DNA of 64,000 nt from Polaribacter vadi (GTDB taxonomy: Bacteria; Bacteroidota; Bacteroidia; Flavobacteriales; Flavobacteriaceae): assembly GCF_001761365.1 (NCBI RefSeq), contig NZ_CP017477.1:3710001-3774000 (forward strand), given 5' to 3'. Both the position numbers and the translations under genes were made by a program. Every line of letters begins with the position of its first letter. Positions within the stretch are counted from its first letter, which is position 1. A model generated the notes under the pieces. That model was not told the DNA's origin and searched no databases. It saw only the letters and a program-made list of their open reading frames with translations. Shown here piece after piece: positions 1 through 64,000 of the stretch.

Positions 1-839
1 TTAAAAATTAAACCTAACTGACTTTCTCTTACAGATTTTCCAGATAAATAACGTTGCACTTGACTTTGATCTGTCCCAAAATAAGACAACATTAAAAATG
101 TTCCACCTAAAATACCTGTCCAAACTGTGTATCTATTACTCAAATCGAAAGAAAAATCCAACACTTCCATTTTATTACTGGCTCCAGCAATTTCAAGCGC
201 ATTTGTAAACGTAATATTTTCAGGAAGCTGACTCATAATCATAAAAAATGCAATGAGCATTCCAATAAAAATGATAATCATTTGTTGTTTTTGAGTAACA
301 TTTACGGCTTTTGTTCCTCCAGAAACTGTGTAGATAATTACCAAAAAACCGATGATAATATTCAGCGTCATTAAATCCCAACCTAACACTGCACTTAAAA
401 TAATTGCAGGCGCAAAAATGGTAATTCCAGCAGCCAAACCACGTTGAATTAAGAATAAAATAGCAGCTAAACTCCTGGTTTTTAAATCGAATCTACCTTC
501 CAAAAACTCATAAGCTGTGTAGACTTTTAATTTATGATAAATAGGTATAAAAACTACACAAATAATAACCATGGCAATTGGCAAACCAAAATAGAATTGC
601 ACAAACCCCATTCCACTATGAAACGCTTGTCCTGGAGTAGATAAAAACGTAATTGCACTAGCTTGAGTAGCCATTACAGATAAACCAATTGTCCACCATT
701 TTGAATCACTTCCACCTTTAATATAGTCAGTTACATTGCTGTTTTTACGAGTAACATAGGTTCCATAAGCAACTATAAAGATTAAAGTAACAGATAAAAT
801 TATCCAATCTACAAGATGCAATTTGCTCTCTATTTCCAT
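1..839 (-). CDS. Sodium:solute symporter (SSS family), N-terminal part, cut by window edge
   Basis: I translated the minus strand from the ATG at 839. The frame stays open to the window edge, giving about 279 residues of a protein that is normally 450-550. The sequence is strongly hydrophobic, with repeated membrane segments, and contains conserved SSS-type stretches: KWWTIGLSVMATQASAITFL near residue 40, a VSGGTKAV motif near residue 190, and FGTDQSQVQRYLSGK near the cut end. SSS proteins couple Na+ influx to uptake of sugars, amino acids, pantothenate, sialic acid or similar solutes; the substrate cannot be read here. The start lies 3 nt after the stop of a 35-residue membrane peptide, so the two are probably co-translated. 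The family is clear, the substrate unknown. Confidence 0.9.
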   Translation of the reverse strand, partial: MEIESKLHLVDWIILSVTLIFIVAYGTYVTRKNSNVTDYIKGGSDSKWWTIGLSVMATQASAITFLSTPGQAFHSGMGFVQFYFGLPIAMVIICVVFIPIYHKLKVYTAYEFLEGRFDLKTRSLAAILFLIQRGLAAGITIFAPAIILSAVLGWDLMTLNIIIGFLVIIYTVSGGTKAVNVTQKQQMIIIFIGMLIAFFMIMSQLPENITFTNALEIAGASNKMEVLDFSFDLSNRYTVWTGILGGTFLMLSYFGTDQSQVQRYLSGKSVRESQLGLIF

Positions 840-842
840 CCT

Positions 843-950
843 TTAAACTGTAAAATAAGTGGTGATAAAATAAAATGCGATGATGTAAATAACATTGGCG
901 ACTAAAACCAATGTGTATTCCTTTTTCCAAGTATATTTTTCTTGTTTCAT
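843..950 (-). CDS. 35-residue single-pass membrane peptide preceding the symporter
   Basis: The reading frame runs from ATG at 950 to TAA at 843-845. It has a charged N-terminus (MKQEKYTWKKEYT) and then one hydrophobic segment of about 20 residues (LVLVANVIYIIAFYFI). Only 3 nt separate its stop from the symporter ATG at 839, which suggests translational coupling. Some sodium symporters are accompanied by a short membrane partner (the YhdT/DUF997 type next to PanF is known). Whether this peptide belongs to that family I cannot tell. It could be a symporter subunit or only a coupling leader. Evidence is the intact frame, its composition and its position. Confidence 0.6.
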   Translation of the reverse strand: MKQEKYTWKKEYTLVLVANVIYIIAFYFITTYFTV

Positions 951-969
951 TTTATATTATTTTTATTTT

Positions 970-1118
970 GAAGCTATTTCCTGCTTTCCACTATATCTTT
1001 TTAATTTCGTCATTGCGAATCAAGCTTTTTGCTTGATGAAGCAATCTGTTTGTCAAAAAAAAAAAGTGCTTTTTAAAAAGCAATTAAAAAGGATGTCGTT
1101 TCAATCAGGGCTAAACTT
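970..1118 (+). repeat. Dispersed GCTATTTCC repeat, copy 1, interrupted by another repeat
   Basis: The left end (GAAGCTATTTCCTGCTTTCC, 970-989) and right end (GGATGTCGTTTCAATCAGGG from 1091) match copies at 24385-24472 and 61537-61614. In those copies the two ends are separated by a short A/T hairpin. Here about 80 bp of extra sequence intervenes, including an element bounded by CGTCATTGCGA (1009-1019) and GAAGCAATCTG (1038-1048) around a hairpin with arms TCAAGC and GCTTGA. Confidence 0.75.
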
Positions 1119-1188
1119 ATTTATTTTAAACAGTACTTTTTAAGAGCAAATTATTTTTTTATTTATAATCAGAAAAAACATTTTATTA

Positions 1189-1258
1189 CAAACTTCAAAC
1201 TTCAAACTTCAAACTTCAAACTTCAAACTTCAAACTTCAAACTTCAAACTTCAAACTT
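1189..1258 (+). repeat. Heptanucleotide tandem array, ten perfect CAAACTT units
   Basis: Ten consecutive identical copies of the 7-bp unit CAAACTT fill 1189-1258, ending 11 bp from the stop codon of the PIG-L deacetylase gene (minus strand, stop at 1270). A degenerate two-unit echo of the same motif occurs at 7076-7092. A unit number that is not a multiple of three would not matter here because no frame crosses it. Arrays of this sort are prone to copy-number change by slippage. Confidence 0.95.
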
Positions 1259-1269
1259 CCAACCACAAA

Positions 1270-3756
1270 CTACCTACTCTTAACAGACAACATATTCGCA
1301 AACAATTTATAAGCGCCAGAAACACCTGCAGGTAATTCTCTAAAGAAACTTAAACCTGTGTAGATGTAATTTCCTTTGCCATATTTTGCAATTAGTAAAC
1401 TTCCATTTTTTGGCAATTCTCCTTTATCATACATAGAAAGTAAAGGTGTAAAATTTGGATCCCAAGCATTTGGAAAATACAAACCTCTTTCTTGTACCCA
1501 ATCTTTAAAATCTTCATCAGTAATTTTATTCGGATAATTTAATAATTGGTGATTGCTATCTAAAATAGTTACGTCTGCAAATTCGTCTGTAACTCGATCT
1601 CTAGAAAGGCTTAATTTATATGGTGATCCAACATCAACACCTCTGTTTGTGTTGTATTGAACAATCATATTACCACCTTTTTCAACATACTCTAACAAAT
1701 ATTTTTGTTTAAATTTTAGCTCTTTAACCACATTATACGCTCTAATTCCTAAAACAATGGCATCATAACTTTTTAAATTGTCTTCATTAATATCAGCAGG
1801 GTTTATTTCATCTACAGTATACCCAATTTGACGTAAACTTTCAGGAACAGCATCTCCAGCACCTTTTATATAGCCAATTTTATCACCCGTTTTTTTAATG
1901 TTTAAACGAACAACTTTTGCTTCAGAATTTAATAAAATACGTTGTTTAGGAATGTGGCTGTAATTTATTTCAAACAATTCTTTCGTGTATTCTTTTCCAT
2001 TATAAGAAGCAATCACTTCCATTTTTCCAACAGAAGCTTCTCTTGGAGGAGACACCATAAACTCAACAGTTTCTTCGTCGTTTTTTTGTTCGATATTAAA
2101 AGCAATTTCATTTGGTGAAACTTGCCAATTTTCGGGAAGTTTTAAAGTTACTTTACCAGAGATGAAATTTGCGCCAGCTTTTACAGTAACACTAACTTTT
2201 TTCTCTTTTTCATTTGAAAAAATAAAAACCTTATCTTCTAGTTTTGTGGTAATTAAAGGTAGAATTTCAAAAGGTTCGTAAATTTCACCTTTATCGCTTT
2301 CAGCATATTTTCTCACTATATTTTTAGTGAAAGTAATTGGGATATTTCCAATCACTAAATTAAAATCTATTTTTGCTGGACTTGGCGTTTCTGGTTTTCC
2401 TATCAACAAAGGATCATCAACAGTATACATGCCTAATTTAGCAGGTTTTCTTAACCAATAAGGATCAGAATATTCATCAACAGAAAGTTTGATATTTTGT
2501 GTAAAATTAATTTCTTGGTTGTTTGTAATAGTTTGTTGTTTAACAAAGGTTTCACCATTAATTGTAGAAGTTATGGAAGCCAAAGTCATAGAAACATTAC
2601 TTCTGTTTAAAACTTCAAAATCAACTTTTATGTTAGAATTTGGAGTTCCTTTATTGCTTTCTGCAGAAGCTTCTAAATATAAACCAGCACACGCTTCAAT
2701 AATTTCTAAAATTTGTTTTTTCTTTAAATTTTTCCAATGTTCATCCTCTAATAATTCAATTTTTTGATACGCTTCTACTAATTTAGCAATGTGTTTAGAC
2801 GGATTTCTAAAATCGAAATTCTCTTCAATATCATATAAAATATCGCCAATTTTTCCACCACCATTGATACGATTCCAAGTAGTATTGATTCCTGAAAAAA
2901 TATCTTTTTTGTCTTGTAAAGAATCGCCTTTTAAAAATTTTAAATATTCGTTTTGCGATCCTCTTGTGGATTCACGTCCAAAACCTTGAGACAAATGTTG
3001 GCTACTTGCAATAGAAGCTAATTCGTTATTTGAAAGCCCTTTTTGTGGGTAATATTCGCCAATATCAAATTTTATCAAATCTTTTGAAGCTGCTTCAAAA
3101 GCAGCATTGTCTTTATAAAACCAAGAAGATGTATTGTAGAATAAACGTTTTGGTTGCCAAATACTGGTGTTTTTTAATTGAGGAGTAAATTGTGTGCTAT
3201 CATTTGCCAATTCAAAAGCTTCCACACTCAACATAGCAGAACTTGTATGATGCCCATGTGTAGTTCCTGGAGTTTCATGATTAAATCTATTGATAATCAC
3301 ATCTGGTTTAAAGGTTCTAATTGCCCAAACAACATCACTCAAAACCTTTTCTTTGTTCCAAATTTCTAAAGTTTCATCTGGGTGTTTTGAATAGCCAAAG
3401 TCGTTTGCTCTGGTAAAAAATTGTTCTCCACCATCAACATTTCTAGCAGCTAATAATTCTTGAGTTCTTATAACACCTAATAATTCTCTAATTTCAGACC
3501 CAATTAAATTTTGTCCTCCATCTCCTCTTGTTAACGATAAATAACCTGTTCTTGCTTTTATAGTATTTGCTAAATAAGCAATTAATCGCGTATTTTCATC
3601 ATCTGGATGCGCAGCAATATACAATGCAGTTCCTAAAAAATTAAGCTTCTGAATTTTTTCGTAAATCTCGTTTGAGGTTAATTTTTGAGGTTTTTGTGCA
3701 AAATTTGATATGGAAATCAGCAAAAAAGCTGAAATTGTAAGTAAACTTTTTTTCAT
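1270..3756 (-). CDS. Secreted PIG-L (LmbE-type) deacetylase with C-terminal amidotransferase-like domain
   Basis: The product has 828 residues and begins with a signal peptide (hydrophobic residues 5-20, cleavage near SNFAQ). The PIG-L/LmbE domain carries AHPDDE at 49-54 and HGHH at 167-170, the Zn ligands and catalytic Asp of N-acetylglucosaminyl deacetylases. Residues about 390-610 look like beta-rich Ig-like domains. Residues about 635-828 (KIGYIKGAGD onwards) resemble a class-I glutamine amidotransferase or ThuA-type fold. Stand-alone PIG-L enzymes are only about 230 residues, so this is a large multidomain form known from Bacteroidetes. It probably acts in the periplasm or at the surface on an N-acetylated sugar. 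A TACATTTG box lies 21 nt upstream. Family is confident; substrate unknown. Confidence 0.88.
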   Translation of the reverse strand: MKKSLLTISAFLLISISNFAQKPQKLTSNEIYEKIQKLNFLGTALYIAAHPDDENTRLIAYLANTIKARTGYLSLTRGDGGQNLIGSEIRELLGVIRTQELLAARNVDGGEQFFTRANDFGYSKHPDETLEIWNKEKVLSDVVWAIRTFKPDVIINRFNHETPGTTHGHHTSSAMLSVEAFELANDSTQFTPQLKNTSIWQPKRLFYNTSSWFYKDNAAFEAASKDLIKFDIGEYYPQKGLSNNELASIASSQHLSQGFGRESTRGSQNEYLKFLKGDSLQDKKDIFSGINTTWNRINGGGKIGDILYDIEENFDFRNPSKHIAKLVEAYQKIELLEDEHWKNLKKKQILEIIEACAGLYLEASAESNKGTPNSNIKVDFEVLNRSNVSMTLASITSTINGETFVKQQTITNNQEINFTQNIKLSVDEYSDPYWLRKPAKLGMYTVDDPLLIGKPETPSPAKIDFNLVIGNIPITFTKNIVRKYAESDKGEIYEPFEILPLITTKLEDKVFIFSNEKEKKVSVTVKAGANFISGKVTLKLPENWQVSPNEIAFNIEQKNDEETVEFMVSPPREASVGKMEVIASYNGKEYTKELFEINYSHIPKQRILLNSEAKVVRLNIKKTGDKIGYIKGAGDAVPESLRQIGYTVDEINPADINEDNLKSYDAIVLGIRAYNVVKELKFKQKYLLEYVEKGGNMIVQYNTNRGVDVGSPYKLSLSRDRVTDEFADVTILDSNHQLLNYPNKITDEDFKDWVQERGLYFPNAWDPNFTPLLSMYDKGELPKNGSLLIAKYGKGNYIYTGLSFFRELPAGVSGAYKLFANMLSVKSR

Positions 3757-3776
3757 TTTTATTGTTTGATAACGAA

Positions 3777-3784
3777 CAAATGTA
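3777..3784 (-). promoter_or_regulatory. Probable -7 box of the PIG-L deacetylase gene
   Basis: On the minus strand it reads TACATTTG, matching Bacteroidetes TAnnTTTG, 21 nt before the ATG at 3756. No TTG was found at the usual -33 spacing, so the call rests on the box and its position. Confidence 0.55.
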
Positions 3785-3898
3785 CTTTATTTTATCAGTA
3801 AAAAGGAAGGTCTTAACATTTTTATAACGTTTTAGAGTTCATCAACAAAATGCTGATAACCTGTTAATAAATTAATTTTCAGAATCACATATTAACAT

Positions 3899-3906
3899 TA
3901 TATTTG
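3899..3906 (+). promoter_or_regulatory. Probable -7 box of dnaN
   Basis: TATATTTG (TAnnTTTG type) ends 26 nt before the dnaN ATG. The region 3773-3931 between the divergent PIG-L and dnaN genes thus carries one box on each strand. Confidence 0.55.
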
Positions 3907-3931
3907 TAATACTAATTAAGAAAAAAACTAA

Positions 3932-5050
3932 ATGAAATTTATTGTATCGAGTTCGCAACTGTTAAAACAATTACAGGTTTTAGGTGGCGTAATAAATAGC
4001 AACAATACCTTACCAATTTTAGACAATTTTTTGTTTGAATTATCAGAAAATCAATTAAAAGTTTCAGCATCAGATTTAGAAACCACAATGAGTTCTGTAG
4101 TAGATGTAGAAAGTGATAGTACTGGTTCTATAGCTGTTTCTGCACGTTTGTTGTTAGATACTTTAAAGACGTTTCCAAACCAACCTTTAACGTTTAAAAC
4201 AGAAGGTGATAATACTATTGAAATAAGTTCTGATCAAGGAAAATATGACATGGCTTATTTTGGAGGTGATGAATTCCCAAAAGCGGTTTCTTTACCAAGT
4301 CCAAGTAAAACAATTGTGCCTGCACATATTTTAGGAACTGCGATTTCTAAAACTATTTTTGCTGCAGGAAATGACGATTTGCGCCCAGTAATGAGTGGAG
4401 TGTTTTTTCAGTTTAGTTCACAAAGCTTAACTTTTGTAGCTACTGATGCTCATAAATTGGTAAAATATTCTAGAACAGATGTTACTGCAGATCAAACTGC
4501 AGAATTTATAATGCCAAAGAAACCTTTAAACTTATTAAAAGGAATTTTAGGAGGTTCTGAAAGCGAAGTTACTATTGAATATAATGATGCAAATGCAAAA
4601 TTTACATTCGATAATGTAGTTTTAGTGTGTAGATTAATTGATGGTAAATATCCAAATTACGAAGCTGTAATTCCAAAAGAGAATCCAAATAAATTAACGG
4701 TTGATAGAGCTTCTTTCTTAAACTCTGTGAGACGTGTTTCTATTTTCTCTAGCAAAACTACGCATCAAATAAGATTAAAAATGGCAGGAACAGAATTAAA
4801 TATTTCTGCTGAAGATTTAGATTTTGCTAACAAAGCAGACGAACGTTTAAGTTGCGATTATCAAGGAGATGATATGCAAATTGGCTTTAACTCTCGTTTT
4901 TTAAGTGAAATGTTAAACAATTTAAGCTCAAACGAAGTTTTAATTGAAATGTCTTTACCAAACAGAGCAGGAATTTTAACACCTATTGATGGAACAGATG
5001 AAGGTGAACAAGTTACAATGTTGGTAATGCCAGTAATGTTGAATAACTAA
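3932..5050 (+). CDS. dnaN: DNA polymerase III beta subunit (sliding clamp)
   Basis: The 372-residue product matches the normal clamp length and shows the three repeated clamp domains of about 120 residues. Family sequence is visible from the N-terminus (MKFIVSSSQLLKQLQVLGGV) through VFFQFSSQSLTFVATDAHKL in the middle to the C-terminal end LVMPVMLNN, the region that forms the partner-binding groove. It encircles DNA as a homodimer and tethers the polymerase. The gene stands alone with its own promoter box and a strong terminator. No dnaA is adjacent, so this is not a typical origin neighbourhood. The ATG is the only sensible start. Confidence 0.98.
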   Translation: MKFIVSSSQLLKQLQVLGGVINSNNTLPILDNFLFELSENQLKVSASDLETTMSSVVDVESDSTGSIAVSARLLLDTLKTFPNQPLTFKTEGDNTIEISSDQGKYDMAYFGGDEFPKAVSLPSPSKTIVPAHILGTAISKTIFAAGNDDLRPVMSGVFFQFSSQSLTFVATDAHKLVKYSRTDVTADQTAEFIMPKKPLNLLKGILGGSESEVTIEYNDANAKFTFDNVVLVCRLIDGKYPNYEAVIPKENPNKLTVDRASFLNSVRRVSIFSSKTTHQIRLKMAGTELNISAEDLDFANKADERLSCDYQGDDMQIGFNSRFLSEMLNNLSSNEVLIEMSLPNRAGILTPIDGTDEGEQVTMLVMPVMLNN

Positions 5051-5078
5051 TTAGATTCAAGTTTTTGAATCAAAATAT

Positions 5079-5110
5079 AAAAAGCCACAATTTAAAAATT
5101 GTGGCTTTTT
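5079..5110. terminator. Terminator after dnaN
   Basis: Inverted repeat with arms AAAAAGCCACAA and TTGTGGCTTTTT around an 8-nt A/T loop, 29 nt after the dnaN stop. The 3' arm ends in a T run. Confidence 0.85.
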
Positions 5111-5254
5111 GTTTCTTAAAGAGTTAATACAAAACGAAAACTTTAAATTTAAATTACGAGTGAAATATCTAAATTAAAAACTTTTTTCTTTTGATAAATA
5201 AAACAAATTATTGTTTCTTGTAAATAGTTTAATTGATTAAAATAAGTGTTTTTT

Positions 5255-6364
5255 ATGAATCATAATTTTGATGTTGTTATTGTTGGTGGAGGTACAGCTG
5301 GCCTAATTTTAGCAAGAGAATTAGGTAAAAGCAAAAGAAAAGTATTGCTTTTAGATAGAAAAAAAGATTTATTAGAATTTTCTTTTAATACCCTAGCTAG
5401 CTTTATTGATTTAGATAAATTTGGTTTAACACATAATGTTGTAGCACAAGATATTGATACTATTGCTTTCCATTCTAAAAGAATGAGAAGAAATATAAAA
5501 TCTAATTTATATGTGTTAGATAAAAAACAAGTGCATATAGAATTATTGAATGCTATAAATACCAATTTTGTAACGATTAAAACTGGCGTAAACGTAAAGA
5601 CGATAGAAACTGATGAACATAACAATTACACATCAGTAACTGATCAACATAAAGAAAAATACACAGGTAAAATATTTGTGGATGCTTCAGGCACCAATGC
5701 AGTTATTAGTAAAGAAGTAGGTTTGCGCGCCAAAAAAGTAAAGTTAGCAACAGGTGTAGAATATAATGTAAAGTATATTGGAAAACCAAACGAGATACAC
5801 CTTTTAATGGGTAAAGTGTATCAAGGAGGTTATGGTTGGATTTTTCCTTTAAAGGATGAAAGAGCCATTATTGGTTTTGGTACTTTTGATGATGAAGTTG
5901 TTAAAGATTTAAAAAATCGTTTGCATAAAATTTTAGAAATCCCTAAAATTAAAAAACTAGTTATTAAAGATAATGATAAGGTAGAAGGAGCAAGTATTCC
6001 TATAACACCTGTTTTAGAAAAATTTGTTTTAAATAATTTAGTGTGTGTTGGAGATAGTGTTTCTCAAGTAAACCCAATTGTTGGCGAAGGTTATAAATTT
6101 ATTTTTGAAGCGGCTTTAATGGCAAATAAGGCTATAGAGAAATCTTTAGAAAAAGATGATGTAAGCTATTTAAATGAGTATGAATTGGATTGGAAAAACA
6201 GATTTTCTGCAAACTATAATAGATCTAAAAAAACGCAAGAACGTTTCTTTAAATATTCTCAAAATAATATTTTGATGGATTATGCTTTGCTTCTTTCAAA
6301 ATTTGTTACTGATAAAAGAGCTATAATATCACTCTCAGGAGAATATGGTTTAGAAAATAGTTAA
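5255..6364 (+). CDS. FAD-dependent oxidoreductase, geranylgeranyl-reductase-like
   Basis: The 369-residue product starts with a dinucleotide-binding fold (DVVIVGGGTAG, residues 6-16). The second FAD motif is near 262-280 (LVCVGDSVSQVNPIVGEGYK), the GD...P arrangement typical of p-hydroxybenzoate-hydroxylase-fold flavoproteins, including geranylgeranyl reductases, lycopene cyclases and halogenase relatives. I chose ATG at 5255. The frame can be extended three codons to a GTG at 5246, but GTG starts are rare in this group and FFM adds nothing. The gene is isolated between dnaN and a DUF4199 gene, so context gives no substrate. It may act in isoprenoid, carotenoid or lipid metabolism, but that is inference only. 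Confidence 0.75.
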   Translation: MNHNFDVVIVGGGTAGLILARELGKSKRKVLLLDRKKDLLEFSFNTLASFIDLDKFGLTHNVVAQDIDTIAFHSKRMRRNIKSNLYVLDKKQVHIELLNAINTNFVTIKTGVNVKTIETDEHNNYTSVTDQHKEKYTGKIFVDASGTNAVISKEVGLRAKKVKLATGVEYNVKYIGKPNEIHLLMGKVYQGGYGWIFPLKDERAIIGFGTFDDEVVKDLKNRLHKILEIPKIKKLVIKDNDKVEGASIPITPVLEKFVLNNLVCVGDSVSQVNPIVGEGYKFIFEAALMANKAIEKSLEKDDVSYLNEYELDWKNRFSANYNRSKKTQERFFKYSQNNILMDYALLLSKFVTDKRAIISLSGEYGLENS

Positions 6365-6513
6365 GGTAGTTATAAGAGAATAAAACACGCAAAATTGATA
6401 CATCAATTTTAAAAAAGAATATTTTTTTGTAACAATTTTAACATAATGAACACTAATAAGATATTTTAATAGTATTTTAGAAATTACCTAAAAAACCTTT
6501 AAAACGAAATTTT

Positions 6514-6521
6514 TATATTTG
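6514..6521 (+). promoter_or_regulatory. Probable -7 box of the DUF4199 gene
   Basis: TATATTTG ends 26 nt before the ATG at 6547. No -33 TTG is present at standard spacing. Confidence 0.5.
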
Positions 6522-6546
6522 TAAATCAACTAAACTTTAAAAAACA

Positions 6547-7074
6547 ATGGAAAATCAAGCAAACAGTAAAAGTATTATTTTAAATAGCGGCCTTTATTAT
6601 GGGCTTCTCTTAGTTCTAACAAGTCTTATAATTTATGCTTTAGGGAAACATTTAGATACAACTGCTGGGTTTATTACTTTAGGAGTAACTGCAATTGGTC
6701 TTATTGGGTTTTCAGTCTTTGGAATGTCAACTTTTAAGAAAAATAATGGAGGATTTATGAGCTGGGGTCAAGGCTTAAAAATTGGAATTGGTATTATAAT
6801 ACTTGGTTCACTAATTAGTATTATTTATCAATATGTATTTTCAACTTTTATTGAGCCAGACTTTTATATGCAAGTAGAAGAGGTAACTAGGAACGGATTA
6901 GTAGATGCTGGACTTACAGAAGAGCAAATAGATGCTCAAATTGAAATGCAATCTAAATTTCAAGGAACACTAATAGGGAATGCTTTAGGATTGCTTTTCA
7001 TGGCTTTTATAGGATTTGTTGTTTCTGCGATTGCAGCAGCAGTAATGAAAAAATCTGAAGAAGAAACTTACTAA
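6547..7074 (+). CDS. DUF4199 family membrane protein
   Basis: The 175-residue product has four hydrophobic segments (about 15-33, 40-60, 76-97, 143-165), with an acidic, soluble stretch between segments three and four (EPDFYMQVEEVTRNGLVDAG). Length, GLYYGLLL near the N-terminus and the MSWGQGLKIG motif near 71-80 match DUF4199 proteins of Bacteroidetes, whose function is not established. It sits just upstream of a polyprenyl-phosphate-type glycosyltransferase with which DUF4199 genes are often paired, so a role in the cell envelope is likely. Whether it assists the glycosyltransferase is inference. Confidence 0.8.
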   Translation: MENQANSKSIILNSGLYYGLLLVLTSLIIYALGKHLDTTAGFITLGVTAIGLIGFSVFGMSTFKKNNGGFMSWGQGLKIGIGIIILGSLISIIYQYVFSTFIEPDFYMQVEEVTRNGLVDAGLTEEQIDAQIEMQSKFQGTLIGNALGLLFMAFIGFVVSAIAAAVMKKSEEETY

Positions 7075-7110
7075 ATTTCAAACTTCAACGTTCAATAATT
7101 CATAAAATCG

Positions 7111-7118
7111 TAACTTTG
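7111..7118 (+). promoter_or_regulatory. Probable -7 box of the glycosyltransferase gene at 7141
   Basis: TAACTTTG (TAnnTTTG) ends 23 nt before the ATG at 7141, so this gene can be expressed separately from the DUF4199 gene. Confidence 0.5.
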
Positions 7119-7140
7119 AACTTTGGTTTTATAATATTGA

Positions 7141-8106
7141 ATGAATACTATGGAAATTTCGGTAGTTATACCACTTCTTAACGAAGAAGAATCTTTACAA
7201 GAATTACACGATTGGATTGCAAAAGTTATGCAATCCAATCGTTATTTATATGAAATTATTTTTATTGATGATGGCAGCACAGACACTTCCTGGCAAGTTA
7301 TCGAACAATTATCAGCCAAATATACTGCTGTAAAAGGAATTCGTTTTCAAAGAAATTACGGAAAAAGTCAAGCTTTAGATGCTGGTTTTGAACTAGCAAA
7401 AGGCAAGGTTGTTATTACTATGGATGCAGATTTGCAAGACAATCCAGAAGAAATTCCTGAACTATACAATTTAATTATCAAAGAAGATTTCGACCTTATT
7501 TCTGGTTGGAAAAAGAAACGATATGATAATGTTGTTACTAAAAATATTCCTTCAAAATTATTTAATGCAGCTGCAAGAAAAACATCTGGTTTAAAATTGC
7601 ACGATTTTAATTGTGGCTTAAAAGCTTATAAAAAAGAAGTTGTAAAAGCAGTAAAAGTAAGTGGAGAAATGCACAGATATATTCCTGTTTTAGCCAAAAA
7701 CGAAGGTTTTAATAAAATAGGAGAGAAGGTTGTGCAACATCAAGCAAGAAAATATGGTGAAACTAAGTTTGGAATCGATCGTTTTATAAACGGTTTTTTA
7801 GATTTGATAACCATTTCTTTTTTATCAAAATTTGGGAGAAGACCTATGCACATTTTTGGACTTTGGGGCACATTAATGTTTTTATTCGGAACTACGTTAG
7901 CATTTTATATTGGTGCAGTTAAACTTTACAAACTTTTTAACGGAGTTAAAACGATTTTAGTAACCAATAATCCTTGGTTTTATATTGCACTAACTTCCAT
8001 GATTTTAGGAACATTACTTTTTTTAGCAGGATTTTTAGGCGAATTAATTATAAAAATGAAACCAGACGAAAAACACTATACAATAAAGGAAAAACTCAAT
8101 TTCTAA
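7141..8106 (+). CDS. Family 2 glycosyltransferase, polyprenyl-phosphate type, with two C-terminal membrane segments
   Basis: The 321-residue product has the GT-A fold: SVVIPLLNEEESL (7-19), DDGSTD (43-48), DADLQD (95-100) and an HRYIPVLA stretch near 180. Two transmembrane segments follow (about 236-258 and 275-300). This is the GtrB/DPM1 architecture. Such enzymes transfer a sugar from a nucleotide donor to undecaprenyl phosphate on the cytoplasmic side. The second in-frame ATG at 7150 (MEISVVIP) is an equally plausible start. The phosphohexomutase downstream could supply the sugar phosphate precursor. The family is secure, the sugar unknown. Confidence 0.9.
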   Translation: MNTMEISVVIPLLNEEESLQELHDWIAKVMQSNRYLYEIIFIDDGSTDTSWQVIEQLSAKYTAVKGIRFQRNYGKSQALDAGFELAKGKVVITMDADLQDNPEEIPELYNLIIKEDFDLISGWKKKRYDNVVTKNIPSKLFNAAARKTSGLKLHDFNCGLKAYKKEVVKAVKVSGEMHRYIPVLAKNEGFNKIGEKVVQHQARKYGETKFGIDRFINGFLDLITISFLSKFGRRPMHIFGLWGTLMFLFGTTLAFYIGAVKLYKLFNGVKTILVTNNPWFYIALTSMILGTLLFLAGFLGELIIKMKPDEKHYTIKEKLNF

Positions 8107-8110
8107 TCTG

Positions 8111-8118
8111 TATATTTG
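8111..8118 (+). promoter_or_regulatory. Probable -7 box of the phosphohexomutase gene
   Basis: TATATTTG lies 4 nt after the preceding stop codon and ends 28 nt before the ATG at 8146. Confidence 0.5.
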
Positions 8119-8145
8119 TATTTCAATTAACTTTTTTTATTACCT

Positions 8146-9861
8146 ATGAAAGATATTTTAGACAAAGCAAAACAATGGTTAACTGCTACTTTCGATGCTG
8201 AAACGCAGACAGAAATCCAAAATTTAATCAACAATAATCCAAACGATTTAGCAGACAGATTCTATAAAAATATGGAATTTGGAACTGGTGGAATGCGTGG
8301 AATTATGGGTGCAGGAACTAATAGAATTAATAAATATACATTAGGAAGAGCAACGCAAGGTTTGTCTAATTATTTAATTGATAACGTAAAAAAAGAACAA
8401 TTAAGTGTTGTAATTGCTTTCGATTGTAGGCATAATAGTAAAAAGTTTGCCAAAGTTGTGGCAGATGTTTTATCAGCAAATAATATAAAAGTTTTCTTGT
8501 TTGAAGATTTACGAGCAACTCCAGAATTATCATTTGCAGTTCGTCATTTAAATTGTGATGCAGGAATTGTTTTAACAGCTTCTCATAATCCACCAGAATA
8601 TAATGGTTACAAGGTGTATTGGGCAGATGGAGGACAAATTGTTCCACCTCATGATAGTGGAATTATTGGAAACGTAAATGCGTTAGATTTTTCTGAAATT
8701 AAGTTTGATGCAAATGAAGACCTAATTGAAACGATTGGAAAAGAAGTGGATGCTGTTTTTATAGAAGATTCTGTAAAAAATGGTTCATTGTATGATAAAA
8801 TTGATCGTAAAAATTTAAAAATAGTTTTTACATCCTTGCATGGAACTTCTATTGTTTCTGTGCCAGATGCATTAAAAAAAGCGGGTTATACAGATGTTCA
8901 TATTGTTGAAGAGCAAAGAGAACCAAATGGAGATTTCCCAACAGTAAAATCGCCAAATCCTGAAGAGCCAGAAGCTTTAAAAATGGCTACAGATTTAGCA
9001 AATAAAATTGATGCAGATATTGTAATTGGAACAGATCCAGATTGTGATAGATTAGGAGTTGCTGTAAGAGATTTAGATGGCAACATGAAGTTGATGAATG
9101 GGAACCAAACCATGGTTGTAATGACGAAATTTCTACTAAAAAAGTGGAAAGATGAAGGGAAATTGAATGGGAAACAATTTGTGGGTTCTACAATTGTATC
9201 AACTGAATTAGTAAACGATGTTGCAACAAGTTATAACGTTGAAACAAAGGTTGGTTTAACAGGTTTTAAATGGATTGCAAAAATGGTTAGAGATTTTCCT
9301 GAACTCGATTTTATTGGTGGAGGTGAAGAAAGTTTCGGTTATATGGTTGGCGATTTTGTAAGAGATAAAGATGCAGTTACTGCAACTCTTTTAGCTTGTG
9401 AAGTTGCTGCTTTAGCAAAACAAAATGGCAGTTCTTTTTACCAAGAATTGCTAAATATTTATATTGATAATAGTTTTTATAAAGAACACTTAATTTCAAT
9501 TACCAAAAAAGGAATGGATGGTGCTGCAGAAATTCAGCAAATGTTAAGTGATATGCGTAATAATCCACTCACAGAAATTGATGGTGAAAAAGTAGAATCA
9601 CTTTGTGATTATGATGCATCAACAAAAAAGGATTTAATTACTGGCGAGGTTTCTAAAATCGATTTACCAAAATCAAATGTGTTGATTTATCAAACTGAAT
9701 CTGGTACAAGAATCGCTGCAAGACCAAGTGGAACAGAACCAAAAATAAAATTTTATTTTAGCGTAAATGCTCCTTTAGATAATACAAAAAAAGCTACGCA
9801 AGTAGAAGCTAAATTGGATGCTAAAATTCAACGAATTATTAAAGAGATGAAGTTGAATTAA
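8146..9861 (+). CDS. Phosphoglucomutase/phosphomannomutase (alpha-D-phosphohexomutase)
   Basis: The 571-residue product interconverts hexose 1- and 6-phosphates. The phosphoserine loop TASHNP is at 144-149 (Ser146), the Mg2+ loop DPDCDR at 297-302, the sugar loop GGGEESFGY at 391-399 and the phosphate loop RPSGTEPKIKF near 527. The length fits the long PGM/PGM2-like class of Bacteroidetes. An alternative frame from 7974 overlapping this start is a shadow. Its stop codon overlaps the next gene's ATG by one base (TAATG), so it is coupled to the ABC exporter. It is probably the source of glucose-1-P or mannose-1-P for the surrounding glycan genes. Which isomer it prefers cannot be read. Confidence 0.95.
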   Translation: MKDILDKAKQWLTATFDAETQTEIQNLINNNPNDLADRFYKNMEFGTGGMRGIMGAGTNRINKYTLGRATQGLSNYLIDNVKKEQLSVVIAFDCRHNSKKFAKVVADVLSANNIKVFLFEDLRATPELSFAVRHLNCDAGIVLTASHNPPEYNGYKVYWADGGQIVPPHDSGIIGNVNALDFSEIKFDANEDLIETIGKEVDAVFIEDSVKNGSLYDKIDRKNLKIVFTSLHGTSIVSVPDALKKAGYTDVHIVEEQREPNGDFPTVKSPNPEEPEALKMATDLANKIDADIVIGTDPDCDRLGVAVRDLDGNMKLMNGNQTMVVMTKFLLKKWKDEGKLNGKQFVGSTIVSTELVNDVATSYNVETKVGLTGFKWIAKMVRDFPELDFIGGGEESFGYMVGDFVRDKDAVTATLLACEVAALAKQNGSSFYQELLNIYIDNSFYKEHLISITKKGMDGAAEIQQMLSDMRNNPLTEIDGEKVESLCDYDASTKKDLITGEVSKIDLPKSNVLIYQTESGTRIAARPSGTEPKIKFYFSVNAPLDNTKKATQVEAKLDAKIQRIIKEMKLN

Positions 9862-11690
9862 TGAGTTATTTTAAAGATATTTTAAAGTACGAAAAGAAGT
9901 ATAGAAAATTTACAGTATTAAACATCGTATTTAATATTTTCTATGCTCTTTTTAATGTTTTATCAGTTTTAGCTTTTATACCTGTTTTAGGGATTCTTTT
10001 TGAAACAGATAAAGAAGTAGTTGCGAAACCAGCTTATGAAGGCATTACCAATATAGGCACTTATTTAAAAGAAAGTTTTTATTATTTTATATCAGAAAAA
10101 ATTGAAAATGAAGGGCAAATTAAAACCTTGTTTTTTATCTGTCTATTAGCCTTATCATTATTTTTTCTAAAAAATCTTTTTAGATATTTAGCATCTTACG
10201 TAATTACTTTTTTAAGAACAGGAATTGTAAAAGATTTACGAGATAAATTGTACAATAAAATTGTAGAATTACCAATTGCTTACTTTACAGAAAAGCGAAA
10301 AGGAGATATTATTGCAAGAATGACTGCTGATGTGCAAGAGGTGGAGGTTTCTATTTTAACATCTATAGAAACTATTGTTAGAGAACCTCTTACAGTTGTC
10401 ATTGCAATTTCTATCATGCTTTTTATGAGTATGAAATTAACGCTTTTCGTGTTTATTTTATTGCCAGTTTCTGGTTTTATTATTTCATCAATAAGTAAAA
10501 AATTAAAATCGAATTCTGTAAAAGCGCAGAAAGAAACAGGTACTTTTTTATCATTTATTGAAGAAACTTTAACAGGTTTACGAGTGATCAAAGGTTTTAA
10601 TTCAGAAAAAATTATTGAGCGTAAATTCAATAAATCTACCAAAACTTTTAGAGATTTAATGACGAGTGTTTTTCACAGGCAAACATTAGCATCTCCAATG
10701 AGTGAGTTTTTGGGCTCTGCAACAATTATTGCGATACTTTGGTATGGAGGAACTGAGGTTTTATCGAACACAAGTTCTTTACAACCAGATGAATTTATGG
10801 GATACATTGTGCTTTTTTACACAGTTTTAAACCCAATTAAATTAATTACAACTTCCTATTACAATATTCAAAAAGGTGAAGCTTCTGCAGAAAGAATTAT
10901 GCAGATTTTAAATACTGAAAATAGTATAAAAGACAAACCAAATGCACTTGTAAAAGAAAGTTTTGATAATGAAATTGAGTTCAGAAATATCTCCTTTAAG
11001 TATAAAAACGATTATGTTTTAAAAGATTTTTCTTTAACAATAAAAAAAGGAGAAACTGTTGCTTTGGTTGGGCAATCTGGAAGTGGAAAATCTACATTAG
11101 CGAATTTAATTACACGTTTTTACGATGTTAATCAGGGTGATATTTTAATTGATAATGTTAGTATAAAAGATATTACAAAAAAATCTTTACGAGATTTAAT
11201 GGGTATTGTTACACAAGAATCTATTTTATTTAATGATACTGTAGAAAACAATATTAAATTAGGCACAGAACATGCAACAAAAGAAGCTGTTTTAGAGGCT
11301 TCAGAAATTGCAAATGCAAACGAATTTATTCAGAATTTACCAGAAAAATTCGAGACTAATATTGGTGATAGTGGAGGAACACTTTCTGGTGGACAAAAAC
11401 AACGATTATCAATCGCAAGAGCAGTTTTAAAGAATCCGCCAATTATGGTTTTAGATGAAGCAACTTCTGCTTTAGATACAGAATCTGAACAATTAGTGCA
11501 GCTTGCTTTAGAAAAAATGATGCAAAACAGGACTTCTTTAGTAATTGCTCACAGACTTTCTACCATTCAAAAAGCAAATAAAATTGTGGTGATGAAAAAA
11601 GGAAAAATTGTAGAACAAGGAAAACATGAAGAATTATTAGCTAAAAAAGGCGAGTATTTTAAGTTAGTAACGATGCAAAGTTTGAGTTAA
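9861..11690 (+). CDS. ABC exporter, fused permease and ATPase (MsbA-like)
   Basis: The 609-residue half-transporter has about six membrane helices in residues 20-330. Its ATPase domain has Walker A GQSGSGKST (404-412), signature LSGGQ (508-512), Walker B MVLDE (529-533) and switch His (164 residues from Walker A start, in AHRLST). This is the MsbA/Lpt-type lipid or lipid-oligosaccharide flippase group, acting as a homodimer in the inner membrane. It overlaps the phosphohexomutase stop by one base and is followed 2 nt later by a membrane mannosyltransferase-like protein. This supports a glycolipid export role, but a drug or peptide exporter is possible. Confidence 0.92.
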   Translation: MSYFKDILKYEKKYRKFTVLNIVFNIFYALFNVLSVLAFIPVLGILFETDKEVVAKPAYEGITNIGTYLKESFYYFISEKIENEGQIKTLFFICLLALSLFFLKNLFRYLASYVITFLRTGIVKDLRDKLYNKIVELPIAYFTEKRKGDIIARMTADVQEVEVSILTSIETIVREPLTVVIAISIMLFMSMKLTLFVFILLPVSGFIISSISKKLKSNSVKAQKETGTFLSFIEETLTGLRVIKGFNSEKIIERKFNKSTKTFRDLMTSVFHRQTLASPMSEFLGSATIIAILWYGGTEVLSNTSSLQPDEFMGYIVLFYTVLNPIKLITTSYYNIQKGEASAERIMQILNTENSIKDKPNALVKESFDNEIEFRNISFKYKNDYVLKDFSLTIKKGETVALVGQSGSGKSTLANLITRFYDVNQGDILIDNVSIKDITKKSLRDLMGIVTQESILFNDTVENNIKLGTEHATKEAVLEASEIANANEFIQNLPEKFETNIGDSGGTLSGGQKQRLSIARAVLKNPPIMVLDEATSALDTESEQLVQLALEKMMQNRTSLVIAHRLSTIQKANKIVVMKKGKIVEQGKHEELLAKKGEYFKLVTMQSLS

Positions 11691-11692
11691 AA

Positions 11693-12898
11693 ATGAATAG
11701 TTTCTCTAAAAGAGTCCAAAAATTTAGAAAAAACTCTTTTCAAACACCAAAAAGTATCTATCTCTTTGGATTATTTTTTGCTTTAGTAATTACTTTAAAA
11801 GAGGTTCTAAATATTTCTGATAATAATTTTCAAATCTTTTCTTTTGGCTCTCTTGATTTCTGGAATGATGTAAATCCTTATTCAGACTGGTCTCATTTAA
11901 ATAAAAGGGGAATACCTTTAGATGTATTTATTTATCTGCCATTATTTTCAATTTTATTTACTCCTTTTGCATTATTGCCAAGTTGGTTAGGCGCTTTTTG
12001 CTGGAATTTTTTTACGTATTCTTTATTCTACTTTTCTATTTTTAATTTACCAGATAAATACGATTTTAAAAATAAAAAATTTATCTTTTTTATTTCTTGC
12101 TTGCTCCTTTTTGCAACGATATTATCAATGCAATTTAATCCTGTGGTTGCTGCAATTTTCTTACTTTCTTATACATTGTTAGAAAAAAAACACAGTTTTT
12201 GGGCAATCCTTTTAATTTGTATTTCAGGCTTTACTAAAGTGTATGGAATTTTTCAATTATCAATGCTTATTTTTTATCCGAAGTTTTGGAAAAATGTTTT
12301 GTACACAATTGGAGTAAGTATTGTCTTGTTTTTTGCACCTTTAGTACGTTTTAATTTTACTGAAATGATTGATTATTATCAATCTTGGATCGTTTCCATT
12401 TCAGATCATTCAAAAATGCAAATTTATTACAGTATTTATAGAGCTGTATATTCAATTACGCCAGCAATAAATAATTTTGCCTCTAAAGTTTCTATTGTTA
12501 TATTATTTTTAATTTTTGCTATTGGTCTTTATCAACAAAAAAGAATAAGACACTCTTTTGTTTTAAGAGCTCAATTTTTAGGAATTTTAATGAGCTATAC
12601 AATTCTTTTTGGTTTAGGTTCAGAACTACACACGTATGTAATTGCTATGGTAGGGTATGCAATTTGGTATATTTTTATTGATAAAACATCATTAGATAAA
12701 GTATTACTTTGGATTAATTTTTTTCTTTTGGTAATCTTTCCTATTGATATTTTATGTCCTGTTTTTATTTCAAAATTTGTATTAGGAAAATTACATTTGG
12801 GCGTTATTATGTTTTTTATCACTTGGTGTGTTATGGTTTACAAATCGTTCTATTTATCAAAAACTAAAGCTATTGAAAAAAAATCAGATGATTTATAA
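11693..12898 (+). CDS. GT87/DUF2029-like polytopic membrane glycosyltransferase
   Basis: The 401-residue product has about nine to ten hydrophobic segments. Near residues 55-75 is the pattern DFWNDVNPYSDW followed by VFIYLPLFSILFTPFALLP, typical of DUF2029 (GT87) polyprenyl-phosphate-mannose-dependent transferases. These act on the outer side of the inner membrane. The gene follows the ABC exporter by 2 nt and precedes another polyprenyl-type GT2. Together they form a plausible pair: one enzyme charges the lipid carrier and this one uses it. The acceptor is unknown. Confidence 0.8.
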   Translation: MNSFSKRVQKFRKNSFQTPKSIYLFGLFFALVITLKEVLNISDNNFQIFSFGSLDFWNDVNPYSDWSHLNKRGIPLDVFIYLPLFSILFTPFALLPSWLGAFCWNFFTYSLFYFSIFNLPDKYDFKNKKFIFFISCLLLFATILSMQFNPVVAAIFLLSYTLLEKKHSFWAILLICISGFTKVYGIFQLSMLIFYPKFWKNVLYTIGVSIVLFFAPLVRFNFTEMIDYYQSWIVSISDHSKMQIYYSIYRAVYSITPAINNFASKVSIVILFLIFAIGLYQQKRIRHSFVLRAQFLGILMSYTILFGLGSELHTYVIAMVGYAIWYIFIDKTSLDKVLLWINFFLLVIFPIDILCPVFISKFVLGKLHLGVIMFFITWCVMVYKSFYLSKTKAIEKKSDDL

Positions 12899-12934
12899 TG
12901 TAGCTATTACTTTAATTTTTAAAAATGAATTTTA

Positions 12935-13669
12935 ATGGATACCTGTATCATAATTCCCTGTTATAATGAGTTTGATAGATTACCAATTTTAGATTTTACA
13001 AATTATATAAAAGAAAATAAGATACATTTTTGTTTTGTAAATGATGGTAGTACAGACAATACTTTAAGTGTATTGAATTCCCTACAATTAAGGTTTCCTA
13101 ATAAAGTTACAATTGTTAACTGTGAACAAAACGTTGGTAAAGCAGAAGCTATAAGAAAAGCTGTTTTAATTGTTGCAAAAAAAACTACCTTCTCATATAT
13201 TGGTTTTTTTGACGCAGATTTGGCAACTCCATTAACTGAAATACAGGCCTTATTACAAACATTAAAAGCGAACTCAGAAATTAGATTAATAATGGGAAGC
13301 AGAATTAAGAGACTTGGTAGCGTTATTAATAGAAAATATTCAAGGTTTTTATTTGGTCGAATTTTTGCAACAATTGTAAGTGAATTCCTTTTGAAATTAC
13401 CAATTTATGATACGCAATGTGGGGCTAAAATTTTTAAAAAAAATATAGCTTTAATAATGTTCAAAGACCAATTTATAACCAAATGGATTTTTGATGTAGA
13501 AATGCTATTAAGGTTAAACCAAAAATTCGGATTAGAATTTATGCAAAATAGTATCTACGAATTTCCTTTAAATATTTGGGAAGAAAAAGGGGGTTCAAAA
13601 ATCAAGTTTTTAGATTTTTTTAATGTTCCAAAAGATATTATTAATTTAAAAATAAGGTATAAAGACTAG
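12935..13669 (+). CDS. Family 2 glycosyltransferase, dolichyl-phosphate-mannose-synthase-like, soluble
   Basis: The 244-residue GT-A enzyme has CIIIPCYNE (4-12), NDGSTD (36-41) and FDADLATP (92-99). MGSRIK follows near 123, then a DTQCGAKIF block near 157, the pattern of eukaryote-like DPG synthases (ALG5) and bacterial relatives. It has no C-terminal membrane segments. It starts 36 nt after the DUF2029 protein, so the two are probably in one operon. Its TAG stop lies inside the 5' arm of a perfect terminator hairpin. Likely role: charging a polyprenyl phosphate with glucose or mannose for the neighbouring GT87 enzyme (inference). Confidence 0.88.
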   Translation: MDTCIIIPCYNEFDRLPILDFTNYIKENKIHFCFVNDGSTDNTLSVLNSLQLRFPNKVTIVNCEQNVGKAEAIRKAVLIVAKKTTFSYIGFFDADLATPLTEIQALLQTLKANSEIRLIMGSRIKRLGSVINRKYSRFLFGRIFATIVSEFLLKLPIYDTQCGAKIFKKNIALIMFKDQFITKWIFDVEMLLRLNQKFGLEFMQNSIYEFPLNIWEEKGGSKIKFLDFFNVPKDIINLKIRYKD

Positions 13670-13692
13670 CTGTTTTAAGCTAGTCTTTATAC
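13657..13692. terminator. Bidirectional terminator containing the stop codon of the GT2 gene
   Basis: A perfect 15-bp inverted repeat (arms 13657-13671 and 13678-13692, each containing GACTAGCT or its complement) with a 6-nt loop, flanked by A/T runs. The stop codon (13667-13669) is within the left arm. It separates convergent genes. Confidence 0.88.
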
Positions 13693-13738
13693 TTTATTAA
13701 TATTATATATTCATTTTTTTGCTTTTTTGCAAATAAAA

Positions 13739-15154
13739 CTAATCAATTAACTTTAACCCCAAACTTATTCCTTTTTCAATCATAAAATCATAACTAGCTT
13801 TGTGTTCATTAGGAATTTCACCATCTAAAATAGCATTTTTAATCGCTTCTTTTATTTGCCCAATTTCTCTGCAAGGTTTTAAGTTGAAAGCTTCCATAAT
13901 TTCTTCGCCAGTTATTGGAGGTTGAAAATTACGTACTTTGTCTCTTTCTTCAACTTCTTTAATTTTAGAGCGAACAATATCAAAATTTTTATGATAAAGT
14001 TTAAATTTTCTTGGGTTTTTTGTAGTAATATCTGCTTCACACAACGTCATTAAAGAGTTGATGTCATCACCTGCATCAAAAACCAAACGCCTTACAGCAG
14101 AATCTGTAACATCACTTGCCAATACAATTGGTCTTGAACTTAACAAGACCATTTTCTGAACAAATTTCATTTTGTTGTTCAGTGGCATTTTTAATTTTTT
14201 AAAGATTTTATACACCATTTTTGAGCCTACAAATTCATGTCCATGAAACGTCCAACCCACTTTTTTACTGAATCTTTTTGTAGGTGCTTTTCCAACATCA
14301 TGTAAAAGAGCAGCCCATCGTAACCAAACATCATCTGTATGTACAGCAATATTATCTACAACTTCTAAAGTGTGATAAAAATTATCTTTATGTTTCTGAC
14401 CTTCAACTTCTTCAACGCCTTTTAGTGCGATTAATTCAGGTAGAATTTGAGGTAATAAATTTGTTTTTTCTAATAGTAAAAAACCTACAGATGGTTTTGC
14501 AGATGACATTATTTTATTCAATTCAACTACAATTCTCTCTTTGGTAATTATTTGTAATCGATTTGAATTTTTAGAAATTGCAGCAAGCGAATTTTCTTCA
14601 ATTTCAAAATTTAACTGTGTTGCAAAACGAATGGCTCTCATCATCCTTAAAGGATCATCAGAATAGGTAATATCTGGGTTTAAAGGCGTTTTAATAATTT
14701 TATTTTCTAAATCTTCAATACCATTAAAAGGATCTAAGAGTTCTCCGAAATTTTCTTCGTTTAAACTTAAAGCAAGTGCATTTATGGTAAAATCGCGTCT
14801 ATTTTGATCGTCTTTTAAAGTCCCTTCAGTAACTTCAGGATTTCTACTTTCTTCAGAATACGATTCTTTTCTTGCGCCAACAAACTCAATTTCTACGTCT
14901 TTAAAACGCAACATGGCTGTACCATAGGTTTTAAAAACTTGTACTTTTGGTTTATTTGGAATTAGTTGTGCTACTTTTTTTGCGAGCTCAATGCCACTGC
15001 CAACAGCAACAACATCTATATCTTTTGCAGTGCCTCTTTTTAGGAAAAAATCACGTACAAAACCACCAATTACATAAGAATCGATATTTAGTTCTTTGGA
15101 TGCCTGAGAAATTAATGTAAATATTTCTGATTGAATTGCTTCTGTGTACTTCAT
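13739..15154 (-). CDS. cca: CCA tRNA nucleotidyltransferase with HD domain
   Basis: The 471-residue product has the class II polymerase-beta fold: GGFVRD (30-35) and the catalytic DID (45-47). The RRDFTINAL motif near 125-133 follows, and an HD phosphohydrolase-like domain near 255-290 (HTLEVVDNIA, LLHDVGK). It adds or repairs the CCA end of tRNA. The frame can be extended to a TTG at 15178, but that codon lies within the probable promoter box, so I chose ATG at 15154. It sits among glycan genes without functional link and is convergent with the upstream operon. Confidence 0.96.
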   Translation of the reverse strand: MKYTEAIQSEIFTLISQASKELNIDSYVIGGFVRDFFLKRGTAKDIDVVAVGSGIELAKKVAQLIPNKPKVQVFKTYGTAMLRFKDVEIEFVGARKESYSEESRNPEVTEGTLKDDQNRRDFTINALALSLNEENFGELLDPFNGIEDLENKIIKTPLNPDITYSDDPLRMMRAIRFATQLNFEIEENSLAAISKNSNRLQIITKERIVVELNKIMSSAKPSVGFLLLEKTNLLPQILPELIALKGVEEVEGQKHKDNFYHTLEVVDNIAVHTDDVWLRWAALLHDVGKAPTKRFSKKVGWTFHGHEFVGSKMVYKIFKKLKMPLNNKMKFVQKMVLLSSRPIVLASDVTDSAVRRLVFDAGDDINSLMTLCEADITTKNPRKFKLYHKNFDIVRSKIKEVEERDKVRNFQPPITGEEIMEAFNLKPCREIGQIKEAIKNAILDGEIPNEHKASYDFMIEKGISLGLKLID

Positions 15155-15175
15155 ATATTTTTTGCAGTCAATTGG

Positions 15176-15183
15176 CAAATTTA
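15176..15183 (-). promoter_or_regulatory. Probable -7 box of cca
   Basis: On the minus strand it reads TAAATTTG, ending 22 nt before the ATG at 15154. It overlaps the alternative TTG start at 15178 and so argues against it. Confidence 0.55.
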
Positions 15184-15227
15184 TTGTTTTACATAGTTTA
15201 AAAGAAGAAAAATAGTAAGAACATTTG

Positions 15228-15235
15228 TATTTTTG
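15228..15235 (+). promoter_or_regulatory. Probable -7 box of the fucosyltransferase gene
   Basis: TATTTTTG ends 32 nt before the ATG at 15267. It diverges from the cca box with about 45 bp between them. Confidence 0.45.
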
Positions 15236-15266
15236 TGTTAACCTCTTTTATCAAACTAAAATTTAA

Positions 15267-16070
15267 ATGATTATTGTAAGAATTCTTGGTGGTCTTGGAA
15301 ACCAAATGTTTCAATATGCATTCGCAAAATCTTTGCAACAAAAAGGTTTTGAAGTCCAGATTGATATTTCAAAATTCAAAACTTACAAATTACATGGTGG
15401 TTATCATTTAGATACTTATAATATAGATTTAGAAACTGCTAATAGTTTCGATACTTTTTTAGCCTTAATAAAATTAAAAAAAAATGTAAAAGAAAAAAGT
15501 TTACTGTTTGATGAAAACATGTTAAAATTATCTGGCAACGAATTTGTGAAAGGATATTTTCAAACAGAAAAATATTTTTCAACTATTAGAGGAATCCTGT
15601 TACAGCAATTTACAATTAAAACTGAGCTTTCTGATTCAACAAAGAAATACTCAAAAGCAATTCATCAACATAAAAATTCTTGTTCTTTACATATTAGAAG
15701 AGGAGATTATATTACTGATAAAAAAGCAAATAGTGTTCATGGAACTTGTGATTTAAACTATTATGCTTCAGCTATTAAATTGATCAATGAAAAGTTTGAA
15801 AACACTCACTTTTTTGTTTTTTCTGATGATATAATTTGGACAAAAGAAAACTTACAATTAGAAAATGCGACATATATAGACCATAAAACAATTCCTCATG
15901 AAGATATGTTTTTAATGAGTTTGTGCAAACATAATATAACAGCAAATAGTAGTTTTTCTTGGTGGGGAGCTTGGTTGAATCAGCATAAAAACAAAACAGT
16001 TATTGCTCCTAAAAAGTGGTTTGTAAGCCAAGAAAATGAGGTCGCTTCTAAAAATTGGATACAATTATGA
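15267..16070 (+). CDS. GT11 alpha-1,2-fucosyltransferase family protein
   Basis: The 267-residue product shows the GT11 signatures. GGLGNQMFQYAFA is at 8-20, HIRRGDYI at 142-149 (the GDP-fucose-binding HxRRGDY motif) and TANSSFSWWGAWL near 230. It transfers fucose from GDP-fucose in alpha-1,2 linkage to galactose or similar residues of a surface glycan. Its TGA stop overlaps the ATG of the GT25 gene (ATGA), so the two are translationally coupled. No GDP-fucose synthesis genes are in the window. Confidence 0.92.
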   Translation: MIIVRILGGLGNQMFQYAFAKSLQQKGFEVQIDISKFKTYKLHGGYHLDTYNIDLETANSFDTFLALIKLKKNVKEKSLLFDENMLKLSGNEFVKGYFQTEKYFSTIRGILLQQFTIKTELSDSTKKYSKAIHQHKNSCSLHIRRGDYITDKKANSVHGTCDLNYYASAIKLINEKFENTHFFVFSDDIIWTKENLQLENATYIDHKTIPHEDMFLMSLCKHNITANSSFSWWGAWLNQHKNKTVIAPKKWFVSQENEVASKNWIQL

Positions 16071-16816
16071 TGTCTTACAAAGTTTATTACATCAATTTAG
16101 ATAAAAGTGTAAAGAGACGTGATTTTATGGAAAATCAATTTAAAAAATTGAACATTCCAATTACCAGAATTACTGCAACTTATGGCAAAGATTTAGATAA
16201 AGAAGTTTTAAAAAAAGAAAAAGCGAAACATAACATTTTAGCACATTTTCCTTTTCCAAATGATGGTGAAATAGGTATTTGTTTAACGCATTTTAAATTG
16301 TGGAAATTTTTATCAAAACAACCAGAAGATTTTTCGATTGTTTTAGAAGATGATGCTTTGGTTCATGAAGATTTTTTTAAAGATTTAGAGCAGCTTTTAT
16401 CACAAATAACCATGAATGATTTTTTAGATATTTCAGGTAAAAAAGGCTTTTATTCGCTTCAAAAAACGGAATTACTAAACAAATTCTTAATGCCACCAGT
16501 TTTAATGATTGGACAAATTATTGGTAAAAATGCCGCTCAAAAATTAGTTGATAATTTAAGTGATTATTACGCTCCAATTGATGTGATGAAACAAGATGTT
16601 TACAAACATAAAGTGCCTTTATATTCTACAAATAAGCAATATGTTGTAAGTGTTGATAAGAAAATGGGAGGGAGCACTATTCAGCAAAATAATATGATTG
16701 TTTGGAAAAAAACAATCAGAGAAATTATTAGACCTTTTTGGCAGGTTTTTACTTTATGTACCTATAAATTACAAAGATGTATTAGAAATTATTTCTTTTA
16801 TCAATCTTTAAAATAA
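16067..16816 (+). CDS. GT25 family (LPS biosynthesis) glycosyltransferase
   Basis: The 249-residue product has the GT25 N-terminal motif YYINLDKSVKRRD (7-19), an EIGICLTHFKLW block (68-79) and the acidic EDD motif at 94-96. GT25 includes LPS galactosyltransferases such as LgtB/Lex2B and collagen galactosyltransferase relatives. The frame extends back to a TTG at 16055, but ATG at 16067 overlapping the upstream TGA (ATGATG) is the natural start; the next ATG at 16070 is also possible. Its stop is only 4 bp from the stop of the convergent gene. Likely adds a hexose to the same glycan as the fucosyltransferase. Confidence 0.85.
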   Translation: MMSYKVYYINLDKSVKRRDFMENQFKKLNIPITRITATYGKDLDKEVLKKEKAKHNILAHFPFPNDGEIGICLTHFKLWKFLSKQPEDFSIVLEDDALVHEDFFKDLEQLLSQITMNDFLDISGKKGFYSLQKTELLNKFLMPPVLMIGQIIGKNAAQKLVDNLSDYYAPIDVMKQDVYKHKVPLYSTNKQYVVSVDKKMGGSTIQQNNMIVWKKTIREIIRPFWQVFTLCTYKLQRCIRNYFFYQSLK

Positions 16817-16820
16817 GGAT

Positions 16821-17570
16821 TTATTTTACGTTTCTGTTTAATAACCAAAGTTTTATATATCTTGTTAGTACAGCATACGCTTGTGTTGTTGCTAAAATTA
16901 AACCAGCATAACCATCTAGAAAACCTTTTTTCAATATAAAATGAGAAAAAATCCTAAAAGGAGGTTTTATTAAAATATGGTAAGCATTTACAGTTTTGCC
17001 TTTTGCATGCAATTCTTGTGCTTTTAATTCTCCATATTGATGAATTTTAGAAATAAAATGATTGTAGTTTTTATACCCAAAATGATCAATTTTATGTTTG
17101 AAAAAACCAAGTTCGCCATTTGTTTTTATCGTTTCATGTACAATACCTTGGTATTTACAATGTTCTTTTAAAAACAAACGAACAACTTTATCTCTTTGCC
17201 AACCAGAATAGTTTATTTTTTTATCAGCAAAATAAAAACTTCTACGCACATAAAAACCAACTTTATTTTTTGGATTTTTTACAGCTTCTAAAATTTCTTT
17301 TTCAACTTCTGGAGTAACTCTTTCATCAGCATCTAAAATATAAATCCAAGGATGTTTTGCTTGGTCAATAGCAAAGTTTTTTTGAGAAGAAAAATCATCA
17401 AACTTTCGTTTGATGATTTTTACATTGTGTTTTTCTGCTAATGCAACTGTATTATCTGTACTATAAGAGTCAATTACAATAATTTCATCAGCAAAACCAA
17501 CAGATTGTATGGCTTCTTCTATATGAATTTCTTCATTTAAAGTAGGAATTATTGCAGTAATTTTTGTCAT
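16821..17570 (-). CDS. Family 2 glycosyltransferase, WaaE/KdtX-like (LPS core)
   Basis: The 249-residue product has TAIIPTLNEE (5-14), IDSYSTDNT (33-41), a conserved QKNFAIDQA block (63-71) and LDADER (79-84). The KPPFRIFSHFILKKGFLDG block near 202-220 and the overall length match the WaaE-type beta-1,4-glucosyltransferases of LPS core and related capsule enzymes. It is convergent with the GT25 gene and 13 nt downstream of dapD on the same strand, so it may be cotranscribed with dapD. The acceptor is unknown. Confidence 0.85.
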   Translation of the reverse strand: MTKITAIIPTLNEEIHIEEAIQSVGFADEIIVIDSYSTDNTVALAEKHNVKIIKRKFDDFSSQKNFAIDQAKHPWIYILDADERVTPEVEKEILEAVKNPKNKVGFYVRRSFYFADKKINYSGWQRDKVVRLFLKEHCKYQGIVHETIKTNGELGFFKHKIDHFGYKNYNHFISKIHQYGELKAQELHAKGKTVNAYHILIKPPFRIFSHFILKKGFLDGYAGLILATTQAYAVLTRYIKLWLLNRNVK

Positions 17571-17583
17571 AGCATTTTACTCT

Positions 17584-18399
17584 TTAAACAGCAACATCAT
17601 ACTCACGTAAAGCATCGTTTAAAGATGTTTTTTTATTGGTGCTTTCTTTTCTTTTTCCGATAATTAATGCACAAGGTACATTATATTCTCCTGCAGCAAA
17701 TTTCTTGGTATAACTTCCAGGAATTACTACAGATCTTGCAGGTACAATTCCTTTCATTTCAACTGGTTCATCTCCAGTAACATCTATAATTTTAGTACTC
17801 ATTGTTAAGACAACATTAGCACCTAAAACTGCTTCTTTTTCTACTCTTACACCTTCTACAACTATACATCTAGAGCCAATAAAAGCACCATCTTCTATAA
17901 TTACAGGAGCTGCTTGTAAAGGTTCTAAAACTCCACCAATTCCAACACCACCAGATAAATGTACATTTTTACCAATTTGCGCACAAGAACCAACTGTAGC
18001 CCAAGTATCAACCATGGTTCCTTCATCTACATACGCACCAATATTTACATAACTTGGCATTAAGATTGTGCCAGCAGAAATGTAAGCTCCATGTCTTGCA
18101 ACAGCATTTGGTACTACTCTTATACCTCTTTCTGCAAAGTTTCTTTTTAATGGAATTTTATCATGATATTCAAAAATACCAGCTTCTAAAGTTTCCATTT
18201 TTTGAATTGGGAAATACAACACTACTGCTTTTTTTACCCATTCATTTACTTGCCAACCATCAGCTGTTGGTTCTGCAACTCTTAATTCTCCTTTGTCTAA
18301 TAAATCTACAACTTTTCTAATTGTGTTTATCGTGTTTTCTTCTTTTAATAAGTCACGATTTTCCCAAGCCGATTCTATAATTTTTCTAATATCTTCCAT
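17584..18399 (-). CDS. dapD: Tetrahydrodipicolinate N-succinyltransferase
   Basis: The 271-residue product has full DapD length. It has an alpha-helical N-terminal domain (to about 100) and a left-handed beta-helix built of hexapeptide repeats, with AYVDEGTMVDTWATVGSCAQ near 130 and GGVGIGGVLEP near 155. It succinylates tetrahydrodipicolinate in the succinylase route to meso-diaminopimelate and lysine, and acts in the cytoplasm as a trimer. It has its own promoter with both elements (18419-18446). Lysine genes are not clustered here. Confidence 0.97.
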   Translation of the reverse strand: MEDIRKIIESAWENRDLLKEENTINTIRKVVDLLDKGELRVAEPTADGWQVNEWVKKAVVLYFPIQKMETLEAGIFEYHDKIPLKRNFAERGIRVVPNAVARHGAYISAGTILMPSYVNIGAYVDEGTMVDTWATVGSCAQIGKNVHLSGGVGIGGVLEPLQAAPVIIEDGAFIGSRCIVVEGVRVEKEAVLGANVVLTMSTKIIDVTGDEPVEMKGIVPARSVVIPGSYTKKFAAGEYNVPCALIIGKRKESTNKKTSLNDALREYDVAV

Positions 18400-18418
18400 T
18401 CTAATAATTTCATTTTTG

Positions 18419-18446
18419 CAAATATAAATTGATTGCCAAAAACCAA
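18419..18446 (-). promoter_or_regulatory. dapD promoter with -33 and -7 elements
   Basis: The minus strand has TTG (18444-18446), a 17-nt spacer and TATATTTG (18419-18426). This fits the flavobacterial consensus TTG-N17-23-TAnnTTTG. The box ends 20 nt before the dapD ATG. Confidence 0.7.
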
Positions 18447-18561
18447 GGCGAATATACGTTTTTTAAACAGATATGGCTTGTTTGTTTAAAATACTAAGCC
18501 TAGATTCTTTTAACATATTGATTTTATTCTATTTAATGTATTCTATTAGAAGTTTAAACTT

Positions 18562-18569
18562 TATTTTTG
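18562..18569 (+). promoter_or_regulatory. Probable -7 box of ruvX
   Basis: TATTTTTG ends 18 nt before the TTG codon proposed as the ruvX start. Transcription would begin near 18575, downstream of any other possible start codon. Confidence 0.5.
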
Positions 18570-18586
18570 CAAAAAAAGTATAAGTT

Positions 18587-19000
18587 TTGGGAAGAATTTT
18601 AGCCATCGATTTTGGTAAAGTAAGAACAGGAATTGCAGTTACAGATCAATTAAAAATAATTGCTTCTGGTTTAACCACTGTAAAAACTGATGAATTAATC
18701 AAATTTTTGAAAGACTACATAGTTAAAGAAAAAGTAGAACTTTTTTTAGTGGGGAAGCCAAAACAAATGAATAATACTGATAGTGAAAGCGAAGCTCTCA
18801 TACTTCCTTTTCTAACAAAATTAGCGAAGGAAATTCCTCAAATTCCTGTAAAAAGAATCGATGAACGTTTTACCTCTAAAATGGCTTTTCAAACAATGAT
18901 TGATGGTGGTTTGAAAAAAAATCAACGAAAAAATAAAGCTTTGGTAGATGAAATTAGTGCCACAATTATTCTACAATCTTATTTATACAACAATGGTTAA
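18587..19000 (+). CDS. ruvX: RuvX/YqgF family pre-16S rRNA nuclease, TTG start
   Basis: The 137-residue product has the RNase H-like fold with the N-terminal GRILAIDFGKVRTGIAV block, the catalytic DERFTS segment near 91-96 and DEISATIILQSYL near the C-terminus. YqgF proteins process the 5' end of 16S rRNA and resemble Holliday junction resolvases. No ATG precedes the conserved DFG block and the first internal Met is near residue 60. The start must be the TTG at 18587 (TTG GGA AGA ATT). It is followed by def, but a separate promoter box precedes def. Confidence 0.92.
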   Translation: MGRILAIDFGKVRTGIAVTDQLKIIASGLTTVKTDELIKFLKDYIVKEKVELFLVGKPKQMNNTDSESEALILPFLTKLAKEIPQIPVKRIDERFTSKMAFQTMIDGGLKKNQRKNKALVDEISATIILQSYLYNNG

Positions 19001-19077
19001 TTGTAAAATTAGCCGTTAAAAAATAAATTGTTCAAAAAAACCTATTTTAAAAATTCGTAATTCGTAATTGTAAATTG

Positions 19078-19085
19078 TACTTTTG
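19078..19085 (+). promoter_or_regulatory. Probable -7 box of def
   Basis: TACTTTTG ends 21 nt before the def ATG at 19106. Confidence 0.5.
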
Positions 19086-19105
19086 CACCCAACAAAAAAG
19101 AAAAT

Positions 19106-19696
19106 ATGATTTTACCAATTGTAGCTTATGGAGATCCTGTTCTAAGAAAAGAATGTATGGATATTGATGCAGATTATCCGAACCTAAAAGAATTAATTGT
19201 AAACATGAAAGAAACCATGTACAATGCTTCTGGTGTTGGTTTAGCTGCTCCTCAAATAGGCAAAGCAATTCGTTTGTTTATAATTGATGCCTCTCCTTTT
19301 GCAGAAGATGAAGATTTAGATGAAGCTGATAGAGAAACTCTAAAATCTTTTAATAAAGTTTTTATAAACGCACAAATTTTAGAAGAAGAAGGAGAAGAAT
19401 GGTCTTTTAACGAAGGCTGTTTAAGTATTCCAGATGTTCGTCAAGACGTTTTACGTCAACCAAAAGTAACTATTGAATATCAAGATGAAGATTTTAAAAC
19501 TCATACAGAGGTTTTAGAAGGTTTAGCTGCAAGAGTTTTTCAACACGAATATGATCATATTGAAGGTGTTTTGTTTACAGACAAAATATCATCACTTAAA
19601 AAAAGATTGATTAAAAAGAAATTGGAAAACATTTCTAAAGGGAAAATAAATGCTGATTATAGAATGCGTTTCCCAAACTTAAAAAAAGGTAGATAA
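19106..19696 (+). CDS. def: Peptide deformylase
   Basis: The 196-residue metalloenzyme removes the N-formyl group from nascent proteins. All three family motifs are present: GVGLAAPQIG (43-52), EGCLS with the metal Cys (103-107) and HEYDH (147-151). An acidic insertion (DEDLDEADRETLK, about 68-80) separates motifs one and two, as is usual in Bacteroidetes deformylases. The order ruvX-def-DUF5606-mazG is characteristic of this group. Confidence 0.97.
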   Translation: MILPIVAYGDPVLRKECMDIDADYPNLKELIVNMKETMYNASGVGLAAPQIGKAIRLFIIDASPFAEDEDLDEADRETLKSFNKVFINAQILEEEGEEWSFNEGCLSIPDVRQDVLRQPKVTIEYQDEDFKTHTEVLEGLAARVFQHEYDHIEGVLFTDKISSLKKRLIKKKLENISKGKINADYRMRFPNLKKGR

Positions 19697-19803
19697 TATT
19701 ATATTTATTGATGTTTTATTAAAAAAAACATCAACTAAACATAAAATTAAAAGCCTTCTCGATTACAATCAAAATAAGACACTTTATAAAAAAATATATA
19801 TAA

Positions 19804-20232
19804 ATGGAATTTAGTAAAATTATTTCAGTAACTGGTAAACCTGGTTTGTTTCAAGTAGTATCACAATCAAAAAATGCAATTATTGTAGAATCTTTAACAG
19901 ATAAAAAAAGATTGGCAATTAATGCTACACAAAATGTGAGCATGTTAGAGAATATTGCAATTTACACCTATGAAGAAGATATGCCTTTGTTAGAGGTTTT
20001 TAAAGCAATGGCTGCAAAAACAGAAGGGAAAGAAGCAATTTCACACAAAGAAAGTGGGAAAAAATTAGCCTCTTTTTTCGAAGAAGTTTTACCAAATTAC
20101 GATGCTGAAAGAGTGTATTCTTCTAACATTAAAAAAGTAATTCAGTGGTTTAATTTGTTGATTGAAGCAGGTTTCGATTTTACACAAACTGATGAAGTTG
20201 CTGCAGAAGAAAATACTGAAAAAGAGTCTTAA
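19804..20232 (+). CDS. DUF5606 family protein
   Basis: The 142-residue product is soluble, without signal peptide. Its first half (MEFSKIISVTGKPGLFQVVS) looks like a small beta-barrel of SH3/KOW type. Its second half is helical (SFFEEVLPNYDAERVYSSNI), and the C-terminal tail is acidic. It matches the Bacteroidetes-specific DUF5606 family, which regularly lies between def and mazG as here. The function is unknown; the neighbours suggest a translation-linked or housekeeping role. Confidence 0.85.
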   Translation: MEFSKIISVTGKPGLFQVVSQSKNAIIVESLTDKKRLAINATQNVSMLENIAIYTYEEDMPLLEVFKAMAAKTEGKEAISHKESGKKLASFFEEVLPNYDAERVYSSNIKKVIQWFNLLIEAGFDFTQTDEVAAEENTEKES

Positions 20233-20326
20233 AAAATCTTCAGCTTTCAACAAGCAGTTTTACTATTTTTAGTTCATCAATTGGGCTTAAAATAGCGAAC
20301 TTTTAATATGTTGCAATCAAAAAACA

Positions 20327-21106
20327 ATGAACTCAAGAAAAGAACAACTTTCCGCATTTAATCGTTTGTTAGATATTATGGACGATCTTCGTGAGAAGTG
20401 TCCTTGGGATAAAAAACAAACATTAGAAAGTTTACGTCATTTAACAATTGAGGAGACTTATGAGTTGGCAGACGCAATTCTTGATAATGACTTGACAGAA
20501 ATTAAAAAGGAATTAGGAGATGTTTTGTTACACATTGTTTTTTATGCAAAAATAGGAAGCGAAAAAAAAGCTTTTGATATTGCAGATATTGCCAATAGTA
20601 TTTCTGATAAATTAATTAACAGACATCCTCATATTTATGGGGATGTTAAGGTTAAAGATGAAGCAGAAGTTAAACGAAACTGGGAGCAATTAAAACTAAA
20701 AGAAGGTAAAACTTCTGTATTAGAAGGTGTTCCAAAAAGTTTACCAGCAGTTGTAAAAGCAAGCAGAATTCAAGAAAAAGTTGCTGGAGTTGGTTTCGAT
20801 TGGGAAAAACCAGAACAAGTTTGGGAAAAAGTACAAGAAGAACTTACAGAATTAAACGAAGAAATTAAAGCTGGAAATAAAGAAAACATCGAAAAAGAAT
20901 TTGGAGATGTTTTATTTTCGATGATAAATTACGCACGTTTTATTGGCGTAAATCCTGAAAATGCTTTAGAAAAAACGAACAAAAAATTTATTAATAGATT
21001 CCAGTATTTAGAAAAAGCAGCCAAAAAAGAAGGGAAAGAACTTTCTGATATGTCTTTAACAGAAATGGATGTGTATTGGAATGAAAGTAAAAAGTACTTT
21101 TCTTAA
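20327..21106 (+). CDS. mazG: Nucleoside triphosphate pyrophosphohydrolase MazG
   Basis: The 259-residue product carries two MazG helical domains. The first has CPWDKKQT (25-32) and IEETYELADAI (41-51) with an ELGDVLLHIVFYAK stretch. The second has LNEEIKAGNKENIEKEFGDV near 180-200, so the metal-binding ExxE...ExxD pattern is visible in both. It hydrolyses (d)NTPs to monophosphates, as in house-cleaning and ppGpp control. The length is standard. Confidence 0.96.
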   Translation: MNSRKEQLSAFNRLLDIMDDLREKCPWDKKQTLESLRHLTIEETYELADAILDNDLTEIKKELGDVLLHIVFYAKIGSEKKAFDIADIANSISDKLINRHPHIYGDVKVKDEAEVKRNWEQLKLKEGKTSVLEGVPKSLPAVVKASRIQEKVAGVGFDWEKPEQVWEKVQEELTELNEEIKAGNKENIEKEFGDVLFSMINYARFIGVNPENALEKTNKKFINRFQYLEKAAKKEGKELSDMSLTEMDVYWNESKKYFS

Positions 21107-21270
21107 TTTTCTGTACAAATCATGCTTCATTTTTAAATCATTTTTTAGAAATGGTTTTCTCTTCAAATTATATATTTAGCAGTAAAATCAATCGTTTTAC
21201 TCTATATAAAAGCAACATCTATTTCAGTATCAATCCATTAAAATACTTACAAAAATTATCCTATTTTTTA

Positions 21271-21300
21271 TTGATAAAATAAAAATCTGTTGTAAATTTG
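21271..21300 (+). promoter_or_regulatory. SRP RNA promoter with both consensus elements
   Basis: TTG (21271-21273), a 19-nt spacer and TAAATTTG (21293-21300) match the Bacteroidetes consensus exactly. The predicted start coincides with the 5' end of the SRP RNA. Confidence 0.85.
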
Positions 21301-21303
21301 CAG

Positions 21304-21399
21304 TGGCAAGTCCTACACAACTAGCTCCCTTTGAATCCTCCAGGGTGGGAACACAGCAAAGGTATTAGGTTGTAGCAGTGTGATGTAGGTAGCTTGCCA
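21304..21399 (+). ncRNA. ffs: Small signal recognition particle RNA (4.5S type)
   Basis: The conserved SRP domain is visible: CCAGGGTGGGAACACAGCAA (21340-21359), in which GTG and CAC close a GGAA tetraloop beside the AGCA asymmetric loop that binds Ffh. The ends GGCAAG (21305-21310) and CTTGCC (21393-21398) pair, as do CCTACA and TGTAGG inside them, giving one long hairpin of about 96 nt. A T run follows directly as terminator. It works with Ffh and with FtsY, encoded at 33767, to target membrane proteins. Confidence 0.95.
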
Positions 21400-21632
21400 T
21401 TTTTTTTGTTCTGAACTTATTTCAGAACCTCTCCAAAAAATTTAATATTCTACTCAGCTTTTTGATATCTCTTTTGAGTTTCTTGAAATTATCTAATAAA
21501 AATCACTTTAATTATTTTTATAAGTGTAAGATAAAGGTAAGTTTATACAACATTGTTATATTTCTTATTTTTGTTTTACCATATTTGTACATCAATAATA
21601 AATCAATTTTAAAACCCAATAACCTTTAATAT
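21400..21632. other. Intergenic region between SRP RNA and SDR gene
   Basis: It contains the SRP T-run and AT-rich sequence. I see no gene. A TATTTTTG-like box near 21568-21576 is a weak candidate promoter for the SDR gene. Confidence 0.5.
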
Positions 21633-22436
21633 ATGAGTAAAGTTGTTTTAGTTACAGGAGCTTCCTCTGGAATAGGAAAAGCAATCGCTACTTTTTTACA
21701 CGAAAAAGGATACCAAGTTTATGGTACAAGCAGAAATCCTAAAAACAAAGAAAATTTTGCTTTTAACTTAATTGCTTTAGATGTTTTAAAAGTTGAAACT
21801 ATTAAAAATGCAGTAAATTTTATTATCAACAAAGAAGGAAGGTTAGATGTTTTGGTAAACAATGCAGGAATGGGAATTACTGGACCCATTGAAGATACTC
21901 CAACAGATGAAATGAGAGCCGTTTTTAATACAAACTTTTTTGGTGCTATCGATGTTTTAAAAGCTGTTTTACCACAAATGCGTTTGCAGAAATCAGGAAC
22001 AATTATTAATGTTACCTCTATTGCAGGATATATGGGATTACCTTTTAGAGGACTATATTCAGCTTCTAAAGGAGCTCTTGAAATTGTTACAGAAGCTACA
22101 AATATGGAAGTGAAAGGTTTTGGAATTAACATTGTAAATGTTGCTCCAGGAGATTTTGCAACCAATATTGCTGAAGGCAGATATCATACTCCAGTTTTTG
22201 AAAATTCGGCATACAAAGAGAATTATAAAACAAATTTAGATTTAATGAATTCTCATGTTAGTGAAGGGATGAATCCTATAGAAATGGCAAAAACTATTTA
22301 TAGAATCATAAATACTAAAAACCCTAAAATACATTATAAAGTTGGTGGTTTTATGGAGAAATTTTCAATTGTTTTAAAACGAGCTTTACCTGATAAACTG
22401 TATCAAAAATTACTAATGAATCATTATAAACTTTAG
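21633..22436 (+). CDS. Short-chain dehydrogenase/reductase (classical SDR)
   Basis: The 267-residue product has the NAD(P) motif TGASSGIG (8-15), NNAG (76-79), catalytic Ser in INVTSIAG (near 129) and YSASK (142-146). TSRN after beta-2 suggests an NADP preference. The C-terminal half, with IYRIINTKNPKIHYKVGGFM, resembles the retinol/17-beta-HSD-like bacterial SDRs, often of unknown substrate. Its TAG stop and the TAA stop of the convergent lipoprotein gene share bases. Confidence 0.88.
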   Translation: MSKVVLVTGASSGIGKAIATFLHEKGYQVYGTSRNPKNKENFAFNLIALDVLKVETIKNAVNFIINKEGRLDVLVNNAGMGITGPIEDTPTDEMRAVFNTNFFGAIDVLKAVLPQMRLQKSGTIINVTSIAGYMGLPFRGLYSASKGALEIVTEATNMEVKGFGINIVNVAPGDFATNIAEGRYHTPVFENSAYKENYKTNLDLMNSHVSEGMNPIEMAKTIYRIINTKNPKIHYKVGGFMEKFSIVLKRALPDKLYQKLLMNHYKL

Positions 22437-23473
22437 TCTTCTACGTTTATATGTTGGTTTGCATTTGGATTCAAATACATGTCAAGAATTTCAATTTCAC
22501 AGTTCAAGGCATTAAAATTCATTTTAATCCAACCATAAAATTTCTGATTATTTCTAATCAATTTTACTGCATAATAATCTGGAATAGTATTTCTAAATTC
22601 TTTTAAATACGTTAAATTATTTTGTAAAAAAAAGTTGTAGTTTTCATAAGGAGCTTCAAATTCATAAAAAACATCTAATGAATTTCTAACTTCAGCCGAA
22701 TTAAATTTATTTGCTGCGTAACTTCTCGTGTTTTCTGTAGAAAATGGTACTTCAAAAATTACAGGAAAAGGGGCACTAACATCTTTAGGCGATAAAATTT
22801 CATTTATACTTTCGTCTGTAGAAACTAATTTAATGTTATAAGCTACAAAATTTGGGTTATTAGCAAAATCAACTTCTTCTTCAGCAAGAATCGTATAATC
22901 AATTGTTCCATCCTCATCTAAATCAATATCTATTGGTAGTTTGTCTCCAAAACAATCAGAAAAATACGTATAATTTGTATCTTCAATAAAATAATCATCA
23001 GCGGCAAATTCTACCCAAAAATTAATGGTCTTCACTAATTTATCATGGTGGTCTCTATAAATAATTTGGCCAGAAAGTTTTTCGTTAAGCTCCCAGTCTT
23101 GTATCGTTACTTTTAGAACATATACTTGGGTTATAGCACTAACATCACCAGAACCACCATTATAAAATTCATATCCACGATCTATTTGTAAACAATTATC
23201 TATTTTATTAAAAACAAAATTAAGCGATTCAGAAACACCAAACTTATTTATATCTTTAGTATAGGTAATTTTAACTGTATTATCAGAATAATTACCTTTC
23301 CAAACAACAGGATTTGAATCACTTGATGTAATAATATTATCAGAATCTGACAAACCTAAATCATATAAATTGCAAAAAATAGTACCTTCAATGCCTTCTT
23401 CTGTATTTTTTGTTTCACAAGAAATTAGGATTATAAAAAATACAAGAAATGTTATATATTTATATATCTTCAT
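22433..23473 (-). CDS. Hypothetical lipoprotein
   Basis: The 346-residue product has a type II signal peptide (FLVFFIILISC, Cys19), so it should be lipid-anchored on an envelope membrane. The mature part is rich in Asp, Asn and aromatic residues and includes a calcium-loop-like DIDLDEDGTIDYTI near 184-197. This resembles secreted Bacteroidetes surface proteins of beta-sandwich type. I do not recognise a named family. It is convergent with the SDR gene, overlapping it by 4 bp. No promoter box was identified upstream. Confidence 0.65.
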   Translation of the reverse strand: MKIYKYITFLVFFIILISCETKNTEEGIEGTIFCNLYDLGLSDSDNIITSSDSNPVVWKGNYSDNTVKITYTKDINKFGVSESLNFVFNKIDNCLQIDRGYEFYNGGSGDVSAITQVYVLKVTIQDWELNEKLSGQIIYRDHHDKLVKTINFWVEFAADDYFIEDTNYTYFSDCFGDKLPIDIDLDEDGTIDYTILAEEEVDFANNPNFVAYNIKLVSTDESINEILSPKDVSAPFPVIFEVPFSTENTRSYAANKFNSAEVRNSLDVFYEFEAPYENYNFFLQNNLTYLKEFRNTIPDYYAVKLIRNNQKFYGWIKMNFNALNCEIEILDMYLNPNANQHINVED

Positions 23474-23637
23474 TGATGGCTTATTTTCTAAAATTTAAAA
23501 TTATTTTTATAATTGTTCGACTCTTTAAAACTAAGATAGTTTAATATAAAACAAAAAAAAGTACATATTTAGGCTATTTTTAAAGAATTTAGGGTAAAAC
23601 TTATAATTATTTTTTCTCTTTAAAAGAGGATTGTAAC

Positions 23638-23645
23638 TATCTTTG
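23638..23645 (+). promoter_or_regulatory. Probable -7 box of the fructose-6-phosphate aldolase gene
   Basis: TATCTTTG ends 30 nt before the ATG at 23675. Confidence 0.5.
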
Positions 23646-23674
23646 CTACAAATTAATCATATATTTTAAAAAAC

Positions 23675-24328
23675 ATGAAATTTTTTATTGACACAGCAAA
23701 TTTAGAGCAAATAAAAGAAGCACAAGCTTTAGGAATTTTAGATGGTGTAACCACAAATCCATCTTTAATGGCAAAAGAAGGTATTACTGGGCAAACCAAT
23801 ATTATTAACCATTATAAAGCAATTTGTGAGTTGGTAGAAGGAGATGTTTCTGCAGAAGTTATTGCTACAGATTTTGATGGTATGGTTAAAGAAGGTGAAG
23901 CTTTGGCTGCTTTAAATCCGCAAATCGTTGTAAAACTACCAATGATAAAAGACGGAATTAAAGCCTGTAAATATTTTTCATCAAAAGGAATTAAAACCAA
24001 CGTAACTTTAGTATTTTCTGCTGGGCAAGCATTATTGGCTGCAAAAGCAGGAGCAACGTATGTTTCGCCATTTATTGGTAGGTTAGATGATATTTCTACA
24101 GATGGTTTGAACCTAATTTCAGAAATTCGTTTAATTTACGATAATTACGGATTTGAAACGCAAATTTTAGCAGCTTCAGTTCGTCATACAATGCACATTA
24201 TCGATTGCGCAAAATTAGGATCTGATGTTATGACTGGGCCTTTAAGTGCTATTGAAGGTTTGTTAAAACACCCTTTAACAGATATTGGTTTGGCTAAATT
24301 TTTAGCAGATTATCAAAAAGGGAATTAG
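23675..24328 (+). CDS. fsa: Fructose-6-phosphate aldolase / small transaldolase
   Basis: The 217-residue product has the short TalC/FSA form. It begins [16 protein letters not shown], followed by DGVTTNPSL (23-31), [13 protein letters not shown] near 88-100 with the Schiff-base Lys, and SPFIGRLDD near 129-137. Long transaldolases exceed 300 residues, so this belongs to the TIM-barrel FSA/TalC group. It moves a dihydroxyacetone unit between sugar phosphates, in the cytoplasm. Distinguishing aldolase from transaldolase activity needs the residue at the FSA Gln59 position, which I did not assign. Confidence 0.92.
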
Positions 24329-24384
24329 AAATAGAATTTACTTTTTGGTTATGAATTTTTAATCAAAACGTATAAAAGTAATTT

Positions 24385-24472
24385 GAAGCTATTTCCTGCT
24401 TTCGCTACTCGCTTTTTTTGCAGAAAAAGCAAAAAAGAGCTCAAACAGATCGCTCAATCAGGGCTAGACTTG
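24385..24472 (+). repeat. Dispersed GCTATTTCC repeat, copy 2
   Basis: It begins GAAGCTATTTCCTGCTTTCG and ends GCTCAATCAGGGCTAGACTT, with a central A/T hairpin (TTTTTTTGC and GCAAAAAA). It shares both ends with copies at 970-1118 and 61537-61614, and its middle (ACTCGCTTTTTTT...AAAAGAGCTCAAAC) with the element at 33597-33686. It lies after a gene 3' end. Confidence 0.8.
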
Positions 24473-24497
24473 TTTGCCAGCAAATATTAAAATTAAC

Positions 24498-24533
24498 AAA
24501 AACACTAAAAACTTATTGATTTTAGTGTTTTTT
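24498..24533. terminator. Hairpin terminator upstream of menD
   Basis: Arms AAAAACACTAAAA (24498-24510) and TTTTAGTGTTTTT (24520-24532) with a 9-nt loop and T run. Only 17 nt separate it from the first possible menD start codon. Confidence 0.75.
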
Positions 24534-24549
24534 CCTAAAAGAAAAGTTT

Positions 24550-26268
24550 TTGCGTAAAAATGATAACACAAAGATTTTTTCCCCTTTGGGGAAATTAAAA
24601 GAGGCTTCCTTTTTTCCAAAAAAGGAACTTGCTCAACAAGTAATTTCAGCCTGTCATCAATTTAATATTGGTACAGTTGTAATTTCTCCTGGGTCAAGAA
24701 ATGCGCCACTTACAATTGGGTTTTCTAATCATCCAGAAATAGAAACTTTAAGTATTGTAGACGAAAGATGTGCCGCTTTTTTTGCTTTAGGAATTGCACA
24801 ACAAACGCAAAAACCAGTAGCAGTTTTATGTACTTCTGGATCAGCTTTGCTAAATTACTATCCTGCAATTGCAGAAGCTTTTTATAGCAATATTCCTTTA
24901 GTTATAATTTCTGCAGACAGACCAAAATATTTAATTGATATTGGAGATGGACAAACCATCAGACAAGAAAATGTTTTTGAAAATCATATTTTATTTTCGG
25001 CAAACTTAATTGAAAACGAAAAGTTTAAAACCAGAAATGCGCAATTAATAGGAGAGGCTTTGCAAATATCGGTTTCTCAACAAGGTCCAGTGCATATAAA
25101 TGTGCCTTTTGACGAACCTCTGTACGAAACTGTTGGAGAATTAGCACATTTTAATTTTCCACATATTTCTTTGAGTTCTTTAGATAATTCTCATATCAAC
25201 TATAAAAGTTTAGCAGAAATTTGGAACAAAGCCAATAAAAAAATGTTACTTATTGGCGTAAATTATCCAGATGCTGAACTCCATAAATTAATGGACTTAT
25301 ATTCAGAAGATAAATCTGTTATTTTATTAACGGAAACAACCTCAAATTTGCATCATGAAAAAGCCATTAATGCTATAGATCAATTAATTTTTTCTTTAGA
25401 TGATGATGAGTTTAAGGAACTGCAACCAGATATTCTTATCACTTTTGGAGGTTTAATTGTTTCTAAAAGAATTAAAAAATTTTTAAGAACCTATCAACCA
25501 AAACATCATTGGAATATCGATGAGAAAAAAGCAATGAATACTTTTTTCTGTTTAACAGAGTTTATTCAAACAAAACCTGTAGATTTTTTCTCGAATTTTA
25601 ATAATATCATTTCTAAAAAAGAAAGTGATTATCAACCAAAATGGTTAGCCATAAGAAATCGAAGAAGAGTAAAACATGCTGAATATTTATCACAAATAAA
25701 ACATTCAGATTTAAAAGTTTATGAGCAAATTATAGAAAGCATACCAGAAAATTGCCAATTGCAATCAAGCAACAGTGCTGTTATTAGGTATGTACAAATG
25801 TTTAGTGTAAAAGATAGCATTAGTATTTTTTGCAACAGAGGTACAAGTGGTATTGATGGAAGCACAAGTACAGCAATTGGAGCAGCTTTTGCATCAAAAA
25901 AACAAACCGTTTTTATTACTGGAGATTTAAGTTTTTTCTATGATTCTAATGCACTTTGGAATAAAAATATTCCTGCTAATTTTAGAATTATTTTAGTGAA
26001 TAATTCTGGTGGAGGAATTTTTAAAATTATTCCAGGACCAGGAACCACAAATGCTGCCAATTATTTTGAAACGCCACATTGTTTAACAGCAGAACATTTG
26101 TGTAAAATGCACGAATTCGAGTATCAACAGGCATCTTCGACAATAACCGTTGAAAAAGAATTAAAAGGATTTTTTGAAACATCAGAAAAACCAAAAATTT
26201 TAGAGATATTTACACCGAGTTTAGAAAATGACACAGTTTTAAAAGACTATTTTAAATATATAAAATAA
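24550..26268 (+). CDS. menD: SEPHCHC synthase (menaquinone biosynthesis MenD), start codon uncertain
   Basis: The 572-residue ThDP enzyme adds a succinic semialdehyde unit to isochorismate in menaquinone synthesis. Conserved parts are VISPGSRNAPLTIGF near 45-59 and AVLCTSGSALLNYYPA near 97-112. The ThDP/Mg segment is ITGDLSFFYDSNAL near 457-470, with VNNSGGGIF after it. Related proteins begin almost directly at the equivalent of FPKKELAQQV (residue 22 here). No ATG exists in frame upstream. The candidates are TTG at 24550 and TTG at 24586, both in or before a dispersed CCCTTTGGG repeat. The true start may be non-ATG or altered by the repeat. It overlaps the next gene by one base (TAATG). Confidence 0.9.
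   Translation: MRKNDNTKIFSPLGKLKEASFFPKKELAQQVISACHQFNIGTVVISPGSRNAPLTIGFSNHPEIETLSIVDERCAAFFALGIAQQTQKPVAVLCTSGSALLNYYPAIAEAFYSNIPLVIISADRPKYLIDIGDGQTIRQENVFENHILFSANLIENEKFKTRNAQLIGEALQISVSQQGPVHINVPFDEPLYETVGELAHFNFPHISLSSLDNSHINYKSLAEIWNKANKKMLLIGVNYPDAELHKLMDLYSEDKSVILLTETTSNLHHEKAINAIDQLIFSLDDDEFKELQPDILITFGGLIVSKRIKKFLRTYQPKHHWNIDEKKAMNTFFCLTEFIQTKPVDFFSNFNNIISKKESDYQPKWLAIRNRRRVKHAEYLSQIKHSDLKVYEQIIESIPENCQLQSSNSAVIRYVQMFSVKDSISIFCNRGTSGIDGSTSTAIGAAFASKKQTVFITGDLSFFYDSNALWNKNIPANFRIILVNNSGGGIFKIIPGPGTTNAANYFETPHCLTAEHLCKMHEFEYQQASSTITVEKELKGFFETSEKPKILEIFTPSLENDTVLKDYFKYIK
24577..24607 (+). repeat. CCCTTTGGG-core dispersed repeat at the menD start
   Basis: TTCCCCTTTGGGGAA palindrome followed by ATTAAAAGAGGCTT. 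The same arrangement occurs at 29091-29119 and 30121-30151, where it ends a few bases before an ATG, and inverted at 29997-30024. Confidence 0.65.
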
Positions 26269-26771
26269 TGGATTTACACGAAGAAGAAAAAGAGAATCAA
26301 GATTTAGAGAACACTGCACAAGAAGATTTTCAACAAATTGAATACGATTTTAAGGAAGGTGATAAAGTAAGTTTAGTTATCGAAAACGAAACAGCTTTAG
26401 GATACACAGTTTGCATTAATGAAGAATTTGATGGTTTGCTTTTTAGAAGTGAAGTTTTTCAAGAATTAGAAGAAAATATGGAAGTTGTGGGGTATATCAA
26501 AAACATCAGAGAAGATGGTAAGGTTGATGTTTCTTTACGTCCACAAGGTTTTAGAAATGTGATTGATTCTGATGTTGATAAGGTTTTAAACAAGCTAAAA
26601 AATAGCAAAGAAGGTTTTTTATTGTTAACGGATAAAAGTTCACCAGATTCTATTCGTTTTCATATGAAAATGAGTAAAAAAGCTTTTAAAAAAGCAGTTG
26701 GTAATTTGTACAAACAAAAGCTAATTGTAATTAAAGAAGACAGGATAGAATTAGTTAGTAATCAACAGTAG
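26268..26771 (+). CDS. S1-like RNA-binding protein, short CvfB-like
   Basis: The 167-residue product has an acidic N-terminus and then an S1-type beta-barrel (about 30-90: KEGDKVSLVIENETALGYTV, DGLLFRSEVF, VVGYIKNIREDGKVDVSL). A C-terminal winged-helix-like segment (98-160, ending KRSKKAFKKAVGNLYKQKLI in pattern) follows. This order matches the last S1 domain plus winged helix of CvfB/YitL proteins. Those are about 280 residues with more S1 domains, so this is a short form. It starts inside the menD stop and is presumably co-translated. RNA binding is inferred from the fold. Confidence 0.7.
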   Translation: MDLHEEEKENQDLENTAQEDFQQIEYDFKEGDKVSLVIENETALGYTVCINEEFDGLLFRSEVFQELEENMEVVGYIKNIREDGKVDVSLRPQGFRNVIDSDVDKVLNKLKNSKEGFLLLTDKSSPDSIRFHMKMSKKAFKKAVGNLYKQKLIVIKEDRIELVSNQQ

Positions 26772-26866
26772 GCAGTGATCAGTAATCAGTAATCAGTAGA
26801 CAGTTGACAGTTTGCAGTCATCAATTTGAGACTGCCAACTGCATACTAAAATACAGCTAACTTAAA
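26772..26866. repeat. CAGT-rich short-repeat spacer
   Basis: The spacer is built of imperfect copies of AGTAATCAGT and AGTTGACAGT, with an inverted CTGCCAACTGC near its right side. A related AGTTGGCAGT-rich spacer occurs at 28936-28985. It lies between convergent genes, with no gene of its own. Confidence 0.6.
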
Positions 26867-28024
26867 CTATTGTCCTCCTAATCTTAGAATATTCTCATAA
26901 AAAGCATCCGAATTTGGGTCTGCAGGATCCATTTTTCCATAACCGATTTTATATTGTTTTAATGCTTTTTTAAACATTTTTCCAGATTCATAATATCTAC
27001 CAATATAATAATCTCCTAAGTGAGATGTTGGGTATAATTTTAAAATCATTTTACCAAAATCTCTTAATTTATCGCCATTTTCTTTTTCGATAATAATTTT
27101 TTCAATCGCAAAAATATCTCTTTCTCTAATTCCTAAATTTGCGCCAAACAAAAAATCTATTTCTAAATATTTATTTTCTAAATAATAAATAGCATCACTT
27201 GGTGCTAAATCTTTTACTTTTTCATTAAATTCTTCATCAGAAATTGCTGAATAAATTTCAAAAATTTTGGTCATTGCTCTTGGAATTGCTTCACTGGTAG
27301 CAGAAATTGAACTAGAGGTTGTAATTACATCATTTATAATATTAAAATTTTTAATTTCTACACCACTTAAAGCTGTTTGAATTTGATCAATTTTGTTCTG
27401 TTTATCAGTTGAAAAAGAAGTAGAATTATTAGTGTAAAAATAAAAAGTATTGTCTTTTCTGCTAAATTTATCTAAATTATAAGATTGTAATTCACCACCA
27501 ATAAAATCAGAAAAACTAGGATTTATACAAATAAAAGAATTGATAAATGCAGTATCTTCTTTCAGAAAATGAGAAATTAAATTTGCTGAGTAACCTTCGC
27601 CAAATAAAGAAATAAAAGGCGATGTTCTATAATTACTTTCCATATAAAAAATTACTTCGTCTCTTAAAAAAGCGTAAAAATTATTGGCTGTTGATGTTAA
27701 TTGTCCTGTGTTTCTGTTAAAAGAAATATCTTGTCCTTTCGTTTCTTCCATAGAAATACCCACTACAATCTGTTTGGGAGCTTTGTCTTTTTTTGCAAAT
27801 AAAACTGAATTTCCTACATAAATATCAAACAACAATTCCTCTTCTAAAACAATTGCCAAAGGATAATTTTTAATACTGTCCATTTCATATCCTTCAGGAA
27901 TGTAAATTTTAATATTCCTTGTCGTATTTAAAATATCAGATTCTAAAGAGTGCTGAATTGTCTTTTGAGAAAATCCCAGCAAAGAAAAAAGTACAAATAA
28001 TAATGAAAGTGTTTTCTGAATCAT
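26867..28024 (-). CDS. Secreted esterase-fold (alpha/beta hydrolase) protein, probably inactive, with C-terminal helical repeats
   Basis: The 385-residue product has a signal peptide (SLLFVLFSLLGFSQ). The order IKIYIPEGYEMDSIKNYPLAIVLE, then a nucleophile-elbow region, resembles the esterase D/Fes family. At the elbow, where active members have GHSxGG, this protein reads FGEGYSAN (near 143), so Gly replaces the Ser nucleophile. Residues about 260-385 are helical and TPR-like (SHLGDYYIGRYYESGKMFKKALKQYKIGYG). It may therefore be a binding or scaffolding protein rather than an esterase. It diverges from menB. Confidence 0.7.
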   Translation of the reverse strand: MIQKTLSLLFVLFSLLGFSQKTIQHSLESDILNTTRNIKIYIPEGYEMDSIKNYPLAIVLEEELLFDIYVGNSVLFAKKDKAPKQIVVGISMEETKGQDISFNRNTGQLTSTANNFYAFLRDEVIFYMESNYRTSPFISLFGEGYSANLISHFLKEDTAFINSFICINPSFSDFIGGELQSYNLDKFSRKDNTFYFYTNNSTSFSTDKQNKIDQIQTALSGVEIKNFNIINDVITTSSSISATSEAIPRAMTKIFEIYSAISDEEFNEKVKDLAPSDAIYYLENKYLEIDFLFGANLGIRERDIFAIEKIIIEKENGDKLRDFGKMILKLYPTSHLGDYYIGRYYESGKMFKKALKQYKIGYGKMDPADPNSDAFYENILRLGGQ

Positions 28025-28037
28025 AGGTTAGATTGTT

Positions 28038-28045
28038 TATTTTTG
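28038..28045 (+). promoter_or_regulatory. Possible -7 box of menB
   Basis: TATTTTTG ends 51 nt before the menB ATG at 28096. A CAAAAATA at 28089-28096 is a TATTTTTG box on the other strand for the divergent esterase-fold gene. Neither has a clear -33 element. Confidence 0.35.
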
Positions 28046-28095
28046 CTGATAATGATTTTTTGTTCCTTGAATAAGAACGACTAAAATACAAAAAT

Positions 28096-28935
28096 ATGAT
28101 ACAACCCGAATGGAAAACCGCTAAAGAATACGAAGACATTACCTATAAAAAATGTAATGGAGTTGCAAGAATAGCGTTTAACAGACCTAATGTTAGAAAT
28201 GCTTTTAGACCAAAAACAACCAAAGAATTGTATGATGCTTTTTATGATGCAGGAGAAGATGTAAATATTGGTGTGGTTTTATTATCTGCAGAAGGACCAA
28301 GTACAAAAGATGGCATTTACTCTTTTTGCTCTGGAGGAGATCAAAAAGCAAGAGGACATCAAGGTTATGTTGGTGATGATGGGTATCACAGATTAAATAT
28401 TTTAGAGGTTCAAAGGTTAATCAGATTTATGCCAAAAGCAGTAATTGCTGTGGTTCCTGGTTGGGCAGTTGGTGGAGGACATTCTTTGCATGTTGTTTGC
28501 GATTTAACATTAGCGAGTAAAGAAAATGCAATTTTTAAACAAACAGATGCAGATGTAACTTCTTTTGATGGTGGTTATGGATCAGCTTATTTAGCAAAAA
28601 TGGTTGGGCAAAAAAGAGCTAGAGAAATTTTCTTTTTAGGAAGAAATTATTCTGCACAAGAGGCTTATGAAATGGGAATGGTAAATGCTGTAATTCCTCA
28701 TGAGGAATTAGAAAGCACAGCTTATGAATGGGCACAGGAAATTTTAGAGAAAAGTCCAACATCTATAAAAATGCTAAAATTCGCCATGAATTTAACAGAT
28801 GATGGCATGGTTGGACAACAAGTTTTTGCTGGTGAAGCAACACGTTTGGCTTATATGACAGATGAAGCAAAAGAAGGAAGAGATGCTTTTCTTGAAAAAA
28901 GAAAACCAAACTTTCCTAAAAAGTGGATACCATAG
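28096..28935 (+). CDS. menB: 1,4-Dihydroxy-2-naphthoyl-CoA synthase
   Basis: The 279-residue crotonase-family enzyme has full MenB length. Diagnostic parts are ARIAFNRPNVRNAFRPKT (about 21-38), FCSGGDQKARG (about 78-88) and VPGWAVGGGHSLHVVCDLT (about 119-137). FDGGYGSAYLAKMVGQKRAR lies near 157-176, and the C-terminal end is KRKPNFPKKW. It closes the second naphthoquinone ring by a Dieckmann-type reaction on o-succinylbenzoyl-CoA. With menD at 24550 it forms a loose menaquinone cluster. menC, menE and menA are not in this window. Confidence 0.97.
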   Translation: MIQPEWKTAKEYEDITYKKCNGVARIAFNRPNVRNAFRPKTTKELYDAFYDAGEDVNIGVVLLSAEGPSTKDGIYSFCSGGDQKARGHQGYVGDDGYHRLNILEVQRLIRFMPKAVIAVVPGWAVGGGHSLHVVCDLTLASKENAIFKQTDADVTSFDGGYGSAYLAKMVGQKRAREIFFLGRNYSAQEAYEMGMVNAVIPHEELESTAYEWAQEILEKSPTSIKMLKFAMNLTDDGMVGQQVFAGEATRLAYMTDEAKEGRDAFLEKRKPNFPKKWIP

Positions 28936-28985
28936 GCGGTTGGCAGTAAATCAGTATTCAGTTGGCAGTCACAGTTGGCAGTAAA
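28936..28985. repeat. AGTTGGCAGT-rich short-repeat spacer after menB
   Basis: Imperfect direct copies of GTTGGCAGTAAA and CAGTTGGCAGT (28940-28984) follow the menB stop. Together with 26772-26866 this is a second locus of the same low-complexity CAGT motif. Confidence 0.6.
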
Positions 28986-29090
28986 ACAAAATTGTTTGCT
29001 TTTTTAATTCAGTAGAAAATAATAGTAGTTAGTAAATGAAAGTTTTTATTTATTAATTTTTAAAGAAAATATAACTAACACAAGAGTGTT

Positions 29091-29119
29091 TCTTCCCTTT
29101 GGGAAGATTAAGATGGGCT
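29091..29119 (+). repeat. CCCTTTGGG-core repeat before purU
   Basis: TTCCCTTTGGGAA palindrome followed by GATTAAGATGGGCT, ending 7 nt before the purU ATG. Same family as 24577-24607, 29997-30024 and 30121-30151. Confidence 0.75.
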
Positions 29120-29125
29120 AATTTT

Positions 29126-29995
29126 ATGAAATCACAAATAGTAACTTTTTTAATAAAATGTCCAGATCAAAAAGGATTGGTGGCAAAAATTACCAGTTTT
29201 TTCTACGATAAAGGATTTAATATTTTAAGTTGTCAGCAATATGTAAATGCTTTAGAGAATACTTATTTTATGCGAATTCGTTTAAATGCTGATGGAACCG
29301 AAATTTCTAAATCAGCCTTAGAAAAGGATTTCTTATCCTTAGCAAATCCATTAGAGTTTACGTGGTCTGTAAATTATGGAAATGAAACACAAAATGTAGC
29401 TATTATGGTTTCACATACAAGTCATAATTTATATGATTTGTTAGAACGCTCTAGAGAAGGTGGTTTAAACTGTTGCGTAAAAATGGTTATCAGCAATCAC
29501 GATAAATTGAGGTATGTTGCAGAAATGTTTGGAATACCTTTTTATCATTTGCCAATATCTAAAGAAACAAAATTACAGCAAGAAGCACAAATTAGAGAAC
29601 TTTTAGAGGCCAATCAGATTGATTTAATTATTATGGCTAGATATATGCAAGTTTTGTCATCTGGTTTTATCAATGATTATAAAGAAAGAATTATCAATAT
29701 TCATCATTCTTCTTTGCCAGCTTTTCAAGGTGCAAATCCTTATGAAAGAGCGTATCAAAGAGGTGTAAAGTTAATTGGAGCTACAGCACATTATGCAACA
29801 GAAGATTTAGATAAAGGACCAATTATAGATCAGGATGTAAAGCATGTAAATCACGAAAGTACTACCAAAACTTTAAAAAGAATTGGTGCAGATACAGAAA
29901 AATTGGTTTTGGCAAGAGCTGTTAAATATCATTTAAATAATCAAATTATTGTTTCTGGAAACAGAGCAATTGTATTTCCAGAAACTGGAGAATAG
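29126..29995 (+). CDS. purU: Formyltetrahydrofolate deformylase
   Basis: The 289-residue product starts MKSQIVTFLIKCPDQKGLVA. An N-terminal ACT domain (about 4-85) is followed by a formyltransferase-like hydrolase domain with IIMARYMQVLS, INIHHSSLPAF and ATAHYATEDLDKGPIIDQD, giving the N-H-D catalytic set. It releases formate from 10-formyl-THF, balancing one-carbon units and feeding formate to PurT. The frame extends upstream to a TTG at 29099, but this lies in a repeat, so ATG at 29126 is used. The gene is bracketed by inverted repeat copies. Confidence 0.96.
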   Translation: MKSQIVTFLIKCPDQKGLVAKITSFFYDKGFNILSCQQYVNALENTYFMRIRLNADGTEISKSALEKDFLSLANPLEFTWSVNYGNETQNVAIMVSHTSHNLYDLLERSREGGLNCCVKMVISNHDKLRYVAEMFGIPFYHLPISKETKLQQEAQIRELLEANQIDLIIMARYMQVLSSGFINDYKERIINIHHSSLPAFQGANPYERAYQRGVKLIGATAHYATEDLDKGPIIDQDVKHVNHESTTKTLKRIGADTEKLVLARAVKYHLNNQIIVSGNRAIVFPETGE

Positions 29996-29996
29996 A

Positions 29997-30024
29997 AGCC
30001 CATCTTCATCTTCCCAAAGGGAAG
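29997..30024 (-). repeat. CCCTTTGGG-core repeat after purU, inverted
   Basis: AGCCCATCTTCATCTTCCC then AAAGGGAAGA. It is the reverse complement of the repeat at 29091-29119. It also forms a longer imperfect inverted repeat of about 44 bp (to about 30040) with 30108-30151; the shared extension reads about AACCCAG and ATTACCCAG. Confidence 0.75.
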
Positions 30025-30107
30025 AAACTGCTGGGTTATCATTAGAATGGTGAAAATTTTAAAAAAGGAAAAAATAAATTAAAATAATTTCGAGAACTTC
30101 AAATTAC

Positions 30108-30151
30108 CCAGATTGGAGTTCCTTCCCTTTGGGAAGGCTAGGATGGGCTTT
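30108..30151 (+). repeat. CCCTTTGGG-core repeat before the FAH-family gene
   Basis: Core TTCCCTTTGGGAAGG at 30123-30137, followed by CTAGGATGGGCTTTG and, 6 nt later, ATG 30157. Inverted partner of 29997-30040. Confidence 0.75.
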
Positions 30152-30156
30152 GTTTT

Positions 30157-30765
30157 ATGAAAATAATTTGTATTGGGCGCAATTACGCAAAACATATTGA
30201 GGAATTGGCAAATGAAAAACCAGAAAATCCTGTTGTTTTTTTAAAACCAGATTCTGCAATTTTACCGAGAAAAAATCCATTTTTTATTCCGCCTTTTTCT
30301 GATGATGTTCATTATGAAGTAGAGGTTTTAATAAAAATAAATAAAGTTGGTAAACATATTGATGCCAAGTTTGCGCATAAATATTATGATGAAATTGGTT
30401 TAGGAATCGATTTTACTGCAAGAGATGTACAGCAACAATGCAAAGAAAAAGGATTGCCTTGGGAAAAAGCAAAAGCTTTTGATGGTAGTGCAGTTGTTGG
30501 TGAGTTTTATCCGAAGGAAAACTTTGATTTAGATACTTTAAAGTTTCAGTTGTTTAAGAATGATGAATTAGTTCAGGATGGAAACACGAATGCAATGTTG
30601 TGGAAAACAGATGAATTAATTGCTTATGTTTCTCAATATTTCACCTTAAAAAAAGGCGATATCATTTTTACAGGAACTCCAGCAGGTGTTGGTAAAGTTG
30701 CAGAAAACGATACTTTAAAGGGAATGATTGAAGGTAAAGAAGCTTTTAATATTAGAGTAAAGTAA
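30157..30765 (+). CDS. Fumarylacetoacetate hydrolase (FAH) family protein, acylpyruvase-like
   Basis: The 202-residue product is the short FAHD1/YcgM form. It starts MKIICIGRNYAKHIEEL, with HYEVEVLIKI (68-77) giving the metal-binding Glu pair, then GIDFTARDVQQ, KAFDGSAVVGEF and FTGTPAGVGKV near 172-182. Such enzymes cleave acylpyruvates or decarboxylate oxaloacetate with Mg2+. Specificity is not deducible. It is followed by a hairpin repeat that can act as terminator. Confidence 0.9.
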   Translation: MKIICIGRNYAKHIEELANEKPENPVVFLKPDSAILPRKNPFFIPPFSDDVHYEVEVLIKINKVGKHIDAKFAHKYYDEIGLGIDFTARDVQQQCKEKGLPWEKAKAFDGSAVVGEFYPKENFDLDTLKFQLFKNDELVQDGNTNAMLWKTDELIAYVSQYFTLKKGDIIFTGTPAGVGKVAENDTLKGMIEGKEAFNIRVK

Positions 30766-30772
30766 GGTGCAA

Positions 30773-30808
30773 AGACCTCACAGGTTTTAAAAAAAAACTG
30801 TGAGGTCT
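30773..30808. terminator. AGACCT hairpin repeat after the FAH gene
   Basis: Arms AGACCTCACAGG.TTT and AAACTGTGAGGTCT around an A run. Same family as hairpins at 38155-38187, 61671-61703 and, degenerate, 62175-62202, each just after a plus-strand gene. Confidence 0.7.
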
Positions 30809-30829
30809 AACAAAATAAAACAAAAAAAG

Positions 30830-31171
30830 ATGTTAGGATTAGTATTACTTTATTGGATTGGAAAATATTTCTACAAATTAGCAGAAGAATATGATAAAAG
30901 CAAATGGGGCTTTACAATTTTGGGAATTGTAGTTTATTATGTAGGTACTTTTCTTTTTGCAATTATTTTAATTTTTGGTGCAGAAATTTTTTCACCTGGG
31001 TATTTTGATGATGTAAATGAAAAATTAATAGACTTAATATGTTTACCTTTTGGTCTTTTATCATGTTACTTATTGTACAGTTACTTAAAAAAAACTTGGG
31101 AAAAGAATAAACCAAACCCTGATAAGTTAATTGATGAAATTGGAAAACCTTCGGACCAAATAATTTCTTAA
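30830..31171 (+). CDS. Small membrane protein of unknown function
   Basis: The 113-residue product starts [21 protein letters not shown] hydrophobic N-terminal stretch is followed by two clear membrane segments (about 25-50 and 66-84) and a charged, Lys/Pro-rich tail. I do not recognise a named family. A start at 30800 (GTG) would place the first ten codons in the terminator hairpin and is rejected in favour of ATG 30830. It lies between the FAH gene and another small membrane protein. Confidence 0.6.
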
Positions 31172-31220
31172 ATGTAATTATTAAGCTATATTGAGTAATC
31201 TAGTATAATAATAAATAGAT

Positions 31221-31538
31221 TTGATAAATTTTATAATACAAATAATAGCATCTATATTTATTGGTGGTTGTTTTATATACTTAGCAAAAAGATTTAACAA
31301 AAATAAAATCTTTTATTTTTGTGTGGGTTTCTTTACTTCTCTTGCTATCCGATTTATGTATCTACTCATTTATGGCTTTATTACAGATTTTGAGATTCAA
31401 CAAGATTTTCAATACAATAGAAATTTATCAATTTTATTAAGTATCATAATCCCTTATGTACTTTTCGTTTTTTTGCGAAAAAGATTAAAAAATAGAAATT
31501 CAGAGTATCAAAATATAAATGATATAGGTAAAGAATGA
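31221..31538 (+). CDS. Small membrane protein overlapping the cinA start, TTG start
   Basis: The 105-residue frame has three hydrophobic segments (about 3-20, 28-52 and 68-87) and a polar C-terminus. No ATG occurs before residue 45, inside the second membrane segment. The start is therefore probably the TTG at 31221, the first start-like codon after an in-frame TAA at 31212. Its TGA overlaps the cinA ATG (ATGA), which argues that it is translated. No family recognised. Confidence 0.5.
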   Translation: MINFIIQIIASIFIGGCFIYLAKRFNKNKIFYFCVGFFTSLAIRFMYLLIYGFITDFEIQQDFQYNRNLSILLSIIIPYVLFVFLRKRLKNRNSEYQNINDIGKE

Positions 31539-32779
31539 AAGCAGAAATTATAACTATTGGAGACGAAATTTTAATCGGACAAATTGTAGACACAAACTCA
31601 CAATGGATAGGAACTGAATTAAATAAAATTGGAGTTTCTGTGTATCAGATTTCTTCTATTCAAGATGATAAGCAACATATTTTAAATGCACTAAAGGAAG
31701 CACAAGAAAGAGTAGATATTGTTATTATTACAGGAGGTTTAGGACCTACAAAAGACGATATTACAAAACACACAATTGCAGAATACTTTAATGACACCTT
31801 AGCTCTAAATGAAGAAGTTGTGCATCATATTAAAGACTTATTTGCAAAATACAATATTCCTTTTAGTGAATCAAATAGATTGCAAGGAATGGTGCCTACA
31901 AAAGCTACGTATTTAAAAAACGAATATGGTACAGCCCCAGGTATGTGGTTTTTCGAAAATAATACTGTTTTTGTTTCTTTACCTGGAGTTCCTTCAGAAA
32001 TGAAAGGTTTGATGGAAAATGAAGTGTTACCCAAAATAAGAAAAGAGTTTCAATTGCCTTTTATTATCCATAAAACGTTAATCACTTATGGACAAGGAGA
32101 AAGTGTAGTTGCAGAAAGAATTGAAGACTTTGAAAATAATTTACCAAATTTTATAAAATTAGCTTATTTACCAGATTTTGGTAGTGTTCGTTTACGTTTA
32201 TCAGCCAAAGGCAATCATAAAAAAATATTAGAAGATACACTTCAAGAAAAAATTGACGAACTATATCAACTAATTCCAGATATAATTTCTGGTTTTGATG
32301 ATGGAGGAAAAATCGAAGACAGAATTGGCATCCTATTAAAAGAAAATGGAAAAACAGTGTCCACAGCAGAAAGTTTAACTGGAGGAAAAATTGCGGCGAC
32401 TTTAGTTTCTGTGGCAGGTTCATCAACCTATTATAAAGGAAGTATTATTTCATATGCTGCAGAAACAAAAATTAATTTGTTGGGAGTTTCATCAAAAACC
32501 ATCAAAAAACACTCAGTTGTTAGTAAAGAAGTAGCTGTAGAAATGGCAAAAGGAGCCAAAGAAAAATTAAAAACAAACTATGCAATTGCAGTTACAGGAA
32601 ATGCTGGGCCATCAACAGACAATACAGATAAAAGTGTTGGAGTTGTGTTTATAGCAATAGCAACAGATTCAGCTGTTTTTGTAGAAGAATTTAACTTCGG
32701 AAAACCTCGAGGAAGAGTCATCGATAAAACCGTAAATAAATCTTTACAGTTATTATTGAAAGAAATATTAAAAAATTAA
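31535..32779 (+). CDS. cinA: CinA family protein: nicotinamide-nucleotide amidase
   Basis: The 414-residue product has the two expected domains. The N-terminal MoCF-like domain (1-about 170) includes IGDEILIGQIVDTNSQWI and ITGGLGPTKDDITK, and is linked to ADP-ribose pyrophosphatase activity in some homologues. The C-terminal PncC-type amidase domain (about 255-414) includes STAESLTGGKIAATLVSVAG and AVTGNAGPSTD. It recycles NMN to nicotinate mononucleotide. Its ATG overlaps the stop of the preceding small gene. Confidence 0.95.
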   Translation: MKAEIITIGDEILIGQIVDTNSQWIGTELNKIGVSVYQISSIQDDKQHILNALKEAQERVDIVIITGGLGPTKDDITKHTIAEYFNDTLALNEEVVHHIKDLFAKYNIPFSESNRLQGMVPTKATYLKNEYGTAPGMWFFENNTVFVSLPGVPSEMKGLMENEVLPKIRKEFQLPFIIHKTLITYGQGESVVAERIEDFENNLPNFIKLAYLPDFGSVRLRLSAKGNHKKILEDTLQEKIDELYQLIPDIISGFDDGGKIEDRIGILLKENGKTVSTAESLTGGKIAATLVSVAGSSTYYKGSIISYAAETKINLLGVSSKTIKKHSVVSKEVAVEMAKGAKEKLKTNYAIAVTGNAGPSTDNTDKSVGVVFIAIATDSAVFVEEFNFGKPRGRVIDKTVNKSLQLLLKEILKN

Positions 32780-32789
32780 TAAATTTGTT

Positions 32790-32820
32790 TTGTTCAGAAT
32801 TAGATTTATTTGTAGATTTG
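32790..32820 (+). promoter_or_regulatory. Promoter of the rpmB-rpmG-DUF4295 operon
   Basis: TTG (32790-32792), a 20-nt spacer and TAGATTTG (32813-32820) match the Bacteroidetes consensus. The box ends 40 nt before the rpmB ATG, leaving a leader of about 34 nt. Confidence 0.75.
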
Positions 32821-32859
32821 CACCTCGTTTAGAGATAACACTAAAATAACTGTAAGAAG

Positions 32860-33099
32860 ATGTCTAGAGTTTGTGAATTAACAGGGAAAAAAGCAATGGT
32901 TGGAAACAATGTTTCTAAAGCATTAAATAGAACAAAAAGAACATTTGACGCTAATTTAATGACCAAGCGTTTTTATATTCCAGAAGAAGATAAATGGATT
33001 ACTTTAAAAGTATCTGCATCTGCTTTAAAAAACATTAATAAATTAGGAGTTTCTGCAGTAATTAAAGAAGCTAGAGCAAACGGATTTTTAACAAAATAA
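32860..33099 (+). CDS. rpmB: 50S ribosomal protein L28
   Basis: The 79-residue basic protein starts MSRVCELTGKKAMVGNNVSKA, the L28 signature, followed by KRTFDANLMTKRFYIPEEDKW. L28 is part of the large subunit. It heads an rpmB-rpmG-DUF4295-ftsY gene order that is characteristic of Bacteroidetes, 27 nt before rpmG. Confidence 0.97.
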   Translation: MSRVCELTGKKAMVGNNVSKALNRTKRTFDANLMTKRFYIPEEDKWITLKVSASALKNINKLGVSAVIKEARANGFLTK

Positions 33100-33125
33100 G
33101 TTAAAGCTCATAAAATCATATAGAG

Positions 33126-33308
33126 ATGGCAAAAAAAGGAAACAGAGTTCAGGTAATCTTAGAATGTACAGAGCATAAAGCTTCTGGAGAAAGAGGTACT
33201 TCTAGATATATTACTACAAAGAACAAAAAGAACACTCCAGATAGAATGGAAATTAAAAAATTCAATCCTATCTTAAAGAAAATGACTGTTCACAAAGAAA
33301 TTAAATAA
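33126..33308 (+). CDS. rpmG: 50S ribosomal protein L33
   Basis: The 60-residue basic protein starts [20 protein letters not shown], with [19 protein letters not shown] matching L33. It has a single Cys (ILECTEH) and lacks the paired CxxC motifs, so it is the zinc-free (C-minus) form. Confidence 0.97.
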
Positions 33309-33362
33309 TTATATTTTCTAGAACTCAATTATTTGAGCACATAGATTTAAAACATTTATACA

Positions 33363-33515
33363 ATGGCAAAAAAGACAGTAGCATCGTTACAAACATCTTC
33401 AAAAAGATTAAGTAAAGCAATAAAAATGGTAAAATCTCCAAAATCAGGAGCTTATACATTCGTAGAATCTATTATGGATCCTGCAAACGTAGATGCATTT
33501 TTAGCAGACAAATAA
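33363..33515 (+). CDS. DUF4295 family protein (50 residues)
   Basis: Very short gene from ATG 33363 to TAA 33513-33515. It starts MAKKTVASLQTSSKRLSKAI, and its end includes FVESIMDPANVDAFLADK. The length and the position directly after rpmG match DUF4295, a Bacteroidetes-specific small basic protein thought to be ribosome-associated (the last part is inference from context). It is followed by a terminator. Confidence 0.9.
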   Translation: MAKKTVASLQTSSKRLSKAIKMVKSPKSGAYTFVESIMDPANVDAFLADK

Positions 33516-33537
33516 GATAAAATCTTACAAAATATAC

Positions 33538-33574
33538 AAAACTACTTTCTAAATTTAGGAAGTAGTTTTTTTTG
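33538..33574. terminator. Terminator of the ribosomal-protein operon
   Basis: Arms AAACTACTTTCT and AGGAAGTAGTTT with a 6-nt loop, one G-U pair, and a run of eight T. Confidence 0.85.
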
Positions 33575-33596
33575 TGCCTTATAATTGCGTATTTTT

Positions 33597-33686
33597 GGGC
33601 GTTCCCTAAAGGTCGGGCTTTTCGCACTCGCTTTTTTTCTGAAAAAGAAAAAAGAGCTCAAACAAATGCTACAATCCCTAACGCAG
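33597..33686 (+). repeat. Dispersed GGGCGTT...TAACGC repeat
   Basis: It begins GGGCGTTCCCTAAAGGTCGG and ends CTACAATCCCTAACGCA, so its ends are complementary (GCGTT and AACGC). The centre (CACTCGCTTTTTTT and AAAAAAGAGCTCAAAC) is shared with copy 2 of the GCTATTTCC family at 24385-24472. It lies before ftsY. Confidence 0.75.
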
Positions 33687-33766
33687 GCAACTTTAATGAC
33701 AATTTGACCAAACAAAACTATTGGCACGTTTTTTAACGTATTGATAAATAGTATAAAAAATAAAAA

Positions 33767-34741
33767 ATGAGTTTTTTCAAAAATATATTTTCGAAAGAAA
33801 AAAAGGAAACATTAGATAAAGGTTTAGAGAAATCTAAAGAAAGTTTTTTCGGTAAATTATCAAAAGCAGTTGCAGGAAAATCTAAAGTAGATGATGATGT
33901 TTTAGATAATTTAGAAGAGGTTTTAGTAGCTTCTGATGTTGGTGTAAACACAACCTTAAAAATTATAACAAGAATCGAAGAACGAGTTGCCCAAGATAAA
34001 TATGTGGGTACAGACGAATTAAACACAATTCTTCGTGAAGAAATAGCAGGACTTTTATCTGAAACTAATAAAGGGAATGAAACTGAATTTACAATTCCGA
34101 CTTTACCAAAAACAAGCGAAGGTAAAAAAACACCTTATGTTTTAATGGTTGTTGGTGTAAATGGTGTTGGTAAAACAACAACTATTGGTAAGTTAGCTAG
34201 TCAGTTTAAAAAACAAGGATTAAAAGTAGTTTTAGGAGCAGCAGATACTTTTAGAGCTGCAGCAATAGATCAATTACAAGTTTGGGCAGACAGAACAGGT
34301 GTACCAATTATTCGTCAAGAAATGGGTTCTGATCCAGCTTCTGTAGCTTTTGACACGTTAACATCAGCAGTAAAACAAGATGCAGACGTTGTAATTATAG
34401 ATACAGCTGGTCGTTTACATAACAAAGTAAACTTAATGAACGAGTTGACAAAAATAAAACGCGTAATGCAAAAAGTGGTCGATAATTCACCTCATGATGT
34501 TTTATTAGTTTTAGATGGTTCTACAGGACAAAATGCTTTTGAACAAGCAAAACAATTTACGTTAGCAACAGAAGTTACTTCTTTGGCAGTTACAAAATTA
34601 GATGGAACTGCAAAAGGTGGTGTTGTTATTGGTATTTCAGATCAATTTAAGATTCCAGTAAAATATATTGGAGTAGGAGAAGGTATTGACGATTTACAAG
34701 TCTTTAATAAAGTGGAGTTTGTAGATTCTTTTTTTAAATAG
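33767..34741 (+). CDS. ftsY: Signal recognition particle receptor FtsY
   Basis: The 324-residue product has a short charged N-terminus (MSFFKNIFSKEKKETLDKGL), then the NG GTPase domain: GVNGVGKTT (P-loop, near 131-139), DTFRAAAIDQL near 164-174, DTAGR near 211 and TKLDGTAKGG near 277-286. It lacks the long acidic A domain of E. coli FtsY, as is usual in this phylum. It docks the Ffh/SRP-RNA complex at the inner membrane. The SRP RNA gene is at 21304. Confidence 0.97.
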   Translation: MSFFKNIFSKEKKETLDKGLEKSKESFFGKLSKAVAGKSKVDDDVLDNLEEVLVASDVGVNTTLKIITRIEERVAQDKYVGTDELNTILREEIAGLLSETNKGNETEFTIPTLPKTSEGKKTPYVLMVVGVNGVGKTTTIGKLASQFKKQGLKVVLGAADTFRAAAIDQLQVWADRTGVPIIRQEMGSDPASVAFDTLTSAVKQDADVVIIDTAGRLHNKVNLMNELTKIKRVMQKVVDNSPHDVLLVLDGSTGQNAFEQAKQFTLATEVTSLAVTKLDGTAKGGVVIGISDQFKIPVKYIGVGEGIDDLQVFNKVEFVDSFFK

Positions 34742-34811
34742 AATACTATCGATTATTATATTTTTAAAAAACACACTCAAATACTAAGATAAAAAAAACA
34801 AAAAATTGAAG

Positions 34812-34846
34812 CTTCAACTATGAGAATTAGTTGAAGTTTTTTTTTA
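34812..34846. terminator. Terminator after ftsY
   Basis: Arms CTTCAACTA (34812-34820) and TAGTTGAAG (34828-34836), 7-nt loop, then a run of ten T. Confidence 0.85.
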
Positions 34847-34952
34847 TAAAAAATTTACTTTTAGAATAGCATCGTTTTAATTTTAACTTCTTTTAAATAA
34901 ATAAGGAACATTTGTATCAGAAATAGCATACATAAATAATGGTTTAAAGTGT

Positions 34953-34960
34953 TATCTTTG
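34953..34960 (+). promoter_or_regulatory. Probable -7 box of the amidase gene
   Basis: TATCTTTG ends 19 nt before ATG 34979. It overlaps an upstream in-frame extension beginning at 34949 and so supports the later start. Confidence 0.5.
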
Positions 34961-34978
34961 GATATCAAACTTAGAATC

Positions 34979-36625
34979 ATGAAACAAATATTATTTATTC
35001 TCTTTTCAATATTTTTAATTTCTTCTTGTCAAAAGAAAGAAGAAAAAGAAATCGTTTATTTTAATAATTATGATGAAACTGAGCAAATAGAAAATCAGCA
35101 GAAACACGAAAAAAAGAGAATGCAATTCAAGCTTTTTCAATCTAAAATCTTAGATATGAATGAAGTTTTTAAACCATTTTATAAAGAATTGACTCAGTTT
35201 ACTGAAGATAATTATGAAGATTTAAAACCTTTAATTCTAGAGCAAGATATTCCAACAATTCAAAAAAGTGTTCAAGAAGGGAAGTTAAGTTATGAAAAAT
35301 TAACGCTATTTTATTTATATAGAATCAGAAAATTTGAAAGCGATTCCACTTTATCTTTAAATAGTATCATCGCTTTAAATCCAAATGTTTTAAAAGAAGC
35401 AAGAGAAAAAGATAAAAAGAAAGAAAACATTTCTGAATTTTCTATGTATGGAATGCCAGTTCTGTTAAAAGATAATATTAATACTAAAGAAATGGCAACA
35501 ACAGCAGGAGCTGTTGCTTTGCAAAAAAATGAGACTGAAAGTGATGCCTTTATTGTAGAAAAATTAAGGGAAAATGGTGCTTTAATTTTAGGAAAAGTAA
35601 ACTTAAGTGAGTGGGCTTATTTCTTCTGTTCTGGTTGTCCTTTAGGTTATTCTGCAATTGGTGGACAAACTTTAAATCCATATGGAAGAGCCGAATTTGA
35701 AACAGGAGGAAGTTCAGCAGGAAGTGGAGTAGCAGTGGCTGCCAATTTTGCAGTAGTTGCAGTAGGTACAGAAACTTCTGGATCTATAACTTCACCTTCA
35801 AGTCAAAATTCTGTGGTAGGTTTAAAACCAACAATTGGTGTGTTGAGTAGAAGTGGTATTGTGCCAATTTCTAGCACTTTAGATACTCCTGGACCTATGA
35901 CAAAAAATGTAACAGACAATGCTATTTTTATGAATGCAATGTTAGGTTTTGACAAAGCAGATAAAGCATCAAAAAAGATAGATGAAGATTATTTTCAAAA
36001 TGGATTTCCAACAGAGTTAGATGGCATAAAATTAGGTGTCTTAAGTTCTTTATTAACAGATTCTATTTATGCTTTAACTGTTGATAAATTAAGAAAAGTG
36101 GGTGCAGAAATTATTGAAATTACGCCTCCAGAAATTTCTTTTGATGGTTTTGTAACGTTGTTAAATATAGATATGAAGCACGATTTGCCAAGTTATTTAA
36201 AAAATAATGCAGAGAAATCAATCTCTATAAAAAACGTGAATGATGTTGTTGAATTTAATAATAAAGATTCTTTAATAAGAGCACCTTATGGACAGCAATT
36301 ATTTGATGGAATTGTAAACGATAAAACAACATTAACAGAATTAAAGGAAATTAAAAAGAATTTAAAAGCTGAAGCTGAAAAATATCTACAAGCCTTAAAA
36401 GATGAAAGTTTAGATGCAATTTTATCGATAAATAACTATCATTCAGGAATTGCAGCAGTTTCATTTCATCCAACATTAACAGTGCCTATGGGTTATAAGA
36501 AATCTGGAGAGCCTGTAAGTTTAACTTTTATTGGAGTTCCTTTTTCTGAAAGGAAATTATTGGAAATTGGTTATGTTTTTGAACAATTAACCAGAGTTAG
36601 AAAGATGCCTAAAAACTATCAATAG
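34979..36625 (+). CDS. Lipoprotein amidase (amidase-signature family)
   Basis: The 548-residue product begins with a lipoprotein signal peptide ([14 protein letters not shown], Cys18). A helical extension of about 100 residues precedes the amidase-signature domain. The Ser-cisSer-Lys triad lies in [10 protein letters not shown] (Lys, near 157) and [20 protein letters not shown] (near 232-251), with [12 protein letters not shown] after it. It is related to GatA but exported, so it is not the tRNA amidotransferase subunit. A periplasmic amide hydrolase, perhaps on peptides or amino-acid amides, is likely. Confidence 0.88.
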
Positions 36626-36652
36626 AAATGGTAACAATCCTTAGAAAATGCC

Positions 36653-36660
36653 TATTTTTG
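36653..36660 (+). promoter_or_regulatory. Possible -7 box of rimO
   Basis: TATTTTTG ends 78 nt before the rimO ATG, predicting a leader of about 70 nt. No -33 element seen. Confidence 0.35.
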
Positions 36661-36737
36661 CACTCGTTTTAAAATTGAAGAAAGTTTAAAAATATTTACT
36701 GCTAAAAGCTTATGGCTTAAAGCATAAAGTTGAAAAT

Positions 36738-38093
36738 ATGCGTACAAAAACCATCAAACAAAATAAGATTAACGTTGTAACTTTAGGGTGCTCAAAAAAC
36801 ATTTACGATAGTGAGGTTTTAATGGGGCAATTAAAAGCCAATGGAAAAAATGTGGTGCACGAAGATGAAAATGATGATGGAAATATTGTCGTGATTAATA
36901 CTTGTGGCTTTATAGGTAAAGCAAAAGAGGAATCTATTGATACTATTTTGCATTATGCACAAAGAAAAGAAGCTGGTGAAATTGATAAAGTTTTTGTTTC
37001 TGGTTGTTTAAGTGAACGTTATAAACCAGATTTAGAAAGAGAAATTCCAAATGTAGATCAATATTTTGGGACACACGATTTACCAAATTTATTAAAAGTT
37101 TTAGAAGCAGATTATAAACACGAATTAATTGGAGAACGTTTAACAACCACTCCAAAACATTATGCATACTTAAAAATTGCAGAAGGTTGTGATAGACCTT
37201 GTTCTTTTTGCGCAATTCCTTTAATGCGTGGAAAACATAGATCTACACCCATTGAAGATATTGTTATAGAAGCAACAAAATTAGCAGAAAAAGGTATTAA
37301 AGAAATTATGCTAATTGCGCAAGATTTAACGTATTATGGTTTAGATATCTACAAAAAAAGAGCTTTAGCACAATTATTAGAAGCGTTGGCAAAAGTAGAG
37401 GGAATTGAATGGATTAGAATGCATTATGCGTTTCCAACTGGTTTCCCAATGGATGTTTTAGATGTCATGAAACGTGAGCCAAAAGTGTGTAATTACTTAG
37501 ATATTCCTTTACAACATATCAATACTGAGTTGCTAAAGTCGATGAAAAGAGGAACAACACACGAAAAAACAACGGCTTTAATTCATAAATTTAGAGAAGC
37601 TGTGCCAGAAATGGCAATTAGAACCACGTTAATTGTTGGTTATCCAGGAGAAACAGAAGAAATGTTTCAAGAATTAAAAGATTGGGTAGAGGAAATGCGT
37701 TTTGAAAGATTGGGTGCTTTTGAATATTCTCATGAAGAAAATACAGGTGCCTATGTTTTAGAAGATGATGTGCCTGCAGAAGTAAAGTTTAAAAGAGTTA
37801 ATGAAATTATGGAAGTTCAGTCTCAAATTTCTTGGGAATTGAATCAACAAAAAATAGGAAAAACTTTTAAATGTTTATTTGATAGAAAAGATGGCGAATA
37901 TTTTTATGGACGTACAGAATCTGATTCACCAGATGTTGATAACGATGTTTTGGTAGATGCTAAAGAGCATTATATTAAAATCGGTGAATTTATAGATGTA
38001 AAAATTCACGAAGCTGGAGATTATGATTTATATGGAACTCCTGTTAAAAAACAAGAAAAGCCAGTTCCTTTGCATCAGAAAAAAAGCAAATAA
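36738..38093 (+). CDS. rimO: Ribosomal protein S12 methylthiotransferase
   Basis: The 451-residue product has the three MTTase parts. The N-terminal UPF0004 domain carries three cluster cysteines (VTLGCSKN, INTCGFIG, VSGCLSERY). The radical-SAM domain carries CDRPCSFC near 155-162, and a C-terminal TRAM-like domain ends the protein. It adds a methylthio group to Asp88 of S12. SKNIYDSE near the start and the overall layout separate it from MiaB. Two hairpins follow the stop. Confidence 0.96.
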   Translation: MRTKTIKQNKINVVTLGCSKNIYDSEVLMGQLKANGKNVVHEDENDDGNIVVINTCGFIGKAKEESIDTILHYAQRKEAGEIDKVFVSGCLSERYKPDLEREIPNVDQYFGTHDLPNLLKVLEADYKHELIGERLTTTPKHYAYLKIAEGCDRPCSFCAIPLMRGKHRSTPIEDIVIEATKLAEKGIKEIMLIAQDLTYYGLDIYKKRALAQLLEALAKVEGIEWIRMHYAFPTGFPMDVLDVMKREPKVCNYLDIPLQHINTELLKSMKRGTTHEKTTALIHKFREAVPEMAIRTTLIVGYPGETEEMFQELKDWVEEMRFERLGAFEYSHEENTGAYVLEDDVPAEVKFKRVNEIMEVQSQISWELNQQKIGKTFKCLFDRKDGEYFYGRTESDSPDVDNDVLVDAKEHYIKIGEFIDVKIHEAGDYDLYGTPVKKQEKPVPLHQKKSK

Positions 38094-38108
38094 TTTTAAA
38101 AAAGCTAT

Positions 38109-38148
38109 AAACAACAAATCCTCTTCAATTGAAGAGGATTTGTTGTTT
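38109..38148. terminator. Perfect 40-bp palindrome after rimO
   Basis: The two 20-nt halves (38109-38128 and 38129-38148) are exact reverse complements around CAATTG. The structure lies 15 nt after the rimO stop, before a second hairpin. It probably ends transcription from both sides between convergent genes, although it lacks a long T run. Confidence 0.7.
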
Positions 38149-38154
38149 AAGAAA

Positions 38155-38187
38155 AGACCTGACAGGTTTTAAAAACCTGTCAGGTCT
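38155..38187. terminator. AGACCT hairpin repeat between rimO and the M14 peptidase gene
   Basis: Arms AGACCTGACAGGTTTT (38155-38170) and AAAACCTGTCAGGTCT (38172-38187). Near-identical to 61671-61703. It starts 6 nt after the perfect palindrome and ends 6 nt before the M14 stop codon. Confidence 0.75.
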
Positions 38188-38193
38188 AAAAAA

Positions 38194-40671
38194 TTATTTC
38201 AATTGATCAGAATTCAAAAGAAAAACGGCATTGGCTAAAAATAACTTTCCATTTTCCCAAAAAGATCTGAATAACGGATTATCTACCATATAAATTATGC
38301 TTCCTCTTCCTTTTTGTTCTTCGCCAAATAGTAAAGAATCTGGGATGTTTTTTATAGCTTCGCTTCCTGCATAACCAGAAATATTCTTAGAATTTTTATC
38401 AAAATAAGCAACATTTATGCCATCATTTAAATAATTATAAGAAGTACCACCTAGTTTTAAAGAGAAATATTCATCTGTATAACCAAACCCTAAAGGATGT
38501 GTATTGTCTACTTTACTTTTAAAAATTGCACCTGTAATTAAGTTTTTTACACTTTCTCTTTCCTGTTCTGCATAAGGAGTTAAGTTTGGAGATTTTTCCT
38601 CTTCTTCAGCTGTTTTTTTCTTTGTTAGAGCAAAACCTTTTTTATCAGCAAAACTATTTAAAGCGCTTCCAATGGCAATTAAAGTACCTCCAGAACTTAC
38701 AAAAGTCGATAATTTATCTAACGTGCTTTTGTTTAAAATACGACTGTAATATCCATTAGGTAAGATGATTACATCATATTTAGAGAAATTTACATTGCTA
38801 AAATAATCTGAATCTAAAATGGTTAAAGGATACTGTAGTTCAGTTTCAAAAAAGTGCCAGATTTCCCCAAAACTTAACGAAGAAGTTCCTTTACCAGAAA
38901 GCAAAGCTACTTTTTGTTTGTTGATTGGTTTTACAGCATACGAACCAAAATCTACACCAGTATCAGAAAAACCAGTTGAAGTTGTTGTTAATTGACGCTT
39001 ATTTTTGTCAGCAATTTTGATCAAATTTTCATCAAAATCTTTATTTCTGTTATCATTTCTTAAAATGATTAAAGTTCCTCTGTCAAAAGATTTTCCGTTT
39101 GTAGAAAAAGGTTTTTCAGAAAAACGAGGGACAATATTATTTTTTAATAAATCGCCTAAAAAAGTAGCGTCTTCTAAACTATTCCATTTAGCAATGTACG
39201 CATACGCATTTTTATCAACAGAATTTATAGCATTTTTTGTTGATGATTTTGTTGAAGAACTTACTATACTTTTACTTGCAACAGCTTTAAAACCATGAGC
39301 ATATGGCAAAGACCAAGCAGTAATGTCATAGGTTAAAGAGTCTGCTAATTTTGCAGAAGGCTCAAATAAAACATTCACCATTTTTCCTTTTGGTTGCTTG
39401 GTATGAATCACCAAATCACCTTGAGATGTTATGAATTTTTCATCATTTTGGTTGTTAAAGTTGTAGCCTTTTACAGATCCATTTGTAGCATATTCATAGT
39501 TGATTTCGTGTGTGTCTAATAATTTTTTAAGACGATTGGTTTTGTCTTGATTTTCATTTTTTAGCACAAAACTTTTATAAGCTACATTGTCATTATTAAA
39601 GAATTTTTTGAATTCAGTATTTAATTTCTCAGCATTTTGAGAAGCAATTTCTACAGTAGACAATCCTGTAGTTTTATGATGAATTGCTCTGTCTTTTAAT
39701 GTTAAAATTTCACCTTCATTGGTGTTTATACCTAAACCAGCCATTCCATGACCTGCTTGTTCGTACGTCATTCCAATGGCGCCCATAAAAGTTGGGTAGG
39801 TGTCTCCATAACTTGGGTATAACAAATCGAAACTTTCTTTTGTAAAATATAACCAACCTTCTTTATCGAAATATTTTGCGTGATTTTTACCAATTTCAGT
39901 CTGAAAATCACGTTGCCAAGTGGTAATAATTTCATGAAAAGGTTCTGCAGCTGGCGCAAAATAATAAGGATTATTAATATACTGTTCATGGAAATCTACA
40001 TGAATATGTGGCATCCATTTATTGTAAATTTTAATTCTTTGTTGGCTTTCTAATTGAGTTGCCCAAGCCCAATCTCTATTCAAATCGAATAAATAATGGT
40101 TTGGTCTTCCTCCAGGCCAAGGTTCATTGTGCTCTTTTGCGTCTTGAGTAACATCAAAAGGTGTACTTTTTACTTGATTGTACCAATTTACATATCTGTC
40201 TCTCCCATCAGGATTTATACAAGGATCTATAATTACAAGGGTGTTTTCTAACCACGCTTTTTTGGTGGTTACTAAATCGTAAAGTGTTAACATGGATGCT
40301 TCTGTGCTAGAGGCTTCATTTCCATGCACATTATAACTCAACCAAACAATCGCTTTTTTTCCTGGATTACCAGTTTCAGTTCCTGTTTGAGAAAGATTTC
40401 CCTTTCTAATATCTTCTAAATTATTGATGTTTTCTTGTGATGAAATATAGGAAACATATAAAGGTCTGTTTTCATTAGTTTCGCCATATTTTTCTAGTTG
40501 TACGTTTGATAAAGTATTGCTAACGTATTTAAAATAATCGACAACTTTATGATGTCTTGTAAATCGAGAACCAATTTCGTAACCCAAAAACTCTGATGGA
40601 GATTGAATTGTTTGCGAAAAAACAGATCCGATTGTTAAATAAGAAAGAAGTAAAATAGCTTTAAATTTCAT
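38194..40671 (-). CDS. Secreted M14 family zinc carboxypeptidase-like metallopeptidase
   Basis: The 825-residue product has a signal peptide (ILLLSYLTIGSVFSQ). The catalytic domain has HGNE (116-119, first zinc ligands), NPDGRDRYVNW (153-163), HVDFHEQY (224-231) with the third ligand His228, and the catalytic Glu in GMTYEQAGHG near 300. Residues about 600-750 form an extra domain resembling a class-I glutamine amidotransferase fold (VALLSGKGTSSLSFGEIWHF). Together these fit the large M14 peptidases of Bacteroidetes. It is exported, probably for protein digestion or envelope turnover. Confidence 0.92.
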   Translation of the reverse strand: MKFKAILLLSYLTIGSVFSQTIQSPSEFLGYEIGSRFTRHHKVVDYFKYVSNTLSNVQLEKYGETNENRPLYVSYISSQENINNLEDIRKGNLSQTGTETGNPGKKAIVWLSYNVHGNEASSTEASMLTLYDLVTTKKAWLENTLVIIDPCINPDGRDRYVNWYNQVKSTPFDVTQDAKEHNEPWPGGRPNHYLFDLNRDWAWATQLESQQRIKIYNKWMPHIHVDFHEQYINNPYYFAPAAEPFHEIITTWQRDFQTEIGKNHAKYFDKEGWLYFTKESFDLLYPSYGDTYPTFMGAIGMTYEQAGHGMAGLGINTNEGEILTLKDRAIHHKTTGLSTVEIASQNAEKLNTEFKKFFNNDNVAYKSFVLKNENQDKTNRLKKLLDTHEINYEYATNGSVKGYNFNNQNDEKFITSQGDLVIHTKQPKGKMVNVLFEPSAKLADSLTYDITAWSLPYAHGFKAVASKSIVSSSTKSSTKNAINSVDKNAYAYIAKWNSLEDATFLGDLLKNNIVPRFSEKPFSTNGKSFDRGTLIILRNDNRNKDFDENLIKIADKNKRQLTTTSTGFSDTGVDFGSYAVKPINKQKVALLSGKGTSSLSFGEIWHFFETELQYPLTILDSDYFSNVNFSKYDVIILPNGYYSRILNKSTLDKLSTFVSSGGTLIAIGSALNSFADKKGFALTKKKTAEEEEKSPNLTPYAEQERESVKNLITGAIFKSKVDNTHPLGFGYTDEYFSLKLGGTSYNYLNDGINVAYFDKNSKNISGYAGSEAIKNIPDSLLFGEEQKGRGSIIYMVDNPLFRSFWENGKLFLANAVFLLNSDQLK

Positions 40672-40693
40672 AAAAAAGTTGTTTGATAATCAT

Positions 40694-40701
40694 CAAAAAT
40701 A
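40694..40701 (-). promoter_or_regulatory. Probable -7 box of the M14 peptidase gene
   Basis: The minus strand reads TATTTTTG, ending 23 nt before the ATG at 40671. Confidence 0.45.
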
Positions 40702-40824
40702 AGCAATAAATTTTATTCTTTGGGAAGAGAATTAAAGTAACAAGTTAAAAATATGTTAGATTGATTTACATTTTTTAAGTTCGCATAAAATAGTTGTATT
40801 TTTATCGAAAATTAAACAAACTAC

Positions 40825-40878
40825 ATGAACGCTAATTCAGATTCAGATTGTTGTAAAAAAAGTGTTATTAATTTATGA
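40825..40878 (+). CDS. Putative 17-residue leader peptide with tandem Cys codons, overlapping bshC
   Basis: The frame ATG 40825 to TGA 40876-40878 encodes MNANSDSDCCKKSVINL. Its TGA overlaps the bshC ATG (ATGA at 40875-40878), so ribosomes finishing here could restart on bshC. Residues 9-10 are tandem Cys codons (TGT TGT), and bshC encodes the cysteine-adding enzyme of bacillithiol synthesis. Cys-codon leader peptides control sulfur genes by attenuation in some actinobacteria. The same logic here is inference. A chance ORF cannot be excluded. Confidence 0.4.
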   Translation: MNANSDSDCCKKSVINL

Positions 40879-42467
40879 AAATAACACAAATAACATTCAA
40901 AAAAACAGGATTTTTCTCTAAAACAATGATAGATTATTTAGAGAAAAATGAACATATAACTTCATTTTATCACAATTTTCCGGACATTAATGGTTTTCAT
41001 AATCAGATTGAAGAAAAGAAAAACTCTTTTCGTTTACAATCGAGACTTGTTTTGGTTGATGCATTAAAAAATCAATATAAAAGTTTTGATACATCAACAA
41101 AAACGGACCAAAATATAGACCTTTTAAAACAACAAAATACATTTACTGTTACCACTGGTCATCAACTAAATTTATTTACTGGCCCTTTATATTTTTTGTA
41201 TAAAATTATTTCTACGATTAATTTAGCTGAAGAATTATCGGAAAAATTTCCAGAAGAAAATTTTGTGCCAATTTATTGGATGGCAACTGAAGATCATGAT
41301 TTTGATGAGATTAATTATTTTAATTTTGATGGCAAAAAAGTAAGTTGGAACAGAAAAGATGGTGGAGCAGTTGGTAGATTTTCAACAGAAGGTTTGGACG
41401 ATGTTTTTGAGGTTTTTTCGGATCATTTAGGGAATTCTAAAAATGCAGATTATTTAAAAAATCTTTTTTCTCAAGGATATTTAAAACACAATAATTTAGC
41501 AGATGCCACACGTTTTATTGCCAACGAATTGTTTAAAGAATATGGTTTGGTAATTGTTGATGGTGATGATAAAAATTTAAAACAATTATTTACCCCTTTT
41601 GTAAAAGACGAATTAGAAAACGAAACTTCTTTTGCAGTAGTATCAAAAACAATTGCAGAACTTGAAAAAAACTATCCAATTCAAGTAAATCCAAGAGAAA
41701 TTAATTTGTTTTATTTGGGTGATGACTTTAGAGAACGCATTGTTTTTGAAGATAATTTATATAAAGTAAACAATACAGCAATTACGTTTACAAAAGCGAA
41801 AATTTTAAAAGAAGTAGATAAAAATCCGCTAGCTTTTTCTCCAAACGTTATTATGAGACCTTTGTTTCAAGAAGTTATTTTACCAAACCTTTGTTATATT
41901 GGAGGAGGAGGAGAAATGGCTTATTGGTTGGAGTTAAAAGATTATTTTGAACATGTAAAAGTTCCTTTTCCTATTTTATTATTAAGAAATTCTGTGCAAA
42001 TAATTTCAGAAAAACAAGCTGGGAAATTAGAAAAACTAACTATTTCTAATGAAGAAATTTTCTTAAATCAGTTTGAATTATTATCACAAAAAGTAATTGC
42101 AAATTCTGATTTGGAAATTAGTTTTAAAGATAAAAAGCAATTTTTACAACAACAATTTGCGGAGTTAAAAGAAGTTGCTAAAAAAACAGATGTTACTTTC
42201 ATCAATGCTGTAAACGCACAAGAAAGAAAACAAATAAAAGGTTTAGAGAATCTTGAAAAACGTTTGTTAAAAGCTGAAAAGAAAAGGCAAAAAGATTTAG
42301 TAGATAGAATTACAATCATTCAAAATGAACTGTTGCCAAATGAATCTCTAGAAGAGCGTCAACGAAATTTCTCTGAGTTTTATTTAGCATATGGAAATAG
42401 TTTTATCATCAATTTAAAAGAAGCTTTAAAACCATTGGAGTTGGAATTTACTATTTTGGAATTGTAG
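40875..42467 (+). CDS. bshC: Bacillithiol biosynthesis cysteine-adding enzyme BshC
   Basis: The 530-residue product matches BshC length and order. Its Rossmann-like core has FTVTTGHQLNLFTGPLYF near 92-109, PIYWMATEDHDFDEIN near 136-151 and a glycine-rich CYIGGGGEMAYW near 340-351. A coiled coil follows (about 415-490, rich in Lys/Glu), then a C-terminal segment. It joins cysteine to GlcN-malate as the last step of bacillithiol synthesis. bshA and bshB are not adjacent, though the exported PIG-L protein at 1270 belongs to the same superfamily as BshB. Its ATG overlaps the stop of a two-Cys leader ORF. Confidence 0.95.
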   Translation: MKITQITFKKTGFFSKTMIDYLEKNEHITSFYHNFPDINGFHNQIEEKKNSFRLQSRLVLVDALKNQYKSFDTSTKTDQNIDLLKQQNTFTVTTGHQLNLFTGPLYFLYKIISTINLAEELSEKFPEENFVPIYWMATEDHDFDEINYFNFDGKKVSWNRKDGGAVGRFSTEGLDDVFEVFSDHLGNSKNADYLKNLFSQGYLKHNNLADATRFIANELFKEYGLVIVDGDDKNLKQLFTPFVKDELENETSFAVVSKTIAELEKNYPIQVNPREINLFYLGDDFRERIVFEDNLYKVNNTAITFTKAKILKEVDKNPLAFSPNVIMRPLFQEVILPNLCYIGGGGEMAYWLELKDYFEHVKVPFPILLLRNSVQIISEKQAGKLEKLTISNEEIFLNQFELLSQKVIANSDLEISFKDKKQFLQQQFAELKEVAKKTDVTFINAVNAQERKQIKGLENLEKRLLKAEKKRQKDLVDRITIIQNELLPNESLEERQRNFSEFYLAYGNSFIINLKEALKPLELEFTILEL

Positions 42468-42493
42468 ATTTTAAATTTTTAGAAATGTCTCCT

Positions 42494-42538
42494 CAAGCAC
42501 AGTCGAGAGCTCATTTTATAATTTTCGACTGCGCTTAA
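42494..42538. repeat. CAGTCGAGA/TTTCGACTG inverted repeat
   Basis: TCAAGCACAGTCGAGA and TTTCGACTGCGCTTA are near-complementary around an A/T loop, between bshC and rlmF. This kind of short inverted spacer is common in flavobacterial genomes. It may act as a weak terminator. Confidence 0.5.
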
Positions 42539-42554
42539 ACTCACACAACTTATA

Positions 42555-43409
42555 ATGAAAGAAAAAGGACTTCACCCAAAAAATAAGTTTGATAAAGGAT
42601 ACAATTTTGATGAATTAATTAAAGTAAATCCGAAGTTAAAGCCATTTGTTGCAACGAATAAATACGATTCAGTTACAATTGACTTTTCGAATCCTGAAGC
42701 CGTAAAAGAACTCAATAAAGCATTGTTGTTTACTTATGATGCAATTTCGGTTTGGGATTTTCCTGACGCTAATTTATGTCCTCCAATTCCTGGAAGGTTA
42801 GATTATATTCATCATTTAAATGATTTAATTTCATCCGAAGAAAATATAAAAATTTTGGATATTGGTACAGGAGCAACGTGTATTTATCCACTTTTAGGAG
42901 TTGCAGAATACCATTGGGATTTTGTGGCAACAGACATCGATTTAGATTCTTTAGATACTGCTCAAGATATAATTTACGATAATAAACTGGAGTCTAAAAT
43001 AGAATTACGACAACAATTAGATGAACAACAAATTTTAAAAGGAATTTTAAAGGATGAAGATTCATTTTCGGCGACTATTTGCAATCCGCCTTTTTACAAA
43101 TCTGCTGAAGAAGCGCAAGGAGCAAACAAACGTAAAAACAGAAATTTAGGAAATAATGCTGTGAGAAATTTCTCTGGAAACAACAACGAACTTTGGTATG
43201 TTGGAGGAGAGAAGGCTTTTTTACACAATTATTTGTACGAAAGTTCTTTATTTAAAGAAAAAAGTAACTGGTTTACAAGCTTAGTTTCTAAAAAGGAAAA
43301 CGTAGAAAGTTTAGAGAAATCGTCTAAAAAATTAGGTGTAAAGGAGTTTAAAGTTATTCCAATGAGTCAAGGAAACAAAGTTACTAGAATTGTTTGTTGG
43401 AGATTTTAG
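42555..43409 (+). CDS. rlmF: 23S rRNA (adenine(1618)-N6)-methyltransferase
   Basis: The 284-residue product starts MKEKGLHPKNKFDKGYNFDEL, typical of RlmF. It has WDFPDANLCPPIPGRLDYIHH near 67-87, the SAM motif ILDIGTGATCIYPLLG near 98-113 and the catalytic CNPPFYKS near 175-182. It methylates A1618 (E. coli numbering) in 23S rRNA. It is free-standing, 87 nt after bshC. Confidence 0.95.
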   Translation: MKEKGLHPKNKFDKGYNFDELIKVNPKLKPFVATNKYDSVTIDFSNPEAVKELNKALLFTYDAISVWDFPDANLCPPIPGRLDYIHHLNDLISSEENIKILDIGTGATCIYPLLGVAEYHWDFVATDIDLDSLDTAQDIIYDNKLESKIELRQQLDEQQILKGILKDEDSFSATICNPPFYKSAEEAQGANKRKNRNLGNNAVRNFSGNNNELWYVGGEKAFLHNYLYESSLFKEKSNWFTSLVSKKENVESLEKSSKKLGVKEFKVIPMSQGNKVTRIVCWRF

Positions 43410-43490
43410 TTAGCAGTTTTATGTGTTCAGATATTAGCTTTCATTTGACTGAATTATGAGCTTAAAAACTGTAGAATTTGTGTTTTTTTC

Positions 43491-44093
43491 TTAATTAAAA
43501 ACAACATCGTTTATTTTATACTTTTTGCAGATAAAATGCAAGATAGTATAAACCAACATGTGCACAAAAACCAAGCAAATAAAAGCATATAAAGGAACAC
43601 CAAAAATTTGATAAGGCCAATAATAAGTCCAAACGCCTAAATAAATAGTAACTATTTCACCAAAAGCTGGTAGAATAAGTGCTAAAATAATGGCTAAAAT
43701 AATTTTATTTTTTTGTGATTGATGTTGTAAAAGAGGAATCAATTTTCCTTCTAATTTATACAAATAATGGAAAGCCAGCATCCAAGCAAAAGGAACCCAG
43801 AAAGGAATAGCTCTGTTTACTTGATGATATTCCCAATAACCGTTTGCAACTCCCCAAGTTTCACCAACAATGCCACCAAAACCAGTTAAAAGCATACCCA
43901 CTATCAGAAGATAATTTTTATTAGTTTTAGGTTTTAGAATGTCTTTATAAATATTATGAATTATTTTTAGGATTAAAATTCCTGCAATTATAGCATCATA
44001 TTTTTTTAAAACGCCTATTAAAACTCCAGCAATAATCAATTTTATAACTGCTTTTGTAATTTCTGTAAAGAATTTTTTCTTGTTGAGAATCAA
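43491..44093 (-). CDS. Polytopic membrane protein of unknown function, TTG start
   Basis: The 200-residue product has five or six hydrophobic segments (about 14-45, 62-80, 98-114, 130-150, 165-190). Conserved-looking aromatic and charged residues sit at membrane edges (GGIVGETWGVANGYWEY near 73-88 and FGEIVTIYLGVWTYYWPY near 143-160). The two blocks resemble each other (GE..W/Y...G.W.Y) and may be an internal duplication. There is no ATG before about residue 72, so the TTG at 44093 is the probable start. I do not recognise the family. Confidence 0.6.
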   Translation of the reverse strand: MILNKKKFFTEITKAVIKLIIAGVLIGVLKKYDAIIAGILILKIIHNIYKDILKPKTNKNYLLIVGMLLTGFGGIVGETWGVANGYWEYHQVNRAIPFWVPFAWMLAFHYLYKLEGKLIPLLQHQSQKNKIILAIILALILPAFGEIVTIYLGVWTYYWPYQIFGVPLYAFICLVFVHMLVYTILHFICKKYKINDVVFN

Positions 44094-44241
44094 TTTTTAT
44101 GGTTTCTTTTTGGCAAAAATAAGACTCTGAAATTTGTTATCCATTTTATTTTTTAAAAAAACTAAATCAGTTAAAGATTATTTTATATGGTTTCATCAAA
44201 ATCATTTTTGAAACTTAAATTTGTTTAGAAGATTTAAAGCT

Positions 44242-45744
44242 ATGAATAAGAAACTATACATTAAAATTGCACTTATACTATTAACAATTATAATTCTTTA
44301 CAAAGTTGCAGATATTTACGGAACACGTAAAATTGACGCATTTTTAAAATCTAAAGACATTGCTTACAAAGATGTTTCCGTAAATTTTCTTTTAGGTAAT
44401 TTATCTTTAAAAGATGTAAAATATCAAAAAGATAGTTTGCATTTTAAAGCAGATAAAATTGCTTTAGATGGATTTTCATACATTAATTATCTCCAAAATG
44501 AGGAATTTATATTTTCTGATTTAGAAACTGATGATTTAAAAATATCTGGAAATTTTTTACATCAATCTAAAAAAATAGATACAATTAAAAATGAAGAAAA
44601 TACGAAGGCTAAAAAATTACCAAAAATTAAAATACAGGAAATCGATTTAAATGATATCGAAATTGATGTTTTAAAAAGTGATAAATTTCCTTTAACTGTA
44701 AAAAATATCGCTATTGAAATTGATGATTTTGAGTTAGATACTATTTTAAAGAATTCAATTCCTTTTAAATACTCAGATATTAAAACTTCTATAGTTGGTT
44801 TTGAATCTCAATTTTCTGAAGTTCAGAAAGTAAAGTTTAAAAAACTAAATTTTGAAACTGATCAAATAATGGTAGATAGTTTAGAAATTGTTCCTCTAAA
44901 ATCAAAAGATGAATATATTTATCATCTTAAACAAAAAACAGAAGAAGAATTATTAACATTAGTTGCTAAAGAAATTAAGGTTGATAACATTCAACTTACT
45001 CAAAAAGACAGCATGAGTTTTTCTATAGATAACATTTTATTTGATGATGTTTTCTTTAATTTATATTTGGATGCTACTCATTTACAGGAAAGAACCAGAA
45101 TTAAAAGTTTATACAGTAAAAGTTTAAGGGAGTTACCTTTTAATATTGATGTAAAAAAAATTGATATTATAAACTCAGAGATTGTTTATGAAGAATATAC
45201 TAAAAAAGGTAATGATGCTGGTATTTTGGTATTTGATGATTTGAAAGCCCAAATTCAAAATATTAATAATAACGAAAGTAAAGTAGAAAAATTAACAACG
45301 GTTAATATTCAATCTAAATTTATGGAAACGTCTCCTTTAGATATTACTTGGACGTTTGATATCAATAATAAAAACGATGATTTTAGAATATTTGGAAGTT
45401 TAATGAATGTGAGTTCTAAAAATATGAGTGCGTTTATTAAACCTACTACAAATGTAAAAATTGAAGGGCAAATTCATAAAATGTATTTTGATTTTGAAGG
45501 AAATAATAATGTTTCTAATGGAAAAATGGAAATGGATTTCAAAAATTTTGATATTCAAGTTTTAGATGATGAAAAAAAGAAGAAAACAATTATAAGTTGG
45601 GTGGTTAATCTATTTGTTAAAGATTCTTCAAAAAATGGAATGGTAAAAGTAGATGTTAAAGAAATAGAGAGAAACAAAGCAAAATCTTTTTGGAATTATT
45701 TATGGATAAGTATTGAAAAAGGTTTGCAAAAATCGCTTTTATAG
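44242..45744 (+). CDS. AsmA/DUF748-like membrane-anchored protein
   Basis: The 500-residue product starts with a positively charged tip and one membrane segment (IKIALILLTIIILYKVA, about 7-23). A long beta-rich region follows, with repeated D/K-rich strands (VSVNFLLGNLSLKDVKYQKD near 43). The architecture of an N-terminal anchor plus a long repeated beta region resembles AsmA-like and DUF748 proteins, which bridge the periplasm and move lipids. The assignment is by pattern only. A TTG at 44221 opens the frame earlier, but the ATG at 44242 is preferred. Confidence 0.6.
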   Translation: MNKKLYIKIALILLTIIILYKVADIYGTRKIDAFLKSKDIAYKDVSVNFLLGNLSLKDVKYQKDSLHFKADKIALDGFSYINYLQNEEFIFSDLETDDLKISGNFLHQSKKIDTIKNEENTKAKKLPKIKIQEIDLNDIEIDVLKSDKFPLTVKNIAIEIDDFELDTILKNSIPFKYSDIKTSIVGFESQFSEVQKVKFKKLNFETDQIMVDSLEIVPLKSKDEYIYHLKQKTEEELLTLVAKEIKVDNIQLTQKDSMSFSIDNILFDDVFFNLYLDATHLQERTRIKSLYSKSLRELPFNIDVKKIDIINSEIVYEEYTKKGNDAGILVFDDLKAQIQNINNNESKVEKLTTVNIQSKFMETSPLDITWTFDINNKNDDFRIFGSLMNVSSKNMSAFIKPTTNVKIEGQIHKMYFDFEGNNNVSNGKMEMDFKNFDIQVLDDEKKKKTIISWVVNLFVKDSSKNGMVKVDVKEIERNKAKSFWNYLWISIEKGLQKSLL

Positions 45745-45753
45745 TTTTTAAAG

Positions 45754-45796
45754 AAAAAAAGAAAGCCGAAGTTTTAAACTTCGGCTTTCTTTTTTT
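45754..45796. terminator. Bidirectional terminator between the AsmA-like and LysM genes
   Basis: Arms GAAAGCCGAAGTTT and AAACTTCGGCTTTC flanked by A7 and T7 runs, between convergent genes. Confidence 0.88.
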
Positions 45797-45811
45797 ATGA
45801 ATTATTGATTC

Positions 45812-46186
45812 TTATAAATTAGGAATCACTAATTCTTGACCTGGATGAATTACATCTGGATTTTTTAAAATATTTCCATTTGCTTTAAAAATAGCGGTAT
45901 ATTTTGAAGGATTTCCATAATATTGTTTTGCTATTTTTCCTAAAGTTTCTCCTTTTTCTACTGTATGATATGCAAAAACTGAAGTATCTTCTACTTTAAT
46001 GTCTGCAACTAAATCAGTTGGGTTTTCACCACCAACTCTTTTTATTTCATCCCAAAGAAGGTTTTTTTCATATTGAGTTTTGGCAGTTCCATTAATTTTT
46101 AATTTACCACCTTCTTCTTTTACATCACCATTTTGGATGTTTAACTTTTCTCCTAAATCTAATACACTTTGATATTTTGCTTTCAT
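45812..46186 (-). CDS. LysM domain protein, BON-LysM type
   Basis: The 124-residue product lacks a signal peptide. Residues 1-70 resemble a BON-like alpha/beta domain (LNIQNGDVKEEGGKLKINGT). Residues about 74-121 form one LysM motif (YHTVEKGETLGKIAKQYYGN ... NPDVIHPGQELVIP). The order matches the E. coli Kbp/YgaU potassium-binding protein (149 residues), slightly shortened. It is the last gene of the minus-strand run and 23 nt after the DUF1573 gene, so it may be cotranscribed with it. Confidence 0.82.
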   Translation of the reverse strand: MKAKYQSVLDLGEKLNIQNGDVKEEGGKLKINGTAKTQYEKNLLWDEIKRVGGENPTDLVADIKVEDTSVFAYHTVEKGETLGKIAKQYYGNPSKYTAIFKANGNILKNPDVIHPGQELVIPNL

Positions 46187-46209
46187 ATTTATTTTGATTT
46201 TACTATTTG

Positions 46210-46731
46210 TTATCTTACTGTTCTTTCTTCGTCAATATAATACCCCTGTTTTGTTAAATCTCCATCAACTGCTCCAGCTAATTTAGCTTTTCTTCTTTCT
46301 AAATAAATTTCCTCATAATCTTGCGTGTAATGAGGTGATGTAACTACGTTTAAATCGAATTTAACAGTGGTAAATACGTCTTTTTCTGTGTTAGCAAGAA
46401 TGGTTACAAAAAACTCTACATAACCAATATTTTTTGCACTATCATAATCTAAAACTATAAAGCCAAAATCGTCTTTACCAATAGAACCAGTTGGAAAATC
46501 TAACTCTATACAACCACAAGAAGCTTGTACATCGTAAATAATTAAAGGCTCATTACCTCTGTTATATATTTTAAATTCGGCTGTTAGTTCTGAGCCACGT
46601 AAAATAGGATAATAGTGTCTTTCAGGATCAATAATCTCCATTTTTGTTTTTCTTGCACTTTCTAAATCTGGCTTTCTAAAGCAAGAAGTTGTGATCAAAA
46701 CCAAGGAGAATAATATTAAAATTTTTTTCAT
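46210..46731 (-). CDS. DUF1573 lipoprotein
   Basis: The 173-residue product has a lipobox (LVLITTSC, Cys17). An Ig-like DUF1573 domain with the ASCGCIELDFPTG motif (near 69-81) follows, preceded by FKIYNRGNEPLIIYDVQ. These envelope proteins resemble the ASH/choice-of-anchor type, and their function is not settled. It lies 21 nt after the DUF4838 gene on the same strand, suggesting that it belongs to the same transcript. Confidence 0.85.
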   Translation of the reverse strand: MKKILILFSLVLITTSCFRKPDLESARKTKMEIIDPERHYYPILRGSELTAEFKIYNRGNEPLIIYDVQASCGCIELDFPTGSIGKDDFGFIVLDYDSAKNIGYVEFFVTILANTEKDVFTTVKFDLNVVTSPHYTQDYEEIYLERRKAKLAGAVDGDLTKQGYYIDEERTVR

Positions 46732-46752
46732 TTTTGTAAATTTAATTTTTTA

Positions 46753-48930
46753 TTAATTAAATATAATTTCATCACAAGCTAAAGCGTTTTTACCAGCAAT
46801 TATAGGTTTTATAACTTTAATTATAAATGAATCAGAAAGTTGTTTATTATCGAATTCCGAGGGTAAATCTATAGAAACTTCTTTAGTATCTAATATTGTT
46901 GTATCTGTTTTTAGTTTTATTCTCTTAATTATTTTAAAATCTGCATCCAATATTTCTATAGAACTTGGATAATAAATTTTGTGTTTAATATCTTGTAAAA
47001 AGGAAAACGTAATTTTTTTAGATTTAGAAATATCTTCTTTTTTAATTTTTAAAACTAAATTATCAATAGAACTAATATGCCAGTTTGTGTTGTAATCTTT
47101 AAGGCCAAAAGCACCATCATTTAAAATTTTGGTATTTTGGTAATCTTCATCTAATTTAGAGATTACCTCAAAATCCTTTTTGTAAAAATAATGTTTTCTT
47201 TTGTGATATTTAAAAATAGTTTTTCGCCAGCTATTGATATAGTCATCAATTTTATAGTTTCTTTCATTGTAGGTTTTAAGAGTAGCAGCTTTGCTGTAAG
47301 CAGATAGATGATCTAATAACACAGCAGCTTCATTTTTTACGATAATTTCGTTATCCTCATTTAAGGTTCCAAAACCATAAGAACCAAAACCATAATCTCG
47401 CATAATTTCTAATTTTAGAAATGTAAGACCTGTAGCTATTTTTAAATAATCTTTGTCAAATTTATTTTGTTGCGTATGTGTATCAAATTCATTATAAAAT
47501 TCAAAAAATACTTTTGGATCTAAATATTTTTTTACTGTTTTATTGATGCCACTATAAATGCTTAATTCTTTTTTATTGGTATAAAATGAATTTTCTATAA
47601 ATGTGTAATAATTAGTTAATACATCTGCTAGTTTTGTTGAAAATCGTGTATGGAAATAGTCATTTATTTCTTGATCTACATTGATGTTAGGGTTCCATAA
47701 AAGTTTTGCAAATAACGTTGCTTTTAACTCTTGAAAAGTGCTATAATCATATTCACTTCCATGTAAAAAAACGCCATTTACACCTAATTTATTGTAAAGT
47801 TTTAAGTTTTGTTGCGTAACTTTAATAATTGGATAAATATCAAAATAGTTATCAAAATTCACAGTATAATCCCAAATATAAACGTTGTTTACATATTTGC
47901 GCCATTTTACAATATCTTCTTGAAACTCTTTAAAATATTTAGAATTTTCGATGGCAATTCCTTTTTGAATATCAATAGTGCTATAAAAAATACCAGTATT
48001 ACTTTCTGCTTTAAATCTTGGAATATTTTTAACGGTGATATAAGCTGCTGTAAAAAAAGATAAATTTCTATTGTCTTTAGCAAGCTTATTTAGAAACGTA
48101 AAAACAGCTGGTGCTGCATCTGTATTGGTGTTTCCTGCAGCTTTACAGGTGCCACAAGTACAAACAATATCATTATCATTTGGTAAAATCATGTACTTGT
48201 TAAGAGCATGATCACTGTTATATGTAAGTTTTACTTTTTCATTTACATGTTTAAATAAACTATCACTTGTAAAACAATATTGGTCTTTAACTCTTTTGTT
48301 ACCAACTTTGGCATAAATAGATTCTGGAACATCAATATCTTTAACAACTTTATTTAAGTTATGTCCCCAAATACCCCATTCTAATTCTAAAAAATTGGTC
48401 TTATTCCAAGCTCTAAAATTTGAATCAAAGTTAGATGAATAATATGGTTCTCTATATTCAAAAATAGGAGATGAGCACTCACTAAATTGTTCAGGAATTT
48501 CTATAGTATCTGCAATTGAATATTCTTCAATATTTCCTTTTATAGCTTCGAAATTAAGATTTGTGTAACGTTTAAAAAAATCTTCGATAGCGTACTCTAA
48601 ATTTTGAGAGGTAGTTCCTTGAATTGTTATATTTTGATCTTTTTTATAGATACAAAAATCTTCTTTTTGAGTTGGGTTAACTCGTAAAAGAATGTAATTA
48701 TAGTTTTTATTTAAACTATTGCTTCTTTCAATATGTAAAGTTTCTCCTGTAACAATTTTAAAATTACTATTAAATTTATTGGCAGCATTCGTTACTAAAA
48801 TATCCGCACTTAATGGAATACTTATTTTTGGAGCTATTTTATTTTTTTTTGAGAACAAAGTCACTTTATTTTGAGCACAAGAAGTTAGGCTGAAAAAAAA
48901 TATAATTAGATAAATGTTTTTTTTAAACAT
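46753..48930 (-). CDS. DUF4838 lipoprotein, glycoside-hydrolase-like
   Basis: The 725-residue product has a lipobox (FFFSLTSC, Cys18). The N-terminal part (about 35-125) resembles the alpha/beta domain that precedes the catalytic barrel in alpha-glucuronidases and hexosaminidases. Residues about 155-450 contain the DUF4838 region with a CxCxxC cluster (Cys257, 259, 262) and LGVNGVFLHGSEYDYSTFQE. The C-terminal 120 residues look like a beta-sandwich (DGAFGLKDYNTNWHISS). DUF4838 is linked to glycoside hydrolases, but activity is undefined. It lies 21 nt after the TPR/barrel gene, where it could trim or modify an exported polysaccharide. Confidence 0.8.
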   Translation of the reverse strand: MFKKNIYLIIFFFSLTSCAQNKVTLFSKKNKIAPKISIPLSADILVTNAANKFNSNFKIVTGETLHIERSNSLNKNYNYILLRVNPTQKEDFCIYKKDQNITIQGTTSQNLEYAIEDFFKRYTNLNFEAIKGNIEEYSIADTIEIPEQFSECSSPIFEYREPYYSSNFDSNFRAWNKTNFLELEWGIWGHNLNKVVKDIDVPESIYAKVGNKRVKDQYCFTSDSLFKHVNEKVKLTYNSDHALNKYMILPNDNDIVCTCGTCKAAGNTNTDAAPAVFTFLNKLAKDNRNLSFFTAAYITVKNIPRFKAESNTGIFYSTIDIQKGIAIENSKYFKEFQEDIVKWRKYVNNVYIWDYTVNFDNYFDIYPIIKVTQQNLKLYNKLGVNGVFLHGSEYDYSTFQELKATLFAKLLWNPNINVDQEINDYFHTRFSTKLADVLTNYYTFIENSFYTNKKELSIYSGINKTVKKYLDPKVFFEFYNEFDTHTQQNKFDKDYLKIATGLTFLKLEIMRDYGFGSYGFGTLNEDNEIIVKNEAAVLLDHLSAYSKAATLKTYNERNYKIDDYINSWRKTIFKYHKRKHYFYKKDFEVISKLDEDYQNTKILNDGAFGLKDYNTNWHISSIDNLVLKIKKEDISKSKKITFSFLQDIKHKIYYPSSIEILDADFKIIKRIKLKTDTTILDTKEVSIDLPSEFDNKQLSDSFIIKVIKPIIAGKNALACDEIIFN

Positions 48931-48951
48931 AATGATAAGGGAATTATATGT

Positions 48952-51837
48952 TTAGAATTTTGTTACAATAGTTACAGATAAGTTGTATTGGTTTAGATAA
49001 AACAATGAAGTACTATCTGTTACTGGACTTTTAAAATTAATCCAAGTTCCATTTACAATTATTGCTGTTTTTGGAGATATATTATAACCATAACCTGCAC
49101 CAATTAATATATTTGAAAAATCTAAGAGCGCTGTTTCTCCTTCAGGTAATTGCGTATCAAAAGGTGCACTACCTCCAGAAACTATAAGAGTAACATAGTC
49201 TTTCCTGGCGTTTACATTTATTTTGGTTTGCGCCATTAAATTAAAATAGGTAAACTGGTCATCTCTTAATACAGACAATTTGGAGGTTAATAAAATATCT
49301 TCCCAGGTTTTTGTTCCTCCAACATTTAGAGTAATAAAGTTGATATCATTTTGCAATCTAGAAAAACGAATTCCTGCTTGAACTTCATAGCCATTACCTA
49401 TCCCTTTATAAGCATCTCCATATAAAATGAATTTAGGGAAAAATATATTTCCAAATAAAACACCAGCATTTGCATATAAAGTAGGAGAGAATATTCTTGA
49501 ATAGTTAACACCTCCTTGAACACCAACTCCAGATCTTCTTGCTGCATAATTTACATTTGCACCAAACGTGTTTTTCTCATCGTATTTATGGCTATAGCCT
49601 AAACTTGCAATAGATGTACTAAATGCAACAGAATCTGAACTTGCTTGCAAATAAGTTGCTGCTAGTTGGTTTTTAAGTTGTGCTGCTCTTAAAACCTCTA
49701 AAGTTAAACCCCATTGTTGTTTTTCGTAAGGATTATCAATTTCTCTAAATTTTTGATAATAATAAGCAGAATCATATTGTTGTAATAATTCGAAAACGAC
49801 CCCTTTTTTGTATAATAAAAAATTATCTTCAGGTGTTTTTTCTAATTTATTATTTATAAACTCTAAAGATTCATCATTTGGTTTTTGAATAATATGTAAA
49901 TTTACCATTCTCATTAATGATCCTCTATCAGCTGGATTTAAGGCAACAGCAGAATCATAGTTTACCAATGCTTCTTCAACTAAACCTTCTTCCTCTTGGT
50001 TTCTTGCTCTGTAGAATAAAACTTCAGCAAGTGCATTTTTAACATTTCTATCATAAACATATACTGTTCTTAGAGAATCTAAAACACCTTTAGCTTCATC
50101 ATATTGTTTATTTTGAGAATATAGATTTGCTAATTTTAATTTAAAGTTTTTATTATTTGGATAAAAAGTTAAAGCACTTTTTCCATAATTGATTCCTTTT
50201 TGATAATCTGGAATTGCAGATGATGCGTTTATGGCAATATCTAATAATCTTTTGTTATTATTTTCTCTTGTTAAACCATCCTCTACAAGTGGTAATACAG
50301 CTCTATATCTTTGTTCTCTCATTAAATAGGTAGCATACGCTTCTATTTGACTTACATATAAAGTTGGGTATCTTTGGCTTAATGGATAATTTTGTTCTAA
50401 TGATCTAGTTATTTCTAAAGCATCATCAAATAATTCCATTTGTTGATAAAGGGTAGATTTTTTTTCTAAATAATCTGGATTATCTGGATCTAAGCCTATT
50501 AATTTGTCGATTTGATCTGTAGCTTCATCATATCTTTCTTGTAAAAGATAAATACCGAAAATTTGACTTTCAGATTCTTCTGTAAAATCTGGGAAGTTTA
50601 CTAATTCGTTAAAAATCTCTAAAGCTTCTCCATATTGTTTGTTGATTACTAAATCTTTTGCTCTATTGTAAATTACCAAATTATAGTCTGATGTAATATC
50701 AGTATCGTTAGGGAATTTTTCATGAAGTTCAATTACTTCTTTTTCAAAACGCTCTTTATCTTTTATAGGTCTGTAAAGTTCTTTTAATTGAACTAAAAGT
50801 TTTTTATTATTTGGACTTCTTTTAATGTTTTTCTTCAAGAAATACTCAGCATCAACATCATAACCTTTTCCTAATGCGTTTTTAATAACATAGGCTGTAG
50901 ATTCTGAATTTCCATTCATTTCTGCCAATTTCTTATTGATCTCATACGTATCATTATACTCATTGAAACTTGCAGATTGTTGCATTAAGTAAGGTAATGT
51001 TTTAGAGTGAAGCTCAGGAAACTTATCCTTACTAACATTAGGATCTGTTTGTATAAATACAATAGCTTCTTCATGTCTACCTAATTGCTCTAATAAACCA
51101 ACTTTCTTTTCAATTAATTGTCTGTCAGAAGGTAATTCGATAAGAGATCTATTTGTATATTGTAGAGCAACTTCTGGATTTCCTTTTAAAATTTCATTTC
51201 GAATAAGTCCTAAATAAGCATCTTTGTTGGATGGGTTGTTATCGATAATCGTTTTATAAATTACGTTAGCATCGTCGTAATTTTTATTTTTTAAAGCATC
51301 ATTTCCATCACCAATCATAATGTAATTATACCTACTTTCTATTTCAGTATCATTAGGATAAATTTGGTAGATTCTTTTTAACGCTCTTTCAGCTTCTTCA
51401 AAATTCCCCATTTCTTTGTAAATTTCTATTTTACGTAGATGCCAGCCTCTACTATATGGAGTAATTTCTAATAATTCATTTACAAAACAAATAGCATCAG
51501 AATATCTTTTTGTTGTTTGCTCTATAGTTACTAAATATTGCAATACATCAATATCTTTTCTTCTTTTGTCGTAAACTTGTTTTAATACATATCTTGCAGT
51601 ATCATATTTACCAAGTTGAAGATTTGCTTTTCCTAAAAGAACTTTTAAATCTAAGTCGTTTTTAGATATTTGCAGTCCTCTCCAGCTCATTTTTGCGGCT
51701 TTCGTAAAGTTTTGTTCTGCAATATCTTTTTTAGCTTCTTCGAAATATAAATCGGAAGAATCAAATTTTTGAGAATAAATATTTAATTGTGATAGCAAGA
51801 TCACAATAAAAATTAAAATTGATTTATTTATTTTCAT
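48952..51837 (-). CDS. TPR protein with C-terminal YaiO-type outer-membrane beta-barrel
   Basis: The 961-residue product has a signal peptide (SILIFIVILLSQLNIYSQ). TPR helices (about 25-720) follow, repeated every 34 residues with pattern A..Y..... (FTKAAKMSWRGLQISKNDLD, YDTARYVLKQVYDKRRKDID and so on). The C-terminal 215 residues are alternating-strand barrel sequence ending in aromatic Phe (TIVTKF), as in the YaiO family. PgaA of poly-GlcNAc export likewise joins TPRs to a barrel. It lies 17 nt after the synthase gene. Probable outer-membrane export pore plus scaffold (inference from architecture). Confidence 0.85.
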   Translation of the reverse strand: MKINKSILIFIVILLSQLNIYSQKFDSSDLYFEEAKKDIAEQNFTKAAKMSWRGLQISKNDLDLKVLLGKANLQLGKYDTARYVLKQVYDKRRKDIDVLQYLVTIEQTTKRYSDAICFVNELLEITPYSRGWHLRKIEIYKEMGNFEEAERALKRIYQIYPNDTEIESRYNYIMIGDGNDALKNKNYDDANVIYKTIIDNNPSNKDAYLGLIRNEILKGNPEVALQYTNRSLIELPSDRQLIEKKVGLLEQLGRHEEAIVFIQTDPNVSKDKFPELHSKTLPYLMQQSASFNEYNDTYEINKKLAEMNGNSESTAYVIKNALGKGYDVDAEYFLKKNIKRSPNNKKLLVQLKELYRPIKDKERFEKEVIELHEKFPNDTDITSDYNLVIYNRAKDLVINKQYGEALEIFNELVNFPDFTEESESQIFGIYLLQERYDEATDQIDKLIGLDPDNPDYLEKKSTLYQQMELFDDALEITRSLEQNYPLSQRYPTLYVSQIEAYATYLMREQRYRAVLPLVEDGLTRENNNKRLLDIAINASSAIPDYQKGINYGKSALTFYPNNKNFKLKLANLYSQNKQYDEAKGVLDSLRTVYVYDRNVKNALAEVLFYRARNQEEEGLVEEALVNYDSAVALNPADRGSLMRMVNLHIIQKPNDESLEFINNKLEKTPEDNFLLYKKGVVFELLQQYDSAYYYQKFREIDNPYEKQQWGLTLEVLRAAQLKNQLAATYLQASSDSVAFSTSIASLGYSHKYDEKNTFGANVNYAARRSGVGVQGGVNYSRIFSPTLYANAGVLFGNIFFPKFILYGDAYKGIGNGYEVQAGIRFSRLQNDINFITLNVGGTKTWEDILLTSKLSVLRDDQFTYFNLMAQTKINVNARKDYVTLIVSGGSAPFDTQLPEGETALLDFSNILIGAGYGYNISPKTAIIVNGTWINFKSPVTDSTSLFYLNQYNLSVTIVTKF

Positions 51838-51854
51838 AACTAATAATCGGTAAT

Positions 51855-53420
51855 TTATGTTTTTATAGGCTCAAAATCTGAATCTGAGCTTTTATCTTTT
51901 TTTAATCTTTCAAAAATACTAGGTTTCTTTTCATTAGTGCCTCCAGAGTTATTGTCTTGATTATTATTACTGTCATTGTTGCTGTCAGATTTTTTCTTCT
52001 TTTCATCTTCATTATCAAATCCTTTTCTAGTCATAGTACCCCAAGCTAATTCTTGAGAAGTAACGTAACTGAAATATCCTTTTAAAGAGAAGAACATAAT
52101 CATAGGGTGATATAAAATTGGTTCAATAAATGCAGTTAAGAATAACGTAAGAACTTCTTTAGTTGTATTATAATATTTAAACGTCATTTGATCCCAAATA
52201 ATTACAATTGATGAAATCATAATAGCAAAAGTATAGGAGTACAAAAGGATTAATGGCGCAAAATTCCAGTTTACATATCCGTAGAAAAGTAAAAAAACTG
52301 AAAATAGAATACCAAAAGCTTCAATTATTGGCGCTAAAAACTCAAAAATAAAAATATATGGAAATGTAATTAACCCCAATCTTTTATAACTTGGATTAAA
52401 TAATATTTTTCTATGTTCACTAAACATTTGAAATAATCCACTGGCCCATCTTGTACGTTGTCTTCCTAAAATTTGGATGTTTGGTGGTCCTTCTGTCCAA
52501 CAACAAGAAAGAGGAATGTATCCTATTTTATAATCAAGTCTGTTGTTCATCATATGAGCCGCCATTCTTGTCATCATATCCATATCTTCTGCATGAGAAT
52601 CTGCTCCATAACCACCAGCTTTAATGGCTATATCTTTATCAAACATACCTAAACCTCCAGATACATTAGGGACAGAATTTATTAATTCCCAACCCATTTT
52701 TCCTAAAAGATAAGATCTAATATATTCTAATTCTTGAAAACGAGGAATTAACGCTTTTGGAGGTCTTACTCTTGTAATAACTCCTTCTTCAATTTCACAG
52801 TTATTAGACATTCTTAAGGTGGCACCCACTGCAATTACAGTAACTTTAGAACTTAAAATTGGTTTAATCATTTTAGTAAGGGTGTTCCTTGCTAAAATAC
52901 AATCTACATCTGTATTTAAATAATAAGGAAATACGGATGCATTAAGACCTGCATTAAAAGCATCTGCTTTTGTACCTCCGTTTTCTTTATCGATAATTGT
53001 TAAAATCTCGTATTTAGGATTTTGAGATTTAAATGTTCTTTTGTAAGGTTTTGTTTTAATTTTTTCTACGTAAGCGAAAGGTGCTTCCACTAGATCAAAT
53101 TCTTCTATAAGTAAATCTAATGTTTTGTCTTTACTACCATCATTCACAATAATAACCTCAAAAAGTGGATAGTTTAATGTTAATAAAGATTTTACATTTA
53201 CAATAATTGTTTTTTCTTCATTATAAGCTGGCGCAATTACAGAAATTCCTGGAGCAAGAGGTGAGCCTAATAATTCTTCGTCATCAATATCAGTATTATA
53301 ACTTTTATATCTATTTATTGCTATAAAAGAAAATATAGCTAAAACTATGTAACTTAAAATTAGAGAAGTTGCATAGAAGAATATAAAATACTCATAAATT
53401 TTTACAAAAATTTCAAACAT
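51855..53420 (-). CDS. Processive membrane family 2 glycosyltransferase (polysaccharide synthase)
   Basis: The 521-residue product has all the marks of a processive synthase. An N-terminal membrane helix (12-34) is followed by APAYNEE (63-69), NDGS (93-96), the DxD DVD (171-173), the catalytic base region HAED (276-279) and QRTRW (321-325). Three to four C-terminal membrane helices follow (about 345-455). The last 60 residues are a low-complexity Asn/Ser/Asp/Lys tail. PgaC, HasA and cellulose synthases share this motif set. It touches the HEAT gene with no gap and is the likely inner-membrane synthase of the locus. The sugar is unknown. Confidence 0.9.
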   Translation of the reverse strand: MFEIFVKIYEYFIFFYATSLILSYIVLAIFSFIAINRYKSYNTDIDDEELLGSPLAPGISVIAPAYNEEKTIIVNVKSLLTLNYPLFEVIIVNDGSKDKTLDLLIEEFDLVEAPFAYVEKIKTKPYKRTFKSQNPKYEILTIIDKENGGTKADAFNAGLNASVFPYYLNTDVDCILARNTLTKMIKPILSSKVTVIAVGATLRMSNNCEIEEGVITRVRPPKALIPRFQELEYIRSYLLGKMGWELINSVPNVSGGLGMFDKDIAIKAGGYGADSHAEDMDMMTRMAAHMMNNRLDYKIGYIPLSCCWTEGPPNIQILGRQRTRWASGLFQMFSEHRKILFNPSYKRLGLITFPYIFIFEFLAPIIEAFGILFSVFLLFYGYVNWNFAPLILLYSYTFAIMISSIVIIWDQMTFKYYNTTKEVLTLFLTAFIEPILYHPMIMFFSLKGYFSYVTSQELAWGTMTRKGFDNEDEKKKKSDSNNDSNNNQDNNSGGTNEKKPSIFERLKKDKSSDSDFEPIKT

Positions 53421-54548
53421 CTATTTGTATTTAATTAACGGAGTTTCAATATGCTGTAAAATGGTTAAATCAAAACCTTTCAAAGAATTTTTCATGTTTT
53501 GAAAAGCGATTTTTCCTTCGTAACTATAATTTAAGATAGCTTCAGCAATAATTTTTTTGGTATCAGTATTATTTGTTTCTTTAAAAATTTCCTGTAAAAA
53601 ATTTAATGATTTTCCAGAATTAAATTTTCTAATAGTTTTTACAATCGCAACTTGGCATATTTCAGGTTCAGTATAATATCTATCAATTAATTCTTGTTCT
53701 GTCTCAGATATATTTAGTTCACCTAATGTTAAAATAGCTTCTGCTCTAACTAACTCATTATCGTCTTCTAATTTTTCAATTAAAATTTCGTTAATACCTC
53801 TTTGCTTAAAGAACCCAACCATTTTAATCAAAAAAACTACTAAAGATTGGTTTTTAGAATAGTTAATCCATTTTCCTAACCCTTCTAAATTACCTCTTTC
53901 TTTTTGAAGTTCCAAATACTGCATCAATTCAATTTCATCCCATTTACTTAAATCTCGATCAAATTCATCGAAAAATCGGTAGGGATCATTGGTACTTAAG
54001 GCAAGATAAGAATTTCTTGCTTCACTTCGAATCATTTTATTCTTACTGTAGGCATATCTTAAAACTTTTGAATCAAATTTATTTAAATCTAAGACAAAAG
54101 CTTCTTGGAAAGCGTCAATTTTTTCACTGTTAGAGCGTGAATCGAATTTTCTTTCTAAATGTTCTACAATACCTAAAGCACTAATAATTAGTGGGTATTT
54201 TTCAGATTCTTTATGTTCGTTTTTAAAATCGACTAAAATACCAACAGCAATATCTAAAGATTCTCTGTTAACTTCATCTACAATATCTTCAAATTTTGTG
54301 AAAATTTCCTGTTCAGAATAATTTTTATCAGTAAAAAGAATATCTACAAATAATTTAACGATTTCAGGCACACTATTTTCTAATGTTTTCTGTAATCTAT
54401 TATGTCTTCTTCTAATTGTATAAATCGTTATCATAAGAGCTAACGTTGCAACTACAAAAACCATTGTTAGTACAATGGTAATTTGTATAATTAGAGGAAA
54501 CGTTTTTATCTTATAGATAAAAGAAAGGAACCACTCAACGAAATTCAT
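53421..54548 (-). CDS. Membrane-anchored HEAT-repeat protein
   Basis: The 375-residue product has one N-terminal membrane helix (about 20-45, IIQITIVLTMVFVVATLALM). Helical repeats fill the rest, the clearest near 258-340 (DDNELVRAEAILTLGELNIS, EPEICQVAIVKTIRKFNSG), typical of HEAT/ARM solenoids. The orientation is probably periplasm-out at the N-terminus with a cytoplasmic solenoid, judged by the RRRHNR stretch after the helix. Its stop codon directly abuts the synthase ATG. It may be a regulatory or scaffold partner of the synthase, which is inference. Confidence 0.8.
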   Translation of the reverse strand: MNFVEWFLSFIYKIKTFPLIIQITIVLTMVFVVATLALMITIYTIRRRHNRLQKTLENSVPEIVKLFVDILFTDKNYSEQEIFTKFEDIVDEVNRESLDIAVGILVDFKNEHKESEKYPLIISALGIVEHLERKFDSRSNSEKIDAFQEAFVLDLNKFDSKVLRYAYSKNKMIRSEARNSYLALSTNDPYRFFDEFDRDLSKWDEIELMQYLELQKERGNLEGLGKWINYSKNQSLVVFLIKMVGFFKQRGINEILIEKLEDDNELVRAEAILTLGELNISETEQELIDRYYTEPEICQVAIVKTIRKFNSGKSLNFLQEIFKETNNTDTKKIIAEAILNYSYEGKIAFQNMKNSLKGFDLTILQHIETPLIKYK

Positions 54549-54616
54549 TTACTTTATGTTGTTTTAGTTTAATCGTTTAGTGGGGGATTATATGTGTTAT
54601 AGATTTTAAAAGTAAT

Positions 54617-54651
54617 CAAATATATAATTAATTAAATCATTATTCTTTCAA
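54617..54651 (-). promoter_or_regulatory. Probable promoter of the HEAT-synthase-TPR operon
   Basis: The minus strand has TTG (54649-54651), a 24-nt spacer and TATATTTG (54617-54624). The spacer is 1 nt longer than the usual 17-23. Transcription would start near 54610, about 60 nt before the first gene. Confidence 0.5.
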
Positions 54652-54661
54652 TTACCTTTCT

Positions 54662-56050
54662 TTATAGATGAATCACTTCATCATAAGCATCAGCAACAGC
54701 TTCCATCACAGCTTCACTCATTGTAGGGTGAGGATGTATCGTTTTTAATACTTCATGACCAGTTGTTTCTAATTTACGACCTAGCACTGCTTCAGCAATC
54801 ATATCTGTAACACCTGCACCAATCATATGGCATCCTAACCACTCACCATATTTTGCATCAAAAATTACTTTAACGAAACCATCTGGAGTTCCTGCTGCTT
54901 TGGCTTTACCAGATGCAGAAAAAGGAAATTTACCAACTTTTAATTCGTAACCAGCTTCTTTTGCTTTTGCTTCAGTTAAACCAACAGAAGCTATTTCTGG
55001 AGTTGCATAGGTACAACCAGGAACGTTTCCATAATCGATTGGTTCTGTATGTAAACCTGCTAATTTCTCTACACAAGTAATTCCTTCTGCAGAAGCAACG
55101 TGTGCTAAAGCTTGTCCAGGAACCACATCTCCAATAGCATAATAACCAGGTATATTTGTTTGATAATATTTATCAACTAAAATTTTATCTCTATCAACAA
55201 TAATTCCAACATCTTCTAAGCCGATGTTTTCTATGTTCGATTTAATTCCAACAGCAGATAATAAAATATCAGCAGTTAAAGTTTCTTCTCCCTTTTTTGT
55301 TTTTACTGTGGCAACAACACCTTCACCAGAAGTATCTACAGATAAAACCTCAGAACTTGTCATTACTTTAATCCCTGCTTTTTTAATTGAACGTTCAAAT
55401 TGCTTTGAAATATCAATATCTTCTACAGGTACTACATTTGGCATGAATTCTACAATAGTAACTTCAGTACCCATTGCATTATAAAAATGCGCAAACTCTA
55501 CACCAATTGCTCCAGAACCTACAACAATCATAGATTTTGGTTGCACAGGCAAAGTCATAGCTTTTCTATAACCAATTACTTTTTTGCCATCTTGTGGTAA
55601 ATTTGGTAATTCTCTAGAACGAGCTCCAGTTGCAATAATTATATTGTCTGCAGAATATTCAGTTACAGTTCCATCTTCAGCAGTAACATCTACTTTTTTA
55701 CCAGTTTTTATTTTTCCAAAACCGTTAATAATATCGATTTTATTTTTCTTCATTAAAAAAGCAACACCTTTGCTCATTCCATCTGCAACTCCTCGACTTC
55801 TTTTAATTACGGCATCAAAATCTTTATCAATAGATTCAGCTTTTAAACCATATTGATCAACATGTTTTAAATAATCATAAACTTGAGCAGATTTTAACAA
55901 CGCTTTTGTTGGGATACAACCCCAGTTTAGGCAAATTCCTCCTAAAGATTCTTTTTCTACAATAGCAACTTTAAAGCCTAATTGAGAAGCTCTAATTCCA
56001 GTTACATATCCTCCAGGTCCAGATCCAATAATAATGATGTCGTATTTCAT
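54662..56050 (-). CDS. lpdA: Dihydrolipoyl dehydrogenase
   Basis: The 462-residue flavoprotein has the FAD motif IIIGSGPGGY (6-15) and the redox disulfide GGICLNWGCIPTK (Cys40, Cys45). The NAD motif is VVGSGAIGVEFA near 177-188, and the His-Glu pair in HPHPTMSEAVMEA near 441-453. It reoxidises lipoamide in 2-oxoacid dehydrogenase complexes (E3). No E1/E2 genes are nearby, as is common for a shared E3. Confidence 0.97.
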   Translation of the reverse strand: MKYDIIIIGSGPGGYVTGIRASQLGFKVAIVEKESLGGICLNWGCIPTKALLKSAQVYDYLKHVDQYGLKAESIDKDFDAVIKRSRGVADGMSKGVAFLMKKNKIDIINGFGKIKTGKKVDVTAEDGTVTEYSADNIIIATGARSRELPNLPQDGKKVIGYRKAMTLPVQPKSMIVVGSGAIGVEFAHFYNAMGTEVTIVEFMPNVVPVEDIDISKQFERSIKKAGIKVMTSSEVLSVDTSGEGVVATVKTKKGEETLTADILLSAVGIKSNIENIGLEDVGIIVDRDKILVDKYYQTNIPGYYAIGDVVPGQALAHVASAEGITCVEKLAGLHTEPIDYGNVPGCTYATPEIASVGLTEAKAKEAGYELKVGKFPFSASGKAKAAGTPDGFVKVIFDAKYGEWLGCHMIGAGVTDMIAEAVLGRKLETTGHEVLKTIHPHPTMSEAVMEAVADAYDEVIHL

Positions 56051-56224
56051 GTTGATTTTATTTGAAATTTTTAGAAATTAAAGTTAAAAGTAATAACATT
56101 TTTCAACTTTCTGTTTGATTTTTAATGTTCTTATTACAAATTTATTAATATTTAATGATATGATAATCTATCAAGGATTTTTTCATCATAATCATATCAA
56201 GTAATTTGCTAATGATAGCTTTTT

Positions 56225-58000
56225 CTACATTCTTTCAGGAACTTGAATTCCTAACAAAGAAAATGCCGATTTTATGGTTTCAGCAACTTTACGTGCCAAC
56301 TGTACTCTAAATATTTTTTTATCTTGATTATCTTCTCCTAAAATGGATACATTTTGATAAAAAGAATTGAATTCTTTCACCAAATCGTAGGTGTAATTCG
56401 CAATAATTGCTGGCGAATAATTTGTGGCAGCTAATTGAATAGTTTCAGGAAATAACGCTAATTGCTTTAATAATTCCTTTTCTTTTTCGTGTAATTCTAT
56501 AGATACAGGATTCGAATATTCAAAATCTGCTTTTCTGATGATCGATTGAATTCTAGCATACGTATACTGCATGAAAGGACCCGTATTTCCTTGAAAATCT
56601 ACAGACGATTTTGGATCGAACAAAATTCTCTTTTTAGGATCTACTTTTAATACAAAATATTTTAAAGCTCCTAAACCAATAGTTTTATAAAGCTCTTCTT
56701 TTTCTTCATCAGAATACCCATCTAATTTGCCTAATTCTTCAGAAATTTCTTTGGCTGTGTCAGACATTTCTGTCATTAAATCATCAGCGTCAACTACAGT
56801 TCCTTCTCTCGATTTCATTTTACCAGAAGGTAAATCTACCATTCCATAACTTAAATGATGCAACTGTTTAGCCCAATCAAAACCTAGTTTTTTCAAAATT
56901 AAAAATAAGACTTGAAAATGATAATCTTGCTCATTACCAACAGTGTAAACCATTCCTCCAACATCTGGAAAATCTTTTACACGCTGAATGGCAGTTCCAA
57001 TATCTTGGGTCATGTACACAGCTGTTCCATCTGAACGTAAAACGATTTTTTCGTCTAAACCATCATCTGTTAAATCGCACCAAACAGAACCATCTTCTTT
57101 TTTATAAAAAACACCTTTTTCTAGTCCTTGTGCAACTACATCTTTTCCTAATAAATACGTGTTACTTTCAAAATATAAAGTATCGAAATTAACACCCATG
57201 TTTTTATAAGTAACATCAAAACCAGCATATACCCAAGAATTCATTTCTTTCCAAAGAGATACAACTGCTTCATCTCCAGCTTCCCATTTTAAAAGCATTT
57301 CTTGTGCTTCTAAAATTATTGGCGCTTGTTTTTTTGCTTCTTCTTCGGTTTTTCCTTCGGATATTAATTGCGCAATTTCCTTTTTATATTCTTGGTCGAA
57401 TTTTACATAATAATTTCCAACCAATTTATCACCCTTTAAACCAGTTGAATCTGGAGTTTCTCCTTCTCCAAATTTTTGCCAAGCCAACATCGATTTACAA
57501 ATATGAATTCCTCTGTCGTTTATAATTTGAGTTTTATAAACTTTTTTTCCTGATGCTTTGATAATTTCTGCAACAGAATAGCCCAAAAGATTATTTCTTA
57601 CGTGTCCTAAATGAAGTGGTTTATTGGTGTTTGGTGATGAATATTCAACCATCATTGCTTTTTCATCCGCCTTTGGCGAAACAAAACCAAAACTAGAATC
57701 GTTGTAAATTGAGTTAAAAAAGTTGAGATAAAAGGCATCATCAACAACTAAATTTAAAAAACCTTTTACAACATTGTAACTGGTAATTTCCTCAATATTT
57801 TCGACTAAATATTTCCCTAAATCTTCACCAATAGCAACAGGATTGCCTTTTTTGTAACGTAATAAAGGGAAAACAACTACTGTAATATCACCTTCAAATT
57901 CTTTTCTTGTTGGTTGAAAATCTACAGCTGGAATTTCTATATTGTATAAAGCTAAAAAACCTTCTTTTACTTTGGTTTCTATAGTGTTTTGAATGTTCAT
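56225..58000 (-). CDS. argS: Arginyl-tRNA synthetase
   Basis: The 591-residue class I synthetase has an N-terminal Add1 domain. The HIGH-type motif lies in SSPNTNKPLHLGHVRNN near 120-136, the KMSKS-like GKMKSREGTVV near 393-403, and an all-helical DALR anticodon domain follows with MQYTYARIQSII near 470. The length is normal. It is separated from lpdA by a 174-bp gap containing an inverted TGATATGAT pair. Confidence 0.97.
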   Translation of the reverse strand: MNIQNTIETKVKEGFLALYNIEIPAVDFQPTRKEFEGDITVVVFPLLRYKKGNPVAIGEDLGKYLVENIEEITSYNVVKGFLNLVVDDAFYLNFFNSIYNDSSFGFVSPKADEKAMMVEYSSPNTNKPLHLGHVRNNLLGYSVAEIIKASGKKVYKTQIINDRGIHICKSMLAWQKFGEGETPDSTGLKGDKLVGNYYVKFDQEYKKEIAQLISEGKTEEEAKKQAPIILEAQEMLLKWEAGDEAVVSLWKEMNSWVYAGFDVTYKNMGVNFDTLYFESNTYLLGKDVVAQGLEKGVFYKKEDGSVWCDLTDDGLDEKIVLRSDGTAVYMTQDIGTAIQRVKDFPDVGGMVYTVGNEQDYHFQVLFLILKKLGFDWAKQLHHLSYGMVDLPSGKMKSREGTVVDADDLMTEMSDTAKEISEELGKLDGYSDEEKEELYKTIGLGALKYFVLKVDPKKRILFDPKSSVDFQGNTGPFMQYTYARIQSIIRKADFEYSNPVSIELHEKEKELLKQLALFPETIQLAATNYSPAIIANYTYDLVKEFNSFYQNVSILGEDNQDKKIFRVQLARKVAETIKSAFSLLGIQVPERM

Positions 58001-58167
58001 TTGATTGCAAAAAATTGAAATGCGAATTTACATAAAATATTTGTTTTAGAAGATGATTTAGAAGTCAATTATACAACTGAATTTAAACTAGTTTACATTT
58101 CGATTAGTAAAATTAAACTAGCTTTAATAAGGATTAATTTTATCAATAATAATCGAAAATAAAATAT

Positions 58168-58210
58168 TTGATAATGGGTTTTACATACTGTAAAATAAGA
58201 TGATTATCAA
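58168..58210. repeat. Nested inverted repeat (operator-like dyad)
   Basis: Outer arms TTGATAAT (58168-58175) and ATTATCAA (58203-58210) enclose inner arms TTTTACA (58179-58185) and TGTAAAA (58189-58195). It lies between divergent genes and could be an operator or an RNA hairpin. Confidence 0.6.
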
Positions 58211-58381
58211 TTTTATATAAATGGTTTTCAGTTGATGTTTTATTTCAATTAAAGAAATTTAACCTCCAAATTGGAAATTTAATAACGTTTACTACTTAAA
58301 ATTGTATCTATTTCATGGTTTTATCAGTTTTAATGATAATAAACCAGCAACGATAAAATACTGTTTCCGAGTATTAAATTG

Positions 58382-58389
58382 TACTTTTG
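58382..58389 (+). promoter_or_regulatory. -7 box immediately before the YkgJ-family gene (leaderless)
   Basis: TACTTTTG ends only 5 nt before ATG 58394. Because transcription starts about 5-7 nt after this box, the mRNA would begin at or next to the start codon. The same octamer precedes def at the ordinary distance. Confidence 0.5.
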
Positions 58390-58393
58390 CACA

Positions 58394-58918
58394 ATGGAAA
58401 AACGTTTAGAGCAATTACCAAAATTAGCAGAAGAAAGCCTGAAAGAAAATAGAAAATATTTTGCTAATTTAAAGAAAAGAACTCCCAAAAATTTGGATTA
58501 TGTGATGCAAGAGTTGCATGATGCTGAATTTGCAAAAACAGATTGTTTAGACTGTGGAAATTGCTGTAAAACTACAAGCCCAATTTTTACTGATAAAGAT
58601 ACTGAGCGTATTTCGAAACATTTTAAAATGAAAGTTATCGATTTTACAAACACTTATTTGCAAAGAGATGAAGATAATTTTATGGTTTTAAAATCGTCTC
58701 CTTGTTCTTTTTTAGATGAATCTGATAATACCTGTTCTATTTACGATGTTCGTCCAAAAGCGTGTGCAGAATATCCACATACAAATCGTAGAAAATTTAT
58801 CGGAATTACAGATTTAACAATTGAAAACACATTTATTTGTCCTGCAACCCATAGAATTGTAGAAAATCTTAAAAAAGTATTGCCTTTAGTATCTAAAGTA
58901 AAAAAGAGAAGAAGTTAA
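58394..58918 (+). CDS. YkgJ family Cys-cluster protein
   Basis: The 174-residue product has the zinc/iron-chelating pattern CLDCGNCC (near 51-58), then SPCSFLDESDNTCSIYDVRPKAC near 103-125 and CPAT near 152. It is a YkgJ/FliB-like CxxCxxCC protein. It has been suggested to bind Zn or Fe-S, with unknown role. The frame also opens at a TTG at 58379, but that falls in the region of the promoter box, so ATG 58394 is chosen. It is 87 nt upstream of recN. Confidence 0.85.
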   Translation: MEKRLEQLPKLAEESLKENRKYFANLKKRTPKNLDYVMQELHDAEFAKTDCLDCGNCCKTTSPIFTDKDTERISKHFKMKVIDFTNTYLQRDEDNFMVLKSSPCSFLDESDNTCSIYDVRPKACAEYPHTNRRKFIGITDLTIENTFICPATHRIVENLKKVLPLVSKVKKRRS

Positions 58919-59005
58919 GTGTAAAACGAATCCTTTTTTCTGTAGTTTTTATTGCATCATAATTCATTAATTTTCATTAATTTTAGGGTCTAAAAAACAG
59001 CGAAC

Positions 59006-60658
59006 TTGCTTACACAATTATCCATAAATAACTACGCTTTAATCAATCAATTAACCATTGATTTTTCTTCTGGTTTATCCATCATTACTGGTGAAACTGG
59101 TGCAGGAAAATCTATTTTATTAGGTGCTTTAGGATTGGTTTTAGGGAATAGAGCAGATTTATCTTCTTTAAAAGACACCTCTAAAAAATGTGTTGTAGAA
59201 GCTAAAGTGGCAATTGCTACTTATAATTTAAAAGATTTTTTTGAAGAAGTTGATTTAGATTATGAAGAATTAACAATCATTAGAAGAGAAATTTTACCCT
59301 CTGGAAAATCGCGTGCTTTTGTAAACGATACTCCTGTAAAATTATCGGTTTTAAATGAATTGAGAGAAAAATTAATTGATGTACATTCTCAGCATCAAAC
59401 CATGGAATTGTCTGACAATAGTTTTCAATTTTCGATTGTAGATGCCTTAGCAAAAAATCAAGATAAAATAGATTCTTATAAAAGAGGATTTGTAAAATTG
59501 AATCAGCTTAAAAAAGAATTACAAGGTTTAGAGACGATTCAAAAAGAAGAAAATCAGCAATATGACTACAATTTGCATCTTTTTAATGAATTAGAAGAAG
59601 CAAAAATTAAAGTTGATGAGCAAGAAGAATTAGAAGACAAATTAGAAAAGCTCAATAATATTGAGGATATAAAATTAAATTTATCTGAAGCGTTAGAAAT
59701 TTCTGCTAACGATGAAATTGGACTTCAAAACTTATTAAATTCTTTAGAAAATCGTTTGTCTAAAATCGCTTCTTTTTCTAAAGAATATCAAGAATTATCA
59801 TCAAGAATTACATCCGTTAAAATAGAGGTTGATGACATTGTTTCAGAATTAGAAGACGCGAATGAAAATGTGGAATTCAATCCTAATGAAATAGAAGAAA
59901 TTAATGATAGATTGCAGTTGCTTTATAATTTGCAAAAAAAACATTATGCTTCTAATAATGAAGGTTTACTAAAAGTTTTCGAAGAATTATCAGAAAAAGT
60001 AAGTCAGGTTGAAAACGCAGAAGAAACCATCAACAATAAGAAAAAAGAGATTGATGATGTTGCTGAAAAATTAGACAAAGTTGCAACGTTAATTACAAAA
60101 AGTAGAGCTGATGCAATACCTAGTCTTAAAAAAGAATTAGAGTTTTTATTGGCAGATTTAGGAATGGAAAATGCTCGTTTTTCAATCAAAATAAAACCAA
60201 CTAAAAACTATTTTGCAAACGGAAAAGACGAATTAGAGTTTTTATTTTCTGCAAACAAAGGTGGTAATTTTGGCGAATTGAAAAAAGTAGCTTCTGGTGG
60301 AGAATTGTCTAGAATAATGCTTTCAGTAAAAACGGTTTTATCTGCAAATACACAATTACCAACCATCATTTTCGATGAAATTGATACTGGAGTTTCTGGA
60401 GAAGTTTCCAATAAAATTGCTGCAATTATGCAACAAATGAGTAAAAATATGCAAGTAATTGCCATTACTCATTTACCACAAATAGCATCGAAAGGAAAAA
60501 ACCACTACAAGGTGTATAAAGAGGAAATAAAAGGAGTTACTACAACCAATTTAAAGCAATTGTCTACTGAAGAAAGAATCAAAGAAATTGCAGAAATGTT
60601 AAGTGGTAAAGATATTTCAGATTCTGCTTTAACACATGCTAAAGAGCTTTTGAATTAA
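59006..60658 (+). CDS. recN: DNA repair protein RecN, TTG start
   Basis: The 550-residue SMC-like ATPase has the P-loop GETGAGKSILLGAL near 30-43. A long coiled coil (about 160-360, Lys/Glu-rich) follows. The C-terminal half has the signature VASGGELSRIMLSVK near 427-441 and Walker B IIFDEIDTGVSGEVS near 452-466. It helps repair double-strand breaks. The start is TTG at 59006 (LTQLSINNYALI follows), since the conserved SIxNYALI block is right at the N-terminus and no ATG precedes it. Confidence 0.96.
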   Translation: MLTQLSINNYALINQLTIDFSSGLSIITGETGAGKSILLGALGLVLGNRADLSSLKDTSKKCVVEAKVAIATYNLKDFFEEVDLDYEELTIIRREILPSGKSRAFVNDTPVKLSVLNELREKLIDVHSQHQTMELSDNSFQFSIVDALAKNQDKIDSYKRGFVKLNQLKKELQGLETIQKEENQQYDYNLHLFNELEEAKIKVDEQEELEDKLEKLNNIEDIKLNLSEALEISANDEIGLQNLLNSLENRLSKIASFSKEYQELSSRITSVKIEVDDIVSELEDANENVEFNPNEIEEINDRLQLLYNLQKKHYASNNEGLLKVFEELSEKVSQVENAEETINNKKKEIDDVAEKLDKVATLITKSRADAIPSLKKELEFLLADLGMENARFSIKIKPTKNYFANGKDELEFLFSANKGGNFGELKKVASGGELSRIMLSVKTVLSANTQLPTIIFDEIDTGVSGEVSNKIAAIMQQMSKNMQVIAITHLPQIASKGKNHYKVYKEEIKGVTTTNLKQLSTEERIKEIAEMLSGKDISDSALTHAKELLN

Positions 60659-60721
60659 TAAGAGAAAAGAGAAAAGTGAAAACACAACAGGAAAACTAAA
60701 AACCAACACCTAACAACTAAT

Positions 60722-61528
60722 ATGTACAACTTACTAAAAGGAAAAAGAGGAATTATTTTTGGAGCATTAAACTCACAATCAATTGCTTGGAAAGTTGCTG
60801 AAAGAGCGCATGAAGAAGGAGCAGAATTTGTGTTAACAAATGCACCAATTGCCTTGAGAATGGGCGAATTAAACGAATTAGCACAAAAAACAGGTTCGCA
60901 AGTTATTGCTGCAGATGCTACTTCTATTCAAGATTTAGAAAACTTGGTTGAAAAATCTATGGAAATTTTAGGAGGTAAAATCGATTTCGTTTTGCATTCT
61001 ATTGGTATGTCTGTAAATGTAAGAAAAGGCAAACATTATACAGATCCTAATTACGATTTCACCACAAAAGGCTGGGATATTTCTGCAGTTTCGTTTCATA
61101 AAACTATGAATGTTTTATACAATAAAGAAGCCATGTCAGAATGGGGTTCTATAGTTGCTTTAACTTATATGGCTGCACAAAGAGTGTTTCCAGATTATAA
61201 TGATATGGCCGATAATAAAGCGTATTTAGAAAGTATTGCACGTAGTTTTGGTTACTTTTTTGGAAGAGATTATAAAGTTCGTGTCAACACAATTTCACAA
61301 TCGCCAACACCAACAACAGCAGGAAGTGGTGTAAAAGGTTTTGACGGTTTTATAGAGTATGCAGAAAAAATGAGTCCTTTAGGAAACGCAACAGCTTTAG
61401 AGTGTGCAGATTATACAATAACTATGTTTTCAGATTTAACCAAAAAAGTTACGTTGCAAAACTTATTTCATGATGGAGGATTTTCAAATATGGGAGTTAG
61501 TGATCCTGTAATGGATAAATTTGAGTAA
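60722..61528 (+). CDS. fabI: Enoyl-ACP reductase (NADH)
   Basis: The 268-residue SDR-like enzyme starts MYNLLKGKRGIIFGALNSQS, the FabI variant of the glycine-rich motif (G-x5-SIAW). It has VLHSIGMS near 90-97 and the catalytic Tyr-x6-Lys in DYNDMADNKAYLESI near 159-173. It catalyses the last step of the fatty acid elongation cycle. The long TNAPIALRMGELNELA stretch is typical of the Bacteroidetes subgroup. A dispersed repeat starts 8 nt after the stop. Confidence 0.96.
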   Translation: MYNLLKGKRGIIFGALNSQSIAWKVAERAHEEGAEFVLTNAPIALRMGELNELAQKTGSQVIAADATSIQDLENLVEKSMEILGGKIDFVLHSIGMSVNVRKGKHYTDPNYDFTTKGWDISAVSFHKTMNVLYNKEAMSEWGSIVALTYMAAQRVFPDYNDMADNKAYLESIARSFGYFFGRDYKVRVNTISQSPTPTTAGSGVKGFDGFIEYAEKMSPLGNATALECADYTITMFSDLTKKVTLQNLFHDGGFSNMGVSDPVMDKFE

Positions 61529-61536
61529 TATTTTTT

Positions 61537-61614
61537 GGAGCTATTTCCAGCTTTTCACTATATCTTTTTGCTGAAAAAGCAAAAAGGATGTCGTTTCAAT
61601 CTGGGCTAAACTTG
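61537..61614 (+). repeat. Dispersed GCTATTTCC repeat, copy 3
   Basis: The most compact copy: GGAGCTATTTCCAGCTTTTC at the left, a hairpin with arms CTTTTTGCT and AGCAAAAAG in the middle, and GGATGTCGTTTCAATCTGGG then GCTAAACTTG at the right. It gives the uninterrupted reference for the split copy at 970-1118. Confidence 0.85.
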
Positions 61615-61670
61615 TTTGTTGGCTTTTAGGTAATAAACAAGATATTTATTAAATTTAAATAATTACAAAA

Positions 61671-61703
61671 AGACCTGACAGGTTTTTAAAACCTGTCAGG
61701 TCT
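61671..61703. terminator. AGACCT hairpin repeat upstream of the paralogue pair
   Basis: Perfect 16-bp arms (61671-61686 and 61688-61703), almost identical to 38155-38187. It precedes the ATG at 61718 by 14 nt, so it lies in the position of a 5' leader rather than only at a 3' end. Confidence 0.75.
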
Positions 61704-61717
61704 GATGAAAAAGAATA

Positions 61718-62170
61718 ATGAAAATATTTAAAAAAGTAGATAAAATTTTAGCATCTTTTGGAAACGTAAGAGCAATGAAAAGAACTCATGTTGATACTTT
61801 TACTGAAGAAAAAATCAGTAATATTAAAAGTGAGAAATATGGTGTTTCAGAATATGGAATTTTATATATTGATTTTCAGGAATTAGCAGAATATTTTTTT
61901 TTAGAAACTACTATTTTGAGCAATACAGATTTTAAAACAAATAAAGGTGCTACTTTAACCTTTAAATCTGAAACTACAGAATTAAATTTAAACTCAGATG
62001 ATTATATGATTGAATCGGATTTTTCAAACGTATCAAACAGATATATCACAAAAATCAGTTATCCTGTTTTGAAAGAAGAATTGATGAAAGTTCAAAATAA
62101 AGATTTCTTGTCTGTGGAATTTAAGGTTAAAAAACACACTATAAATTTCCAAGTAAATATTAAAAATTAA
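61718..62170 (+). CDS. Conserved hypothetical protein, paralogue A of a tandem pair
   Basis: The 150-residue soluble product starts MKIFKKVDKILASFGNVRAM and contains NSDDYMIESDFSNVSNRYITKISY. It is clearly related to the next gene: shared FKKxDK start, E-R/K-T-x-V-D near residue 24, LETxI, LxSxxxxIESDFSNV and TKIxY. No signal peptide or membrane segment. I do not recognise a family. It probably arose by local duplication. Confidence 0.7.
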   Translation: MKIFKKVDKILASFGNVRAMKRTHVDTFTEEKISNIKSEKYGVSEYGILYIDFQELAEYFFLETTILSNTDFKTNKGATLTFKSETTELNLNSDDYMIESDFSNVSNRYITKISYPVLKEELMKVQNKDFLSVEFKVKKHTINFQVNIKN

Positions 62171-62174
62171 AAGT

Positions 62175-62202
62175 AGACAGGATGTTTAATCCTATTAGGT
62201 CT
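62175..62202. repeat. Degenerate AGACCT-type hairpin
   Basis: AGACAGGATG and CCTATTAGGTCT resemble the arms of the AGACCT repeat family with several mismatches, 5 nt after the stop of paralogue A. Confidence 0.5.
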
Positions 62203-62218
62203 AAAATAATATAATTAT

Positions 62219-62250
62219 AAAATGCAAATCTATTTAGGTTTGCATTTTTT
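62219..62250. terminator. Terminator between the two paralogues
   Basis: Arms AAAATGCAAA (62219-62228) and TTTGCATTTT (62239-62248) followed by T. The ATG inside the left arm (62222) is therefore not a credible start of paralogue B. Confidence 0.75.
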
Positions 62251-62290
62251 GTTTAAGCTTGTTTTTGTAGTTTCGTGTAAATTAATTTAT

Positions 62291-62740
62291 ATGGGTTTTT
62301 TTAAGAAAATTGATAAAGTATTCAAATCATCAGAAAGTTTTAATTTGATGGAGAGAACAGAAGTAGATCTTCAAATAGAAGAAAATATTAAAACTGTTGG
62401 AATTGATAAATTTGCAACATCTAAATATGGAGATTTATATTTGAGAGTAAATGAATTAGGTGGTTTTTTAATTTTGGAAACAATTATTGTAAGCGCTACA
62501 GATTTGAAAAGCAAAAAAGGAAGTTTACTAACTTTTAGCAACGAAAACGAAATTTTAAAATTAGAATCTGACGAAAATAAAATTGAATCCGATTTTTCGA
62601 ATGTCGTAAAAAAATCCGTTACAAAAATAGATTATAATATTACTGCAGAAGAAGCTGAGTCTTTTAAAGAACATACATATAATGAAGTTCGTTTTAAAAT
62701 TAACGGAAATGAAATTTTATTCTCTGTAATAACTTTATAA
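62291..62740 (+). CDS. Conserved hypothetical protein, paralogue B of a tandem pair
   Basis: The 149-residue product starts MGFFKKIDKVFKSSESFNLM and has SDENKIESDFSNVVKKSVTK near 108-127. It aligns along its full length with the preceding 150-residue product. A start at 62222 would add 23 hydrophobic residues but lies in a terminator hairpin. ATG 62291 gives the same length as the paralogue. The next gene begins 3 nt after its stop. Function unknown. Confidence 0.7.
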   Translation: MGFFKKIDKVFKSSESFNLMERTEVDLQIEENIKTVGIDKFATSKYGDLYLRVNELGGFLILETIIVSATDLKSKKGSLLTFSNENEILKLESDENKIESDFSNVVKKSVTKIDYNITAEEAESFKEHTYNEVRFKINGNEILFSVITL

Positions 62741-62743
62741 ATA

Positions 62744-63700
62744 TTGAAACTCAACTTTTCCATCATAATTCCAGTTTATAACCGTCCAAAAGAAATTGAT
62801 GAGTTATTAGAAAGTCTTACCAAACAAGATTTTTCTGATGATTTTGAGGTTTTAATAATTGAAGATGGTTCCACAGAAAAATGTGGATCAATTATAGAAA
62901 AGTATACCAATCAACTAAATTTAAAATATTTCTTTAAAGAAAATAGTGGAGCAGGAGCCAGTAGAAATTTCGGAATGCAAAAAGCATTAGGAAACTATTT
63001 TATCATTTTAGATTCAGATGTAATTGTGCCTAAACAATATTTGTCTGAAGTAAAAAAAGCATTAGAAAACAATTTTACAGATGCTTTTGGAGGGCCAGAT
63101 GCAGCACATAAAAGTTTTACTGCTTTACAGAAAGCTATTAATTATTCTATGACATCCGTTTTAACAACTGGAGGAATTCGTGGTAAAAAGCAGGCAGTTG
63201 GCAAATTTCAACCTAGAAGTTTTAATTTAGGTTTGTCAAAAAAAGGGTTTGACAAAACAAAAGGTTTTTCAAAAATGAAAAACGGAGAAGATATCGATTT
63301 AACTTTTAGACTTTGGGAAAATGGTTTCGAAACCCAATTGATAGAAAATGCTTTTGTGTATCATAAAAGAAGAAGTTCCATCAAACAATTTTTTAAACAA
63401 ACTTTTGGTTTTGGAACAGCAAGACCGATTTTAAATCGAAAATATCCACAAACTTCAAAATTGACTTATTGGTTTCCGAGCTTGTTTATTGTTGGTTTAG
63501 GTTTAGCAATTTTAGGTTTCCTTTTCGGATTTCCTCAACTATTATATTTTTATGGATTTTATTTTGTTTTAATTTTTATTGATTCTTTATTTCAAAATAA
63601 ATACTTACAAGTTGCTTTTTTAAGTGTTGTAACCACTTTAACTCAGTTTTTTGGATATGGATTAGGGTTTTTAAAATCGCAATTTCAACTAAAGAAATAA
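62744..63700 (+). CDS. Family 2 glycosyltransferase with C-terminal membrane segments, TTG start
   Basis: The 318-residue product has NFSIIIPVYNRPKEI near 4-18, IEDGSTE near 40-46, the DxD-like LDSDVIVP near 90-97 and GEDIDLTFRLWENGF near 182-196 as the catalytic base region. Three hydrophobic segments follow after about 235 (FIVGLGLAILGFLFGFPQLL and onward). The frame has no ATG before the conserved IIIPVYN block, so TTG at 62744 is the start, 3 nt after paralogue B. The acceptor is unknown. Confidence 0.85.
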   Translation: MKLNFSIIIPVYNRPKEIDELLESLTKQDFSDDFEVLIIEDGSTEKCGSIIEKYTNQLNLKYFFKENSGAGASRNFGMQKALGNYFIILDSDVIVPKQYLSEVKKALENNFTDAFGGPDAAHKSFTALQKAINYSMTSVLTTGGIRGKKQAVGKFQPRSFNLGLSKKGFDKTKGFSKMKNGEDIDLTFRLWENGFETQLIENAFVYHKRRSSIKQFFKQTFGFGTARPILNRKYPQTSKLTYWFPSLFIVGLGLAILGFLFGFPQLLYFYGFYFVLIFIDSLFQNKYLQVAFLSVVTTLTQFFGYGLGFLKSQFQLKK

Positions 63701-63773
63701 AAATAAGATAAAAAGATCTAATAGACAAAACTAAAAAGTAAAATCATCTGGTTTTATATATAAAATCTGTTTC

Positions 63774-63806
63774 AAAAAAAAACTCTCAATTTCTTGAGAG
63801 TTTTTT
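63774..63806. terminator. Bidirectional terminator
   Basis: Arms AAAAAACTCTCAA and TTGAGAGTTTTTT around a 4-nt loop, flanked by A and T runs, between convergent genes. Confidence 0.85.
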
Positions 63807-63839
63807 GCTTATATTTTTAAAATATATTTATTTTAAAAT

Positions 63840-64000
63840 TTAGTCTTCAGGATTTAAAATTCCTAAAATAAAACCATCTGTCAAATATTTTTTAGCAACC
63901 ATTTGAATATCTTTTTTCGTAAGTGAATTTACTCGCTCTTCAAAAGATGCTGTTTCAGAAGCATCATCTTTCATGTAATCGATATTTTTAATAGTATTTA
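63840..64000 (-). CDS. M16 family zinc peptidase, C-terminal end, cut by window edge
   Basis: The minus-strand frame ends with TAA at 63840-63842 and is open to the window edge. The last 53 residues include MKDDASETASFEERVNSLTK, then KKDIQMVAKKYL and ILNPED. The pattern FEERVxxLTxxDIQxxAxKYL near the end is characteristic of PqqL/insulinase-type M16 peptidases of Bacteroidetes. The catalytic part lies outside the window, so activity cannot be judged. Confidence 0.7.
   Translation of the reverse strand, partial: NTIKNIDYMKDDASETASFEERVNSLTKKDIQMVAKKYLTDGFILGILNPED

What the first reader, a model, noticed from the sequence alone, without database searches (positions are those of the whole stretch)
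46753..54548. Candidate undescribed synthase-dependent polysaccharide secretion system (HEAT, GT2, TPR-barrel, DUF4838)
Four genes in one direction are spaced 0, 17 and 21 nt apart. They encode a membrane HEAT solenoid, a processive GT2 with D, DxD, ED and QRTRW motifs, a secreted TPR protein with a C-terminal YaiO-type barrel, and a DUF4838 glycosidase-like lipoprotein. By role the last three match PgaC, PgaA and PgaB, but the HEAT protein and DUF4838 have no counterpart in PGA, alginate or cellulose systems. A single promoter stands upstream. The GT2 tail is a low-complexity Asn/Ser/Asp/Lys extension.
Basis: partly seen in the sequence, partly recalled or inferred. Interest (0 to 1): 0.75.

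Follow-up and report, generated by a model that had tools for sequence, protein, structure and literature searches.

The report
HEAT-partnered polysaccharide synthesis and export operon
Five adjacent genes in a marine Polaribacter, gained or lost as one block, likely build, trim and export a sugar polymer, and their synthase is paired with a membrane HEAT-repeat protein, a pairing that recurs across its phylum and would control the synthase in a genome where the usual second-messenger (c-di-GMP) genes are missing.

Summary
In detail: four genes, gaps 0, 17 and 21 nt, motifs as described. All five genes occur in the same order in 22 of 23 related loci. They behave as one block: window-type GT2 and DUF4838 occur in the same 15 of 96 genomes of the genus, and in 6 of 10 examined genomes without it lpdA is followed directly by the LysM gene. 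Across 296 genomes of the phylum, 74 of 76 GT2 places counted have a homologous HEAT gene directly upstream; 41 of 76 also have a stand-alone receiver before HEAT. The window clade lacks that receiver and has DUF4838, DUF1573 and a long TPR exporter; its GT2s form one clade. The genome has no GGDEF, PilZ or PgaB-type hydrolase. Best reading: a c-di-GMP-independent, synthase-dependent polysaccharide system, possibly of a GlcNAc-containing polymer. A 2023 paper reports a GT2 and a DUF4838 ('GH163') gene of another Polaribacter induced 8.8- and 18.5-fold with algae. The polymer and the HEAT role are untested.

The parts
53421..54548 (-). Membrane HEAT-repeat protein, 375 aa: one predicted TM helix (about 23-41), then a basic stretch (RRRHNRLQK) and a predicted cytoplasmic HEAT solenoid; proposed control or scaffold subunit of the synthase
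   Evidence: a homologue lies directly upstream of 74 of 76 GT2 places counted
51855..53420 (-). GT2 polysaccharide synthase with the motifs of processive enzymes, 521 aa; D94, D171/D173, E278-D279, QRTRW 321-325; hydrophobic peaks at about 17-35, 348-379 and 390-408; low-complexity tail in Polaribacter
48952..51837 (-). Predicted outer-membrane exporter, 961 aa: signal helix, about 19 TPRs (25-718), 14-stranded YaiO barrel (723-960)
   Evidence: Pfam TPR_19 and YaiO, TIGR04390 33.3 bits against cut-off 32, model pLDDT 82.3, pTM 0.45, structural matches FadL, OmpG and CymA (14 strands each, recalled)
46753..48930 (-). DUF4838 (GH163-type by the label of PMC9870897) lipoprotein, 725 aa: N-terminal alpha/beta domain, TIM barrel, helical domain, C-terminal discoidin-like beta-sandwich; D252 is in 23 of 23 aligned sequences, D354 and E393 in 21 of 23
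   Evidence: PF16126, model pLDDT 90.5, matches to GH115, GH84, GH67 and GH20 folds, residues
46210..46731 (-).
   Evidence: same place in 22 of 23 loci
54617..54624 (-). TATATTTG, candidate Bacteroidetes-type -7 promoter element (consensus recalled)
54581..54588 (-). ATCCCCCA, a leader element (TCCCYCA-like) conserved upstream of HEAT in most Polaribacter-type relatives aligned
45812..46186 (-). LysM protein gene; NOT part of the unit: it still lies beside lpdA in 6 of 10 examined genomes that lack the block
45754..45796 (-). Strong hairpin with a T run after the LysM gene, a likely intrinsic terminator (z-score -8.2)

Best explanation
The five genes at 46210-54548 are likely a synthase-dependent polysaccharide synthesis and export system whose GT2 synthase is predicted to be controlled by a membrane HEAT-repeat partner instead of c-di-GMP. 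Steps. (1) SHOWN: the five genes are one conserved, co-directional unit; its GT2 and DUF4838 come and go together within the genus; and the HEAT gene is the standing neighbour of this GT2 family in the Bacteroidota sampled. (2) INFERRED: HEAT and GT2 form an inner-membrane complex; the HEAT solenoid sits in the cytoplasm beside the catalytic domain and sets its activity. In many relatives the signal would come from a kinase and a stand-alone receiver encoded next door; in the window clade that gene is not in the neighbourhood, so input is transcriptional or comes from elsewhere. (3) INFERRED from motifs and family: the GT2 polymerises a beta-linked glycan and threads it through its own membrane part. 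(4) INFERRED from the model: the TPR-barrel protein guides the chain through the periplasm and out through a 14-stranded barrel. (5) INFERRED from fold and from the published GH163 label: the DUF4838 lipoprotein cuts or trims the chain, most simply at beta-N-acetylglucosaminyl bonds, which would make the polymer GlcNAc-containing. (6) GUESS: the DUF1573 lipoprotein is a periplasmic adaptor.
For: Order HEAT-GT2-TPR/YaiO-DUF4838-DUF1573 in 22 of 23 loci, with different flanking genes in Polaribacter and in Flavobacterium. Window-type GT2 (77% identity or more) and DUF4838 occur in the same 15 of 96 genomes of the genus, the window's own included. Block absence: in 6 of 10 examined genomes without it lpdA is followed directly by LysM. 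HEAT homologue directly upstream of 74 of 76 GT2 places; the profile from the window-type alignment alone found 56 of these (55 in the larger set), and neither profile hit any other ORF of the survey loci in a set of 1,320 ORFs. Receiver directly before HEAT in 41 of 76, nearby in 53 of 76; three of three tested are PF00072 only; four of four tested neighbouring large genes have HisKA, HATPase, REC and Hpt. No GGDEF, PilZ or GHL13 match in the window's genome; the same searches ring in 8, 5 and 1 of 14 control genomes, E. coli each time. GT2 motifs kept in 91-98 of 99 sequences per position. DUF4838 model has the fold of glycoside hydrolases. Published: GT2 MED152_03905 up 8.8-fold and DUF4838 MED152_03915 'GH163' up 18.5-fold in Polaribacter dokdonensis with Micromonas (PMC9870897, section 10 read); one tag between them would fit the TPR gene.
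Against: No polymer, mutant or binding data exist. The GT2 scores far below the PNAG-synthase cut-off (112.7 against 422.3 bits), so the sugar is open. In 2 of 76 places no HEAT gene was found directly upstream (L079, L098), and one more (L099) matches only at 1.9e-14; the profile that reached 74 was iterated on the same set. A 77th place (L100) was left out because its GT2 lies in two ORFs below my 250-bit line; no HEAT ORF matched there. HEAT repeats are common and might serve assembly rather than control. No receiver is found beside the block in the window clade, so the phosphorelay idea cannot apply there in simple form. The barrel model has 14 strands, fewer than known exporters (16-18, recalled), and pTM is only 0.45. 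The best DUF4838 match (6q63) superposes loosely (rmsd 10.0). The lipobox Cys is missing in a few DUF4838 members (L005, L013). That MED152 carries this very operon was not checked by sequence, and the paper's authors read its genes as CAZymes in a catabolic setting.
Confidence: 0.68

Rival explanations
1. The genes are a diverged PNAG (Pga) system: GT2 = PgaC, TPR-barrel = PgaA, DUF4838 = the hydrolase half of PgaB, HEAT = PgaD.
For: PgaC/IcaA is the best NCBIfam match of the GT2 (2e-32) and PgaA is among the matches of the TPR protein (5.9e-12). GH163 is named an endo-beta-N-acetylglucosaminidase in PMC9870897.
Against: Both scores lie far below the curated cut-offs (112.7 of 422.3; 44.6 of 366.65). 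No deacetylase domain in the operon, no GHL13 match in the genome, no GGDEF or PilZ match. The barrel model has 14 strands.
Confidence: 0.15
2. The block is a catabolic or scavenging locus (the setting in which the 2023 paper reports the two induced genes): DUF4838 digests algal or bacterial N-glycans and the rest supports uptake or modification.
For: DUF4838/GH163 enzymes are mostly known from glycan breakdown (recalled). In PMC9870897 the pair is reported beside GlcNAc-catabolism genes.
Against: No SusC/SusD or transporter match in the five proteins. The partner of DUF4838 is a GT2 with processive motifs and a TPR-barrel of exporter type, in one order in 22 of 23 loci. Of the 74 HEAT-GT2 pairs of the survey, 65 have no DUF4838 gene within six genes.
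Confidence: 0.1
3. The HEAT protein is an assembly or targeting scaffold for the GT2 with no regulatory role, and the nearby receivers act on something else.
For: A one-TM solenoid with no enzymatic domain fits a scaffold. Some relatives have HEAT proteins of 637-931 aa. The window clade does without a receiver beside the block.
Against: The three short receivers tested have no DNA-binding part, and in 41 of 76 places the receiver gene lies directly before HEAT. In at least five of seven f17 genomes a GGDEF match lies within 3 kb of the GT2 instead (only L092 checked by Pfam).
Confidence: 0.3

Closest known systems
PNAG (PgaABCD / IcaADBC) synthase-dependent system
   Same: Membrane GT2 whose best NCBIfam match is PgaC, TPR protein ending in an outer-membrane barrel (PgaA plan), lipoprotein with a glycan-cleaving fold (PgaB role)
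   Different: HEAT partner in the place of PgaD; DUF4838 in place of PgaB, no deacetylase in the operon; 14-strand YaiO barrel model; extra DUF1573; no GGDEF or PilZ match in the genome
Bacterial cellulose synthase (Bcs)
   Same: GT2 with processive motifs, long TPR chain plus barrel (BcsC-like plan; BcsC has about 19 TPRs, recalled), a periplasmic hydrolase (BcsZ role)
   Different: No BcsB match among the five proteins; GT2 scores 17.9 bits against the CelA cut-off of 699.1; no PilZ match
DUF4838 / GH163 endo-beta-N-acetylglucosaminidases
   Same: PF16126 domain, glycoside-hydrolase architecture
   Different: Here encoded beside a synthase and exporter, and predicted to be a lipoprotein without an acidic surface-export signal after the lipid Cys (rule recalled)
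Receiver-HEAT-GT2-YaiO loci of other Bacteroidota (found here, unnamed)
   Same: HEAT directly upstream of the same GT2 family, a YaiO/TPR gene nearby in 57 of 76 places (loose criterion)
   Different: Many have a receiver (53 of 76 nearby) or, in f17, a GGDEF gene; the YaiO protein is mostly about 400-500 aa; a PF00884 enzyme is fused or near in 28 of 76 places; DUF4838 is near in only 9 of 76

Membership tests
PNAG (Pga) system | GT2 reaches the PgaC/IcaA equivalog cut-off (TIGR03937) | tested here: not met
   112.7 bits against 422.3
PNAG (Pga) system | Exporter reaches the PgaA equivalog cut-off (TIGR03939) | tested here: not met
   44.6 bits against 366.65
PNAG (Pga) system | PgaB deacetylase plus GHL13 hydrolase | tested here: not met
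   no deacetylase domain in the operon proteins; no GHL13 match in the genome, E. coli control rings; deacetylases elsewhere in the genome were not searched
PNAG (Pga) system | c-di-GMP control through PgaC/PgaD | tested here: not met
   no PgaD match in the HEAT protein; no GGDEF match in the genome
Bacterial cellulose synthase | BcsA-type GT2 with PilZ domain | tested here: not met
   17.9 bits against 699.1; no PilZ match in the genome
Processive GT2 synthases | D, DxD, ED and QxxRW motifs with flanking TM helices | tested here: met
   kept in 91 to 98 of 99 sequences per position; processivity itself not testable here
YaiO outer-membrane barrel proteins | PF19413 / TIGR04390 above cut-off | tested here: met
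   45.2 against 23.9; 33.3 against 32
DUF4838 / GH163 | PF16126 domain above cut-off | tested here: met
   157.1 against 26.6 bits
DUF4838 / GH163 | endo-beta-N-acetylglucosaminidase activity with identified catalytic acids | not testable with these tools
   candidate acids D252, D354, E393 are conserved; the activity label comes from PMC9870897 for a protein of another Polaribacter
Synthase-dependent polysaccharide secretion (general kind) | inner-membrane synthase plus periplasmic TPR chain plus outer-membrane barrel plus periplasmic hydrolase in one operon | tested here: met
   by sequence and model only

The most novel reading that the evidence does not exclude
Bacteroidota have their own class of polysaccharide synthase, an obligate HEAT-GT2 pair in which the HEAT solenoid is a general receiving subunit whose input is swapped in evolution: a phosphorelay ending in a stand-alone receiver, a diguanylate cyclase, or none, with exchangeable outer parts. 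The window's block is the branch that dropped its input gene and took a GH163-type chain-cutting lipoprotein, a DUF1573 adaptor and a 19-TPR, 14-strand exporter.
Probability: 0.45. Interest if true: 0.75.

Novelty: new variant of a known kind. Interest (0 to 1): 0.62.

Why it matters
Synthase-dependent polysaccharides are usually thought of as switched on by c-di-GMP (recalled). Many Bacteroidota have no GGDEF match (139 of 296 sampled), the window's genome among them, and how they control such synthases is open. A HEAT protein beside nearly every GT2 of this family, with a stand-alone receiver before it in many genomes, gives one testable answer. It would also recast a DUF4838/GH163 gene reported among catabolic CAZymes as part of a biosynthetic operon that is induced next to algae, which bears on how marine Polaribacter attach or build matrix.

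Tried and rejected
Considered and dropped: LysM as a sixth member (it stays beside lpdA in 6 of 10 examined genomes without the block). The scan for sigma-70 hexamers was uninformative (59 found, 68 expected). Sequence search of solved structures with DUF4838 gave only a weak match to 6q63 (0.0018); the fold comparison was the useful one. PgaA and BcsC do not appear among the 50 rows, which does not exclude them. A leader pattern was not found elsewhere in the genome in near-identical form (that pattern did not match the window's own copy either, so it says little). Sulfatase counts were inflated by TPR cross-matches and were replaced. RR counts by cluster (52 of 76) were replaced by a profile (53 of 76). 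The HEAT protein search listed 120 of 255 proteins, those named being Polaribacter or unplaced, and added little. Paper searches, ten in all, gave no description of the system in the listings seen. Passages were read in PMC12419801 and PMC10434189 (unrelated) and in PMC9870897, whose section 10 was read. The library lacks most subscription papers and all bioRxiv preprints, so absence there is weak evidence.
Full report
WHAT IS THERE. The window lies in a 3.81 Mb single-contig genome; Polaribacter is taken from the named relatives. Four minus-strand ORFs match the finding exactly, with gaps of 0, 17 and 21 nt. Pfam confirms HEAT_2, GT2, TPR plus YaiO barrel, and DUF4838. A fifth ORF, a DUF1573 lipoprotein at 46210-46731, follows 21 nt after DUF4838. 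A LysM gene and a strong hairpin with a T run come next.

CONSERVATION. A scan of the species-genome collection with six peptide patterns of the GT2 gave 23 loci. In 22 of them all five genes stand in the same order (the exception, L024, is a distant GT2 at 27% identity). They include Polaribacter, the Flavobacterium columnare group, Lishizhenia, a Cryomorphaceae MAG and other Bacteroidota MAGs. Flanking genes differ: lpdA and argS in Polaribacter; methionine and sulfate-assimilation genes (my reading of the sequences) in Flavobacterium. In some loci a gene is split into two ORFs in my listing; I did not examine these.

A BLOCK. In 96 genomes of the genus, the window's included, 27 have a GT2 match at 1e-100. 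Window-type GT2 (77% identity or more) is in 15 of 96 and DUF4838 in 15 of 96, and these are the same 15 genomes; in one of them (G351) the GT2 reading frame holds stops. The other GT2 matches there (37-44% identity) were not examined, except G029 (L038), which is of the receiver type. I then looked at ten of the 81 genomes without the block: in six, lpdA is followed directly by the LysM gene, with 137-189 nt between them; in the other four, other genes follow lpdA. So the unit of gain or loss is most simply the five genes, and LysM is a resident neighbour. HEAT, TPR and DUF1573 were not searched across the 96. G+C of the block is 27.8% against 29.0% for the window.

THE WIDER FAMILY. A GT2 profile was run over 296 Bacteroidota genomes: 70 have a match at 1e-70 or better, 78 places in all. 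Leaving out the window's own, I fetched 76 stretches that hold the other 77 places. One (L100) was dropped from the counts because its GT2 lies in two ORFs below 250 bits; no HEAT ORF matched there. In the 76 counted, the gene directly upstream on the same strand is a HEAT homologue in 74, mostly with a short overlap or a gap of a few bases and one predicted TM helix. The profile from the window-type alignment alone found 56; the rest came by iteration on the same set. As a control, neither profile hit any other ORF of the survey loci in a set of 1,320 neighbourhood ORFs. A stand-alone receiver lies directly before HEAT in 41 of 76 places and nearby in 53 of 76; in L030-L032 it follows DUF4838 instead. 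Three tested are PF00072 only. Four neighbouring large genes tested are hybrid kinases with HisKA, HATPase, REC and Hpt. In family f17, whose counted loci show no receiver, GGDEF coordinates (a capped list) lie within about 3 kb of the GT2 in at least 5 of 7 genomes; in L092 the gene is GAF-GGDEF. Across the sample, GGDEF occurs in 23 of 70 genomes with this GT2 and in 134 of 226 without it; this is confounded by phylogeny. A PF00884 enzyme is fused or near in 28 of 76 places, DUF4838 in 9 of 76 (8 loci, one with two GT2 places). Among genes of the YaiO cluster, lengths of 937-1013 aa occur only in L025, L026 and L027; L027 has a receiver and no DUF1573.

NO RECEIVER IN THE WINDOW CLADE. The receiver profile finds no receiver in the 64 kb window or in 24 five-gene loci (L002-L023, L025, L026), except one in L014 about 4 kb beyond the block; in L011, L014 and L016 under 600 bases are held upstream of HEAT. 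This does not exclude a receiver elsewhere in the genome.

TREE. In a quick GT2 tree of 89 rows, the 15 five-gene rows given form one clade (SH-aLRT 100). All 21 rows with DUF4838 fall in one 24-row clade (SH-aLRT 100) together with L028, L029 and L033, which lack it; the six DUF4838 rows outside the five-gene clade do not form a clade of their own. A simple history is one gain of DUF4838 with later losses, then loss of the receiver gene and gain of DUF1573 and a long TPR chain; this is inferred.

REGULATION. The window's genome has no GGDEF, PilZ or GHL13 match, and the same searches ring in 8, 5 and 1 of 14 control genomes, E. coli each time. So c-di-GMP control as in Pga, Bcs or Alg systems is unlikely here. 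A TAnnTTTG box 64-78 nt upstream of HEAT in the window and 13 of 14 relatives, followed by a TCCCYCA-like leader, suggests one promoter for the block, though the motif is common in the window.

PUBLISHED DATA. In PMC9870897 (section 10 read) Polaribacter dokdonensis MED152 grown with Micromonas commoda shows MED152_03905 (GT2) up 8.8-fold and MED152_03915 (DUF4838, GH163, 'endo-beta-N-acetylglucosaminidase') up 18.5-fold. If tags step by five, one gene lies between, as here. The authors list them as enriched CAZymes outside PULs and, in that section, do not link them. I did not verify by sequence that these are the same genes.

JUDGEMENT. It works like a synthase-dependent secretion system. 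It fails the tested features of the Pga and Bcs families, so I do not file it there. The best-supported new element is the HEAT-GT2 pairing; its regulatory role is a proposal. The GlcNAc-containing polymer is a guess from the hydrolase family.

Noticed in passing
54581-54588 (-), 5' leader of the HEAT gene: A TCCCYCA-like element with conserved surroundings stands between the promoter box and the HEAT start in most of the 14 Polaribacter-type sequences aligned; a leader-level control site is possible.
   Followed up: partly
L034, L038, L046, L049, L053-L055, L057-L063 and others: In 28 of 76 places a PF00884-type (sulfatase / alkaline-phosphatase superfamily) domain is fused to the C-terminus of the GT2 or encoded nearby, as if the polymer were modified with a charged group.
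   Followed up: partly
L092, L094, L096, L097, L100 (family f17): A GGDEF match lies within 3 kb of the GT2 where no receiver is found, which suggests that the input module can be exchanged; only L092 was checked by Pfam.
   Followed up: partly
46753-48930 (-), residues 257-262: DUF4838 members share a conserved CxCxxC motif just after the invariant D252-N253, of unknown role.
   Followed up: no
L017: A MAG labelled Limnohabitans (Pseudomonadota) carries a Flavobacterium-like copy of the block; probably a binning error.
   Followed up: no
45812-46186 (-) and L113-L118: In six genomes without the block a 137-189 nt spacer with a hairpin-and-T-run sequence separates lpdA from LysM; in the window LysM starts only 23 nt after DUF1573, so it may have come under the block's promoter.
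   Followed up: partly
973-1116 (-), 61540-61611 (-), 21297-21403 (+): Rfam matches: two Flavo-1 RNAs and one Bacteroidales small SRP RNA.
   Followed up: no
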